DNA from: Verrucomicrobiota bacterium
GTDB lineage: Bacteria; Verrucomicrobiota; Verrucomicrobiia; Limisphaerales; UBA9464
Assembly (NCBI GenBank): GCA_025360495.1
Contig: JANYCC010000257.1
Location: forward strand, 1-49,151
Length of the DNA stretch: 49,151 nucleotides
Direction of reading: 5' to 3'
Shown here in pieces: positions 1 through 49,151 of this stretch. How positions within the stretch are numbered: position 1 is the first letter of the stretch; each line of letters opens with the position of its first letter. Under the pieces are notes generated by a model. The model made no database searches. It was not told where the DNA came from and saw only the letters and a list, made by a program, of their open reading frames with translations. The position numbers and the translations under genes are program-made.

Positions 1-239
1 CATTCGTTGTCTATGCCTATGCCGCCCGCGCCGCCGTGAGCACGCCCAGTCTGCATGGACGGTATCTGATGGGGCTCTATCTCATGCTGCTCGCTGTGTG
101 TTTCCTCGGTTGGAAAGGCGTGTTGGTGCAGTGGCAGGAGCGTGGACCCGGACGTCTGGCCTTCCTGCTGGCCGGTGTGCCCGTCGTCCTCCACGCCGCC
201 AGTTATGCCACCTTGCTGGATCGTTACTTCGGCCATTGA
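1..239 (+). CDS. C-terminal end of a polytopic membrane protein (partial)
   Basis: The reading frame is open from the first bases of the window and ends at TGA 237-239, so only about the last 79 residues are present. They contain a G-R-Y-L motif followed by two strongly hydrophobic segments and end in LLDRYFGH. A G-R-Y-L/F just before the last membrane helices is common in DUF2142 and GT39-type (GT-C fold) membrane proteins. Together with the glycosyltransferase genes downstream, this suggests a glycan-related membrane protein, but the family cannot be fixed from this fragment. It converges on the minus-strand gene ending at 245, with only 5 bp between them. The GTG at 36 is internal and is not taken as the start. 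Confidence 0.6.
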   Translation, partial: FVVYAYAARAAVSTPSLHGRYLMGLYLMLLAVCFLGWKGVLVQWQERGPGRLAFLLAGVPVVLHAASYATLLDRYFGH

Positions 240-244
240 TCCGG

Positions 245-2152
245 TCAGCGATGCAACCGGAAGCACCGCTCGGAAGCCGTCGCGGCCACGACATAAGGAC
301 TGGTGACCACCGGACCCGCCACGTCAGACCAGGGTCCTTCCGGTGAATCAGCCTGTTGCAACTGAAACCCTCCGCGGGTCCAGGTCAGGCTGACCCCATC
401 CGCCGTCGTGGCCAATGCAAGGGTTGGTTGGACCACCAGGGTCGTGACCCCGGTGAGTTCCAATCCAAAGGTGATGTCGCCGCTACGAGGGTTGAAATTA
501 TGGACTTCGACGGCCAGCACATTGTCCCCCGCGACCAGTTGGTCGGCATCCGCACCCGTGACGGTGAATTCATCGGCGCAGGTGGCATCACCCAGGCAGG
601 GGAAGGTGACGGCCAGTGAATCGTGGGTGATGGGTGTCGGGGCGTCCTCCATGCGGACCCGGGCGATCTCATGACCGTTCAGATAGACCACCGCGCCGTC
701 GTCGATATAGCCCGTGAACTTCAGGTCGGCCCCAGACGGACGCGTCGCCACGGGAAAATGGGCGCGGAAATAATAGGTGACGAAAGGGAACAGGGTCGAT
801 GCATCGAGGTCCAATTGGGAATTCAGCGGCCCAACGTCGGGATTGCCCGCGGGATAATGCACATCCGCCCACAGCAGGGCCGGGTCCGGCCCGGTCCAGG
901 AACCGTCCTGATAGTCCGGCGCCGTCCAATTGATCCCGTCCAGGTTCGCGTCCGTATGACGCCACGCACCGGTGAGGGAAACGAATTCATTGGTGGAGAC
1001 ATAGCTGACCGTGGTGAAGAGCAGATTCGAGGAGGTGTGGATGGTGCCCCCGGCGGAGGAGACGGTCCGGAAATAATAGTCGGTCGCCGCTTGGAGACCC
1101 GTGAGCAGGACGGCATGGTTGGTCGATGGCGTGGTCTGCAACGGCGTGGAGAATCCAAAGGCATCCGTGGGACCATACTCCACCTGGGTCGTGGCCGGAC
1201 TCACGGTCGTCCAGGTGATCGACGCAGCGGTGTCGTCCGGTTGACTGCGGACATCATTGATGAAGGCCACAAGCGGCTTGGCGAACACCCCGAAATGGCT
1301 CCCGACGGTGCGTTCCCTTCCGGAATCGGCCACCGCGCTGGATCGGTTCAACCGCACGGGCTTCCCGGTGCTGCCCTCCATGGACATCGTCGTGGAACCG
1401 CCGCCGTCCAGGTTGATGCCGTCATAGGATCCCAGGAAAAGCAGCCAACCCCCGGTTTCGCTGTCGTCCGCCCCCTCGCTATAGCCGGGTTGGCGTCCGT
1501 CGATGGTGAGCAGGTAGAGGAACCGGCGGTCCTGGCTGAGACCGAGCGCGGTGCGGGGGTTGGGGTCGTGGATGACCCCGGGATAGTTTATATAGAGCTT
1601 GCCGACGTTCACCCCGTGCACGACGAGCGGATAAGATCCGGGAACCGCGGTCTGGATGCCGGCGCTGGGGATTGCGGGCCAGTTGGTCGGTGTGAAGGTG
1701 GCGTGGTTCGCGGCGTCAAAATGGAAGACCGCGGAATGCTGACTCGATTCCTGCGTTGATACCACCGAACCCCCGCTGATCGTCAGGCCCGCCACGTCCA
1801 TCGGGGTGTTTTCGGGGAGATAGTATTCGGTGGGACTGAAGAACCCGCCATTGACCGCCACCTGGACTTTCCGGACCTGCACGAACCGGCTGACGGTCAT
1901 GCCCCCCGTCTCGCGGTTGTCCGCGGCGTAGGGGGAATAGCGCGGGGTGGTGAGCAGTTGGATATCCGGGTCGTTGAGATCCACCCGCATCGCGTGGATG
2001 ACGTGCTGGTTGGGGAAGCTCACGTCGGCCTTGTTGGTGCCGATGACATAATCGATTCCCTTGAAGATCGGCGTCCACGTGCCGATCGCCGGGGCCGCGA
2101 CGGTGCGGGCGACGGCCAGGATCAGGGAACAGCTGAAGAGGAGATGTTTCAT
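245..2152 (-). CDS. Secreted phosphodiester glycosidase (NAGPA) multidomain protein
   Basis: A 635-residue secreted protein. The start is ATG at 2152, which begins directly with a Sec signal peptide (MKHLLFSCSLILAVARTVAA); a longer frame to 2203 adds an untypical leader. Residues ~30-300 match the phosphodiester glycosidase / NAGPA family (DUF2233), with the AVNGGFF motif near residue 100, the DGINLDGGGSTTM core near 265 and a following G-R-E-R. Then come a fibronectin-III-like domain (~310-395), a jelly-roll/PA14-like segment with YLNGHEI, and a C-terminal module (FQLQQADSPEGPWSDV to ERCFRLHR) shared with three other proteins in the window. NAGPA-type enzymes cleave sugar-1-phosphate diesters; the substrate here is unknown. 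Two further NAGPA-type genes lie at 5940-8433. Family call secure, role inferred. Confidence 0.85.
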   Translation of the reverse strand: MKHLLFSCSLILAVARTVAAPAIGTWTPIFKGIDYVIGTNKADVSFPNQHVIHAMRVDLNDPDIQLLTTPRYSPYAADNRETGGMTVSRFVQVRKVQVAVNGGFFSPTEYYLPENTPMDVAGLTISGGSVVSTQESSQHSAVFHFDAANHATFTPTNWPAIPSAGIQTAVPGSYPLVVHGVNVGKLYINYPGVIHDPNPRTALGLSQDRRFLYLLTIDGRQPGYSEGADDSETGGWLLFLGSYDGINLDGGGSTTMSMEGSTGKPVRLNRSSAVADSGRERTVGSHFGVFAKPLVAFINDVRSQPDDTAASITWTTVSPATTQVEYGPTDAFGFSTPLQTTPSTNHAVLLTGLQAATDYYFRTVSSAGGTIHTSSNLLFTTVSYVSTNEFVSLTGAWRHTDANLDGINWTAPDYQDGSWTGPDPALLWADVHYPAGNPDVGPLNSQLDLDASTLFPFVTYYFRAHFPVATRPSGADLKFTGYIDDGAVVYLNGHEIARVRMEDAPTPITHDSLAVTFPCLGDATCADEFTVTGADADQLVAGDNVLAVEVHNFNPRSGDITFGLELTGVTTLVVQPTLALATTADGVSLTWTRGGFQLQQADSPEGPWSDVAGPVVTSPYVVAATASERCFRLHR

Positions 2153-2177
2153 CGGGGAAAAGGGGTTGCCACGGTTT

Positions 2178-2876
2178 CTAATTGCCGCTGTAGCGATAGT
2201 CATAGCCTGCGGCCGGGTCGCGCATATAGGCCGGCGTGTGACCGTCGAAATGGATCCGGGTCAGCGCCACATGACCGTCCGTGAAACCGGTGACGCTCTC
2301 CGCATCGCGGTAGAACGGGTCATTGCGGCTGCCGGTGCGGCTGCGGTGCCAGGAAAGGGGTCCGTGGGCCGTCCATTCCATCACCAGGAGGGTCCGGTCC
2401 GGTTCGGCCAGTTGGGCGGTTGCCATGCCCGCGATATTCGGGGCGCCGAAAACCTGCACCCCGTTGAACACATAGCTGCCGTAGTCGAAGCGCTCGGAAT
2501 CATGGAAGGGACGCGGGTCCGTATAGCCGCGGTCGTCGGGGCAGGCGAACACGGCGTCGTTGGTGGAGGAAGCCCCTTTCAGTCCGGCATAGCCCCTGAC
2601 CTGTTCCTTATACCACCATTGCAATTCGCCAGCCTGCCCGGGCACCGCCGCCGGCAGCGATTGGTTGTGATCGGCGGCAAAGGCGAGGACGGCGCGGTTG
2701 ACCTGTTGAAGGTTGGCCGTGCATTGCACCAGGCGGGCGGCACGGTGGCTTCGTGTCCAAGGCACGACGACAAGGGCCGCCAGCAAAGACAGGGTCGCCA
2801 GGGCCACGACCAGATCGGGCAGCGTGAAGGCCTCGTGACCCGATGGCGGCCGGTGGGTGGACATCACCGGTTTCAT
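2178..2876 (-). CDS. Prepilin-like protein with atypical cleavage motif
   Basis: 232 residues. The start ATG at 2876 overlaps the stop of the upstream gene as ATGA (2873-2876), which implies translational coupling and decides the start over the longer frame to 3050. After a short basic leader comes HEAFTLPDLVVALATLSLL: the type IV pilin/pseudopilin N-terminus, but with P-D where most have I-E or V-E, so the conserved Glu5 is replaced by Asp. The rest is a globular domain with CPDDRGY (as in the CP-D segment of H-X9-DG pseudopilins) and a late T-D-G-H-V, but no His at the H-X9 position. Probably a minor pseudopilin or a surface protein exported by a type II/IV-pilus-like system. Confidence 0.75.
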   Translation of the reverse strand: MKPVMSTHRPPSGHEAFTLPDLVVALATLSLLAALVVVPWTRSHRAARLVQCTANLQQVNRAVLAFAADHNQSLPAAVPGQAGELQWWYKEQVRGYAGLKGASSTNDAVFACPDDRGYTDPRPFHDSERFDYGSYVFNGVQVFGAPNIAGMATAQLAEPDRTLLVMEWTAHGPLSWHRSRTGSRNDPFYRDAESVTGFTDGHVALTRIHFDGHTPAYMRDPAAGYDYRYSGN

Positions 2877-3508
2877 GGCTTGCCGGCCGCCCGCGGCAGG
2901 CCCCGGGTGTAAAGCGAGTCGAACGACTCCCCGGACGGGGTGGGGGCGGACCGGCGATGGGGTGCGGGTCGCGCGATCACCCCACCCTGTAGCAAGCCGG
3001 CTTCGGCCAACAACGGCAGATTGATATACTCCCCCATGGCGCCCGGGCAAAAGGCCACGACCGATGGTTTGACCACCCCGAGGTCGGTGCGCTGTTCCTC
3101 GCTCAACAGCGGTGGCCCCAGCAGGGAGACGATGACATCGCCGGCCGCGCCATGCCGCAGCAGTTCGAAGAAGTCCCCGGGTGGCACTTGGGGTGGACGA
3201 AGCGGATCCACGGCGAGCAGGATGTGCGTGGCCGCTGGGACGCCGCCCTGACGGAGACCGCTTTCCAAGGCACTGGAAACAGCGTCGGCAGCGGGTTGTC
3301 GGAAGGCACTGGTGTCGCGCATCACGATCGTGACCTTGCTGCCCGGGCGAAACAGGCGGAGCGTCTCTTGGGCGAGGGCGCGGCCGATTTCCCGATCGAT
3401 GGACGTGTCGCTCCGGGGCGAAGATCCAATCAGGGCGGATTGGAGGGCGACCAATGACCCAAGGAGAACCGGCAGGGCGACCAGGAGCTTAAGGCGGGCG
3501 GACCGCAT
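2873..3508 (-). CDS. Hypothetical membrane-anchored protein coupled to a prepilin gene
   Basis: 211 residues from ATG 3508 (an alternative in-frame ATG lies at 3523). The N-terminus MRSARLKLLVALPVLLGSLVAL is a signal anchor or signal peptide. The remainder alternates strands and helices (SKVTIVMRD, VPAATHILLAV, GDVIVSLLG, PSVVAFCPG), which suggests an alpha/beta fold in the periplasm, and a basic Pro/Ser-rich tail follows. No catalytic motif was recognised. Its stop overlaps the next gene as ATGA, and the prepilin gene at 3524-4186 ends 15 bp before its start, so the three form a tight minus-strand unit. An accessory of pseudopilin assembly is possible but is only inferred from position. Confidence 0.6.
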   Translation of the reverse strand: MRSARLKLLVALPVLLGSLVALQSALIGSSPRSDTSIDREIGRALAQETLRLFRPGSKVTIVMRDTSAFRQPAADAVSSALESGLRQGGVPAATHILLAVDPLRPPQVPPGDFFELLRHGAAGDVIVSLLGPPLLSEEQRTDLGVVKPSVVAFCPGAMGEYINLPLLAEAGLLQGGVIARPAPHRRSAPTPSGESFDSLYTRGLPRAAGKP

Positions 3509-3523
3509 GGCGGATGGGTGCAA

Positions 3524-4186
3524 TCAGAAGACAGCGCGCGGCTTCGAGAGGACGACATTGGTCAGTCCACTGGCGAGCGCGGCACTGATCTGGGCACGCA
3601 GGGTGTCGGTCTTGGTGTTTCGGACCGACCCGTCCGCCAAAGCCAGGTTGCCGTTCCGCGCGTGCTGTTTGGTATCCCAAGACGCGTCGATGGAGTTCCC
3701 CAGATAGATGCTCCAAGAAGGATCAAGCCCGCCTCCCCCGCCGCTGATGTTGCTGTCCCCGGCGACGATGGTCAGAGGTTTCGTCTCGGTCGCCCCAAGG
3801 CCGATGAGGTAGCTGATGTTGGCGAGTCCATCCAGGTTCACCCAGTTCGTACCGGGTTTGCGGCCCAGATCGGTGGGACAGACGAGGATCCGCACCGAGG
3901 CGATCTCATTGGAAGCCCGGCGGAAATGATCGGTCCAATCGGGCGACCCGAGGGTCCCGCCGTTGGTGTAGGGCAGGCTCCAGGGAAAGGTGTCGCGGTT
4001 GTCCATCGCCCAGATCCGCCAACCGAGAGCCATCTGGCGGAGGTTGTTGAGGCAGACGGTCTGTTTGGCCTTCGACTTCGCGCGGGCGAGCGCGGGCAGC
4101 AGCATTCCGGCGAGGATCGCAATGATGGCGATGACCACCAGTAACTCGATCAGCGTGAACGCCTCTTTTCGTATGAATCGTCGCAT
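3524..4186 (-). CDS. Prepilin-type N-terminal domain protein with H-X9-DG motif
   Basis: 220 residues from ATG 4186 (MRRFIRKE). A short basic leader is followed by [20 protein letters not shown], the classical prepilin cleavage and methylation segment with Glu5, then the [12 protein letters not shown] helix. The body contains CPTDLG and the C-terminus carries [15 protein letters not shown], a canonical H-X9-DG motif. This architecture is greatly expanded in Verrucomicrobiota and Planctomycetota, where the proteins resemble type II secretion pseudopilins. The upstream spacer (4187-4302) lies behind the stop of the CotH-like gene. It is one of five prepilin-like genes in the window and the only one with the complete motif. 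Confidence 0.9.
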
Positions 4187-4302
4187 GGAATCGGTGCCGG
4201 TGACCCAGCGTGGTCCGAGAACCACGGCAGTCCCCGGGCGTTTCGGCAAGATATCTCCCGGATGGCTTTGGGAAAGCACGACTTGAGCCAACACCGGGTT
4301 TC

Positions 4303-5943
4303 TTAAGGTTTTTTAATGCGCTCCAATCCCAGACTGCCGAGGTCGAACCACGCCTCCCCCTTGGACGCCCGTAACTCGCACGCCAGCGACACCTCGACCG
4401 GCCCTTGGTCGACGGCGAAATCGACCCCCACGTCCGTCCCGGGATCCGTCCCCAACAATCCCGGGGAACGCAGTTCCTGCCCGATCACCCGCAGCGCCGC
4501 ACCTTGGTTCTTTCCAAACCCGAGGGGGGCCACGTTCTCAGTGCGGACGCGTCCTGAGAACCGATAGCGGCCGGATCCGAGCCGGACGATCGTGCGCCAG
4601 GAAGCTGCCGTGGTGGGGCCCGCGACCACATGCAACGATTTCTCCCGGGTCCCGGTCACTTCCATCCGTCCCCCATCCGGCGGATCAATCGCCTCCCACC
4701 CAACCAACCGGGTCCGTCCATTGCTCAAGTCGGGTTCAGCCGCCTTGGGGATGGCCAATTGGCGGGCCAACTCGGTGGTGCGGGCGCGAATCCGCTGTTT
4801 GAATTCGGTCGTGGCCTGCCTTTGCGCCGCCCGTTCCGCCGGGCTCAGCACGCTTTCGATCCGGACATTGACCTCGTCGATGAGGGGTTCCAGTTCCGCG
4901 GTTTGGGACAGAATGGGGAGAAGTTCCCGGAACCGGGCTTCATAACGGTTCAACCCGTCGGGATCGGCGAACAGGGCTTGGGCGATCCCACCGGCCGCCT
5001 GCGGTCGCCACGGGATTTGGGCCTGGTCGAACAACTGATCCATTCCATGGGGTAGGAATACCAGACGTCCGGTCCGGTCTTCCGGGGCGAAACGGTAATT
5101 GTTCCGTGCCAACACGTATCCGTCGCGATGCCCGGCGAACACCTCCACCACGGCAAAGGTGATGAATCGTTCGCGGTCGAGCCATCCGTCGAGCGCGGCC
5201 CATCGGGATTCCAGTTTCTCCCGGGCCAGCACTGCCCGCAAGGGCGCCAATCCGGTCGCGTCTCCGGGCCCATGCACCTTCATTGGGCCATCCACGTCGG
5301 CGCCGGATTCGGGTTCGAACACCCGGCCGTCCGCTTCCGGAAAGTGACGTTGGATGAACTCCGGCTCAAAACCTTCGCAGACCACGTACAGGCCCAACGG
5401 TCGGCGGTTGAGCATCACGACGGCATGGCCGACCGCAACCGCCGGCAATCCCGCGCGCCGGAAAAGTTCAGTGCCGACCCATTCGTGGAGATGGCTGGGA
5501 TCTTCCACGGAATTGTTGAGGTGCAATCGGGTCACCCCCAGGCCGCGACCTCCCGGTTGGAAACGGTCAAATTGCACGGTCAGCGACGGTTGGTCGTCGA
5601 TCGGCCGAAAACTGCCGGTCGCGCCTTTCAAATGCAGTGACACCGAAGTCATTGGCGGCGCGCCGTCGATCCGCAACACGCCGGCCACGGGACGACGCGG
5701 ATGCTGACGGAGCGCGTCGATGGCAGTGGAAGGGAGCTCGATTTCGATGTGGTGAATGCGGGCGGAAATGGATGCCGGCGTGTAGTCGTCAGCCGGATGC
5801 ACCGCTGGCAGGAAGCCCATCGCGGCACAAAGGCAGGCCAGGAACGGGTTGGCACCGGTCGCTCCGGGAAACCGATGAGGGTTGAACCGGCGCGAAAACC
5901 CGGTCCGGTGCCGCCGAGACCGGATGGCCGACGGCCGGTTCAC
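4303..5943 (-). CDS. CotH-kinase-family protein, secreted
   Basis: 546 residues, GTG start at 5943. The GTG overlaps the TGA of the upstream NAGPA gene (GTGA, 5940-5943), which supports this start and translational coupling. After a basic leader a signal sequence lies at ~31-51 ([17 protein letters not shown]). Residues ~60-330 fit the CotH family: [28 protein letters not shown], a hydrophobic GLYVVCEGF strand, [11 protein letters not shown] (273-283) and LPHGMDQLF (297-305), the likely metal/ATP-binding loop region. CotH of Bacillus spores is an atypical protein kinase; many secreted bacterial relatives are uncharacterised. The C-terminal ~150 residues are beta-rich and carbohydrate-binding-like. 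Kinase activity is not shown by the sequence alone. Confidence 0.8.
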
Positions 5944-7124
5944 GGAGCACGGGTGGACGAGTCCGCACGCCGCTGGACCACCACGATCGTATTGGCCGCC
6001 GGACGCTCACGGCCTTCGGACGGGCTGTTCATCACCTGGCCGCAGACCCACATCGTGGCCGAGCCGCCTCCGTCCAGGTTGACGGCCTCCTCGCATCCCA
6101 GTTTCGCCATGTATCCGGCCAGTTCCGGAAACGACATGCCCGCCGAAAGCCCGTCCTGTCGTCCATCGACTTCGACCAAAAAGAACCGGTCATGGTTCCA
6201 ACCGATGGCCGTGCGGGGATGACGGGCGGTGGCGGAAGTCCAGGTCAACGCCCTGCCGTCGTGCACCAGCGTCGGTCCACCGCCGACCGCCGTCTTCACC
6301 CCGGTGAGGTCTGGGAAGGTTGCCGTGCTCAGTTCCAAAATGGCCCCGGGCACCAAGTGTGCGGTCCGGGCGGACAGCTTCGGCCCCACCGAAAGCACGG
6401 GATGGAGCCGGTCAATGGGCGAGTTCCCTTGTTTGCGGTATTCCCGGACCCGGGCGCGGAGTTTTTGACCGGCATGGAGCGGGAGCCAATCTCCGTCAGG
6501 CACCCCCTCCAACACCAGTTCGACACCGTCCGACGTGCGGGTTGAGCTGCCGTTCGCAGCGGTATAAAGGACCACGGTGTCGTGGTCCCGCACCTCGTTC
6601 AATCCGAACGGTGTGGTCGATCCATCGGGCCAGCGCACTTCGAAATGAGAAATGATGTTGGTGCTGTGGGGCTGTCCGGAGGTGTCGAGCCAGAAACAAG
6701 CGTGGCCTTGGGGTCCGCTCACCAGTTCGCCGTTCTGGATCTGCAGGTCGCGGGGATCCCCGGGGTAGGAATGGTCGGTGTTGAAAAAATCCCCGTTCAC
6801 CGCCGCCACCGCTGTCCCGGACCCTGCCGACATCGCCTTCACTTGCTCGGATACCGTGCCCAATCCCAGATTGGTCCCGCCGCCCAGCGTCGTCGCAATG
6901 CTCAGGTCGGCACGCGAACGGTCGAACTCAAACACGTGGATCGACCACGGGATCTGCTTCACCTCCTCGTGCCGGTAGCGATAGCCATGGGCCAGATGAT
7001 CCGGTGCCGTCAGGCCCGGTGCCGTCGGTTCTTCAGCAACCGATCGGGAGGGACCGGCGGCCGCCCCGATCAAGAGGGCCGACAGAACGCAAACAAGGGG
7101 CGATGGGGAATGCCGGGCGGCCAC
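5940..7124 (-). CDS. Secreted phosphodiester glycosidase (NAGPA family)
   Basis: 394 residues if started at GTG 7124; a TTG at 7151 would add nine residues. The GTG is preferred because it opens directly into a signal peptide (LVCVLSALLIGAAAG). The mature protein has IPWSIHVFEFDRSRADL, AAVNGDFF, HPRTAIGWNHDRFFLVEVDG and CEEAVNLDGGGSATMW followed by GRERPAANTI, the complete NAGPA/DUF2233 signature. It is a close tandem paralog of the lipoprotein gene at 7252-8433 (same order of motifs), and its stop is fused by GTGA to the CotH-like gene. This suggests that the glycosidase and the CotH protein are made together. The natural substrate is unknown; the family cleaves phosphodiester-linked sugars. 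Confidence 0.88.
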   Translation of the reverse strand: MAARHSPSPLVCVLSALLIGAAAGPSRSVAEEPTAPGLTAPDHLAHGYRYRHEEVKQIPWSIHVFEFDRSRADLSIATTLGGGTNLGLGTVSEQVKAMSAGSGTAVAAVNGDFFNTDHSYPGDPRDLQIQNGELVSGPQGHACFWLDTSGQPHSTNIISHFEVRWPDGSTTPFGLNEVRDHDTVVLYTAANGSSTRTSDGVELVLEGVPDGDWLPLHAGQKLRARVREYRKQGNSPIDRLHPVLSVGPKLSARTAHLVPGAILELSTATFPDLTGVKTAVGGGPTLVHDGRALTWTSATARHPRTAIGWNHDRFFLVEVDGRQDGLSAGMSFPELAGYMAKLGCEEAVNLDGGGSATMWVCGQVMNSPSEGRERPAANTIVVVQRRADSSTRAP

Positions 7125-7251
7125 GGTGATGGGGATTCTAGCAGGTCCCAAGCCGTCCGCATCCCCGGATATTCCCGGGGTGGTCCGGTCTGGTGTCGCT
7201 GCTCATTGTGTTTGGAGTTTGGTTCATGGAGTGGTCCCCATCCATTTGTGT

Positions 7252-8433
7252 TCAAGGAACGTTGTGGCGCAAGACCGCCACGGCATTGGCGATCGGCCGC
7301 TCATGCCCTTCGCAGGGGCTGTTCCTGATTTTGCCGGCGCACCACAGGGTCGCTGAACCGCCGCCGTCGAGATTCATTGCCTCTTCGCAGCCCAATCGTT
7401 CCAAGTATTGCCCCAGTTCATTAAGGGTCATCCCCACGGAAAGCCCGGGCTGACGGCCGTCGACTTCCACCAGATAGAAATGGTCGCGGTCCCACCCGAA
7501 GGCGGAGCGCGGATGCCGCTGGGTCATCGAACTGAACTCATACGAATCCTCGGCGGGTCGTTCGATCTTCACCGCCCGGCCCTGATGAACCAGCATGGGG
7601 CCGCCGCTCAGGGCCGTGCGGGCGCCTTCCAGCGTGGGGGTGCTGACCGTTGAGATCTGAAGCGTGGCGCCCACCCCGGCCTTCGGAAGGCGCGACACGA
7701 TGGCCGGCCCGGCGGACAGGACGAGCGATCCCGGACGCAACGGGGTGTTGCCTCCCGGCCGGACTTCGCGCACCACCGCCGTGGTCTGAACCCCGGCGGC
7801 CAACACCGGGCTCCCGACCGCAACGGGCGGCTCGAGCAACCATTCGCGTCCGCCACTGACATGGGTGGAGGTGCCAACGGCGGGGGTGTAAAGTTCCAAG
7901 CCGTCATGGGGACGTTCGCCGTTCAGGCCCATGGGGGTCTTGGAGCCGTCCGGCCAGATGACTTGGAGAGCCATGGTCACGGGGCCCAGATGGGGTTGGT
8001 TGGTGTGATCGATCCAAAAACCGACGCCACCCACCGGAGCGCTCAGCAATTCGCCCTCGGAGATCTGGAGACCGCGTGGATCCCCGGCGAAGGTGCGTTC
8101 GCGTTGGTAGAAATCGCCATTCACGCCGGCGACCGCCCGGCCCAGGCGCGGGTCGACATCGTGCAGTTGCTCACTGAGCGTGGCCAATCCCACAGCGCCT
8201 CCCCCGGCGTGGACCGAATGGATCGTGAGGTCACCCCGGGTGCGATCGATGCGCACGACGTGGATCGACCACGGCACGCGGGCAATCTGGTCGTTGGCAT
8301 AGTCGACCCCTGGTTGCAAGGGTGTGAACTCCGTCAAGGGCGGCTTGCCGCACGACGAAAGCGTGGTGGCCAAGGCGACCACGGCGACGGCACGGCGCAG
8401 GCCCCGGAGGGGAGAAGAGTGGAGGGAAACCAT
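7252..8433 (-). CDS. Lipoprotein phosphodiester glycosidase (NAGPA family)
   Basis: 393 residues from ATG 8433. The N-terminus has a lipoprotein signal with lipobox LSSC (VVALATTLSSCGKPP), so the protein should be membrane-anchored, unlike its tandem paralog at 5940-7124, which has an ordinary signal peptide. The catalytic signature is intact: VPWSIHVVRIDRTRGDL, AGVNGDFY, HPRSAFGWDRDHFYLVEVDG, CEEAMNLDGGGSATLW and GHERPIANAV. The 127 bp between this gene and the next have no clear hairpin, so co-transcription is plausible. The pair looks like a duplication that split localisation between a soluble and a lipid-anchored form. Confidence 0.88.
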   Translation of the reverse strand: MVSLHSSPLRGLRRAVAVVALATTLSSCGKPPLTEFTPLQPGVDYANDQIARVPWSIHVVRIDRTRGDLTIHSVHAGGGAVGLATLSEQLHDVDPRLGRAVAGVNGDFYQRERTFAGDPRGLQISEGELLSAPVGGVGFWIDHTNQPHLGPVTMALQVIWPDGSKTPMGLNGERPHDGLELYTPAVGTSTHVSGGREWLLEPPVAVGSPVLAAGVQTTAVVREVRPGGNTPLRPGSLVLSAGPAIVSRLPKAGVGATLQISTVSTPTLEGARTALSGGPMLVHQGRAVKIERPAEDSYEFSSMTQRHPRSAFGWDRDHFYLVEVDGRQPGLSVGMTLNELGQYLERLGCEEAMNLDGGGSATLWCAGKIRNSPCEGHERPIANAVAVLRHNVP

Positions 8434-8491
8434 TTTTGTGGTGGGCGCGTTCGGGCCACTTTAGCGGGTCGGCCGGTGTCCGGCTAGCGGG

Positions 8492-8519
8492 GGATGAAGG
8501 CTGGAGGATGAAGGTTGAA
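8492..8519. repeat. Two copies of a 14-bp direct repeat
   Basis: GGATGAAGGCTGGA at 8492-8505 is followed at once by GGATGAAGGTTGAA at 8506-8519, with 12 of 14 bases identical. It sits in the 109-bp spacer between the glycosidase lipoprotein start and the end of the membrane protein gene. No function is apparent. Confidence 0.55.
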
Positions 8520-8542
8520 GGTCGATTCGGAGGTTGGGATTC

Positions 8543-10423
8543 CTAGGGCTGCGGCCAACGGACCACCACGAATTCCTGCGGTGGTTGGCTTGCCAGCAGC
8601 CGCACCGCGAGCCGACCCGCAATGGTCCCGCCTTCGCGCGCCGTCCAAGCGTCCAGCGTCATGCCAAATCGGGTCTCAAAATCAGTCCGGTTCACCACGA
8701 TGCAGAACATCCCTTCTTGCCGCAATGCCGACAGATTGTCGCCGGGCAGGACATGCCGCACGCGTCGTGTCCCATACGGCTTCCACAACGACGTCTCGGC
8801 ATCGTTCGAGGTTACAAACCCGATGGGGCCGGGTCCGTCGGGAAACCAAACCCGGAGCGGCGCGAACGGGTCGGAGCGGTGGGCATAGGTGTCGTACACG
8901 GTGAACGCCCGGTTCAAAGCCCCGCCGTCAGGGGCCGCCCCGTGCCCCAAGAGGGTGCGGGCGGGCCAGAGCGGGCGGGTCGGCAAAACGATCACCAGCA
9001 GGAGGGCGAGTCCGGACACCCCCGGCAACAGGGTGCGAAACCAGCGGGTGCGAACCGCGGATTCGGCCTGTCCAATGAGCAGGAGGGCGGGGAGCAACCA
9101 GGCATAATACGGGGCCAGGATGCGCCCGGCCGTGGTGATGCCGGACCGGGCGAAATAGGGGCCCAAGGCGACAAACGGCAGGAGCAGCACGGCGATTTTC
9201 CAGAGACCGGCTGAGCCCATGCGGCGCAGACCCCCGCGGCGCAGCCCATGGCCAAGCTGCAGGAGCAGGAGAATCGAGACCCCGAAGCCGAGCCCGGCAT
9301 GTTCCTCGCCTGGGAGTTCGCGCACCGCATAGGCATGGCGGCCGTTCTCCGCGAATCCATCCAGTGACTGTTTCCACGCTTCCGGCAGCAGTCGCTCCAC
9401 ACCCGCGTTCAACATCCGGGCTCCCGGGATCACGGGCGGCAACAGGTTCTGCACGGTCAACAGTCCGGCGTTGTGCAGCGCCGACGCGAAGGGTCCGGGC
9501 GGACGGATCCACGCGTCCTCGGCGCTCAATCCGGTCCAATCCCCGGCATAACGTTGGTTGAGCACCGAGATCGGGAGCAGGGAAACCGCGCCCGCCGACA
9601 CCGTCACGGCGGCCAGCACGAGGGGGCGGCGCCACAGGGGACGCGCTCCCGGCCACCAGACGACCAACCACGGGAGCAGCAGCGGCAGGTTTGAGCTTTT
9701 CGCACCGGTCATCAGCCCGGCGGCCAACAGGGACCAACCGGCGTCGGACGCGAATCCGGTGGTGCGGGCGCGCAGGGCGAAGGCCAGCGCCGCGAGGGCC
9801 AGGAACGCGCCATGGAGATCGTTGCCAATGCTGCCGGCCTGAAGGGCAAAACAATAGGCACCGGGGAAAACCCACATCCAAGTGGCGGAGGCCCGTCCAC
9901 CAATGCCACTGCGACGGAGAACCGTGAAGGTCAGCCCCGGAAACAGCGCGAAATTGACCAGGTTCAGCAGAAAAATCGGACGGTCCGAATGGGCAAGGCA
10001 AAGGATCGGGGCCGTGACCCATTCGAACCCGCACGCCCGGGTGTTCAGCCGTTGATAGGGAGCATGGATCCAGTGCCACTGATGTTCTGCCAACCAGTGA
10101 AGGACCCGTGGGGTGCGGTAGGCCAGGGCATCAATGTTGTTCGGCGCATAGAGCAGTCCACCGATCAAGGCCGCCAGGAACAGCCCCGCAAATGTCGCCG
10201 CGGCCGGACGTCTCCAACGCCGCCGCCAGCCTTGGAGGGTGGCACCATGCACCGGTTGGGCACGCCACCAAAGACCGCCGGCCACGAGTCCGAGAATCAC
10301 CCCCACCGTCAGCGCCTGCCGCCCCAGCAACCCGGCAGCGGACAGGCCCCAGCCCCAGACGATGCAGGCGGCGTTGACGGCCAACCAGAGTCGGACCAAA
10401 CGGGGGGCGGCGGGCGCATTCAT
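8543..10423 (-). CDS. Polytopic membrane protein, GT-C-like (paralog of 12354-14303)
   Basis: 626 residues from ATG 10423 with about a dozen hydrophobic segments. Landmarks are shared with the gene at 12354-14303: an early extracytoplasmic loop with N-x-D followed by YRTPRVLHWLAEHQWHWI, then GSIGNDLHGAFLALAALAFALRAR, a TGAKSSNLPLLLPW helix and a soluble C-terminal domain. An acidic residue just before a Y-R-x-P-R motif in the first loop resembles the arrangement in GT-C glycosyltransferases (GT39/ArnT type), where the acidic residue is catalytic. The assignment is by analogy only. Its neighbours, a methyltransferase and a GT2 glycosyltransferase, support a role in lipid-linked glycan assembly. 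Confidence 0.7.
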   Translation of the reverse strand: MNAPAAPRLVRLWLAVNAACIVWGWGLSAAGLLGRQALTVGVILGLVAGGLWWRAQPVHGATLQGWRRRWRRPAAATFAGLFLAALIGGLLYAPNNIDALAYRTPRVLHWLAEHQWHWIHAPYQRLNTRACGFEWVTAPILCLAHSDRPIFLLNLVNFALFPGLTFTVLRRSGIGGRASATWMWVFPGAYCFALQAGSIGNDLHGAFLALAALAFALRARTTGFASDAGWSLLAAGLMTGAKSSNLPLLLPWLVVWWPGARPLWRRPLVLAAVTVSAGAVSLLPISVLNQRYAGDWTGLSAEDAWIRPPGPFASALHNAGLLTVQNLLPPVIPGARMLNAGVERLLPEAWKQSLDGFAENGRHAYAVRELPGEEHAGLGFGVSILLLLQLGHGLRRGGLRRMGSAGLWKIAVLLLPFVALGPYFARSGITTAGRILAPYYAWLLPALLLIGQAESAVRTRWFRTLLPGVSGLALLLVIVLPTRPLWPARTLLGHGAAPDGGALNRAFTVYDTYAHRSDPFAPLRVWFPDGPGPIGFVTSNDAETSLWKPYGTRRVRHVLPGDNLSALRQEGMFCIVVNRTDFETRFGMTLDAWTAREGGTIAGRLAVRLLASQPPQEFVVVRWPQP

Positions 10424-10444
10424 GGCCGCGGTTCGGCGCGCGGT

Positions 10445-11008
10445 TCAGGACATCCCGGTGCGCTCGAAAACAAAGAGGTGGTTCAAACCGAGTTGGAAAG
10501 TCGCATGCACCGACATCCGGAACCCCGGCGGGCCGAACACCGTCGGGGTCTCGTGAATGTCATATCCATGGTGTTCCTCCAGTGACATCCCGTGGATCAA
10601 CCGCAACCGGGTCAACACCGAGAGAATCGCATCGACCGCCGGGGACGGCACCGTGATCACCAGTCGTCCGCCCGGTTTCAACAGACGGGCGCACCCCGAC
10701 GAAAGCCCGGGGAGCAGCTTGGCCGGGATATGTTCCAACACCGCCAGCATCACGATCACGTCGAAGGGCCCGGCGTCGGTCGGGAGATCCTGGGGAAAGT
10801 ACCCGCGGATCAATCGGAAGCCCTGCCGGCTCACCTGGTTTTGGGGCAGGGTCGGGTCAATCCCGACGCTGCCCGGACCGCAACGGCCGAGGCGATCGAA
10901 CAGGACGCCGTCGGCGCTGCCCAGATCCAGGACCCGGTCGCCGGTTTCGATAAACGGGCCGGCCTTGCGGATGCGCCAGTTTTGGAGCAACCGGTCGACG
11001 GAGGTCAT
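10445..11008 (-). CDS. Class I SAM-dependent methyltransferase
   Basis: 187 residues. The ATG at 11008 overlaps the stop of the upstream GT2 gene as ATGA (11005-11008), which decides the start over the longer frame to 11275. Motif I is VLDLGSADGVLFDRLG, the acidic post-I region follows as GIDP, motif II/IV is FDVIVMLAVLEHIP, and motif III is RLLKPGGRLVITVPSP. This is the Methyltransf_11/23 type often found in sugar or lipid modification clusters. The substrate is unknown. Translational coupling to the glycosyltransferase points to modification of the same product. Confidence 0.85.
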   Translation of the reverse strand: MTSVDRLLQNWRIRKAGPFIETGDRVLDLGSADGVLFDRLGRCGPGSVGIDPTLPQNQVSRQGFRLIRGYFPQDLPTDAGPFDVIVMLAVLEHIPAKLLPGLSSGCARLLKPGGRLVITVPSPAVDAILSVLTRLRLIHGMSLEEHHGYDIHETPTVFGPPGFRMSVHATFQLGLNHLFVFERTGMS

Positions 11009-12216
11009 CGCCCGGCTCCGTTGTGACCGCCGTCGGTGGAAGGCGGTTGACGCCCCAGTGTCTTGAGTCCCAGGACGCTCAGGTGAAAACTGGAAAAGAT
11101 CGTCTGGAGTCCCAAACCGGTGAGCGTGGCACCGGGGATGAGTCGGCGCAGGTTGGAGCCGGTGTCCAAGGTGCCGAACCGGACACTGCCCCAGATCCCG
11201 ACCGCCCAAGCCAGGATCCCGAAGCCGGTCAGGGTGAGCACGGCACCGATCACCAACCCGGTTTCGAGATTCCACCGCCGGAACAGGCGCGCGAAGTGGG
11301 GGTCATTCGGCAGGAGTCCTTCGCCCACCGCGAACACCTTGGCATAAAACGATTGGGCCAGCAGTTGGTTGCCCACCAGCATGGCCAGGCTCGCAATGAC
11401 CATCGTGCCCACGTCCAAGGTGATCCCACCCAGCGACAATGGTCCGAAAAGGGTCAGGGCCATGCCGATCAAACCGACCGCGAACGTGACGAGACCCGGC
11501 ACAAAAAAGAGCCACTTCGGCGAATAGATCAGCATGAAGCGCAGGTGGCGCCAACCGTCCCGCCACGGCTTCAGATGTGGCGGACGGGAACGACCGTCCG
11601 GGTGCAGCGTGACCGGGACTTCCGCCATTCGAAGCCCTTTCAACTGGGACTTCATCACCATCTCGGAGGCGAACTCCATTCCCGTGGTCTGGAGATCCAT
11701 CTTGCGGTAGCCGTCGCGGGAAAAGGCCCGCATGCCGCAATGAAAATCGTGGATCGGGGTCTTGAAGAAGAGACGGCCCAGAAACGAGAGGGAAGGGTTG
11801 CCAATCCAACGGTTTTTCCAAGGCATGGCCCCGGGTGCGATGGTGCCTCCACCGACCGGCAACCGGCAGCCCATCACCAGCTCGTGGCCTTCCCGCAGTT
11901 TGACCACGAACCCACTCACGTCCGAGAAATCGTAACTGTCATCCGAGTCCCCCATCAGGATCCATTTTCCCCGGGCCGCATGGATGCCGCCGCGCAAGGC
12001 ATTCCCGTAGCCCTTCTCGCGGACCCGTTCCACCCGGGCCCCGAGGCCTTCGGCGATTTCGATGGAGCCATCGGTCGAGCCATTGTCGGCAATCAGCACC
12101 TCGCCCCGCACGCCCGCCTTCGCCAAGCCCGCCTGGGCTTTGCGAATGCAAACGGCCAGCGTCTCGGCCTCGTTGAGGCAGGGCATCAGGATCGTGAGTT
12201 CAAGTTCCTCAGGCAT
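11005..12216 (-). CDS. GT2 glycosyltransferase, dolichol-phosphate-sugar synthase-like, with membrane domain
   Basis: 403 residues from ATG 12216, which has GAGGAAT just upstream as a Shine-Dalgarno match; the longer frame to a TTG at 12357 adds 47 untypical residues. The GT-A domain is at ~1-230: LTILMPCLNEAETL, IADNGSTDGS, LMGDSDDSYDF (DXD-like) and FHCGMRAFSRDGYRKM, typical of polyprenyl-phosphate mannose/glucose synthases. About four membrane helices follow from ~255. The expected product is a lipid-linked sugar donor used on the outer face by GT-C enzymes. The two GT-C-like proteins on either side fit that scheme. Confidence 0.88.
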   Translation of the reverse strand: MPEELELTILMPCLNEAETLAVCIRKAQAGLAKAGVRGEVLIADNGSTDGSIEIAEGLGARVERVREKGYGNALRGGIHAARGKWILMGDSDDSYDFSDVSGFVVKLREGHELVMGCRLPVGGGTIAPGAMPWKNRWIGNPSLSFLGRLFFKTPIHDFHCGMRAFSRDGYRKMDLQTTGMEFASEMVMKSQLKGLRMAEVPVTLHPDGRSRPPHLKPWRDGWRHLRFMLIYSPKWLFFVPGLVTFAVGLIGMALTLFGPLSLGGITLDVGTMVIASLAMLVGNQLLAQSFYAKVFAVGEGLLPNDPHFARLFRRWNLETGLVIGAVLTLTGFGILAWAVGIWGSVRFGTLDTGSNLRRLIPGATLTGLGLQTIFSSFHLSVLGLKTLGRQPPSTDGGHNGAGR

Positions 12217-12353
12217 ATTCCTCGGAAAGACGCGGCGTTCTACCGGGAACCACCCCGCACCGCAAGCGACGTCACCAGACGGGGGTGTGCCCAAAGTGAA
12301 GCCAAGCCACCGGAAAGCCCGGACGACCGATCCGTTTTCCCTGATTTCCAGAT

Positions 12354-14303
12354 TCAATTCGGGACCCGCCGCACCGGACGCCGGACCAGATAGAAATTAT
12401 CGACGGCCGGTGTCCCCAGCCGGGATCGCTGGTACGCCAGGTCCTCGATCGACGGCAAACCACCCACTGCACGCCGCACCCGGACCGCATCCAAATTGAG
12501 GGGGGATGATGCCACGACCTCGCCGCCCAGCGATTCCGTCCAGGCGAGCCCGTCGCTCTGGCCGGCATAGAGCGCTGCCAGATCATTCAAAACGAGGAAC
12601 TCGATCCCGAGCTGATCCAATGTTGCACCGGTGAAGGGACGTGGCAGTTGGACAACGCGGCGTCCCGTCGACCAATCCCACAGATACGGTTCGCCCGCCG
12701 CCACGGCTGCGAAACCGACGGTGTGAACCGACCCAAGGTGTGGGGTGAAGGTTTCGAAGGGATGCCGGGGCGGACCCCAGGACCCCATCCGGCCTTCGAG
12801 TCGGTGTGAGAGCCAATGGTCGGGATGAAGTTCGACCCAGCCCGCGACCAACGGGCGGATCGGCAGGAGGGGACGGCTTTTCAGCAACGCGACATAGGCA
12901 ATAGCGGCCAGCAATCCCACCCCGGCAGCAACGGGCCAACCTCGTCTGCGGACGATCCGCGCGGCTGCGGGTCGTCGGAGCACGAGTGCCAGCACCAAGG
13001 GGTAATAGGGCGCCAGATACCGGGCCGGTTGACGACAGCCCATTTGCGAGAGCAACACCATGGTCGCCACGCCGATGGCCGCCGCGAGCCCGATCGGGGG
13101 ACGGGGACGGCGGGAGGACGGGGTTGCGGAGCCACGGGCCAGCAGATAGGGGATCAGCAAGAGCGAAAGGAACATTCCCGGGCCCGCCCACGCCTCGTCA
13201 AAGCTGGTCGGCACGACTCCGAAGAACTCGAATCCTTGGACCCATCCCGGATGTTGGGCGGCGAACCCGGTCATCACCTGGTTTAGCGAAGCAGCCCCGG
13301 GCACCCAAGGAGGCAGCACATCGTGCAGCACCAGCAGGGCAAGGTTGGCCACAACCGCAAAGACCGGATGGGCCGGGACGAAATTCTGTTCGGACCGACT
13401 CCAACCCGACCAATGCCCGGTGTGCGTGAAGTTGGCGATGGTGATGGGGACCACGCTGATGACGATGGCGATTGCAGTGACGCCGAGCGCTGCCAAAGGA
13501 CGCTGCTTCAGCCGGGGCAGGGCGGGCAGCAGGGCGATCGTCCAAGGTAACAGCAGCGGAAGATTGGTCTGCTTGGTGTTGGTCAGGAGCGCGGCGGCAA
13601 CGACGGACCAGGCAATGTCGGCGAACCGGCCGCTGCGTCGGGCGCGGAAAGCGAATTCCAAGGCGGCCAATGCGTAAACAGCGGAAATGAGGTCATTGGC
13701 GACGCTACCCGCCTGGCTCGCATACACCCAACCGGAGGGGGCCAGCCACATCCACCACCAGGCCGTCCGATCAGGAACACCCATCCTTCGGAACACCGCG
13801 AAACACAGGCCGGGGAGCAGGAGAAAGGCGGCAATGTTGGGGAGAAACAGCCCCCGGCGGGAGCCGGTCCACGCCACCAGCGGCGCATGGAACCACTCCA
13901 TCCCATTGGCCAGGTAGTTGTACTGGCCGACCGGGGTGGCGATCCAATGCCACCGGCCGGCGTCGAGCCAATGCAGGACCCGGGGCAGACGATACCAAAA
14001 AGTGTCGTAATTCCACGGGGCGTAAAGGGCACCGCCGATGAAAGCCATCCCCGTGAGGACCGCGAACAGGAAAGGTGCGGTCCTTCGCCAGGGACGCCGG
14101 ATCCGGGGTCGCACTTTCCCCCATTGATCTTTCCAAACGAAGGCTCCGAGCGCCAATCCCATTGCGGCAGCGATCGTGTAGCCCGATGCCCCGAGGGCTC
14201 CGAGGGACGAGAGTCCCCAACCGGCGATGGAGGTCCACGCACTGACCCCGAGCCAGACCCGCCACACGACGGGGGCCTGGTTCGGGGACGGGATCAACGG
14301 CAT
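12354..14303 (-). CDS. Polytopic membrane protein, GT-C-like (paralog of 8543-10423)
   Basis: 649 residues from ATG 14303, with many membrane helices. The first loop has the acidic residue in NYDTFWYRLPRVLHWLDAG followed by RWHWI, aligning with the paralog. GSVANDLISAVYALAALEFAFRAR and TKQTNLPLLLPW also match. The C-terminal ~130 residues form a soluble domain rich in beta strands, including EFLVLNDL, also present in the paralog. The stop TGA overlaps a TTG (12354-12357) at the head of the GT2 reading frame. Probably a lipid-linked-sugar-dependent glycosyltransferase or a related glycan-handling protein. Confidence 0.7.
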   Translation of the reverse strand: MPLIPSPNQAPVVWRVWLGVSAWTSIAGWGLSSLGALGASGYTIAAAMGLALGAFVWKDQWGKVRPRIRRPWRRTAPFLFAVLTGMAFIGGALYAPWNYDTFWYRLPRVLHWLDAGRWHWIATPVGQYNYLANGMEWFHAPLVAWTGSRRGLFLPNIAAFLLLPGLCFAVFRRMGVPDRTAWWWMWLAPSGWVYASQAGSVANDLISAVYALAALEFAFRARRSGRFADIAWSVVAAALLTNTKQTNLPLLLPWTIALLPALPRLKQRPLAALGVTAIAIVISVVPITIANFTHTGHWSGWSRSEQNFVPAHPVFAVVANLALLVLHDVLPPWVPGAASLNQVMTGFAAQHPGWVQGFEFFGVVPTSFDEAWAGPGMFLSLLLIPYLLARGSATPSSRRPRPPIGLAAAIGVATMVLLSQMGCRQPARYLAPYYPLVLALVLRRPAAARIVRRRGWPVAAGVGLLAAIAYVALLKSRPLLPIRPLVAGWVELHPDHWLSHRLEGRMGSWGPPRHPFETFTPHLGSVHTVGFAAVAAGEPYLWDWSTGRRVVQLPRPFTGATLDQLGIEFLVLNDLAALYAGQSDGLAWTESLGGEVVASSPLNLDAVRVRRAVGGLPSIEDLAYQRSRLGTPAVDNFYLVRRPVRRVPN

Positions 14304-14367
14304 TCTGGGCGCGCTGGATAGACGGCGGCGGCCCTCCGGACAATGTCAATCTCCTCCGGGACGTGGA

Positions 14368-15477
14368 TCAGGCCCCACGCTGGCGTCGGCAAATCCAGCC
14401 ACCCCCGGCGATCAGGACGATCCCCGCGGCCCACGTGGAGGCTTCCGGAACCGCATCAAATCCCAGCACGTCGAAGAATTCGGAATCAATGGGGGAGAAA
14501 TTGATCTGCTGCCCGAGGCCAATGACGGGATCCATGATGCCGGTCTTTGGAATGGCGCCGAGCCAGTGGTTGGCCTGCTGGCCGTTGCCAAATCCCGACA
14601 AGGTGCTGCTGCTCCCGAGGGCGAACTGCGCAATCGCCGTTGTTCCGCCATCGATGGAGAAGTACTTGGAAACCGTGTCCGCCGCTGCGTCGAACGACCC
14701 CGGATACACCGGGTCCGTGGCGCTCCGGGTGGAAAATCGGAAGAGATCGGCGAGACGGGGGACCATGGCGACTTCGCTTTGGGTCGATCCGATCGATGAA
14801 AGGATTTCTGCAAGGCTTGTCATCCCCATTCCATGACCGATTTCATGGGCAAGGGCACCCACCAGATCGTATTGCGCCGGGTTGACGCCATTGCTGCGGT
14901 CGAGGTCGTAGGTGAGCGCGGTGACCAGGGTGCTGTTCACCTTGACCGTGATGTCGATTCCTGGGGCTGTGGCCGAGAGAAGTCCGAGGGCCTTGGCGTC
15001 GGCGTTCGTGATCTGGACCTTTTTATTGTTGTCATCGGCCGTGGTCCCGGTGTTGCCTGGGTCGATGTGCCAGGGCAGTTGGACGGGGGACCCCCGGTTC
15101 ACCCCGAAAGTCAGCGTTGTCCCAACCTGGAGGTGATTGTACGCCGTCGTGTCGTCCGCGCTGTGAATGTCGCCAAATAGGGCCGTGTTGACGGCGGTAT
15201 AGGCGTAATTGGCGGAGACGGGGCTGTTGTCACCCACGGAGGTGCCCATCCCGGCGGTGTACTGGATCACGACATTGACCGTGATTGCGTCCGAAAAATT
15301 GGCGGACCAGAGGTTGCCGGCCTGTTGGGCGGCGGCCAGATAAGCATCGGCTGTCGGGGTGTCGGGAAAGTTGCTCGTCGTGAAATTGAACGTCAGCGCG
15401 AGGGCGCGCGTTACGCTCAAACTCACAACCAAGCCTCCTACCAGACACCCGACCGGGGGATTCGGTCGGGTCATCAT
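14368..15477 (-). CDS. PEP-CTERM-anchored zinc metalloprotease (NF038122-like)
   Basis: 369 residues from ATG 15477 (a second ATG follows at once). A signal sequence lies at ~8-27. The catalytic zinc motif is HEIGHGMG at 211-218 (HExxHxxG), and the N-terminal part has the FNF..F..A..W segment typical of secreted NF038122-type metalloproteases. The last 27 residues, from VPEAS (343) through a hydrophobic stretch to CRRQRGA, are a PEP-CTERM sorting signal, which is recognised by an exosortase. No exosortase gene is present in the window. The expected fate is export and processing at the envelope, possibly in an exopolysaccharide matrix. Confidence 0.88.
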   Translation of the reverse strand: MMTRPNPPVGCLVGGLVVSLSVTRALALTFNFTTSNFPDTPTADAYLAAAQQAGNLWSANFSDAITVNVVIQYTAGMGTSVGDNSPVSANYAYTAVNTALFGDIHSADDTTAYNHLQVGTTLTFGVNRGSPVQLPWHIDPGNTGTTADDNNKKVQITNADAKALGLLSATAPGIDITVKVNSTLVTALTYDLDRSNGVNPAQYDLVGALAHEIGHGMGMTSLAEILSSIGSTQSEVAMVPRLADLFRFSTRSATDPVYPGSFDAAADTVSKYFSIDGGTTAIAQFALGSSSTLSGFGNGQQANHWLGAIPKTGIMDPVIGLGQQINFSPIDSEFFDVLGFDAVPEASTWAAGIVLIAGGGWICRRQRGA

Positions 15478-15830
15478 AGTTCAACCGCAGAATGCGCCCG
15501 GCCGGGGCAAACTGTCAACCGATGTTGTAAGGGTTTAAGCTACGCGCTAAGTGGGTTTTTGACTACATAACCTCCTGGACTGCAGCCATATCTTGGAGCG
15601 GTTGGTGGTGGCGGCCGTCGCGGGGTCCGCCAGGGCCGCTTTGGGTCGGGGGAGAAAGGACCGGATCCCGGTTCCGTCCGCGTCTTGGGTCCGGTAGGGG
15701 AATCGTCCACCCCAACGGAACCCTTTCCCTCGCCCGGAGCCGCTGCTAGCGTTGCCGGGTCATCAGGATTCCACCGCAACCATTGCCGTCCGGTGGTGTG
15801 TTCCTGCGCCAGAAGACGAACCTTGTCGCC
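15478..15830. other. 353-bp divergent intergenic region
   Basis: The spacer separates the minus-strand protease gene from the plus-strand prepilin gene. Apart from the possible promoter at 15489-15518 I see no gene, no strong hairpin and no repeat. Long open frames across it lack recognisable protein features. Confidence 0.5.
15489..15518 (-). promoter_or_regulatory. Possible sigma-70 promoter for the PEP-CTERM protease gene
   Basis: On the minus strand a perfect TTGACA (15513-15518) is followed by an 18-bp spacer and CATTCT (15489-15494), which matches only three of six -10 bases. It ends 12 bp before the start codon, so the leader would be very short. A weak candidate. Confidence 0.25.
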
Positions 15831-16256
15831 ATGAAGATTTCGCCCTTTTCGCCCCGATTCCCCGCCCTCCGGCGTCTTACCGACCGCCCGGTCCCGTCGC
15901 GCCGGTCGGCCTTCACCCTCGTCGAGATCATGATCGTGGTCCTCATCATCGGCCTGCTGGCCATGATCGCGATCCCGAACGTGAAACGGGCCTTGGAGCG
16001 GGCCCGCCTCCAAGCCATCAAGGTCAACCTCCGCACCATCGATTCGGTCAAGACCCAGTGGGCCGCCGAAAACCGCAAGGGCGGCAATGAGGTGCCCTCG
16101 GAAACCGACCTCGCCCCGTTTTTCAACGGCAGCAAGTTCCCGACCCCCGTCGTCGGGGAATCCTACCAGATCAATGCCGTCGATCTCGCCCCGACCGCCG
16201 TCACCCCCGCCAAACTTCTGGACGTGCCCCAAGGGGGGACCATCACGATGGACTGA
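15831..16256 (+). CDS. Small prepilin-type (pseudopilin GspG/PilA-like) protein
   Basis: 141 residues from ATG 15831; the longer frame to 15783 is not supported. A ~27-residue basic leader precedes AFTLVEIMIVVLIIGLLAMI with Glu5, followed by AIPNVKRALERARLQAIKVNL, the amphipathic helix typical of pilins and GspG-type pseudopilins. The C-terminal domain is short and has no H-X9-DG motif. It converges with the M48 protease gene ending at 16305. It could be a pilus or type II secretion subunit; no assembly ATPase or peptidase gene is present nearby. Confidence 0.85.
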   Translation: MKISPFSPRFPALRRLTDRPVPSRRSAFTLVEIMIVVLIIGLLAMIAIPNVKRALERARLQAIKVNLRTIDSVKTQWAAENRKGGNEVPSETDLAPFFNGSKFPTPVVGESYQINAVDLAPTAVTPAKLLDVPQGGTITMD

Positions 16257-16304
16257 CCTGGTTTAAGCCGTCGCCCCCAGTCCGGTCCAACCCGTTGATC
16301 CCGT

Positions 16305-17555
16305 TCATGTTTTAAGGGCCAGCTCCCGTTCCAGCAGGGTCGGATGCGAGTAATGGAACGTGCTGTACCACGGATGGGGCGTCAGGTTGGACAGGTTTTT
16401 CTCCGACAGTTTGCGCAGGGCTCCGAGGAGCGGTTCGGCCGACCCGACCGCCTGTTTGGCATAGTGGTCGGCCTGGTATTCGTGGAGCCGCGACCACAGA
16501 TTGGACAGGGGGGAGAACCAGAAGGTGACCGTCCCCCCCAGCAGGGTGAAAAGGAGCATGGCGGGCGCGACCCCATCGCCTCCCCCGAACCCGAACGCCT
16601 CGAGGAACCAAGCCTGTCGGGACAGCCAGCCGATCAGTCCGAATCCGACGAATGACATTGCCGCGGCCAAGGCCAGGCGTTGCGGGATGTGACGGCGCTG
16701 GTGATGGCCGATTTCGTGCGCGAGGACGGCCTCCAGTTCCTCCCCGCTCAGTTGGGCCACCAGGGTGTCAAACAGCACGATTTTGCGGAAACGGCCGAAC
16801 CCGGTGAAAAATGCATTGGAATGGGTGGAGCGCTTCGAACCGTCCATCACTTGGATCGTCCGTGCGGAGAAACCGGTTCGGTCGCCCAGGCGCAGGAGTC
16901 GGTCCCGGAGGGAGCCGTCGGCAAGCGGGGTGAACTTGTTGAAGAGCGGCAGAATGACCACCGGTGCCAGAAAGAGCATCAACACCTGGAAACCGATCAG
17001 CACCGCCCAACCCCAAAGCCACCATCGCGGTCCCATCCAATCGACCAGTTTCAACAAGAGCACCAGCAGCGGATATCCCAACACGAGGGCGAGCAGGAAC
17101 CCCTTCACCCGGTCGGCGATCCAGGTGCGCATCGTCGTCGTATTGAACCCGAATCGGGCTTCCAGTCGGAACTGGCCCCACCATTCCCACGGCAGCCCGG
17201 GCAACGCCAGCAAACCGCCGATGGCGAACATCCAGCCCGCCGCCGACCACGCGGATCCGCCAAATCGTTCGCCAAACCATTCCCACGATTCCGGGAGAAC
17301 CCCCGAAAAGACCACCGCCAACAGCACCACGTGGTCCCAGAGGTCGGACCATCCGCCGAATCGGGACTTGGCCAGCGTGTACTCGATGGAGCGGGCGTAG
17401 GTCGTCGGATCGATGGTGCCACGGTACGCCTCGGGCACCGCCCCGCGCCGGGCTGCGACATGCCGTCGGTTCAAGTGGTCGAGAACGGCGCCGGCGGCCC
17501 AGCGGAGGACCACGAGCGTCACGATCAAGAGCGGGATGAATTTGGCGGACAACAT
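16305..17555 (-). CDS. M48 family metalloprotease, Ste24/CAAX-protease-like
   Basis: 416 residues from ATG 17555. Several membrane helices at the N-terminus and a central pair at ~152-205 match the Ste24 topology. The zinc motif AHEIGHHQRRH places HExxH at 280-284, with the third ligand in HEYQADHYA (Glu359). The conserved SNAFFTGFGRFRKIVLFDTL precedes the zinc site. Bacterial Ste24-like enzymes act in membrane protein quality control rather than in prenyl processing. It stands alone, divergent from the adaptor gene at 17662. Confidence 0.93.
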   Translation of the reverse strand: MLSAKFIPLLIVTLVVLRWAAGAVLDHLNRRHVAARRGAVPEAYRGTIDPTTYARSIEYTLAKSRFGGWSDLWDHVVLLAVVFSGVLPESWEWFGERFGGSAWSAAGWMFAIGGLLALPGLPWEWWGQFRLEARFGFNTTTMRTWIADRVKGFLLALVLGYPLLVLLLKLVDWMGPRWWLWGWAVLIGFQVLMLFLAPVVILPLFNKFTPLADGSLRDRLLRLGDRTGFSARTIQVMDGSKRSTHSNAFFTGFGRFRKIVLFDTLVAQLSGEELEAVLAHEIGHHQRRHIPQRLALAAAMSFVGFGLIGWLSRQAWFLEAFGFGGGDGVAPAMLLFTLLGGTVTFWFSPLSNLWSRLHEYQADHYAKQAVGSAEPLLGALRKLSEKNLSNLTPHPWYSTFHYSHPTLLERELALKT

Positions 17556-17661
17556 CGGCGTCCGGTCAGGCTACGTCGTTGTCGGTCCCGTCACAACCGG
17601 CGGTTGAAAACACAAATTGCAACGCATGCGTACTAATGGGTAATCTGTCGTCATCCTCGGC

Positions 17662-18888
17662 ATGAAGATTTTTCTGGCATTCCTCGTGGCCGTCGCCCTC
17701 GTCGGTGGCGGCGGGTTCTATTGGCAGAAGCGCTCCGCCGCCGCGGCCACCGCCCTCGCCGCGACCGCCCGGCCCAATTCCGCGATCATCGAGACCCGCA
17801 GCATTCGTTTCGCCGTCACGGCCGCCGGGGACATCGGTCCGGCGGAACAGGTCTCCGTCCGCCCCGAGGTCAACGGCCGGATCGATGCCCTGCCTGTCGA
17901 CGTGGGTGACTCCGTCAAGAAAGGCGACCTGCTGTTCAAGCTCGATGACAGCGATCTCCAGACTGAACGTCAGGGCGAGGAAAAATCCGTGGAGCGGACC
18001 CGGCTCGAACTGGGCCAGGCGGAGCGTGATTTCCGGCGGGCCGAGGATCTCCACGCCAGCAAACTGATCTCCCAAGAACTCTACGAGGATGCCCATACCA
18101 AGGCCGCCCTCGCCCGCAATTCCCTCGAACGCGAGCAGAAGACCCTCGATATCATTTTGGATCGGCTGCGAAAAACCCGGGTCAGCGCCCCATTCGACTG
18201 CACCGTCCTTACCCGGCCCGTGTCCGTCGGCCAGGCCGTTTCCGGGTCCGGCGGATTCAATTCGGGCACCGAGGTCCTCACCATCGCGGACCTTCATGAC
18301 CTCATCATCAGCGCCCATATCAACCAGGCGGACATCACGCGCCTCTCGGTGGAGCAAGAGGTCGAGGTGACCATCGAGGCCATCCCCGGCCTGAAGATCA
18401 AGGGCAAGGTGGAACGTCTTGCCCCGCAGTCGACGCTGAAGAACAACATCCGCGGTTTCGCCGCGCGCATTCTCCTCCGCGATGTTGAAAAGAGCGTCCG
18501 TCCGGGCATGACCGCCAACATCACCATCCCCGTGGCCAGCGCGGAAAACGTGGTGGCTGCGCCGTTGGCCGCCGTGTTCACCGAGACCAACCCGGAGACG
18601 CGCCAGATCGAGCGTTATGTCTATGTCAAGAAAGGGGAGGATTGGGAACGCCACCCGGTGGATCTCGGCGTGAGCGACTATTTCTTTGCTGAAATCACCC
18701 GGGGCCTCGCGGCCGGGGACGAAGTCTCGCTGGAGGACAAGGCCAAGGGCGCCAAACAGGTGCCGGGCACCGGTCCCGCCATGCCGCGACCCGCGGCCCC
18801 CCGCACGGCCGCCACCTCAGCCACCCCGGCCGCCTCGTCCATCCCCGCCCCCGCCCCCGCGCGACCGGTTGCGACGGGCACCCGCTGA
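17662..18888 (+). CDS. MacA/HlyD-type periplasmic adaptor
   Basis: 408 residues from ATG 17662. An N-terminal membrane anchor (IFLAFLVAVALVGGGGFYW) is followed by a biotinyl-lipoyl half (VNGRIDALPVDVGDSVKKGD), a coiled-coil hairpin at ~95-170, the second lipoyl half (VSAPFDCTVL), and beta-barrel and membrane-proximal domains. The last ~40 residues are rich in Pro, Ala and Thr. As first gene of the operon with a MacB-type ATPase and two permeases, it should link the inner-membrane ABC transporter to an outer-membrane channel. No TolC-like gene is in the window. What it exports is unknown. Confidence 0.92.
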   Translation: MKIFLAFLVAVALVGGGGFYWQKRSAAAATALAATARPNSAIIETRSIRFAVTAAGDIGPAEQVSVRPEVNGRIDALPVDVGDSVKKGDLLFKLDDSDLQTERQGEEKSVERTRLELGQAERDFRRAEDLHASKLISQELYEDAHTKAALARNSLEREQKTLDIILDRLRKTRVSAPFDCTVLTRPVSVGQAVSGSGGFNSGTEVLTIADLHDLIISAHINQADITRLSVEQEVEVTIEAIPGLKIKGKVERLAPQSTLKNNIRGFAARILLRDVEKSVRPGMTANITIPVASAENVVAAPLAAVFTETNPETRQIERYVYVKKGEDWERHPVDLGVSDYFFAEITRGLAAGDEVSLEDKAKGAKQVPGTGPAMPRPAAPRTAATSATPAASSIPAPAPARPVATGTR

Positions 18889-18929
18889 ACCAAGTCGGTA
18901 CAAGCCGCCCCCAACCCGCCTGCGCCACC

Positions 18930-19661
18930 GTGGCTCTCCTCGAACTCCGCAACGTCAGCAAGATCTACCACCTCGGCGGTGAGGAGATCCGCGCTCTCGA
19001 CGATGTCTCCCTCGACCTCGATCAAGGGGAATTCATCTCGATCATCGGCCCTTCCGGCAGCGGCAAGTCGACCCTGATGCACATCCTCGGCTGCCTTGAT
19101 TCCCCGTCCCACGGCACCGTGAATCTCAATGGCATCGATATTTCGAAAACCTCCGCCAGCGGCCTCGCCAAGGTCCGCAACCGCACCATTGGGTTCGTTT
19201 TCCAGTTTTTCAACCTGCTCCCGAAACTCAGCGTCGTTCAAAACGTGGAGTTGCCGATGATCTATGCCGGGATCGGCGGACGCGAACGACGCGAACGCGC
19301 CATCCGGGCCCTCGAACTCGTCGAGCTGGGGCACCGCCTCAAGAGCCGGCCCAACCAACTTTCCGGCGGCCAGCAACAACGCGTCGCCATCGCGCGTGCC
19401 CTCGTCAACGACCCCAAGATCATCCTCGCCGACGAGCCGACCGGGAACCTCGACACGCATACGGGCGAGGTGATCCTCAACCTCTTCCGCAGGCTCGCCG
19501 GGCAGGGTCGCACCGTCATCCTCGTCACCCATAATCCCGAAATCGCCGCCGTCACCCCCCGCCGCATCGAGATCCGCAACGGGCGGGTCGCCGAGACCGT
19601 CGATCTGCGCCTGGCCGGACTCCAGGGCGCCGTGGTCCCCGCCGCCGCCGCCGGTCAATAA
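18930..19661 (+). CDS. ABC transporter ATP-binding protein, MacB/LolD type
   Basis: 243 residues with a GTG start at 18930, 41 bp after the adaptor gene. Walker A is GPSGSGKST at 40-48, the Q-loop is in FVFQFFNLLPKLSVVQNV, the signature is LSGGQQQR at 144-151, Walker B is IILADEP ending in the catalytic Glu169, and the H-loop His is His201. The L-P-x-L-S-V-x-x-N-V segment is characteristic of the LolD/MacB/FtsE group. It powers mechanotransmission through the permeases rather than classical import. Confidence 0.95.
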   Translation: MALLELRNVSKIYHLGGEEIRALDDVSLDLDQGEFISIIGPSGSGKSTLMHILGCLDSPSHGTVNLNGIDISKTSASGLAKVRNRTIGFVFQFFNLLPKLSVVQNVELPMIYAGIGGRERRERAIRALELVELGHRLKSRPNQLSGGQQQRVAIARALVNDPKIILADEPTGNLDTHTGEVILNLFRRLAGQGRTVILVTHNPEIAAVTPRRIEIRNGRVAETVDLRLAGLQGAVVPAAAAGQ

Positions 19662-19681
19662 GCCGGTCGGCGGGCACAACG

Positions 19682-21067
19682 ATGACCTTCATCAACGCCA
19701 TTCTCGTCGGCCTGAAGGAGATCTGGGCCCACAAATTCCGCAGTGCCCTCACGATGCTGGGCATCATTCTCGGCGTGTCCTCGCTCGTCGCCATGAGTGC
19801 GATGGTTCAAGGCATGGAAAAGGGGTTGAAGGAGGCCTTGGTCGCGATCGGTGGCGTCCAAAAAGTCCGCGTCGAAGCCCAGTCCGTCCCCGTCGAACAA
19901 CGCCATCTCCGCGATTTCGCCACCGGGGTGACCCTCGGGGATGTGTACGCGTTGATGAACTCGACGCCCGAAGTAGATCGGGTTTCGCCAGAGATGCGGA
20001 TGGAGCCTTCCCCGACTTTGGCGGCCAATGGCAAGACCTACCGCACGTTCATGACGGCCGGCGTCTGGCCGATCCAGGCGGAGATGATGGAACACACCGT
20101 CGCCCATGGCCGGATGTTCTCCGATTTCGACAACGACCAGGCCCGCAACGTCTGTGTGATCGGCACCGGAGTCCGCGATGAATTGTTCGGCAAGCCCGAG
20201 GAGACCGGATCCGAAGTCGTGCCGGTCGGTCGGTCGCTCACGGTCAACGGGGTGCCGTTCACGATCATCGGCATGTTCGACCAGTATGAGAGTGAACAGG
20301 ACCACAAGGAACGCCTCGTGCGGGTTGAGGAAGCCGAACGCCAGCGGTCGCTCGGTGCGGCCGGGGTTGGCCCACGGCGCAATCGCGGATGGGGCGGGGG
20401 TGGGGGAAGACGCGGGAACTTCGCCTTCTGGGTCAAGAACAACACCCTCTACATGCCGCTGAACACGATGTGGATGAAGCTCAAGGCGGGCCAGACCAAT
20501 CTTCCCCCCATGCCCCGCCTCACCGGCCTCGAAATCCGCATCCGTGATGTCGACCGCATTGACGTCGCACTCACCCAGATCCGCAACACCCTCCTCGTCA
20601 ACCATCGGGGAATCGAGGATTTCGCGTTTCGAACCCAGGAGGATTGGGCCGACCAGATCCAGGTCTCCGTCCGCAACGCCCGGCTGAGCGGTGGCCTGAT
20701 CGCCGGCATCAGCCTGTTCGTGGGCGGTATCGGCATCATGAACATCATGCTCGCCAGCATCAGTGAACGCATCCGCGAGATCGGCATCCGCAAGGCCGTC
20801 GGCGCGGGCGCCTTCGACATCTTCACCCAGATCGTCGTGGAAAGCGTCACCATCGCCGTCGTGGGCGGATTCCTCGGTCTCGGCTTTTCCCGGGCCGTGG
20901 TGTGGTTGATCAGTGAAATGACCCCCACCGACAACGCGCCCATCATCACCTGGGGCGCCATGCTCTTCGCCTTCGCATTCAGCGCCCTCATCGGCGTCCT
21001 CGCCGGCCTGTTCCCCGCTTTCAAGGCCGCCCGCATGAACGTCATCCAGTCCCTCCGCTACGACTGA
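19682..21067 (+). CDS. MacB-like ABC permease (first paralog)
   Basis: 461 residues from ATG 19682. One N-terminal membrane helix (SALTMLGIILGVSSLVAMSAMV) is followed by a ~300-residue MacB periplasmic core domain and a C-terminal FtsX domain with three helices (GLIAGISLFVGGIGIMNIMLASI, VVESVTIAVVGGFLGLGFS, ITWGAMLFAFAFSALIGVLAGL). SERIREIGIRKAVGA is the conserved coupling loop to the ATPase. The periplasmic domain contains a Gly/Arg-rich insertion around residues 226-245, also present in shorter form in the second permease. The next gene starts 10 bp downstream. Confidence 0.94.
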   Translation: MTFINAILVGLKEIWAHKFRSALTMLGIILGVSSLVAMSAMVQGMEKGLKEALVAIGGVQKVRVEAQSVPVEQRHLRDFATGVTLGDVYALMNSTPEVDRVSPEMRMEPSPTLAANGKTYRTFMTAGVWPIQAEMMEHTVAHGRMFSDFDNDQARNVCVIGTGVRDELFGKPEETGSEVVPVGRSLTVNGVPFTIIGMFDQYESEQDHKERLVRVEEAERQRSLGAAGVGPRRNRGWGGGGGRRGNFAFWVKNNTLYMPLNTMWMKLKAGQTNLPPMPRLTGLEIRIRDVDRIDVALTQIRNTLLVNHRGIEDFAFRTQEDWADQIQVSVRNARLSGGLIAGISLFVGGIGIMNIMLASISERIREIGIRKAVGAGAFDIFTQIVVESVTIAVVGGFLGLGFSRAVVWLISEMTPTDNAPIITWGAMLFAFAFSALIGVLAGLFPAFKAARMNVIQSLRYD

Positions 21068-21077
21068 GCCCGGCCGC

Positions 21078-22445
21078 ATGCACCTGCTCAACACCATCCT
21101 GATCGGTCTGAAGGAGATCTGGGCGCATAAGTTCCGCTCCGTCCTCACCATGTTCGGCATCGTCCTCGGGGTCGCATCCCTCGTCGGCATGAGCGCGATC
21201 ATCAAGGGCATGGAGAACGGCATGCGCGAATCCATGATCGCCATGGGCGGTGCCGACAAGGTCGTGCTCGAACAGCAACCCGTCCCGGTCTGGCAGGATC
21301 ATCTCGCCGACCAGGCCCCCGGCCGCACCATGCGCGATGTCCTCGCCCTCCGCCAGAGCGCCCCGCTGCTTCGCGTCATCTCCCCGCAAATGGCCCTCGA
21401 CGAGGTCGTCCTCACCCGCGGTCAGAAATCCTGCGACCCGGTCGAATGCGTCGGCGTCTGGCGCGAGGTGATCGACATGAACCTCCACGTGCTCGAACAC
21501 GGCCGGTTCTTCACGGCGATTGATGAGGAGAAAGCCAGCGCCGTATGCGTCATCGGCACCGGCATCCGCGACGCGCTCTTCGGTTCCCCCGAGGAGATCG
21601 GCCGTGAGATCGTCCCGATTGGCGAGACCATCCAGCTCAACGGCCAAACGTTCACCATCATCGGCATGTTCGCCCATTATATGGGGGAACAAGAGGCCAA
21701 GGAGCGGCAGTTGGCGCGGGAATCGGCGGCTGCCCCGCAGGTGCAGGCCCAGTCCGGACCCAAACGCCAGAAGGGATGGGGGCGTCGGGGCGGTTGGGCG
21801 TTCTACCGGAAGAACAACACCGTTTATATCCCGCTCAACACCGCCTGGGTCCGGTTCCGCGCCGCCGGTGACATCAACGGAGTCCCCGACCCACGGCTCT
21901 CCAACATCGACCTGAAGGTGAACGACCTCACCCAGTTGGAAATCGCCATCCAACAGGCACGGAACGTCCTGTTGATCACCCATAATGGGATCGAGGACTT
22001 CAACTTCCGGACTCAGGAAAACCAGATCGAGAGCATCAACAAGCAGATCAAGAATGCCCGGCTCAGCGGCGGCATCATTGCCGGGATCAGCCTGCTCGTC
22101 GGCGGAATCGGCATCATGAACATCATGCTCGCCAGCATCAACGAGCGCATCCGGGAGATCGGCACGTGCAAGGCCCTCGGCGCCACCGGCCCGGCCATCT
22201 TCATCCAGATCGTCGTGGAGAGCGTCGTTCTCTCCGTCCTCGGCGCGCTCTTCGGCCTGATTGCCTCCGCCGGATTGGTGGATGTTCTCGCCCTGATCTC
22301 CCCCACTGCCAACAACCCGGTCATCACGTGGCAGGCGCGGGCCATCGCGGTCGCCTTTTCCGCCGGGGTGGGGATTCTGGCCGGCCTGCTCCCCGCCATC
22401 AAGGCCGCCCGGCTCAGCCCGATCCAGGCCCTTCGCTACGAGTGA
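21078..22445 (+). CDS. MacB-like ABC permease (second paralog)
   Basis: 455 residues from ATG 21078, the same topology as the preceding gene. The two proteins share the opening NxILxGLKEIWAHKFRSxLTM, the GTGIRDALFG-like segment, and the C-terminal IAGISLLVGGIGIMNIMLAS and INERIREIGTCKALGA coupling loop. The periplasmic domain has its own basic insertion (GPKRQKGWGRRGGWAF). Two non-identical permeases with one ATPase suggest a heterodimeric transporter, as in LolCDE, but with an added MacA-type adaptor. Confidence 0.94.
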   Translation: MHLLNTILIGLKEIWAHKFRSVLTMFGIVLGVASLVGMSAIIKGMENGMRESMIAMGGADKVVLEQQPVPVWQDHLADQAPGRTMRDVLALRQSAPLLRVISPQMALDEVVLTRGQKSCDPVECVGVWREVIDMNLHVLEHGRFFTAIDEEKASAVCVIGTGIRDALFGSPEEIGREIVPIGETIQLNGQTFTIIGMFAHYMGEQEAKERQLARESAAAPQVQAQSGPKRQKGWGRRGGWAFYRKNNTVYIPLNTAWVRFRAAGDINGVPDPRLSNIDLKVNDLTQLEIAIQQARNVLLITHNGIEDFNFRTQENQIESINKQIKNARLSGGIIAGISLLVGGIGIMNIMLASINERIREIGTCKALGATGPAIFIQIVVESVVLSVLGALFGLIASAGLVDVLALISPTANNPVITWQARAIAVAFSAGVGILAGLLPAIKAARLSPIQALRYE

Positions 22446-22472
22446 CCAGCCGGCCCAAGATCGGCTTGGCAC

Positions 22473-22520
22473 GAGCCCACCCCTGTGCTTTGCTTATGGG
22501 GGTTGGGACCCCCTGGGCTC
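22473..22520. terminator. Two-tier stem-loop between the ABC operon and the beta-propeller gene
   Basis: An outer stem GAGCCCA (22473-22479) pairs with TGGGCTC (22514-22520), and an inner perfect hairpin GGGGGT/ACCCCC (22498-22503 with 22508-22513) has a TGGG loop. There is no T-tract. The structure ends five bases before the ATG at 22526. It may terminate or attenuate transcription from the ABC operon, or sequester the translation start. Confidence 0.5.
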
Positions 22521-22525
22521 TTCGT

Positions 22526-25500
22526 ATGAAACGCGGCACACAGTTTCTTTCCCGCTCCCACATTCTCGCGCTGCTCCGGCCATTCCTTCTGGGCATCGGA
22601 CGTCCGGCCCGGGTCCGAGCCGACGACACCCCCGCCTCCAAACCCCGCATCGTTGCCGTGGAACGTCACGGAACCGGACTGCTCGTCCGGGCCTCAGTTC
22701 CCGCCGGCATCGCCCGGGTCGTGCTGGAAGGTTCCGCGAAGGGCGACCTCAAAGCCTGGCTGCCCCGGGGCGTGAAATGGATCGGCGGCACCGCTTCCGA
22801 CATCACCTTTGAAATCGCCGCCGATGGAGGGATGGAATTGTTCCGTGTCCGGGCCGACGCCACCGATCCGCTCCCCGCCTCGTTCTATTCGGGTCGGACC
22901 AATTTCCCGGGGGACGCCCTGGCCGGTCCGCCGCCCGCCGCCTCCAATCCCGGGGGGATCTTTCCCGGCGTGGACCTGGCCACTCCTGGCGCGGGCGGCA
23001 CGCCGGCCCCACGGTCGGTCGTGGAGTCGGACATTTGGGTCGTACGGGACGACACCCTCTATTTCTTCAACCAATACCGGGGCCTTCAGACGATCGACAT
23101 CACCCATCCGGACGCACCGAAGCTGGTGAGCACCTTCCCGCTGCCGGGTGCCGGGGAACAAATGTACCTCCTGGACGATCGCAATGTGGTGTTGCTCGCC
23201 GATGACCCGTGCCGGATGTGGGGCATCGATGCCGCCTCCGCGGTCATGGTCGTCGATACCTCCACGACCCCGCCAACCCAACGGGCGAGCCTTCCCTTGC
23301 ACGGTCGCATTGTCGAAAGCCGGTTGGTGGGCACGGCGCTCTATGTCGCCACCGAATCTTGGGAACCGGTCCCCGACGGCTCCGGCGCCTGGCAGGGCGG
23401 CACTTATGTGGCGTCGTTTGATCTGTCCGATCCGGCCACACCGGTGATCCAAAAACCACTCTGGTTCCCCGGCACCGGCAATGTCGTCACCGCCACGGAT
23501 CGGTTCCTCTTCGTGGCGATCACCGATTGGTCGCAGAATTGGCCGTGGAAATCCGATCTGCAGGTGGTCGACATCACCTCTCCCGACGGGGCGATGTCCC
23601 CTTATGTCCGCATCCCGCTGTCCGGTCGGGTGGCTGACAAGTTCAAACTGGATCTCCTGCAGGACGTCCTTCGGGTGGTGGTCGAATCGGCGGAGACCGC
23701 CGGCAACGGACGGTTCGTCACCGTCCTCGAGACGATCCGGATTCCCGATCCACAGTCTGCCGGCCCGGGCTCCTATGTGCGGCTGGACCGCTTGGAATTG
23801 GCGCGGGGCGAGAGATTATATGCCACCCGGTTCGACGGTGATCGCGGCTATTTCGTGACGTTCCATCAGATCGACCCGCTTTGGGTGATCGATCTCTCGG
23901 ACGCGACGGCCCTGAAGGTTGCGGGTCATTTGGAGATCCCGGGTTTCTCGACTTATATCCGTCCGCTGGGCGACCGCCTGCTGACGATGGGCGTGGACAG
24001 CACGCAGGGTTGGCGGGTGGCCGTGCAATTGTTCGATGTGAGCGACCCGGCCCGGCCGGCGCTGCTTTCCAAGGTGCCGCTCGGTGAGGATTCGTCGTGG
24101 AGCGAGGCGAACAATGATGAGAAGGCATTCGGCGTCATCCCGGAAGCCGGATTGCTCCTGGTCCCGGTCAGCACCTGGGGCGGATCGACTCTCACCAACG
24201 GGGTCCAGTTGATCGACTTGGGACACGACAATCTGACCCGACGCGGCCTTCTGAAAAGTGACGATGTGGTGCCGCGACGCGCCACCTATCACCAGGACCG
24301 GGTGCTGGCGATCTCGGGCCGACAGTTGGTGACCGCGGACGTCAGTGATCGCGACCAACCAAAACCCTCCGCCACGCTCGAACTTTCCTATTCCGTCGAT
24401 CGTGATCTCGTGTTCGATGGGCACCTGATTGAAGTGGTTCCGGGCGGTCTGCGGATCCGGTCGATCCCGGATGCGGGAGCGGTCACGACTTCGTTCGATC
24501 TGGGCGGCCAACCGATCCTCGGTGCGGCGATTCGGGGAGATCGGTTGCATCTGCTCCAAGGCTATGCCGCCTCGGTCCAATGGGAGTATGTCACCAATGA
24601 CGTGTGGATCACCAAGACGAACCCTGGGGCCCTGTTCCCCTCGGTGTGGGATGTGTCGGCGTTGCCGGCGCTGGTCCGCATCGGAGACGCGACGACCGCG
24701 GTGACTTCCACCACTTGGCTTGGCGACCTGAAGGCCTTGTGGCTGAAGGACGATTTGTTGGTTTGGACCAGTGACGCACAGACCTATTGGCCCTGGATGC
24801 TGGCTCCCGGGATCCAGGGCGGGGCCACGGTGGATCTGGTGGGCGGCGCCCTTCCGATGTGGCCGTGGTGGGCGTGGTGGGGCGGGTCGGGTCGCACGTT
24901 GCTCGCCGTCTCCCTCGACGCCGACGGCACGCCCCGATTGGCTTCGGAACTCACGATCGGCACCGACAATGGCGAATCGGTGGGGAACGCATTCAGCTCG
25001 GGCCCGCTGGTGTTCGACACCCGACAGAGATATGAATCGGAGGTCACCGGCACCAATGTCGTCGTCGAGAAAATCTGGTTTCTGACGGATCGCGCATTTG
25101 TCACCAATATAATCATCGGGATCGATGGCACTGTTAAGACCGATATCACGAAGACCCAGGGTGGCGAATGGCGTGATGTCACCAATTCCTATCCCATCCT
25201 CCGCTGGTGGTCCCGCCACGAGCTCGACGTCATCGATTATGCCGCCGATCCCGCCGCGCCCCTCCGCCGGCCTGCCATCCCTGCGGCCGGTCCCCTTCAG
25301 GGAGTTTCCCACGGCGGAGCACTCCTCTATTCCACCCCGACCCGGACGGACACGAACGGCAATCAGACCATTTCCTTGGAAGCCGACGCCTATGACGGCG
25401 TGGCGCTCCATTGGGTGGATTCGGTGCCGATAGCCGATTCCAGCGTCAGCGAGACCCAGACGGTGTTGTTCCGGGAGGCGGACGGTTTCGTCGCCCGGGG

Positions 25501-25825
25501 AGGATGGGCCACAAACTCGGTGCAACGACTGGAGGCGTGGAGGATTTCTGACACCGGCAAATGGGAGCGCAAGGCGTCCGTCCCGTTGTCCGCGGCACCC
25601 GGCCAATTGGTGCGGTTCCATGACGCATTGATCGCCAGCAACGGCGGCCAGATCGATCTGTTCCGGATTGCCCCCGACCTTGATGCGGGTGATCCCCTGG
25701 TCCGATTGCCGGTCACCGGTGAACCTGGCTGTCTCGGAGTCAACGTGACCCACGGGGATGGTGACTCCACCGCAGGGGTCTGGCTGCCACAATGGGATTA
25801 TGGGTCCGTGCGCCTCGGCCCGTGA
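22526..25825 (+). CDS. Large secreted beta-propeller protein (PF09826-like)
   Basis: 1,099 residues from ATG 22526; the frame is open back to 22166 but that part overlaps the permease gene in another frame. The N-terminus has a basic, hydrophobic signal-like stretch (SHILALLRPFLLGIG). Residues ~165-580 match the secreted beta-propeller family PF09826 in motif order: LYFFNQYRGLQTIDITHPDAP, then GYFVTFHQIDPLWVIDLSDA, LEIPGFSTYIRPLGDRLLTMGVD, VQLFDVSDPARPALLSK and NDEKAFGVIPE. The C-terminal half continues with further strand-turn repeats containing V-T-N and T-D-R-A-F-V. The binding partner and role are unknown. It follows the ABC operon on the same strand and could be one of its clients, but only position suggests this. 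Confidence 0.8.
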   Translation: MKRGTQFLSRSHILALLRPFLLGIGRPARVRADDTPASKPRIVAVERHGTGLLVRASVPAGIARVVLEGSAKGDLKAWLPRGVKWIGGTASDITFEIAADGGMELFRVRADATDPLPASFYSGRTNFPGDALAGPPPAASNPGGIFPGVDLATPGAGGTPAPRSVVESDIWVVRDDTLYFFNQYRGLQTIDITHPDAPKLVSTFPLPGAGEQMYLLDDRNVVLLADDPCRMWGIDAASAVMVVDTSTTPPTQRASLPLHGRIVESRLVGTALYVATESWEPVPDGSGAWQGGTYVASFDLSDPATPVIQKPLWFPGTGNVVTATDRFLFVAITDWSQNWPWKSDLQVVDITSPDGAMSPYVRIPLSGRVADKFKLDLLQDVLRVVVESAETAGNGRFVTVLETIRIPDPQSAGPGSYVRLDRLELARGERLYATRFDGDRGYFVTFHQIDPLWVIDLSDATALKVAGHLEIPGFSTYIRPLGDRLLTMGVDSTQGWRVAVQLFDVSDPARPALLSKVPLGEDSSWSEANNDEKAFGVIPEAGLLLVPVSTWGGSTLTNGVQLIDLGHDNLTRRGLLKSDDVVPRRATYHQDRVLAISGRQLVTADVSDRDQPKPSATLELSYSVDRDLVFDGHLIEVVPGGLRIRSIPDAGAVTTSFDLGGQPILGAAIRGDRLHLLQGYAASVQWEYVTNDVWITKTNPGALFPSVWDVSALPALVRIGDATTAVTSTTWLGDLKALWLKDDLLVWTSDAQTYWPWMLAPGIQGGATVDLVGGALPMWPWWAWWGGSGRTLLAVSLDADGTPRLASELTIGTDNGESVGNAFSSGPLVFDTRQRYESEVTGTNVVVEKIWFLTDRAFVTNIIIGIDGTVKTDITKTQGGEWRDVTNSYPILRWWSRHELDVIDYAADPAAPLRRPAIPAAGPLQGVSHGGALLYSTPTRTDTNGNQTISLEADAYDGVALHWVDSVPIADSSVSETQTVLFREADGFVARGGWATNSVQRLEAWRISDTGKWERKASVPLSAAPGQLVRFHDALIASNGGQIDLFRIAPDLDAGDPLVRLPVTGEPGCLGVNVTHGDGDSTAGVWLPQWDYGSVRLGP

Positions 25826-25834
25826 ATCCCCGTC

Positions 25835-25883
25835 CGGAGTCCCCATCCGGAGTCCCCATCCGGAGTCCCCGTTCGGAGTCCCG
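25835..25883. repeat. 13-bp tandem repeat, about 3.7 copies
   Basis: CGGAGTCCCCATC occurs at 25835-25847 and 25848-25860, then CGGAGTCCCCGTT at 25861-25873 and a partial CGGAGTCCCG from 25874. A related GAATCCCCGTC precedes it, straddling the end of the beta-propeller gene. The period of 13 excludes a coding repeat. It lies in the 171-bp spacer before the lipase-like gene. Confidence 0.8.
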
Positions 25884-25996
25884 GCTTCAGCCGGCCGGGC
25901 GTGCGACACCACCTGCGCCTGCGACCTCACCCTGCGCACCTGCTCGCCTGTCTGCGTCCCAACCACCGCACCCCGTGCCTGCCCTCCGATCTTAGC

Positions 25997-28213
25997 ATGA
26001 CCCCATCCAACCCCGGCAGATCCTCCCGTTGGTTCGTGCTGGCGCTGACCATTCTGGCGCCTTTCGCCCATTCCGCGTCCGCCGCCGAATCCGAGCCCAA
26101 TAACAACCGCGCCCAGGCGAACCCCCTGATCATGGATGGTGCCGGCCATGCCCTGAGCGATGGACGGATCAACCCGCGCCCGGATCTGGACGTGTTCTCG
26201 ATCTCAACCCCGGCGTTCCCCGGGCAAACCACCCTGGTCATCACCATGACCCCGACGGCATCCGATCACGGTTTGGATGCCCGGCTCCAGCTTCAGGACG
26301 CCGACGGCAACGTGCTTGTGGATCGCGATGACGGTTTCGATAACAAGGCCGAGTCCATTTCGTTGACGTCGGCCACCGGTGGAACCTCCTATTTCATCGT
26401 TTGCCGCAGTGCCGATCTGTTCGATTCCGGCTCCGGGGATTACACGCTGCAGGTCGACCTGACCCTTCCGGATGATGTGATCCCCGGCGCGGTGAGACTC
26501 GGTCCGGTGGGACAAACGATCACGAGGTCCGGAGACATCGCGTCGCCGATGGACGTGGACCTTTTTTCATTCACCACCGAGGCCGGGCAATGGCTCTCTT
26601 TTGACCTGGATCGGACTTCGGCCGGGTTCGATTCGGAAATCCGGCTCTTTGATTCCGATGGCACACCGTTGGGCACCAACAATGACGCGTCGGGCCCGGG
26701 AGAATCCGGGGGCTTGGATTCCTATCTGGAATATGTTTTCGCCCATGGGGGCACGTATTATCTGGGGGTGTCGGGCCACGCCAACACCAACTATGATGCC
26801 GCCACGGGGACCGGTCAGACACTGGGCAGCATGGGTTCTTATACCCTGGTCGTTTCACCGGGCCTCGCCGGGAGTATCCGACGGCCGGGTGACACCACCG
26901 AGTATCCGGTGGATATCCTGCGTTACGGATCGGCTGCGCAGGCGATCAACCCCGGGCGGCGGACTTGGATCGTCATCCACGGCTGGAACAGTTCGCGGAC
27001 CAATAATAACATATCGCAACTGGCGGCGAGCCTGCTGGAGGATCGGCCGGAGGACCAGGTCCTGACCTTGGATTGGAGTTCCGCGGCCGACACCGGGCTC
27101 CTGCCGTTCGATGCTGAGTCCTCCATTGTCCCGGTGGCGGAATGGGCCGCCGCGGCGTTGGTCGCCCGCGGCTTCAGTGGAAGGGATCTCAATCTCGTGG
27201 GGCACTCGTTTGGGAGCTATGTGGCCGACGAGATCGCCCAACGGATTCCCGGTGGCGTGAATACGATGGTCACCTTGGACCCGGCCGCGGATGTCTTGGG
27301 CGGCTTTGATCCGGTGTCGGGTGATGAGGTGGATTTCGCCCGGGATTCCGTGTTTTCCTGGTCTTTTCATGCCTCCTCCTTTGGCGATGAGTACACGCCG
27401 GTGACGGCCGATGAATCCTTCCTGGTCGAGAGCGGTCACGATTCCCTGAGCGCCCACCGCGATGTAGTGTTTCTCTTCGCCAACCTGCTGTTGAACCCCA
27501 TTGACGCCGTTGGACGATATTTCCTGCTGACCCGACTCCTCGACGCCGATCCCGGCCCCTGGGTGCCTGATCAGTATGTGTCGGATTTCACGGATGACGA
27601 CCCGGTCCGGGGTTATGACGCCATTCTGTTCACGGGATCCGGCGGCACCAACGCCCAATCAATCCGCTTCGTCACCAACGCACCCATCTTGCAAATCACC
27701 AGCCACGCGGACCGGGCCGATGTCCTCACCAATCCGATCGCCTTGGCCGGGGTTGCAACCGACGCCGGACGGGGAGGCAACGGGATGGCGTCCGTGCTGG
27801 TGAACGGGATCCGGGCCGATGGCGACACTGCCCCGGGATCCGGAGTCGCCAACTGGAGCCGGCTGCTTCGGTTGGTTTACGGCGCCAACGTCATCACCGT
27901 CGTGGGCCGGGATGGGGGCGCCCAACACGCCTCTGTCACCAATGTCATCACCCTGAATTATATCGCCCTGCCCGACCTGGCCATGTCTTTCGCCAACGAT
28001 TCCGTGACGGTTTCCTGGCCGGTTTCCTATGCCACGTTCGCATTGGAAAGGAGCGATGACGTCGGTTCTCCCGATGGCTGGAGTCCGGTGCCAGAGGTTC
28101 CCAATGTCACCGGTCAGCGGTTCGCGATTGTTCTGCCGGCTTCGGAGTCGAGGCGTTTCTTCAGGCTCAGAAATGCCCCATCGGAGGGACGAGTTATACG
28201 AGTCCCCGATTGA
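25997..28213 (+). CDS. Secreted lipase-like alpha/beta hydrolase with two PPC domains
   Basis: 738 residues from ATG 25997, with a signal peptide ending in SASA-A near residue 30. Two bacterial pre-peptidase C-terminal (PPC) domains follow (~31-155 and ~165-290), the first opening with ESEPNNNRAQANPL. A hydrolase domain (~320-500) resembles pancreatic-type lipases: WIVIHGWNSS (oxyanion loop) and LVGHSFGSYV with nucleophile Ser404; Asp428 in LDPAAD and His487 in AHRDVV are the likely triad partners. The tail carries the shared C-terminal module (FALERSDDVGSPDGWSPV to RRFFRLR). The last eleven residues and the stop codon come from a palindromic element (28182-28251), so the original C-terminus was probably at about FFRLRNA. 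Confidence 0.85.
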   Translation: MTPSNPGRSSRWFVLALTILAPFAHSASAAESEPNNNRAQANPLIMDGAGHALSDGRINPRPDLDVFSISTPAFPGQTTLVITMTPTASDHGLDARLQLQDADGNVLVDRDDGFDNKAESISLTSATGGTSYFIVCRSADLFDSGSGDYTLQVDLTLPDDVIPGAVRLGPVGQTITRSGDIASPMDVDLFSFTTEAGQWLSFDLDRTSAGFDSEIRLFDSDGTPLGTNNDASGPGESGGLDSYLEYVFAHGGTYYLGVSGHANTNYDAATGTGQTLGSMGSYTLVVSPGLAGSIRRPGDTTEYPVDILRYGSAAQAINPGRRTWIVIHGWNSSRTNNNISQLAASLLEDRPEDQVLTLDWSSAADTGLLPFDAESSIVPVAEWAAAALVARGFSGRDLNLVGHSFGSYVADEIAQRIPGGVNTMVTLDPAADVLGGFDPVSGDEVDFARDSVFSWSFHASSFGDEYTPVTADESFLVESGHDSLSAHRDVVFLFANLLLNPIDAVGRYFLLTRLLDADPGPWVPDQYVSDFTDDDPVRGYDAILFTGSGGTNAQSIRFVTNAPILQITSHADRADVLTNPIALAGVATDAGRGGNGMASVLVNGIRADGDTAPGSGVANWSRLLRLVYGANVITVVGRDGGAQHASVTNVITLNYIALPDLAMSFANDSVTVSWPVSYATFALERSDDVGSPDGWSPVPEVPNVTGQRFAIVLPASESRRFFRLRNAPSEGRVIRVPD

Positions 28214-28251
28214 TCCGGTTCGAAATGGGACTCTCAGAGCTCGTCCCTCCG
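28182..28251. repeat. Palindromic (REP/MITE-like) element at the lipase gene end
   Basis: A 70-bp near-perfect palindrome. The outer 12-bp arms CGGAGGGACGAG (28182-28193) and CTCGTCCCTCCG (28240-28251) are exact complements. After six unpaired bases on each side, GAGTCCC (28200-28206) pairs with GGGACTC (28227-28233). The lipase stop codon (28211-28213) sits in the loop. It lies between convergent genes, so it could also act as a bidirectional terminator, although it has no T-tract. Confidence 0.8.
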
Positions 28252-28261
28252 GAGGGTGCGG

Positions 28262-29053
28262 TCACCAATACCCGAACGCCCCTTGGTCGTCCCACAGATA
28301 GGAGGACCGGTACCGTTTCATCAGCTTGATATCCCGCCACGATGCGGAACCGTCGAGTCGGCCGAGGTTGCCACCCTGCGCACCCACATCGCGAGGGGTC
28401 TGGGTGAGTGCCTCGGGATGGGTGTTGAAATAGGCCTCTGCGCGGACCACCGGGCCGCGTGCACTGTGCGGTGCGAGGATGCGCTCGAAGCTCGAGCAAA
28501 ACAGGTTGAGATCAGCGACCAGCACGGCTTGGGGATCGTCGCTGAGCTTCTGTGGCGAGATCCATACGTTGGTTCCCTGAACCGGCATCCAAGGGGTCTT
28601 TGCCCGGCCCCCGAGATAGTGGTAACCGATGGCGATTCCATAGTCGGAATGGATCCGCCAACCCGCTTTTTGGGCCATCCACGGCGCGAGGTTCGGACAA
28701 TCCAGGGATTTCAATTCACGGGCGTAGCGCAGGATGTTCGTCTGGGTGGCGCTGGATAGAATCGGCGTGTGGGTGTCGTCCGAATTCTTGTTGTCGGTGT
28801 CGGGCCTCGGCAGGAGGTCGGAGTTGTCACCGGCATAAAGGTGGGCCGCCAGGGTGAACTGCCGGATGGTGCTGAAACAGGTGGACCGATGGGCCCTCTC
28901 CTTGGCGCCGGCCAGGGCGGGCAACAGCATCCCGGCGAGGATCGCAATGATGGCGATGACCACCAACAACTCGATGAGGGTGAAGGCACCCCCTGTCGGG
29001 ACCCCGAAGGTATCCGGGGATGGGTCCGTGCGGGAAGGGGGAAACCGTTTCAT
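28262..29053 (-). CDS. Prepilin-type N-terminal domain protein
   Basis: 263 residues from ATG 29053 (MKRFPPSR); the longer frame to 29146 is less likely. After a ~21-residue leader comes [20 protein letters not shown], then [19 protein letters not shown], the standard verrucomicrobial prepilin N-terminus with Glu5. The C-terminal region keeps [13 protein letters not shown], aligning with the DG of the H-X9-DG motif, but the expected His is replaced by Gly. It faces the lipase gene across the palindromic element. Function as in the family: a pseudopilin-like exported protein. Confidence 0.87.
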
Positions 29054-29155
29054 GGCCTGCACCGGTTTGCTATCTGTCCGCACCCTGCCTCCAATCGGGA
29101 TCGGGTACAAGGATCGGGTGGGCCGGTCCGGTTTCCCCGGGAACATCCATCTTGA

Positions 29156-29602
29156 CCTGTTTCACTTTGCGGCAAGAAAGTCATTGCCAAGGTGTATTAT
29201 GCCATCCTGCGGGAAGCGACCCGGTCGGTGATATTGCGTCGGCTGTGTGATCAGATTCTCCACGATGAGTTGCACCACGTCCGATTTCAGGCGCAGCAAC
29301 TGGCTTCATTGCGTTCCCGGCGGGGGTTGCCGGGGACGGCGCTCACCATGGGCCTCCAGCGGTTCCTCTATGGTGGAACGGTCATTGTCGTGTGGATGTT
29401 CCATCGGCGGGTCATGGACCGCGCCGGGGTGGCTTTCCCGGCTTGGTGGAGATCCTGTTGGAGGGAGTTTGAGGACGCGTTTTCGCCGGAAACGCCGAAG
29501 GTCCCGGACGCCATGCCGGTGGGTCGGTTGGGACCCGCCGACCGGGCGGAACCTGACTCAGCCACCGGCGATTCCCTTCTGGGCTTTCGTGGGGACCCGT
29601 GA
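29156..29602 (+). pseudogene. Truncated ferritin-like protein gene (C-terminal half)
   Basis: The frame opens after a stop at 29153-29155. It reads KKVIAKVYYAILREATRS and then VILRRLCDQILHDELHHVRFQ, the second helix pair of a ferritin-like four-helix bundle with the D-E-x-x-H iron-ligand motif. The first available start is the GTG at 29192, which would cut into that helix. The N-terminal half with the first pair of ligands is absent upstream, where 140 bp lead into the divergent prepilin gene. Homologs of this type are normally around 200 residues or more. I read it as a 5'-truncated remnant, without excluding a short expressed protein. Confidence 0.6.
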
Positions 29603-29667
29603 CACAGCTTGGCGATCATGGATCCCACAATCCGTTGCGTCCGCCCATCGTCCGGAACCGGGTGGCG

Positions 29668-32600
29668 TCAGTGGGGCGTCACGGGCGCCGCCGCCAGTTC
29701 CGGGCCGCGGGCGGGGCGCATGACGCGCGACCTGATCCGCATCAGCACCACATAGAAAACCGGCGTCAGAAACAGTCCGAACACCGTCACGCCGATCATC
29801 CCCGAAAACACCGCCACACCCATCGCCCGCCGCATCTCTGAGCCGGCCCCCGTCGATTCGACCAACGGATAAACGCCGGCGATGAAAGCGATGCTCGTCA
29901 TGAGGATCGGTCGCAGGCGCAACCGGCAGGCTTCCAAGGCGGCTTCGACAATGCCCTGTCCGTCGTCCTGGCGCGCCTTGGCGAATTCCACGATCAGGAT
30001 CGCATTCTTGCACGCGAGCCCGACCAGCACGATAAGCCCGATCTGCGTGAAGATGTTGTTGTCCCCGTGTTCCAGGATCACGCCGGTCATCGCGCTCAGC
30101 AGGCACATGGGCACGATCAGGATGATGGCCAGCGGCAGGGTCAGGCTTTCATACTGCGCCGCCAGCACGAGGAAGACGAGCAGGATGCACAAGGGATAGA
30201 TATAGATCGCGGTGTTGCCCGCGATCCGCTGTTGGAAGGTCAGTTCGGTCCACTCATAGGATAATCCCGGCGGAAGCGATTGCCGCACCAGTCCCTCGAT
30301 CGCCGCCTCCGCCTGTCCCGAGCTGAAGCCCGGACCGGGATTGCCGTTGATCTCGGCCGAGGGATAACCGTTGTAACGCATCACCCGGTCGGGTCCGGCG
30401 GATTCACGAACTGTCATGAGCGTCCCGAGCGGCACCATCTGCCCGGCCGAATTGCGGACTTTCAGGCGGCTCAGATCCCCCGCCTTCTCCCGGTATTTCG
30501 CATCGGCCTGCGCGATCACCTGATAAGTCCGGCCGAACCGGTTGAAATCGTTCACATACAACGAACCCAGGTAGACCTGCATCGTCTCGAAAAGCGGTCC
30601 CAGTGGGATGCCCATCGTCTTGGCCTTTTCACGGTCCACGTCCGCCGTCAATTGGGGCACATTGACCGTGAAACTGGAATAGACCGTCGAGAGCGCGTTG
30701 GTGGCGTAGGCGCGGCCGGAGATCTCTTGCGTGGCGTGGAACAAGGCGTCCAGCCCGGCCCCGCTGCGGTCCTCGACCTGGAGCTTGAACCCCCCGCTGA
30801 CGCCCAGGCCGTTGACCGGCGGGGGCGGCACCACAAAGACCATCGCCTCCTGGATCCGGCTGAACATCCCGTTCAGTTTTCCGGCGATCGCAAACCCGGA
30901 TTGCCCGGGGTCGTGACGTTGCTCAAACGGCTTCAGACAGACGAACACCACGCCCGAGTTCGGACTCGCGCTGAACCCATTGATGCTCAGTCCCGGGAAG
31001 GCCACCGCCGACTCCACGCCCGGCACCGACATCGCCTCGTCCGAGATCCGGTGGATCACCGCGTCGGTCCGGTCCAGCGACGCCGCATCGGGGAGTTGCG
31101 CAATGGCAATGAGGTATTGTTTGTCCTGCACCGGCACAAACCCGGTGGGCACCTGGCGGAAGGTCCAGCCGGTCAGGACCACCAACCCGGCATATAATAT
31201 CAGGGCGACCGCACTGGTGCGGATCACGCGGGACACCCCGACGGCATAGCGTGCGGACGACCATCCGAAGAAACGGTTGAACGGTCGGAAGAACCATCCC
31301 AGCCCGGCGTCCATCACCCGTGCCAAGCCGTCCCGGGGTGCGTCGTGTCCCTGCAGCAACAGCGCGCACAATGCGGGCGAAAGCGTCAGCGAATTGAACG
31401 CCGAGATCACCGTGGAGATCGCGATCGTGATGGCGAATTGTTTATAAAACTGGCCTGTCAGGCCGCTGATGAAGGCCGTCGGGATGAACACCGCGCACAA
31501 CACCAGCGCGGTCGCCACGATCGGGCCCGTCACCTCCCGCATCGCCTGTTCGGTGCCTGGATCGGGGTCAGGCCCAGCCGGATGTTCCGCTCGACGTTCT
31601 CGACCACCACGATCGCGTCATCGACCACGATCCCGATCGCGAGGACCAGTCCGAACAGGGACAGCGCATTGATGGAGAAACCGAGTCCCGCCATCACGGC
31701 AAAGGTGCCGATGAGCGAAACGGGGACGGCGACCAACGGGATGATCGAGGCCCGCCAGGTTTGGAGGAAGATGATCACCACCAGCACCACGAGGAGGATC
31801 GCCTCGAACAGGGTTTTCACCACCGCGCGGATCGAGTTCCGCACAAACACCGTGGGATCATAGACGATCTTATAGTCGAGTCCGTCGGGGAAGTTCTTCT
31901 TCAGTTCCTCCATGGTCGAGCGGACGTTGTCCGAGAGCTCGATCGCATTGCTGCCGGGCTGTTGGAAGATGGGGATCGCGACGGCGGAACGGTTGTTGAG
32001 CTGGGAGCGCAGGGCGAAATCGCTGGCCCCGAGTTCGATCCGGGCCACGTCGCGCAGGAGGGTGGTCTCGCCCCGGGCGCCGGTCTTCACGATGATCTTC
32101 CCAAACTCCTCCTCGCTCACCAGCCGGCCCTTGGCGTCGATCTGGAGTTCAAGTGCGACCGGTCCCGGCAGGGGTTGTTTGCCCACGGCACCCGCCGCCA
32201 CCTGGACGTTTTGCTCGCGGATCGCGGCCACCACGTCGCCCGCCGTCAACCCACGGGCTGCCACGCGATCGGGATCCAACCATACGCGCATCGCATAATC
32301 CCCGGACCCGAACAACTGCACCTGTCCGATCCCCGGAAGCCGGGCCAGCACGTCCTTGACCTGAAGCGATCCATAATTGCGGACATAGACATCGTCATAG
32401 CGCCCGTTCGGCGAGAACAGGTGCACGACCATGGTGAGGTCCGGGGAGGATTTGATCGTGAGGACGCCGAGGCGACGGACCTCCTCCGGGAGTTTGGGAA
32501 GGGCTTGGGCGACGCGGTTCTGGACCTTGACCTGGGCCTGGTCGATGTCGGTGCCCAGCTTGAAGGTGACCGTCAGCATCATCACGCCGTCGCTGGTGGC

Positions 32601-32849
32601 CTGGGACGAGACATAGAGGGAATCCTCGATGCCGTTGATCTGTTGTTCCAGCGGGATGGCGACGGTCTCGGAGATGGTCTTGGGATTGGCACCGGGATAG
32701 ACGGCCCGCACCACGATCTGGGGTGGGGTGACCTCCGGGTATTCGCTGACCGGAAGTCGGAAGAGCGCGATCAACCCCACCAGGAAGATCACGACGCTGA
32801 GCACGCCGGCGAAGATCGGGCGGCGGATGAAGAATTGGCTGAAATTCAT
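29668..32849 (-). pseudogene. RND (HAE1/AcrB-type) efflux pump, split by a single-base frameshift
   Basis: The gene starts at ATG 32849 (MNFSQFFIRRPIFAGVLSVV) and ends at 29668. The first frame runs to 31530 and the second opens upstream of 31542, so the two halves overlap slightly. Together they cover a complete ~1,060-residue AcrB-like pump, including the TM4 Asp pair (IGIVVDDAIVVVEN) and the TM10 Lys (VGLACKNAILIVEF). Translation is regular up to RLGLTPIQA, where adding one base near 31555 would give the expected ATEQAMREVTGPIVATALVL. There is no slippery heptamer. Either the gene is freshly broken or the read has a one-base error. The adaptor gene lies 12 bp upstream. Confidence 0.88.
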
Positions 32850-32861
32850 GCGGGCGTCGGA

Positions 32862-34040
32862 TCAGTGCGTGGCCGCGGCGAGGGGCGGGGGGTTGGTGGC
32901 CCCTTCCCGTTGGGGTGAGACCGGCATGCCCGGACGGACCCGCGGCAATCCGGCGCCATTGACCACCACCAGGTCGGCCGCCGCCAAACCCTCGTTGATC
33001 GCCCGTTTTCCGTCCACGGCGAGCCCGGGTTTCACCGCCCGATATTGGACCGTGTTGGAAGGGCTGAGGGTGAGCAGGAACCGTTGTCCCTGATCGGTGC
33101 CCAAGGCGGACTCGGGGACCAGGAGCACGGGATGGCGCGCCGACACCGGCAGGGATACGTGGGCAAAAAGACCCGGGACCAGATCGCCCTCCGGGTTGGG
33201 GAACACGGTTCGCAAAAGGATGCTTCCGGTGGCCGGATCGATGTGGTTGTCGAACGACTCGACGACCCCTTCGCGGCCAAGGCTGGCGGCACCCGGGATG
33301 GTGAGTGTCACCCGGATCTGTCCGGCCCCGTTGGTGGGCAACCCGGGTTTCCCGCGCAATGACTGCAGGCGGAGCAGGGAGGCTTCGTTGACGTTCGAAT
33401 AACCGTAGATGGGATCGACCGACATGACGGTGGCCAGCAGCGTGGTGAAGCCGTCGACGCCGGAGACGTTGTTGCCCACCGTGACCAGTGCGCGGGAAAC
33501 CTGGCCATTGATGGGCGAACGAACCTGGGTGTATTCGACGTTGAGCCTCGCGGTGGCCACGGCGGCCTCGGTCGCGGCGAGGGCGCCTTCCGCCTCCTGG
33601 AGATGGGTCCGGCGTTGGTCGGCCTCTTCGGAGGAGATTGCCTTCTGGGCAAGCAGGTCGGCGGAACGACGTTCGTCTCGCAGGCTCCATTCCCGGCGGG
33701 TCCGGGCCTGGGCAAGTTCCGCCTCCGCACGTTGCAACACCGCTTGGAACGGGCGCGGATCAATCACCATCAACACATCCCCGTGGTGCACCCGCTGCCC
33801 GGCTTGGAACCGGATCTCGGTCAGGTAGCCGGAGACGCGCGGCCGGAGTTCGACCGAATCCACGGCGTCGAGCCGGGTGCTGAGCTCGTCCTGTTCGACG
33901 AGTTCCCGCTGTTCGGGTGGCGCGACCGTGACCGGGGGCGGCGGCATGGCGGCGCTGGCCGGATCGGCATGATGACAGCCCGGGCTCGATAGGAGCAGGG
34001 CGGCGGCGATCAGCGCGCCGAGGGAAGGGGTGCGTTTCAA
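32862..34040 (-). CDS. RND periplasmic adaptor lipoprotein (AcrA/MexA type)
   Basis: 392 residues; the first available start is TTG at 34040 (MKRTPSL). The signal peptide ends in the lipobox SSPGC, so the protein should be lipid-anchored. The lipoyl half motif is LRPRVSGYLTEIRFQAGQRVHHGD, followed by a coiled-coil hairpin (~95-165), the second half VRSPINGQVSRALVTVGN, the beta-barrel and the membrane-proximal domain (RAVKPGLAVDGKRAINEGL). It pairs with the RND pump 12 bp downstream. If the pump is truly frameshifted, the adaptor has no local partner. Confidence 0.9.
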   Translation of the reverse strand: MKRTPSLGALIAAALLLSSPGCHHADPASAAMPPPPVTVAPPEQRELVEQDELSTRLDAVDSVELRPRVSGYLTEIRFQAGQRVHHGDVLMVIDPRPFQAVLQRAEAELAQARTRREWSLRDERRSADLLAQKAISSEEADQRRTHLQEAEGALAATEAAVATARLNVEYTQVRSPINGQVSRALVTVGNNVSGVDGFTTLLATVMSVDPIYGYSNVNEASLLRLQSLRGKPGLPTNGAGQIRVTLTIPGAASLGREGVVESFDNHIDPATGSILLRTVFPNPEGDLVPGLFAHVSLPVSARHPVLLVPESALGTDQGQRFLLTLSPSNTVQYRAVKPGLAVDGKRAINEGLAAADLVVVNGAGLPRVRPGMPVSPQREGATNPPPLAAATH

Positions 34041-34098
34041 GCGATGAGGGGTCGAGGGTGGCGCGGGTCGACGGAATAAACCAAACGGTGGCCCAGGC

Positions 34099-34416
34099 TC
34101 AGGCGGCGAAAGAGATCACGCTGCGTTCGCGCACCGATTGTTGGTGATGGAGCCAGCGGACAATCGCCGCCGTCTTTTCTTCGGCAAGCTCGGGGAAAAC
34201 CAGGATCGGGAACGGGTTCTGGAAGGCCAACGCCTCCGCCTCGAGAAGGGCGTGGTCCACCCAACGTGCCGAAAGCTCGCGTCCATGACGGGAAAGCAGG
34301 CGCTCCCGAATCTGGGCCCGCAGTCCCGCCATGAGGGCGTTGATCGAAACGTCGGGCGGGGCGTGGACGAGGGCAATTGCCTGCCACGGCGGGTTTCGGT
34401 TCCAAGGGGTTTTCAT
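34099..34416 (-). CDS. Small hypothetical protein in the RND operon
   Basis: 105 residues from ATG 34416 (MKTPWNRNPPWQAIALVH); the frame extends to 34605 but those residues overlap the tetR gene. It is predicted soluble and mostly helical, with no signal peptide and no recognised domain. Notable segments are GLRAQIRERLLSRHGRELSARWVDHAL and PFPILVFPELAEEKTAAIVRWLH. It lies between tetR and the adaptor gene, 58 bp upstream of the latter, and a candidate TetR operator sits 14 bp before its start. It is probably co-transcribed with the pump genes; its role is unknown. Confidence 0.6.
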   Translation of the reverse strand: MKTPWNRNPPWQAIALVHAPPDVSINALMAGLRAQIRERLLSRHGRELSARWVDHALLEAEALAFQNPFPILVFPELAEEKTAAIVRWLHHQQSVRERSVISFAA

Positions 34417-34429
34417 TGGGATGATATTG

Positions 34430-34446
34430 TTGACCGATCGTCTCAA
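34430..34446. promoter_or_regulatory. Candidate TetR operator upstream of the small ORF and pump genes
   Basis: TTGACCGATCGTCTCAA is an imperfect palindrome with a perfect TTGACCGATC left half. It shares GACCGATCG with the palindrome at 35129-35140 upstream of tetR. Its position 14 bp before the 105-residue ORF fits repression of the efflux genes. Confidence 0.5.
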
Positions 34447-34492
34447 GAAATGGCGAAAAAGTGGGGTTGAAGACTCGAAAGTCAAATCACGT

Positions 34493-35095
34493 TCAGGTGT
34501 CGGACGGGATTCCCAAGAGTCGGCGGATGGCCGGGGCAAGCACCCCGAGAAGCTCCGGGTCATTGGCGACCTTGGCCTGCACCTGGAGACCAAGGGACAG
34601 GGCATGGATCATCCGCGCCAATCCCGCGGCGTCCCCCTCGGGAATCAGGGCGACGGCCATGGCATCCCGCAGGGCGCTTTCCAAGTATTGTTGCGACCGC
34701 GAAAACAATTCGGCGACCTTGTCCCGCAGGCGGACGTCCTGGGTGCCCAATTCGGTGCCCACATTCACGAACGGACAACCGCAAACCTGCCCAAAACGCC
34801 GGGCCATCGTCCGCTGGATCCCCAGGATGAACGCGCACCATCGATCCAATCGTTCCAAAGGCGGGACCAGCGGCGAAAACATCGCGTCGAATTCCGGGCG
34901 ACGTCGGTTCCATTGGTCTTCGAACGTCGCCAGGGCCAGGTCGGATTTCGACGGGAAGAAATGGTAAAAACTGCCCTTGTTCACGCCCGCCTGTTCGCAG
35001 ATCTGGTCCACACCGACGGCCCCGTAGCTGTTCGTCCAAATCAGGTCGAAAGCGGCGTCCAACAGGCGTTCTTTCGCGTCACTCGTCCGTCCCAT
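34493..35095 (-). CDS. TetR/AcrR family transcriptional regulator
   Basis: 200 residues from ATG 35095, which has GGAAGGA upstream as a good Shine-Dalgarno. The N-terminal helix-turn-helix is complete: AKERLLDAAFDLIWTNSYGAVGVDQICEQAGVN split by the usual turn, then KGSFYHFFPSKSDLA. The C-terminal domain (~60-190) has CAFILGIQRTMARRFGQVCGCPFVNVGTELG, typical of the TetR_C subgroup found with RND or reductase operons. It most likely represses its own gene and the adaptor/RND genes downstream, through the palindromes at 35129 and 34430. The effector is unknown. Confidence 0.92.
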   Translation of the reverse strand: MGRTSDAKERLLDAAFDLIWTNSYGAVGVDQICEQAGVNKGSFYHFFPSKSDLALATFEDQWNRRRPEFDAMFSPLVPPLERLDRWCAFILGIQRTMARRFGQVCGCPFVNVGTELGTQDVRLRDKVAELFSRSQQYLESALRDAMAVALIPEGDAAGLARMIHALSLGLQVQAKVANDPELLGVLAPAIRRLLGIPSDT

Positions 35096-35128
35096 TTCAA
35101 TCCTTCCGGTCGGAACATCTCCAATGTG

Positions 35129-35140
35129 GACCGATCGGTC
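35129..35140. promoter_or_regulatory. Candidate TetR operator: perfect 12-bp palindrome
   Basis: GACCGATCGGTC is a perfect palindrome 34 bp upstream of the tetR start. The wider site TGGACCGATCGGTCAA (35127-35142) departs from full symmetry at one base. On the minus strand TTGACC overlaps the site and could be the -35 hexamer of the tetR promoter, so binding would block transcription. The site resembles known TetR-family operators. Confidence 0.65.
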
Positions 35141-35218
35141 AAGTATTCGTTTCAATCTCCCTCTCTTCCGGAGGCACGAGGACGAGACACGAGGAGGAGG
35201 ACCGCATGGTTGGCTGAC

Positions 35219-35345
35219 CCCTCTCCCCGGCCCTCTCCCCGCTCGTTCCTCGCGGGGCGAGGGAGACCGGAAAGGCCGGTGTAGCAGCGCATGGGAATGC
35301 GCTTTGGCTGCGCCCCTTCTCCCTCCCTTCCTGAGGGACGACGGA
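35219..35345. repeat. Intergenic inverted-repeat cluster between DUF1080 and tetR genes
   Basis: The 257-bp spacer 35096-35352 holds a GC-rich imperfect inverted repeat CCCTCTCCCCGC with GCGGGGCGAGGG (35231-35262), a hairpin GCGCAT/ATGCGC (35288-35303), and TCCCT/AGGGA (35323-35337). This resembles a degenerate interspersed repeat and may also end transcription of the DUF1080 gene. No coding sequence is credible here. Confidence 0.5.
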
Positions 35346-35352
35346 AGACCGG

Positions 35353-36225
35353 TCATTTCATCGGTTCCAATGGCCGCACTTCAATTCCCCGGAAAAAGAT
35401 CTCGGCGGACTCGGACTGGAGTTGGATCCGACCTTGCGTCAGCGGCTCCAAGCCCCCGGTTCCCGGACCGCGCAGGTTCAACAGGATGAGGTTCGTCCGT
35501 CCATTGATCACGTGCACGGCGCGGTCGCCCGAGCAGATCACCTCGGCGGTGTTCCAACGGCCCAAGGGAAGGTCGGCACTGCCAGAACTCATCAGGCCGT
35601 CAGCGAAAGTGCGGCGTTCCCCACCGGGCCATGCCTGCCAGGGCATTCCCCCGACGCCGTTGCGCTGCCGCCACGCTTGAAGGAGCGGCAGCAGGAGCGG
35701 GTCGGAGTCGAGTCGGCGGACTTCGGCGTCGGCCTGCACGCCGCCCACGGGCCAGAAATCGCCGCTGTCCACCTCCGCCAGACTGCATTGGGAACCGGTC
35801 AACCAAAGGCTTCCCTTCGGTGGCGCCGAACCGGACGAATGATAGAACACGCCGCTATCCCGTTGGTCCGTGGCGCGGGGAGGCCAGCGGAGTTGCCCCC
35901 ACTTATACTCCACGAGGAGGCGGAAATTGCGGTACGAACCGGTGCTGACCAAGGCGCCGCAGACCTCGCCCGAACACCGGATCGCGGGCCGGCCGTCGTT
36001 GGTCACCACCGTGAAGACCCGGCGCGGGTCGCGGTTCCATCCGATGGCCGGACGTCCCTCCGCCTCCGGGCCCAGCCAGGTCTCCCACCCCGCGAGATTG
36101 CGGCCGTTGAACAACGCTCGGCCCCCGGGTTCGGCGGCCAGGGAAATCACGCCCATCATCAGTCCGAACACGGCGGCGACCCAATTCATCCATGGTGGGC
36201 ATGACGGTGCCAACCCCTGGCTCAT
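35353..36225 (-). CDS. DUF1080 / 3-keto-disaccharide hydrolase domain protein, secreted
   Basis: 290 residues from ATG 36225; ATG 36189, giving MNWVAAVFGLMMGVISLAA directly as a signal peptide, and GTG 36255 are alternatives. The mature part opens with GRALFNGRNLAGWETW, the hallmark of DUF1080, then VEYKWGQLRWP, DSGVFYHSSG, GRWNTAEVICSGDRAVHVING and the closing GRIQLQSESAEIFFRGIEVRPL. It is a concanavalin-like fold frequent in Verrucomicrobiota and Planctomycetota; some members hydrolyse 3-keto-glycosides. It lies 48 bp downstream of the SMP-30-type gene, so the two may form a sugar-related operon. Confidence 0.9.
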   Translation of the reverse strand: MSQGLAPSCPPWMNWVAAVFGLMMGVISLAAEPGGRALFNGRNLAGWETWLGPEAEGRPAIGWNRDPRRVFTVVTNDGRPAIRCSGEVCGALVSTGSYRNFRLLVEYKWGQLRWPPRATDQRDSGVFYHSSGSAPPKGSLWLTGSQCSLAEVDSGDFWPVGGVQADAEVRRLDSDPLLLPLLQAWRQRNGVGGMPWQAWPGGERRTFADGLMSSGSADLPLGRWNTAEVICSGDRAVHVINGRTNLILLNLRGPGTGGLEPLTQGRIQLQSESAEIFFRGIEVRPLEPMK

Positions 36226-36273
36226 GCCGGCTGGTTCGATGACCGCGCGGGCCACGGGATGGGGGTGGGCCGG

Positions 36274-37167
36274 TTATTTCGCGGCATGGGTGCGAAGGCG
36301 GATTCCGTAGACCGATTTGCTGGCGGTGATGAACAGGAGGTCGTGCCGGGTGCCTCCGATGCGCACGTTCGCGGTCCAATCCTCCGGGACATCGATGTGC
36401 CCGACTTTCTGGCCCTCACGGTTGAACATCGTGACGCCCTTTCCGGTGAGATAGACATTGCCCTCCGAATCGAGCGTCATGCCGTCGGAACCGAGTTCAC
36501 AAAACAACTGTTTCCCCGAGAGCGAACGGTCCTTTTCGATGGTGTAACGATAGGTCTTACCCGCGCCAATGTCCGCGACATAGAGGGTGTGGCCGTCGGG
36601 TGTGCCGGTGATGCCGTTCGGCTGCTTGAGATCGGAGACCACGCGGCGGACGGTCTTCAGGTCGCGGTCGAGATGATAGACGTGTTCCCCATCCTGCTCC
36701 TTGGGGCCGCGGTTCCAATAGGAGCGTTTATAGAAGGGATCGGTGAAATAGAGGCTGCCGTCGGGATGCACCCAGGTGTCATTCGGGCCGTTGAGGAGCT
36801 TCCCGTCGAAATCCCTGACCAACACCGTCACCTTCCTGGCGGGGGAGATCGACCACAACTGATTATGCTCGTCGGCGCAGGCGATGAGGTTGCCATGGTG
36901 GTCGAAGAAGGTGCCGTTGGCGCGGCCGGCCGGTTTCAACCAATCGGAAAAGGTCCCGTCGGCGGCATTCCACTTCACGATCCGGTCGTTGGGCTGGTCG
37001 GTGAAGAAAATGTTGCCGGCCTTGTCGGCGGCGGGTCCTTCGGTGAACTCATAACCCCCGCCGAGCTTCTCGAGCTTGGCGCCCGGGGCCAGCGGATCGC
37101 CCGCACCGGCGGCATGGAGGGAGAACAGGCCCGTCGCAAGGGCGGCCAACACAAGGGAGAGATGCAT
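36274..37167 (-). CDS. SMP-30/gluconolactonase/LRE family protein, secreted
   Basis: 297 residues from ATG 37167 (MHLSLVLAALATGLFSLHAAGAG), a clean signal peptide; the longer frame to 37203 is not needed. The six-bladed propeller shows the metal-binding signature in order: Glu in YEFTEGPAADKAGNIFFTD, Asn in LLNGPNDTWVHPDGSLYFTD, Asn in QPNGITGTPDGHTLYVAD and Asp in SDGMTLDSEGNVYLTG. Members hydrolyse sugar lactones such as gluconolactone. Its neighbour on the same strand, a DUF1080 protein, suggests use of oxidised sugars. Substrate not determined. Confidence 0.92.
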   Translation of the reverse strand: MHLSLVLAALATGLFSLHAAGAGDPLAPGAKLEKLGGGYEFTEGPAADKAGNIFFTDQPNDRIVKWNAADGTFSDWLKPAGRANGTFFDHHGNLIACADEHNQLWSISPARKVTVLVRDFDGKLLNGPNDTWVHPDGSLYFTDPFYKRSYWNRGPKEQDGEHVYHLDRDLKTVRRVVSDLKQPNGITGTPDGHTLYVADIGAGKTYRYTIEKDRSLSGKQLFCELGSDGMTLDSEGNVYLTGKGVTMFNREGQKVGHIDVPEDWTANVRIGGTRHDLLFITASKSVYGIRLRTHAAK

Positions 37168-37331
37168 GCGCGCCTGAATGCCGTGTCGGCGCCCCCGAGG
37201 CAAGCCCTGTTCGCGCCGGAAACCCGGATCGGGTGCATCCGGGCAGCGTGGGAAGCCAGGCCATGGGAGGAAACCGGACGCCGGGAAAATCCGCCCTCCC
37301 TGCCGGCCCCTTCGCCCGCTACGGTCCCCGC

Positions 37332-38447
37332 ATGATTCGATTCGGCTCGTTGGAGCTGAAATCCAACCTCTTCCTGTCGCCGCTCGCCGGTTACACGAAC
37401 CTGCCTTTCCGACTCGTCGTGCGCGAGATCGGCGGGCTGGACCTGTGCACCACCGACCTCGTCAATGCCCGCTCGCTCCTGGAACGGAATCCCAAGGCCC
37501 TGAAACTCATCGAGTCCAACGACCGGGACCGTCCGCTGGCGGTGCAACTCTTCGGCTCGGTCCCCGAGGAGATGCGCGACGCCGCCCAGGTTCTGGAGGC
37601 TGCCTGCGTCCAGTCGGTCGACATCAACATGGGTTGTCCGGTCCGCAAGGTCTGCCGGGTCGGAGGCGGCTCGGCGATGATGACCGAGCTGGGCCGCACG
37701 CAGCAGCTCGTCGGCATGATGGTCAATGCGGTGAAGATCCCGGTGACGGCGAAAATGCGGTTGGGTTGGGACGACGACAACCTGACGGCACCGGATCTCG
37801 CCCGGGCGTTGGAGGACGTGGGTGTGGCGGCGATCTTCGTTCACGGTCGGACCCGCGAACAGGGCTTCACGGGACGGGTGAAGCTGGACGGCATCCGGCG
37901 CGTTGTGGCGGCGGTGCGCTCCATTCCGGTGATTGGGAATGGCGATGTGACCACACCGGAGGCGGCGCAGGCGATGATTGGTGAGACGGGATGTGCCGGG
38001 GTGAGTGCGGGGCGCGGGGCGTTCTATGACCCCTGGCTGTTCCGGCGGACGCGCTGCTTCCTCGACACGGGCGAACTGCTGCCCGAGCCGCCGTTCGCCG
38101 AGCGGATCCGGATACTGCGGAGGCACCTGGACCTGATGGTCGAGGTGTTCGGTGAAAAATTCGGCTGCATCCAATTCCGGAAGGTGGCGCCGTGGTATGC
38201 CAAACGGTTCGGCCCGGCCAGTGTCTTCAACAAGCGCATCGTGCGCCTCGAGAGACGGGCCGAATTCGAGGAAATCCTCGCCCTTTATATCCAATGGCGC
38301 GCACCGTTTTGCGATGACGCGGGCGCCTTGCTGCCGCGCTACCGGCTGGCCCCGATGATCGCGTCGTTCCTCCAGGCCGACGACAGCCCGGAGAGCACGC
38401 GTCGGGAGGCCATTCCGGTGCCGCGCGGTCCGGTGGAGGTTTGGTAG
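37332..38447 (+). CDS. tRNA-dihydrouridine synthase (DusB family)
   Basis: 371 residues from ATG 37332, where the conserved LFLSPLAGYTNLPFRLVVRE begins near the N-terminus; upstream in-frame residues are untypical. The TIM-barrel signatures are present: AVQLFGSVPEEM, DINMGCPVRKVCRVGGGSAMM with the catalytic Cys at 102, KMRLGWDDDN, IFVHGRTREQGFTG and IPVIGNGDVTTPEAA. The enzyme uses FMN and NADPH to reduce uridine in tRNA. It diverges from the SMP-30 gene. The C-terminal helical domain (~240-350) is of normal length. Confidence 0.93.
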   Translation: MIRFGSLELKSNLFLSPLAGYTNLPFRLVVREIGGLDLCTTDLVNARSLLERNPKALKLIESNDRDRPLAVQLFGSVPEEMRDAAQVLEAACVQSVDINMGCPVRKVCRVGGGSAMMTELGRTQQLVGMMVNAVKIPVTAKMRLGWDDDNLTAPDLARALEDVGVAAIFVHGRTREQGFTGRVKLDGIRRVVAAVRSIPVIGNGDVTTPEAAQAMIGETGCAGVSAGRGAFYDPWLFRRTRCFLDTGELLPEPPFAERIRILRRHLDLMVEVFGEKFGCIQFRKVAPWYAKRFGPASVFNKRIVRLERRAEFEEILALYIQWRAPFCDDAGALLPRYRLAPMIASFLQADDSPESTRREAIPVPRGPVEVW

Positions 38448-38494
38448 GCGGGTGGCGTGGCGTGCCGTTGTGGCGTCCGGCATGGGTGGCGTCC

Positions 38495-38604
38495 GGCATC
38501 CTTGCCTGACGATGCCGGCGGCTTCCAGCCGCCCACGCTCTGTCTTCGCGACTCCGCCTTCATTCTTTGGTGCTGGAAGCCCCGTCACTGGCGGGCAGGA
38601 TGCC
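38495..38604. repeat. 110-bp imperfect palindromic element upstream of the repeat-protein gene
   Basis: The left arm GGCATCCTTGCC (38495-38506) and GGCTTCCAGC (38520-38529) find their complements in GCTGGAAGC (38572-38580) and GGGCAGGATGCC (38593-38604). The left arm also contains small hairpins CCGGCAT/ATGCCGG and GCGGCT/AGCCGC. Two direct copies of TGGCGTCCGGCAT flank its left side (38471-38499). The whole looks like a degenerate MITE- or REP-type element. Confidence 0.6.
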
Positions 38605-38677
38605 CTCCGCCACGGCCCAATCCACGCGCTGTTTCCGGCAACCAACGGGTTGCAATGGGCGCGCCAACCGCACATAG

Positions 38678-38687
38678 TATATATAAG
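38678..38687 (+). promoter_or_regulatory. Possible -10 region of the repeat-protein gene
   Basis: TATATATAAG is a rare AT-rich tract in this GC-rich sequence, 26 bp before the ATG at 38713. No convincing -35 is seen at the right distance. Confidence 0.3.
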
Positions 38688-38701
38688 AAGCCACTTTCAT
38701 A

Positions 38702-38708
38702 TCGGAGG
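38702..38708 (+). promoter_or_regulatory. Strong ribosome binding site deciding the 38713 start
   Basis: The tract TCGGAGG lies just before CACC-ATG, a near-perfect Shine-Dalgarno. Most genes in the window have weak or no such site, so this one clearly selects ATG 38713 over the longer open frame. Confidence 0.7.
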
Positions 38709-38712
38709 CACC

Positions 38713-40272
38713 ATGCGCACCAACCTGTCCGAAGAAATCGCCCAGCCACAGGTGACGTCCGGCCACGTCGTCCTCGCGGCGACGGGCAAGGCCCTGCGAA
38801 CCGGATCCAACCGGCTGACAGTCCTGCTCTTGTTTTGGTTGGCGTTGGGCGGTTGGACGATCGGCGGGATGGCGGCCACAAACCGGTGGTCTTATACACT
38901 CCTCCCGGGGAGCACACTGCTCGATGACTGCCCGGTGTGTGATCGCCTGAGTCGGCCGGTGCCGATGCGCGGTTCATTCGACCTTGAATGGGTGGGGGAG
39001 AATCCGCTCTTCGCGCATTATGTCCTGGAGAATGTCTCCTTCACTGCCGGCTTCCCCGGAGAACGGGTCTATCAGGTCACCGGCCGGGGCAGCTATCAGG
39101 TCGGGGGCGAGGTGGCGCTCCTCCAGGACCTGGCGCTCGAAGTCACCATTGACGACGGTTTCGCGCAAAAACTGTGTCACTTCACCAATGCGGCGCCCCA
39201 ACTGGACCGGTTGTGGCCGATGATCGATGCCACGGTTGTCCAGACCAACGGCACCCTGGCCCAAGTCTATCAGTTGCAACTCTTCGCCGCGCCCGTGCGT
39301 GAGCTGTGGTTCTCCACCGCGGCCGGGATGACTTCCGGGAACCGCCCGCCACCCGGCAACCATTTTAGCGGCGGCGATCTCCTCTCCTCCTCCGGCACCC
39401 CGGTCCGGGCCAATGCAGAACTCACCGGACGACTCGGCATCATGCCCTTGGTCCCGGATCTCGGACTGGATGCGGCGGATGTGTTGCCGGGCGGCGAGGT
39501 GGTGTTTTCACTGGCGCAGGATGCCTTCAGCGAAACCCTCGGCCCGCTGCAACATGGGGACCTGCTGTCGGAGCGCGGCCGCATCGTCTTTCGGAACCAG
39601 GAACTCACGGCCGCCTTCGGATTCCTGACGCCGCCCGTTCCCGATGCGGGGTTGGACGCCGTCCAGATGATGGGGGACGGCGAGGTGTATTTCTCGATCC
39701 AAAAGGATCGGCCTTCGGTGAAACTGGGACGGATGCTGGGGCACGGCGATCTCCTCTCGAACAAGGGCGTGATCGTGAAGGACAACGCGCAGTTGCTGGC
39801 CCGTTTCAATCCGGTCGATCCGAAGGTGGACCACGGCTTGGACGCGATCCACGTATGGCCCAGTGGCGAGGTGTGGTTCTCGGTGGAAACGGGATTCAAC
39901 GGCCCGAATTCCGAGGTGTATCGCGCCGGGGACCTGTTGAGCGACCAGGGCTACGTGGTGCAGCGAAACCTCGAGTTGGTGGCCCCTTTCGCGCCTCTGG
40001 AGGATCTCGCGGATTTCGGGTTGGACGCCCTGTTCGTCATCACGGATGCGTCCCCGCCAGTTGCCTCGCCCCGCCTGCGGCCCATCGTGCGGCCGGGTGG
40101 CGCGGGCGAGTTGACCCTGGAGTGGGACGCTGCGGGGCGCGTGTCCCAGGTGTTTCGGGCCCCAAGCGTGTCCGGCCCGTGGTCACCGGTCAGCCCGGTG
40201 CTCACCGACCGGAAGTTCATCGATCGGGGCGTCCCGACGGGGGGATCGTTCTATCGGTTGGACCATTGGTGA
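38713..40272 (+). CDS. Secreted protein with four ~61-residue GDLLS repeats
   Basis: 519 residues from ATG 38713 (strong RBS). A long n-region precedes a hydrophobic signal at ~34-54 (RLTVLLLFWLALGGWTIGG). Residues 60-200 form an unrecognised beta-rich domain. From 221 to 447 there are four tandem repeats starting at 221, 282, 345 and 406, each with GDLLS, V-x-x-N near position 15, L, a loop, GLDA and GEV-x-FS; the last is cut short. A C-terminal module (SQVFRAPSVSGPWSPV to GSFYRLDHW) matches those of three other proteins here. The repeats could form beta-propeller blades. I do not recognise the family. Its 3' end overlaps the convergent PQQ-like gene by 56 bp. Confidence 0.7.
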   Translation: MRTNLSEEIAQPQVTSGHVVLAATGKALRTGSNRLTVLLLFWLALGGWTIGGMAATNRWSYTLLPGSTLLDDCPVCDRLSRPVPMRGSFDLEWVGENPLFAHYVLENVSFTAGFPGERVYQVTGRGSYQVGGEVALLQDLALEVTIDDGFAQKLCHFTNAAPQLDRLWPMIDATVVQTNGTLAQVYQLQLFAAPVRELWFSTAAGMTSGNRPPPGNHFSGGDLLSSSGTPVRANAELTGRLGIMPLVPDLGLDAADVLPGGEVVFSLAQDAFSETLGPLQHGDLLSERGRIVFRNQELTAAFGFLTPPVPDAGLDAVQMMGDGEVYFSIQKDRPSVKLGRMLGHGDLLSNKGVIVKDNAQLLARFNPVDPKVDHGLDAIHVWPSGEVWFSVETGFNGPNSEVYRAGDLLSDQGYVVQRNLELVAPFAPLEDLADFGLDALFVITDASPPVASPRLRPIVRPGGAGELTLEWDAAGRVSQVFRAPSVSGPWSPVSPVLTDRKFIDRGVPTGGSFYRLDHW

Positions 40273-41611
40273 GGCAATACAGGTGGGACAGCGTCCGTAT
40301 GAAAAGCCGGTCCCCGGCAATGGCCGGCGTGGCCATGCACATCTCGTCCAGCGAGTTTACTCGTTCGATCTGGAAGGAGTCGCCCGCGGGCACCACGTAG
40401 GTGTCACCGTCCTCGCTCAGGCAGAACACCCGGCCCCGATAAGCCCAGGGCGAGGCGGTGAATCCGACCGTTCCGCCATTTTTCAGCCGTTGCTTGTCAT
40501 AGATCTGATGGCCATCCCGGGCGGAACGGCAATTCAGGAACCCGAAATCCCAGAGCACATAAAAACGGCCCTCATAGGCGAGCGGCGATGGGTTATAAGG
40601 TGCGGCGTTCGGCTCCCTCCAGGCGATGAAGGGGCCATCCCGTGCACCGTCCGGCAAGGTCAGGTCGCCGGTCCCGCCGGGCCGGACGGCATAGACCGGT
40701 TTGTTCACCTTCAGATTGTCACCCACATAACCCGCGCAAAGGTATAACAACCCGTCGGCGGCGAAGGGCGTGGGGATGGTGATCGTGGACATGCCTTGGA
40801 ATTGCCAGAGCACGCGGCCCTCCAGGTCATAACTGCGGACCTGGTTGCGTCCGGGGACGACGAGTTCCGTGCGCAATGGATGGGTCCAGACGAATGGGGT
40901 GGCAAAGTTGCTGGGTTCGTCGCGGGGCGTGCGCCAGACCTCCCTGCCTGTGCGTTTGTCATACGCGGTCACCGAGGACGACTCTTCATTGTCATTCACG
41001 ACATAGAGACGTTCACCATGGAGGACCGGTGAGGACGAGGTGCCCCAACCGTAGCGCATCTTGTGCGGTTCGAAGGCCCGGGACCAGAGGACGGTCCCCT
41101 TGAAATCGAGACAATACAAACCCAGCGAACCGAAGCAGACATAGACCCGCTCGCCATCGGTGACCGGCGTTTCCGAGGCATAGCTGTTCTTGAGGTGGAT
41201 CGGGGTCAGGGGCGGGGCCGCGTGCAATTCGCGGGTCCATTCCACCTTCCCGGAATCCCGGTCCAGGCAAAGCGCGAGCCATCGTTGGCGGCCCCCCGGC
41301 GGTTGGGGACGGTCCCCTCCGAAATAGAGACCCTTCTTCGGGGCCTCCATCTCCACGTCGCTCACCGCAGTCGTCAGGAAGATCCGGTCGCCCCAAACGA
41401 TCGGCGACGACCAGCCCCGGCCCGGGATCTCCGCGCGCCAGGCCACATTGGTGCCCGTGCCCCAGACCAACGGCAGGTGGTCCGAGTCGCCGATGCCCTG
41501 GCTCGAGGGCCCGCGAAACTGCGGCCAGTTCGTCTGGGCATCGGCCGTCGGGACCAAGGCAAGGGCGGCGGTGCAGAGGCAGGCCTTGAGAAGGCGGACG
41601 AAGCGGGGCAT
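40217..41611 (-). CDS. PQQ-like beta-propeller repeat protein, secreted
   Basis: 464 residues from ATG 41611, with signal peptide LLKACLCTAALALVPTADA. The mature start WPQFRGPSSQGIGD is the classic opening of verrucomicrobial and planctomycetal PQQ-like repeat proteins. Blades follow with VAWRAEIPGRGWSSPIVWGDRIFLT, YVCFGSLGLYCLDFKGTVLW, SPVLHGERLYVVNDN and TAYDKRTGREVWRT. The family is an eight-bladed WD-like propeller, usually without a shown enzyme activity here. It converges with the repeat-protein gene, and its last 19 codons overlap that gene. Confidence 0.9.
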   Translation of the reverse strand: MPRFVRLLKACLCTAALALVPTADAQTNWPQFRGPSSQGIGDSDHLPLVWGTGTNVAWRAEIPGRGWSSPIVWGDRIFLTTAVSDVEMEAPKKGLYFGGDRPQPPGGRQRWLALCLDRDSGKVEWTRELHAAPPLTPIHLKNSYASETPVTDGERVYVCFGSLGLYCLDFKGTVLWSRAFEPHKMRYGWGTSSSPVLHGERLYVVNDNEESSSVTAYDKRTGREVWRTPRDEPSNFATPFVWTHPLRTELVVPGRNQVRSYDLEGRVLWQFQGMSTITIPTPFAADGLLYLCAGYVGDNLKVNKPVYAVRPGGTGDLTLPDGARDGPFIAWREPNAAPYNPSPLAYEGRFYVLWDFGFLNCRSARDGHQIYDKQRLKNGGTVGFTASPWAYRGRVFCLSEDGDTYVVPAGDSFQIERVNSLDEMCMATPAIAGDRLFIRTLSHLYCLTNGPTDRTIPPSGRPDR

Positions 41612-41768
41612 GAAGTGGTGGCGAGGCAACACGCATGCTTGGTACGGAAAACAACCGGTGTTGGGAAGGGTCGAGTCGTTTTCGCTCCCTTGGCACCCTT
41701 GGTTGTTCAAAATCCCGACGGTCTTCCCACCCACGCCCCGAAGATGCGCCCCGTGCCGGCCTTTGCGC

Positions 41769-41796
41769 TTGAGGAACGTCCATTCCGCCGCATAAG
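41769..41796 (+). promoter_or_regulatory. Weak promoter candidate for the TIGR03067-like gene
   Basis: TTGAGG (41769-41774) and CATAAG (41791-41796) with a 16-bp spacer each match four of six consensus bases, 22 bp before the ATG at 41819. Suggestive only. Confidence 0.25.
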
Positions 41797-41818
41797 TTGA
41801 CACGCAACCACCATAAAG

Positions 41819-42238
41819 ATGAAACGCTTCCTTGCCCTCGCCGCCTTGCTCTCCGTTTGCGCCCTCAACGGTCTGGCCGATGACCTGGCCAGATTGGAAG
41901 GCAAATGGACCGTGAAAAAAACGGGACCTGACGGCACGTCCTACACCCAGGTGATCGAGATCAAGAAGGACAAGTTCAAATTCCGGATCCTCAAGGGGAC
42001 TGACGACCTCACGCTTTATGCAGAGGGCACCGTGAAGACGGAGACCTCGGGCCCGTTCAATGTGATCAAATTCACCGATATCCGGGCCGGTGGCACCGAG
42101 TCCGACCTCCAGTCGGTCAGTGACGACCGGGCCTCGGTTTATATGTTGGGTGAGGACACGTGGACCGTGGCTTCCAACCTGGACAAGGAACGCGACCAGA
42201 AGCCCAGTCTCGACGTTTACGCCAAGAGCAAGAAGTGA
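41819..42238 (+). CDS. Small secreted TIGR03067-like (lipocalin-like) protein
   Basis: 139 residues from ATG 41819, with signal peptide MKRFLALAALLSVCALNGLA. The mature part DDLARLEGKWTVKKTGPDG, followed by IEIKKDKFKFRILKG and strands ending in DTWTVASNLDKE, has the L-x-G-x-W start and beta-barrel pattern of TIGR03067-type proteins of Planctomycetota and Verrucomicrobiota. The function of the family is unknown. It precedes the DUF1592 gene by 64 bp on the same strand and diverges from the PQQ-like gene. Confidence 0.75.
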   Translation: MKRFLALAALLSVCALNGLADDLARLEGKWTVKKTGPDGTSYTQVIEIKKDKFKFRILKGTDDLTLYAEGTVKTETSGPFNVIKFTDIRAGGTESDLQSVSDDRASVYMLGEDTWTVASNLDKERDQKPSLDVYAKSKK

Positions 42239-42302
42239 TCGTCCGGACGGACAATTCGGAGGGACAGTTCAGTGGAAGGCGTTTGGATCGGACACTGCCC
42301 CC

Positions 42303-44933
42303 ATGTTGAAAAGCACCGCCATGCCGCTGTTCGCCGTCCTGCTCGCCGCCCTGGCGGGCCCGTCGGCGGGCGCGGCTACTCCCGCCAAGGTTCAGGCCTT
42401 CGTGGAGCAGCACTGCATCGAGTGCCACGATTCCGAAATGAAGAAGGGCGGATTGGATCTCTCGGCACTGAGATTCGACCTGCAATCCCCGACGGAGTTC
42501 GCGACGTGGGTGAAGGTCCATGACCGGGTGGAGGAAGGGGAGATGCCGCCCAGGAAGAAGGCCCGGCCCGGCGCGGTCGACCTCAAGGGATTCACTGCGA
42601 CCCTGTCCGGCGCCCTGACGGAGGCCGACCTCAAGGCGGTGGCGAAGGAAGGCCGCGCCCCGCAACGGCGGTTGAACCGGTACGAATACGAAAACGCCCT
42701 GCGGGACCTGCTGCACGCACCCTGGTTGCAGGTGCGGGACTCGTTGCCGGAAGACGGCCTGTCCCATCGCTTCAACAAGCTCGGCGACGCACTCGACATG
42801 TCTTATGTGCAGATGGCGCGTTACCTGTCCGCGGCAGACCACGCCTTGCGCGAGGTGATGGCGACCCACGCGGAGCGGCCCGCGTCGCCCACGGTCCGTT
42901 ATTATACCCGTGATCAGCGCAGCTATACCGGGCCGATGACTTATACGGTGTTCAACAATGCACCCGAGCGGGCCACGTTCCCGGTGATGGGTTCGGCGGG
43001 TCAGCCCGATGTCCGTTCCGGCAAAGCCCCGATATCGGTCGGCGCAACCAACGCGGAATTGCGCGGACTCGAGGGCGTCGGGGTCGTCGCGGGCAGCTAT
43101 GAACCGATCGAGCCCAAGTTCAACAAGTTCAAGGCCCCGGTCGCCGGCCATTACCGGCTCCGTTTCAAAGGCCAGTCCGTCTGGGTCGGTCCCGGCCCGA
43201 CCAACAAATGGTTCATCCCGGACCTGGACAACATCTCGGTCGGCCGGCGTTCGGAGCCGATCACGGTCTATTCCGAGACCCCGCCCCACCTGCTGCGCAA
43301 GCTCGGATGCTTTGACGTGACGCCTGATCCGACCGTGAAGGAATTGGAGGTGTGGTTGCTGGCGGGCGAGACCATCCGGCCCGATCCGGCAAGGCTGTTC
43401 CGCTCCCGGCCGGGTCCGGGCCGCTGGCAGAATCCGCTCGCCGAAAAGGAGGGTCAACCCGGCGTGGTGTTCCGTTGGCTCGAGGTCGAGGGACCGCTTT
43501 ATGACGAGTGGCCGACGGCCGGACACCGGTTGCTCTTCGGCGATCTGGAGTTGGTGAACCGTCCGACGCCAGCGGTGCCTATGGACACCAACCGGGCCCG
43601 GGCCGATCGCCGGTTCACGCCCGCTCCCGGCGTGGAGGTGATCTCGAAGCAACCAATGGTTGATGCCGAACGCCTTCTTCGGAACTTCGTCCGGGAGGCC
43701 TATCGACGCCCGGGCGCCGAGAAGGAATACCGCCGGTTCCTGCCGGTCGTGGAAGGGGCGTTGAAATCCGGCAGCGGTTTTGCCGATGCCATGATCGCCG
43801 GCTACACGGCGGTGCTGTGCTCGCCGGGTTTTGTCCGTTTGGAGGAGAATCCCGGGCGGCTCGACGATCCGGCATTGGCGGTCCGGCTCGCGTTTTTCCT
43901 GTGGAATGCCCCGCCCGACGCGGAACTCCGGGCCGTGGCGCGCCGCGGGGAATTGCATCGTCCGGACGTGTTGCGTGCGCAGACCGACCGGCTGCTGAAG
44001 GATCCGAGGTCGCGCCAGTTTGTGGACGCCTTTCTCGATTACTGGATCGACCTCCGCAAGATCGAGGGCACCGCGCCGGACGCGACCTTATACCCGGATT
44101 ATTATCTCGATGACCTGCTGACGGAATCGGCCCAGGAGGAGACGCAGCTTTTCTTCGCCGAACTGCTGCGGGCTGATCTGCCCGCGCGCAACCTGGTGGC
44201 CTCCGATTTCGCGATGCTCAATGAACGGCTCGCGCGTCATTACGGGCTGCCGCCGTTCGAGGGCGCGGCCCTGCGGCGGGTGGCGTTGCCCGGGGGCAGT
44301 CCGCGGGGCGGTCTGATGACCCAGGCCAGTGTGCTCAAGGTGACCGCCAATGGCACCACGACCTCGCCAGTCCTGCGGGGTGCGTGGATCATGGAGCGTC
44401 TCCTGGGCCGGCCCCCGCCCCCGCCGCCCGCGAGCGTGCCGGCCGTCGAGCCAGACATCCGTGGGGCCGTCACCCTCCGGCAGCAGCTCGAAAAACATCG
44501 CACCCAGGAATCCTGCAACGCCTGCCATGCCAAGATGGACCCGGCGGGTTTCGCCTTGGAGAACTTCGATGTCATGGGTGGCTGGCGCGAGCGCTACCGG
44601 GCGGAGGGGGACGGGGTGCCGGACCCTGGGATTGGCAAGGGCGGACAGAAGTTCACCTTCCACTCCGCGCTGCCCGTGGATGCGACCGGTGAACTGGCCG
44701 ACGGACGCAAGTTCAAGGACATCCGCGATTTCAAGCGGCTCCTGCTGGACGACGAGAAACAGATCGCACGCAACCTGGCCCGGCAACTTGCGGTCTATGG
44801 CACCGGTGCGCCCATCCGTTTCAGCGACCGTGTGGACATCGAGCGGGTGCTTGAGCGCGCCGCTGCGAGCGGGTATGGTGTGGCCAGCCTGGTCCGGGAA
44901 TTGGTGCAAAGTGAATTGTTCCGGGAGAAGTGA
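42303..44933 (+). CDS. DUF1592 domain protein with cytochrome-c-like motif
   Basis: 876 residues from ATG 42303 (ATG 42321 is an alternative); signal peptide MPLFAVLLAALAGPSAGA. A CIECH heme motif lies at 38-42 in a PSCyt1-like cytochrome domain. The order then follows the standard family: DUF1587 (RRLNRYEYENALRDLL), a long beta-rich insert, DUF1595 (LLRNFVREAYRRPGAE), DUF1592 (LAVRLAFFLWNAPPDAEL), DUF1588 (ASVLKVTANGTTTSPVLRG, with a second CNACH) and DUF1585 (FSDRVDIERVLERA). These genes normally stand directly before a DUF1552 gene. Here the pair is separated by the four-helix-bundle unit at 44934-45532. The two CxxCH motifs suggest a periplasmic redox role; the substrate is unknown. Confidence 0.92.
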   Translation: MLKSTAMPLFAVLLAALAGPSAGAATPAKVQAFVEQHCIECHDSEMKKGGLDLSALRFDLQSPTEFATWVKVHDRVEEGEMPPRKKARPGAVDLKGFTATLSGALTEADLKAVAKEGRAPQRRLNRYEYENALRDLLHAPWLQVRDSLPEDGLSHRFNKLGDALDMSYVQMARYLSAADHALREVMATHAERPASPTVRYYTRDQRSYTGPMTYTVFNNAPERATFPVMGSAGQPDVRSGKAPISVGATNAELRGLEGVGVVAGSYEPIEPKFNKFKAPVAGHYRLRFKGQSVWVGPGPTNKWFIPDLDNISVGRRSEPITVYSETPPHLLRKLGCFDVTPDPTVKELEVWLLAGETIRPDPARLFRSRPGPGRWQNPLAEKEGQPGVVFRWLEVEGPLYDEWPTAGHRLLFGDLELVNRPTPAVPMDTNRARADRRFTPAPGVEVISKQPMVDAERLLRNFVREAYRRPGAEKEYRRFLPVVEGALKSGSGFADAMIAGYTAVLCSPGFVRLEENPGRLDDPALAVRLAFFLWNAPPDAELRAVARRGELHRPDVLRAQTDRLLKDPRSRQFVDAFLDYWIDLRKIEGTAPDATLYPDYYLDDLLTESAQEETQLFFAELLRADLPARNLVASDFAMLNERLARHYGLPPFEGAALRRVALPGGSPRGGLMTQASVLKVTANGTTTSPVLRGAWIMERLLGRPPPPPPASVPAVEPDIRGAVTLRQQLEKHRTQESCNACHAKMDPAGFALENFDVMGGWRERYRAEGDGVPDPGIGKGGQKFTFHSALPVDATGELADGRKFKDIRDFKRLLLDDEKQIARNLARQLAVYGTGAPIRFSDRVDIERVLERAAASGYGVASLVRELVQSELFREK

Positions 44934-45004
44934 GTGATCGGTGATCAGTATTCGGTGATCAGTATTCGGTGGTCAGTGGTCAGTGGTCAGTGGTCAGTGG
45001 TCGG
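44934..45004. repeat. Left repeat block: GTGATCAGT-type and GGTCAGT units
   Basis: Directly after the DUF1592 stop, GGTGATCAGTATTC occurs twice in tandem (14-bp period), preceded by GTGATC. Then a 7-bp unit GGTCAGT is repeated four times, ending in GGTCGG. The same words occur in inverted orientation at 45491-45532, on the other side of the four-helix-bundle gene. Confidence 0.85.
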
Positions 45005-45028
45005 AAATGCGGCAACGATTTGTTCGAT

Positions 45029-45502
45029 ATGCCAACAAAGCTTGGATACGTAAAGCATTTCAAGGATTTGGAAGTGTACCGTCGGCAGCGGGAGCTCTCC
45101 AAGGATGTGTTCCTGCTGACAAAAAAATTCCCGCGGGAGGAGCAGTATTCGCTGACGGATCAGGTGCGACGGCCATCCCGTTCCATTGGCGCACAGATTG
45201 CCGAGTCTTGGTCGAAGAGGTTATACCCGCGACATTTCATCAGCAAGCTCACCGATGCTGATGGCGAACAGATGGAAACCCAGCATTGGCTGATGGAGGC
45301 TGCCGATTGCGGTTACCTCATGGAGCCGGACGTCAGACGACTTCTCGGTTTCTGCGAAGAGATCGGACGCATGCTGGGGTCCATGATCGCCAAAGCTGAA
45401 GCGTTCACATCGAATGGCCTTCCTTTGCACGAAGACCCTCCTCCCTATCTGGCCGATGAATTGCCCAACCCTGATGTCTTTCCTGATTATACTGATAACT
45501 GA
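45029..45502 (+). CDS. Four-helix-bundle protein (23S rRNA intervening-sequence / S23 type)
   Basis: 157 residues from ATG 45029 (MPTKLGYVKHFKDLEVYRRQ). FKDLEVYRRQRELSKDVFLL, then FPREEQYSLTDQVRRPSRSI and AQIAESWSKR, are the signature of the four-helix-bundle family first known from intervening sequences in 23S rRNA genes (TIGR02436), related to diversity-element Avd proteins. It lacks a signal peptide. Its last residues DYTDN are encoded by the right repeat block, so gene and repeats form one unit. The unit lies exactly between a DUF1592 and a DUF1552 gene. The role of stand-alone members is unknown. Confidence 0.88.
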   Translation: MPTKLGYVKHFKDLEVYRRQRELSKDVFLLTKKFPREEQYSLTDQVRRPSRSIGAQIAESWSKRLYPRHFISKLTDADGEQMETQHWLMEAADCGYLMEPDVRRLLGFCEEIGRMLGSMIAKAEAFTSNGLPLHEDPPPYLADELPNPDVFPDYTDN

Positions 45503-45532
45503 TACCTGATCACTGATCACTGATTACTGATG
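45491..45532. repeat. Right repeat block: inverted ACTGATCAC-type units
   Basis: ACTGATAACTGATACCTGAT is followed by CACTGATCACTGATTACTGA. Its complement reads TCAGTAATCAGTGATCAGTG, matching the left block. The block overlaps the four-helix-bundle stop codon and reaches the first in-frame ATG (45530) of the DUF1552 gene. Confidence 0.85.
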
Positions 45533-45544
45533 CCCCTCCTTCCC

Positions 45545-46879
45545 ATGCGCATACCCTATTTCGCCACGCAACGCTCACTCTCGCGACGCCGCTTCCTGAT
45601 GGGCACTGGCATCGCCCTGTCGCTCCCGTTGCTCGAGGCGATGACTCCCGCGTTCGCCGCCGCGACTCCGGCCGCGGCCGCGGCCATCGGGACGCCCGGC
45701 GGGAAACCGCGCCGGATGTTTGCGATCTGCAACAACCTCGGCCTGCTGCCCGAGCAGTTCTTTCCCAAGAAGGAGGGGAGGGATTATGCCCTGTCACCCT
45801 ACCTGGAAACGCTCAAGGAATCGCGCGATGACTTCACCGTCTTCAGCGGTGTGTCGCATCCGGACGTGGACGGCGGGCATCCGGCCGACAACTGTTTCCT
45901 CACGGCCGCGCCCCATCCCGGAAGCGGCGGGTTCCGGAACACCCTCTCGCTGGATCAGTACATCGCCGAACGCATCGGGCATCTCACCCGGTTCCCGTCG
46001 CTCAACCTTGGGGTCAACGTGGATCGCGGCCAGCGCAGCCTGTCCTGGACGGCTTCCGGCGTGCTGATCCCCTGCGAGGAAAAGGCGTCCGACGTTTTCC
46101 GCCGTCTCTTCCTGCAGGGCACGCCGGCCGAGACGGAGAACCAGGTGCGGAAGTTGGAACTGGGCCGGAGCATTCTCGACGCGGTGGCGGGCCAGGTGAA
46201 TGACCTGAAACGCACCGTCGGGTCGCACGATCGCGATCGTCTGGACCAGTATTTCACCAGTGTCCGCGAACTCGAGCAACGGATGCAGATGTCACGGGAA
46301 TGGGAGCGCAAACCCAAGCCGGTCGTCTCCGCCGGCATCCCCCTCGATCCCGCCAGCCCGCGCGAATACATGGAGAAGGTCCGGTTGATGTATGACCTCG
46401 CGCGGTTGGCTTTCGAGACTGATTCCACCCGGTCCATCGCCCTGTTGCTGGACAGCGTGAACTCACCGGTGATCGAACTGGGTGAGACCAAGTTGTCCGA
46501 TGCCTATCATAATCTGTCCCACCACGGGAAATCCGAGGCCAAGCTCGCGCAATTGAAAGCCATCGACGAATGGCACATGAGGTTGTTGGCAGGGCTGTTC
46601 ACCGGATTGCGAGCGGTGCGGGAGCAGGGCGAGACGTTGCTGGACAGGACCATGATCCTTTATGGTTCGAACCTGGGGAACGCCAACACCCACGTCACCA
46701 CCAACCTGCCGACCCTGTTTGCCGGCGGCGGATTCAAACACGGCCAGCACCTCGCATTCGATCGCGAACGCAATTATCCGTTGCCGAACCTGTTCGTCTC
46801 GATGCTCCGGAGAATGGGGCTTGAGACGGATAAGTTCGCGTCCTCGACGGGCCCGATGCGCGGGCTGGAGATGGTGTGA
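45545..46879 (+). CDS. DUF1552 domain protein with Tat signal
   Basis: 444 residues from ATG 45545 (MRIPYFATQ). An ATG at 45530 lies at the edge of the repeat block and would add five residues. The N-terminus [20 protein letters not shown] is a twin-arginine signal, so the protein is exported folded. The rest fits DUF1552: [55 protein letters not shown] and [26 protein letters not shown], in an alkaline-phosphatase-superfamily-like fold. It normally follows a DUF1592 gene directly and is thought to act with it. Substrate unknown. Confidence 0.93.
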
Positions 46880-46900
46880 CGGGCAGGTTACCCCGCTCTT

Positions 46901-47458
46901 ATGAATCCACGCCTGGCTTGGCTATGCCTGTTCCTGGCAACGATGGTTTCCGCGTGCGCGCACCGGGAAATCCCGACGATCGCCACCGTCCCGACGAGTC
47001 CGAAGCTCGAGATCCTGAATGCGCAGATCAGGGCCGATGCTGAGAATTCCCAAGCCTGGTTGAACCGGGGCTACACGCTGGCATTGCTGGGGCGGAAGGC
47101 GGAGGCGCGCGCGGACCTGCACAAGGCGGTCTCCCTCAAGGACACCGGGCCGATGCACAACCGCCTGGGTTGGGCCTATTTCAACCTGGGGGATTTCGCC
47201 GAGGCGGCGCGCGAATTCGAGACCGCTGCGAAACTGAGCGGTTCACGGGCGACCTATGACTATTACTCGCTGGTGCTCGGATATTGGGGCATCGGTGACA
47301 CGAAGCGGGCATTGGAGAATTACCAACTCGCGGTGGAACGAGATCCGCGATTCGGGGAATATAAGACCCTCGCCGAGCGAACTGGCGAATGGACGCCGAT
47401 CGAGCAACGTGCGATCCACGAGACCTATGTGTTGTGGAGCAAGGCCTGGAAGCCGTGA
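46901..47458 (+). CDS. TPR-repeat lipoprotein
   Basis: 185 residues from ATG 46901. The signal LAWLCLFLATMVSAC contains a lipobox (VSAC), giving a lipid-anchored protein. Three to four tetratricopeptide repeats follow: NSQAWLNRGYTLALLGRKAE, then PMHNRLGWAYFNLGDFAEAA, and a third with GYWGIGDTKRALENYQLAVE. Such proteins act as scaffolds at the envelope. It follows the DUF1552 gene by 21 bp and may share its transcript. Confidence 0.82.
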   Translation: MNPRLAWLCLFLATMVSACAHREIPTIATVPTSPKLEILNAQIRADAENSQAWLNRGYTLALLGRKAEARADLHKAVSLKDTGPMHNRLGWAYFNLGDFAEAAREFETAAKLSGSRATYDYYSLVLGYWGIGDTKRALENYQLAVERDPRFGEYKTLAERTGEWTPIEQRAIHETYVLWSKAWKP

Positions 47459-47616
47459 AGGCCCGTCGCCGACCGGTCCACCACTGGCGCGGAGCGGTGG
47501 GGCGGAGTTCTTGGAGGTGATCCCGGCAACCTCCCGGGTCCGCCCCGTCAACCCGGCGCTTCGGGGGCAGGCGGCCGGGATTGACGCGGACGGTTGCGGA
47601 TAAAACCGTATTACCC

Positions 47617-47859
47617 GTGACCACGCTCACCTTTAAAGTCACCCCGGTCGAGGCACGCCGCATCCGCGGTCTGGCACGGCAGGCCGGACTGACCCTCTCC
47701 GAGTACCTGCGGCGCCGGGCCAGCGGGCAATCGGGTGAGCCGATCAAACCCGGACGGGTCAGGTGCAGGTTCACCGGCGCCATGATTTTTGCCCCGCTTG
47801 TCAGCCAACCTCCACTGACCACCGAGACCGTGAAGGAAATCATGGCGGACTTCCCATGA
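47617..47859 (+). CDS. Ribbon-helix-helix antitoxin-like protein (orphan)
   Basis: 80 residues from GTG 47617 (TTG 47581 would add 12). TTLTFKVTPVEARRIRGLAR followed by GLTLSEYLRRRA is a typical ribbon-helix-helix DNA-binding fold, as in VapB-type antitoxins and relaxosome accessory proteins. The tail ETVKEIMADFP resembles a toxin-binding C-terminus. Its stop overlaps the ATG of a PIN-domain remnant (ATGA, 47856-47859), the usual toxin-antitoxin arrangement. The toxin is truncated after about a dozen residues, leaving this gene without its partner. Antitoxin role inferred from the arrangement. Confidence 0.7.
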   Translation: MTTLTFKVTPVEARRIRGLARQAGLTLSEYLRRRASGQSGEPIKPGRVRCRFTGAMIFAPLVSQPPLTTETVKEIMADFP

Positions 47860-47936
47860 GATACCTCCTGGATGTCAACGTGCTGTTTCTGAAGTCAGGA
47901 GCACCCGATAGAAGCGGGTCGATCCGGTCGGGGTGA
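47856..47936 (+). pseudogene. Truncated VapC-type PIN-domain toxin remnant
   Basis: From ATG 47856 the frame reads MRYLLDVNVLFLKSGAP and stops at TGA 47934-47936, 26 residues in all. The first ten, with the catalytic Asp of the PIN domain in LLDVNVL, are the standard VapC N-terminus; full-length toxins have ~130 residues. Beyond about 47885 the DNA is the 3' part of the minus-strand gene ending at 47875. The remnant therefore marks a deletion or insertion junction and cannot encode an active nuclease. Confidence 0.75.
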
Positions 47937-48861
47937 CGGTCATCGATTTCGAAACCGGCGCGACCCGTGCCGGCCATTCCGGGCTCAGGGGTTCCCATTG
48001 GAGAAGATCGGAACTGGCCTCGATCTGCACCCGGGCTGCCGGGGCGATGAGGGACAGCACGAGCATGAGTGTGCCGTCGTTCAGGGGGGTCATTCGCAGG
48101 ATCGGCGAAGCTGCCAAGGGGGCCGTGACCACCACATCGAAGGGAACTTCGGCGGATGCGAGTTTCGGATTTCCAAATTCACGCACCACCAGCCGATGCG
48201 GACCGAGGGCCGGGGCCGGATCCAGATTGAAATGATGGTACACCGGCTCATCTGCCGACGGGGCGCGGATGAAGGTGATCTGCGATTCGCCGGCCTTCGC
48301 GTCGTCCAGGAACAATTCAACATGGGTGATCCCACCGAATCGTCCGATCCCCACTGCGTCCACGGTGATCGGCCTGCCGAGTTCGAAGGTTGCGCCCGCC
48401 ATCGGAGAAAGGATCCGCAAACTGGGAACCGGATCGGCAGGGGGGATGTCCTCCACCCGGATGGTCACCGCACCCGAAGCCAGATCTGGATTCCCAATCT
48501 CGCGGACGACGAGCGTGTGCGAACCGGCCTTCAGACCGAGGAGGCTGAATTCGTGGTAGACCGGTTCATCCGGAGTGGGAGCGCGGAAGAAATCGATATG
48601 GGATTCACCCGCGATCACGTCATCCAGGAGCAATTCCGTGTCGGTGATGCCGCCGAAACGGCCCAGTCCGACGGCCTGAACCCCGATGGTCTCAGCGGGG
48701 CGGAACACCTCGTTGTCGTGCGGTGCGGTGAGGGTCAGCGTGGGATGGTCGTCCCCCGCAGCGATGCCACCGGCAAAGCAGGCCAGTGCACACCATCCAA
48801 TGGTCAGCCAGGCGGCCTTTGGGGAACTTCGGCGGGGATTCAGATTCTGGGGAGATTTCAT
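47875..48861 (-). CDS. Secreted protein with duplicated Ig-like domain
   Basis: 328 residues from ATG 48861; the frame is open to 49089 but the upstream part is untypical. A twelve-plus-residue basic leader precedes the signal AAWLTIGWCALACFAGGIAAG. Two Ig-like domains (~41-136 and ~147-245) are clear duplicates: each has VxAVGxGRFGGIT, LxLDDxxAGES, RAPxxDEPVYHxF, and LVVREXGNPXLAS. The C-terminal module (VQIEASSDLLQWEPL to TRFYRVLL) is shared with three other proteins. The last five residues, SETAR, are encoded within the toxin remnant on the other strand, so the true C-terminus was probably replaced at the junction. Probably an envelope or matrix protein. Confidence 0.75.
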   Translation of the reverse strand: MKSPQNLNPRRSSPKAAWLTIGWCALACFAGGIAAGDDHPTLTLTAPHDNEVFRPAETIGVQAVGLGRFGGITDTELLLDDVIAGESHIDFFRAPTPDEPVYHEFSLLGLKAGSHTLVVREIGNPDLASGAVTIRVEDIPPADPVPSLRILSPMAGATFELGRPITVDAVGIGRFGGITHVELFLDDAKAGESQITFIRAPSADEPVYHHFNLDPAPALGPHRLVVREFGNPKLASAEVPFDVVVTAPLAASPILRMTPLNDGTLMLVLSLIAPAARVQIEASSDLLQWEPLSPEWPARVAPVSKSMTVTPTGSTRFYRVLLTSETAR

Positions 48862-48938
48862 GGGATCAAATCGGTTGGGTTGACTGTTTGTTTGACGCGT
48901 TCTGCATCGGAGCGGGGCATTCATGGACAGGGGATGAT

Positions 48939-49151
48939 TCATCGGGGGATCCGTGCGAAATTGTCCGCGGCCTCGATGCGGGCCCGGAGCGTTCGGGCCG
49001 GGATTGTCAGCACATGCCAATCGGCAAAAAGATAGTTGGCTCCCGGTCCATGCCGGAGCGGATCGATGTCCGCGGTCACGTGTCCCCATCCCAAGGTCCA
49101 GGTGTCCGGATGGGTGTGGTCGTCAAAGAGTGGCCCCGGATCGGTTCTCAC
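48939..49151 (-). CDS. Prepilin-like protein, C-terminal part (partial)
   Basis: The frame is open to the window edge and ends at 48939, leaving 70 or more residues. LRHGPGANYLFADWHV aligns with the H-X9-DG end of verrucomicrobial prepilin proteins, with Trp in place of the Gly (H-X9-DW). The typical N-terminal cleavage segment would lie beyond the window. A gap of 77 bp separates it from the Ig-like protein gene downstream on the same strand. Confidence 0.75.
   Translation of the reverse strand: MRTDPGPLFDDHTHPDTWTLGWGHVTADIDPLRHGPGANYLFADWHVLTIPARTLRARIEAADNFARIPR

Follow-up and report, generated by a model that had tools for sequence, protein, structure and literature searches.

A heterotypic REPIN-type element at the 3′ end of a lipase gene in a Verrucomicrobiota bacterium

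The window analyzed here is a 49,151-nucleotide stretch of contig JANYCC010000257.1 from a Verrucomicrobiota bacterium (assembly GCA_025360495.1). It contains a lipase gene with PPC and Lipase domains and, facing it, a convergent prepilin-like gene. A palindromic element lies between them and contains the last codons of the lipase reading frame (Table 1). Because the prepilin-like gene ends at 28262, with its stop codon (28262-28264) starting 4 nt past the element, the element fills the intergenic gap.

Table 1. Features at the 3′ end of the lipase gene, in window positions.
Feature	Position	Strand	Basis
Whole REPIN-type element (core and conserved 8-nt outer flanks)	28175..28258	.	Core arms from the sequence; outer part from the unit profile (93 of 99)
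REP unit type B, GGAGGGACGAGTTATACGAGTCCC	28183..28206	+	Repeat searches and unit scan
Spacer/loop, 20 nt, with the lipase stop codon	28207..28226	+	Sequence and unit scan
Lipase TGA stop within the element (unit offset 28)	28211..28213	+	ORF reading
REP unit type A, GGAGGGACGAGCTCTGAGAGTCCC	28227..28250	-	Repeat searches and unit scan
Element-encoded tail APSEGRVIRVPD	28175..28210	+	Frame, unit profile, and homologue comparison
Lipase ORF (PPC + Lipase PF00151), last 12 codons and stop in the element; start codon uncertain	25901..28213	+	
Prepilin-like convergent gene (N_methyl), its stop codon 4 nt past the element	28262..29146	-	

The first-pass annotation described a 70-bp palindrome at 28182-28251 with two sets of arms and the lipase stop codon in its loop. 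The 12-bp arms CGGAGGGACGAG (28182-28193) and CTCGTCCCTCCG (28240-28251) are perfect complements, a second 7-bp stem pairs GAGTCCC (28200-28206) with GGGACTC (28227-28233), and the TGA does fall in the 20-nt loop. The palindrome is real but constitutes only the core of an 84-bp element: conservation extends to 8 nt outside each unit in a profile of 93 units, which sets the limits of the window copy at 28175-28258. Likewise, the pairing holds, but the two arms come from different unit types. The region folds as RNA at -55.2 kcal/mol (z = -7.5; none of 200 shuffles is equally stable) and as DNA with z = -5.2. Folded singly, the units form weak hairpins, and the stability resides in the pair. No Rfam model matches the element.

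The host genome comprises 5.8 Mb in 482 contigs and is 92.8% complete. It holds 60 exact matches to the pattern GGAGGGACGAG-N(1-20)-GTCCC versus none for the reversed control, which bears out the first-pass expectation of further copies. BLAST returns at least 95 pieces, with 40 of 70 candidates scored. A unit scan allowing up to 4 substitutions, applied to the window and to stretches from all contigs with pattern or BLAST matches, finds at least 99 related 24-nt units in at least 55 clusters; all copy counts are lower bounds. There are two unit types, A (GAGCTCCGAGAGTCCC) and B (GAGTTAYACGAGTCCC), and the 32 adjacent convergent pairs comprise 28 A/B, 3 B/B, and 1 A/A. Among the 31 convergent pairs with gaps under 50 nt, 15 have their units exactly 20 nt apart, one wider-gap pair being left out of this count, and the spacers are partly conserved among copies. 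The unit profile retains 93 of the 99 units, excluding those that have short flanks or carry 3 or more substitutions. Units start with GGAG and the preceding position is C in 96% of the 93, giving a hairpin foot of CGGA/GGAG. The canonical GT[AG]G tetranucleotide is absent from the foot, which places the family outside the GTAG REP superfamily.

REPINs are doublets of REP units that form hairpins (Bertels and Rainey 2011, PMC3116915). The family described here has the corresponding features, namely a dispersed short unit, inverted pairs with a typical spacing and a long hairpin, and a mainly intergenic location. The element is of REPIN type, composed of two inverted, non-identical REP units (B and A) approximately 20 nt apart. 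As in the REPINs of PMC3116915, dispersed inverted short units with typical spacing form mostly intergenic hairpins. The published REPINs are tied to RAYT transposases, a tie seen here in relatives only; as described there, Pseudomonas doublets are mostly of identical units, whereas the pair here is A/B. E. coli BIMEs also combine two inverted unit types, Y and Z, but are described with a GTAG foot and have another sequence (PMC2817692, PMC8266576). The novelty lies in this particular, well-supported repeat family, with its non-GTAG foot and A/B pairing. A literature search recognized no description of the GGAGGGACGAG-unit family, which is not proof that the family is unpublished, and searching with the 11-base unit head returned unrelated papers only.

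Copies of the repeat show a bias toward the 3′ ends of genes. Based on home-made gene calls that use codon usage rather than standard annotation, the 55 clusters comprise 24 in codirectional spacers, 19 in convergent spacers, 7 in divergent spacers, 3 inside genes, and 2 at contig edges. Fifty of the 55 thus lie between called genes, and the 3′ end of a gene enters 7 of these 50. Codirectional clusters are nearer the 3′ end of the upstream gene in 22 of 24 cases, at a median of 9.5 nt from that end and 78.5 nt from the next start. Convergent spacers are enriched: they make up 19 of the 47 spacers that hold an element but 19 of the 129 that lack one (Fisher p = 7e-4).

This placement, together with the very stable hairpin in a convergent gap, would suit an ordinary bidirectional terminator that had by chance grown across the lipase stop. 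Such an origin is nevertheless highly unlikely, given that the sequence is repeated genome-wide with conserved units and spacing, that some copies lie within genes, and that no T run follows the element and a pattern scan finds no terminator within it. The element may still act as a terminator incidentally. The position of codirectional clusters just behind stop codons also raises the idea of a REPIN that is now a selected 3′-end module, slowing ribosomes or protecting the end of the lipase mRNA; in E. coli, REPs less than 16 nt from a stop reportedly reduce translation (Liang 2015, cited in PMC12306157). It is rather unlikely that the element serves in this way, since the repeat is patchy among relatives (14 of 57, plus the host genome) and occupies many sites beside unrelated genes, as mobile DNA does.

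The lipase C-terminus reads FFRLRNAPSEGRVIRVPD followed by the stop. The element opens at 28175 with the first position of the Ala codon in FFRLRN-APSEGRVIRVPD, which puts all 12 residues of the tail, as well as the TGA, inside the element, where the first-pass annotation had allowed for nearly all or all of it. The search for lipase homologues covered 50 genomes from the family, 320 from the order, and a named genome collection. The order search yields nine homologues besides the lipase itself, eight of them complete. Six of the eight stop three residues past F-[FYW]-R-x, with the ends FFRLKQR, FFRVRVP (twice), FYRVIER, FWRLRQR, and FYRAKLN; the homologue in genome G058 ends AFRIW, and that in G031 is without such a module. 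PSEGRVIRVPD is missing in all eight, so the tail is not conserved, and none of the eight carries a REP unit within the next 130 nt.

The first-pass proposal of an insertion near the original stop is supported by the repeat copies and the tail-less homologues. The exact insertion point is an inference: the contig of the closest homologue (G050, 63% identity) ends before the gene does, and none of eight genomes of the same genus yields a lipase orthologue; the named collection holds only a truncated homologue (L198, JACQFS010000062.1) and one distant homologue, and no precise empty site occurs among the homologues found in the searched genomes. The further proposal that the element supplies a new stop is true of this copy but not general. 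The TGA belongs to a spacer variant, GATTGA, where other copies often read GATCGA, and a stop codon at unit offset 28 is found in 6 of the 99 units.

Entry of the repeat into reading frames is not confined to the lipase. In 10 of the 55 clusters a gene enters the repeat in frame. The repeat forms tails in the lipase, an FGE-like protein, a FeeM-like acyltransferase, a PQQ-repeat protein, an AcrB-type pump, an aminotransferase, and a GT9 glycosyltransferase, and internal inserts in a GSDH-type dehydrogenase, a PBP1C-like protein, and a WD40/cytochrome protein. The doublet is easily read through, with a mean of 4.1 of 6 frames open in 31 doublets versus 2.7 in shuffles. In the PBP1C-like gene (L144, G000:C125, 1567-3888), an in-frame insert of approximately 30 residues lies between the transglycosylase and transpeptidase domains; the alignment breaks exactly at the element in all 16 relatives compared, none of which has the insert. 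The evidence on mobility is of this kind, presence versus absence in relatives. The GT9 tail AEGRAPRVPN is missing in all 29 relatives examined of the 33 with a match. The GSDH insert, compared in five of six homologues (G018 left out), sits in a low-complexity linker, and for these two reasons the PBP1C insert alone is treated as clear-cut. The family offers a clean, readily verified example of a very short, probably mobile repeat that contributes protein sequence, with homologues showing the insert-free state.

The lipase (window 28211), FGE-like, and GT9 genes (the latter two at G000:C161 and G000:C329) use the same TGA at unit offset 28, and these three unrelated gene ends share [SA]EGRxxRxP[DN] before the stop in one frame. 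The pattern is partly circular, because tails are defined by their stop, and was also spotted post hoc. This shared ending could be read as a functional tail, such as a sorting or protease signal, that was recruited from the repeat. That reading is barely credible: the common peptide is what translation of the repeat yields, the lipase, the FGE-like enzyme, and the glycosyltransferase differ, and homologues manage without the tail. It is also decidedly improbable that the REPIN family acts as a portable gene-ending cassette, which would land behind stops and, where a stop was swallowed, come under selection for one fixed loop TGA, so that unrelated proteins share [SA]EGRxxRxP[DN] together with a ready mRNA-end hairpin. 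In these genomes, C-termini of the form SEGRxxRxP or RRDELxES should be recognized as repeat-derived.

REPs within genes and REP-supplied stop codons are already known, including for a verrucomicrobium: repeats tagged GTAG/CGTC are also found within ORFs, some supplying stop codons, and O. terrae (Verrucomicrobia) is described as the richest in intragenic GTAG repeats (PMC3733652). The present family likewise lies behind genes, in unidirectional and convergent gaps, and sometimes within or at the end of ORFs; its foot is instead CGGA/GGAG, and its stop is a spacer TGA rather than the TAG of the GTAG end. The palindromic elements of Rickettsia, as reported in PMC3733652, also occur in frame within protein genes but are unrelated in sequence, whereas most copies here are intergenic.

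The feature at the lipase 3′ end is very probably a mobile repeat copy of REPIN type, inserted there and adding APSEGRVIRVPD and a stop codon. In this account, a heterotypic B/A REPIN would have entered the short stretch between the lipase gene and its convergent neighbour, at the lipase 3′ end. The original stop, probably directly after FFRLRN, would have been displaced or separated, such that translation now continues into the element, runs through the 5′ arm, and ends at the loop TGA. The resulting tail may be close to neutral. The repeat was probably spread by a transposase. A RAYT is the likeliest agent for the spread of such a heterotypic REPIN; as an HUH transposase of RAYT type, it would act on the single-stranded hairpin.

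The repeat pattern occurs in 15 of 58 genomes, the host included. Six relatives (G046, G050, G035, G002, G033, and G036) hold 11 to 42 matches each; single matches in relatives may be due to chance, because the reversed control also scatters 10 matches. RAYT-like genes (NF047646) are present in 51 of the 58 genomes, with 16 above the cut-off. In G046, a relative of the same order, a RAYT ORF (L163:1949-2449) has repeat arrays to either side, of 7 and 5 units. These arrays, at 1290-2935 of L163 (G046:C31, 15200-19600), are tandem REPIN units of approximately 97 bp and likewise pair an A-like with a B-like partner. The L163 RAYT scores 72.5 bits, whereas the NF047646 cut-off is 80. Among the 58 genomes, its nearest relative lies in G022, is 52% identical, and has a unit approximately 190 nt behind its ORF, probably a second case of the RAYT association.

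Canonical REP feet read GT[AG]G, and those of TnpA-REP class 3 read CnGA (PMC6006769). The CGGA foot fits the class 3 form, and both are high-copy repeats; however, the Y----Q motif described for class 3 is not found in the L163 RAYT, whose YVMENP is a class 2 motif. A repeat family from a Verrucomicrobia-type genome that combines RAYT linkage in relatives, an unusual foot, and a pair of unit types is useful for studying RAYT target recognition.

In the host genome, the best match to the L163 RAYT (C365) is 40% identical and flanked by a different repeat. No RAYT flanked by a GGAGGGACGAG-family repeat is found in the host assembly, which is weak evidence of absence given its 92.8% completeness and 482 contigs, and a PF01797 search of the genome gives two matches, neither with the repeat nearby. 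The repeat family appears to be RAYT-linked in relatives, and its partner in the host would be missing or unassembled.

Several other RAYT genes were considered as partners and set aside. The L077 RAYT of G050 (C97, near 1921) has a canonical GTAG repeat, GTAGGGACGACCCGCCGGGTCGTCCC, in its close flank and was not counted; G050 carries many GGAGGGACGAG units besides this RAYT. L151 in G035 is a mere RAYT fragment beside a related, perfectly palindromic unit and was not counted. The two host RAYTs, at C365 and C158, were rejected as partners since other repeats flank both.

The window also contains another GC-rich palindromic stretch (CTCTCCCCGGCCCTCTCCCCGCTCGTTCCTCGCGGGGCGAGGGAG) at 35160-35360, where four sequences in the space of 260 bp nearly match GAGGGACGAG; the unit scan does not place it in the family of the lipase element. 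The inverted repeats of the host RAYTs lie at 1316-1451 and 2008-2115 of L091 (C365) and at 707-1682 of L152 (C158), with the sequences GGGCGAGGCTCCGCCCGAGCCG and GTAGCCGACGAGGTACGAGGCGGA. Each host RAYT has its own distinct repeats, so this genome carries at least three REP-like families.

Follow-up and report, generated by a model that had tools for sequence, protein, structure and literature searches.

The unit lying between the DUF1592 and DUF1552 genes of the window (the whole 49,151-nucleotide stretch of DNA analysed here) is best read, with a probability of roughly 0.55, as a compact, slowly spreading selfish or semi-domesticated element, the product of which would recognise its own heptad repeats and rely on host enzymes. 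It belongs to a class of 0.4–0.75 kb blocks in which a single four-helix-bundle (4HB) gene of the IVP/S23/Avd type is enclosed by inverted arrays of 7-nt (sometimes 8-nt) repeats with a lineage-specific word. Such elements often sit between genes of one operon.

All features of the unit and its neighbours are on the forward strand. The upstream host gene, a cytochrome-type DUF1592/1588/1585/1587/1595 gene, occupies 42090–44933 (its 5′ end is that of the open frame and its true start is probably later) and terminates in a TGA at 44931–44933, at which the left arm (44933–45003; about ten heptads, including GTGATCA, GTATTCG and GTGGTCA) begins directly. The 4HB gene (45029–45502) encodes 157 amino acids from its likely start at ATG 45029, the listed reading frame having begun at GTG 44969 within the left array, and its final codons and stop, ACT GAT AAC TGA (45491–45502), fall inside the right arm (45490–45531; about six ACTGATN heptads in the opposite orientation to those of the left arm). 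That array stops at the first ATG (45530) in the frame of the downstream DUF1552 (HXXSHH) gene. The likelier start of this gene is ATG 45545, since the alignments of most homologues begin no earlier than about residue 6–9, and the gene is accordingly placed at 45545–46879. The initial annotation had described repeats running from the DUF1592 stop, inverted copies running from the end of the 4HB gene to the DUF1552 start and a right block containing the last codons of the gene; this description holds, except that the right block reaches the first ATG of the downstream frame and not its likelier start.

Tandem Repeats Finder assigns period 7 to 44933–45002 and 45491–45531, and the two arms, in inverted orientation, are 74–76% complementary. 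The word GTGATCAGT occurs three times in the whole window, always at the unit (0.25 expected from shuffles), and the heptad pattern ACTGAYNACTGAYNACTGAY gives 11 matches with up to two mismatches, all inside 44930–45531 (shuffle expectation 0). Two further arrays are present in the window: a solo period-7 array at 8492–8529 (GGATGAAGG...), the word of which recurs on another contig as an inverted pair without a gene (L406, 965–1118), and a short array of GAGACACGAGGAC at 35171–35199, similar to the arms around L003, a different 4HB gene of the source genome.

The window protein scores 98.7 bits against PF05635 (curated cut-off 33.8) and 93.8 bits against TIGR02436 (cut-off 24), and its AlphaFold model consists of four long helices with a mean pLDDT of 87. 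Among solved structures it most resembles 2GSC (XCC0516; TM 0.92–0.95 by target length), 2RLD and the phage Avd protein 4DWL (TM 0.87–0.88 by target length). It falls below the cut-off of the DivGenRetAVD equivalog (30 bits versus 80) and under that of PF22296 bAvd (34 bits, cut-off 40). By analogy with Avd and with the five-chain entries 2GSC and 2RLD, the protein is probably oligomeric. No catalytic domain and no nuclease were found. The dN/dS ratio of the 4HB protein is 0.07 in Mesorhizobium and 0.20 in Xanthomonas; the protein is therefore maintained under purifying selection.

The window site was compared across 19 related DUF1552 regions, 18 of which have a DUF1592 homologue upstream. 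In most of the 18 the gap measures a few tens of bases and contains no 4HB gene, so that the alignment proposed in the initial annotation does recover empty sites. A genome from another family of the order (G052) has a 4HB gene at this site, with 67% identity across the query and 77% across the domain, flanked by eroded arms of inverted TCAGT. Two genomes with the DUF1552 proteins most similar to that of the window (G028 and G026, about 90%) have inverted ATCAGTA/TACTGAT arms at the site and the gene is absent. The window site therefore exists in occupied, gene-less and empty states.

Six places in the source genome match PF05635. Apart from the window gene, four clear members adjoin arrays of short period and different sequence, most of them arranged as inverted pairs (AATGACG/AATGTCT and words of the GATTGAT, TCGTGTC and AGATCGG types). 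The sixth, L006, is a divergent, longer copy that may stand outside the class; like its counterparts in relatives (L104 and L105) it has a weak PF05635-like score and no clear heptad arms, and genes of this type are perhaps host-domesticated members.

The association between the 4HB gene and inverted heptads extends across phyla. Among 59 PF05635 loci from the family and phylum of the window genome, 39 have a tandem period of 7 near the gene, compared with seven for far flanks, and the left and right flanks form an inverted match at 54% of loci, compared with 1.2% for arms taken from different loci. In a second survey of 79 loci from many phyla the corresponding values are 63% versus 10% for period 7, 15% versus 1.5% for period 8 and 57% versus 0.6% for own and swapped arms; 7 and, weakly, 8 are the only periods enriched. 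Inverted arms accompany 60% of 80 4HB genes and 3.2% of 285 other genes from the same loci (p = 2 × 10−29), the many-phyla scan having used one conserved peptide motif and its best 80 loci, so that canonical members were sampled. No matched arms were detectable at about 30–40% of 4HB loci. With a crude ORF caller, 47 of the 83 loci for which both neighbours could be called are co-directional on both sides, and at operon sites the left arm typically begins no more than a few bases from the stop codon of the upstream gene.

The repeats do not form one family; each 4HB lineage has its own heptad, GGCAGTA being that of a Mesorhizobium type, and a scan with GTGATCAGT alone therefore misses the general pattern. 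Different 4HB genes of one genome have different heptads, usually matching on both sides of the gene. Heptads are shared at non-homologous sites by 23% of protein pairs that are at least 60% identical, compared with 2–3% of distant pairs and 0% in an antisense control; over all pairs the rank correlation between protein identity and heptad similarity is weak (rho 0.06), the signal being confined to identities above about 60%. Nine of ten relatives 58–77% identical to the window protein (L058, L090, L091, L095 and L414–L418) have TGATCAG or a closely similar heptad. Most of them occupy other sites, although L058 shares the site of the window and some others may be orthologous pairs between two genomes (G014 and G034); the tenth (L431, 58% identical) has another heptad. 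At orthologous sites the heptad can differ while the two arms remain complementary. Gene-less derivatives at sites filled in relatives (L316, L325 and L331 in Mesorhizobium; L332–L335 in Xanthomonas) have heptads (AGTAGTG, GAATGGT, GGGACCC) that differ from those of the full elements of the same sites.

Arrays without a gene are abundant and follow the protein family. The initial annotation had asked whether every copy of the repeat flanks a 4HB gene; in a census of sampled contigs of the source genome, the window heptad was found at about 38 places, as single arrays or inverted pairs, almost all of them without such a gene. Widespread repeats without the gene had been named there as evidence against a cassette, and they are better explained as copies that lack the gene, since the heptads present in a genome follow its resident protein family. 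A scan of 50 genomes from the family for arrays of the window heptad yields 1060 matches in the 31 that have PF05635 and two in the 19 that lack it (Spearman 0.77, uncorrected for phylogeny), yet four genomes (G017, G019, G026 and G028) have many such arrays and no recognised member of the window subfamily. A 656 kb portion of the source genome contains 14 period-7 arrays, compared with 0–2 for periods 4, 5, 8, 10 and 11, nine for period 9 and five for each of periods 6 and 12. Seven of these 14 arrays fit the arms of resident 4HB genes better than foreign arms, and one more comes close to doing so, again without correction for phylogeny.

Operon sites that hold such elements include accB|accC in Xanthomonas, nuoC|nuoD in Bosea and, in Mesorhizobium, a gap between the genes for an acyl-CoA dehydrogenase and a 3-hydroxyisobutyrate dehydrogenase (gene names here being read from the sequence and not from a database assignment). 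The Mesorhizobium site comprises 62 rows, of which 27 are full (two from one genome), 28 are empty and seven are neither; six of the latter hold heptad arrays that lack the gene or are remnants, and one (L330, G221:C16) is an unrelated palindromic insert without heptads. Well supported branches of the flank tree force at least 11 changes between empty and not-empty states. For the precise insertion suggested in the initial annotation, with its proposed test for target-site duplication, the best-resolved site offers no support: the Mesorhizobium element replaces a few host bases, including the stop codon, and no target-site duplication is visible at its junctions. Relatives at the window site are too diverged to tell. 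Some sister pairs (such as L253/L322) are 98–100% identical beside the insert. In others (L252/L312 and L270/L341) the downstream tract is diverged, as is expected if some transfers used homologous recombination, and part of the same-site polymorphism in Mesorhizobium can reflect loss or homologous replacement. At accB|accC, 31 of 35 Xanthomonas species have the 4HB gene, flanked by the GGGAATC word, and the other four have gene-less inverted arrays of another heptad. A gene-less internal deletion derivative is also found (L329), and plasmid copies of 4HB genes exist, mostly in cyanobacteria. Within single genomes, no two sites were found to hold near-identical copies (maximum 69% identity); no recent transposition is therefore seen and movement, if any, is rare. 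One Mesorhizobium copy (L250, G218:C22) has an internal TAG and is apparently decaying.

From these patterns we infer that the product binds the heptads and that the element moves actively. The 4HB protein, probably as an oligomer, would bind its own heptads in DNA and thereby promote their copying, inversion, lengthening and occasional appearance at new places, with host replication, recombination or repair doing the work. The gene-less arrays would be its non-autonomous offspring, and ordinary homologous recombination in the flanking genes may serve for same-site horizontal spread between related genomes. The mobile cassette proposed initially is partly supported. An insert of about 0.6 kb that has a gene of the IVP/Avd type and lacks a transposase stands, as does the recurrence of gene plus heptad at unrelated sites, whereas movement is inferred from these distributions.

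A rather unlikely alternative is that the unit acts at the RNA level, as a relative of the 23S rRNA IVS that stands on its own. By analogy, the arms would pair in the operon mRNA and RNase III would cut the stem and free the 4HB message, the protein binding the hairpin and regulating itself or the operon, such that the symmetry in DNA would serve an RNA stem. The gene family and layout are those of the Coxiella IVS, a 428-nt element in which terminal inverted repeats enclose an S23p ORF and which RNase III cleaves in vitro (PMC4990558). Co-directional gene pairs flank many units, and the window unit as RNA folds better than shuffled sequences with its arms paired (z = −4.1), as would any inverted repeat. 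However, mismatches between arms are not biased towards G–U on the transcript strand (98 G–U versus 132 A–C, p = 0.03 in the opposite direction; a weak test, uncorrected for base composition), which gives a weak argument that arm symmetry matters in DNA rather than in mRNA, and the many solo, unpaired arrays are left unexplained. The location within 23S rRNA itself was rejected: the window unit lies between protein-coding genes, and none of 16 related 4HB loci checked with Rfam contains rRNA.

It is also unlikely that the 4HB gene is a host gene that acts in DNA binding or regulation, its product binding heptads that had grown by slippage and been recruited as genome-wide binding sites, with no selfish mobility and with presence and absence arising from gene loss and recombination. 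Purifying selection, the lack of recent duplicates, the presence at accB|accC in 31 of 35 Xanthomonas species and the replacement tracts in Mesorhizobium are all compatible with such a gene, but it accords poorly with the patchy presence at orthologous sites, the many dissimilar 4HB copies in a genome, which all differ in heptad and in site, and the occurrence of gene and heptad together at unrelated sites. A retro-mechanism, in which an Avd-like protein would partner a reverse transcriptase in trans and the heptad arrays would be copied by way of RNA, is very improbable: the Avd fold and the near-threshold bAvd score would suit it and the window genome has two RVT_1 matches, both on other contigs, but RVT_1 is absent from three element-bearing genomes, namely X. 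vasicola (one PF05635 copy) and the 97–98% complete drafts G075 (18 copies) and G104 (13 copies). An origin by chance, or as intergenic DNA of a generally repeat-rich kind beside a small gene, has a negligible probability even though heptad arrays are common in the source genome, being refuted by the control genes of the same loci, the far stretches and the arm swapping described above.

The selfish-element reading places the window unit beside several known systems. Of known structures, the IVS of 23S rRNA come closest; they have long been suspected of being mobile and are sporadically distributed (PMC4990558). Like the 23S rRNA IVS with an IVP/S23p ORF in Coxiella and Leptospira, the window unit has a protein of this family, a size of about 0.4–0.6 kb, one ORF enclosed by terminal inverted repeats and a sporadic distribution, but it lies between protein-coding genes, its arms are heptad arrays with gene-less relatives throughout the genome and maintenance of an RNA stem is unsupported by the wobble test. 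REPIN–RAYT systems likewise combine a gene flanked by inverted repeats with many intergenic gene-less inverted pairs and single repeats elsewhere; here, however, the only gene is a four-helix bundle in place of a RAYT (Y1) transposase, and the repeat is a tandem heptad whereas REP is palindromic. PF05635 has been noted as Avd-like (PMC10053308), and the fold (4DWL) is shared with Avd of diversity-generating retroelements and with bAvd, but the window protein lies under the equivalog cut-off and the distribution of the class implies that it needs no reverse transcriptase. The short unit, its inverted ends and internal deletion derivatives such as L329 recall MITEs and insertion sequences, which differ in that the window unit has no transposase gene and its ends are tandem arrays of variable length that differ by lineage.

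Heptamer arrays have been described independently in two reports. One concerns TAACTGA in Beggiatoaceae, cyanobacteria and Bacteroidetes, and its author raised the speculation that the mobile element might be a protein that binds the repeats (PMC4679880); the other concerns GGGAATC and GGGGAYT in Xanthomonas and Nostoc (PMC4692102). The published arrays resemble the arms described here, being 7-nt, intergenic, often immediately before start codons and, in Xanthomonas, present as inverted pairs (PMC4679880, PMC4692102), and the window word ACTGATA is nearly identical to TAACTGA (PMC4679880). They are treated there as repeats of unknown origin and, by the terms searched, carry no link to a 4HB gene (PMC4679880, PMC4692102). 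A search of the open-licence PMC literature, which excludes preprints, likewise found no published link between four-helix-bundle genes and heptamers, and the connection between protein lineage and heptad array appears to be new within the searchable literature. More tentatively, these units may represent a bacteria-wide mobile class whose sole product, a 4HB protein without known catalytic residues, recognises the heptad of its lineage and drives the spread of this word as inverted arrays, and which could be a common source of the heptamers in Xanthomonas, cyanobacteria, Bacteroidetes and Beggiatoaceae. The role of the very common IVP/S23 4HB proteins and the origin of over-represented 7-nt repeats in many genomes would then be joined into one problem, with the possibility that an element can maintain and spread itself although it has no recognisable nuclease, and the view of a family often annotated as ribosomal, though none of the 16 Rfam-checked copies lies in rRNA, would be corrected.

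Some loci depart from the single-gene layout. Nearby pairs of 4HB genes are found at L145, L157, L162, L166, L172, L187, L207 and L209, on the same strand in all but one, and perhaps occupy gaps of one operon. A fused two-domain 4HB gene (L226, G131:C74) has flanking repeats that appear direct rather than inverted.
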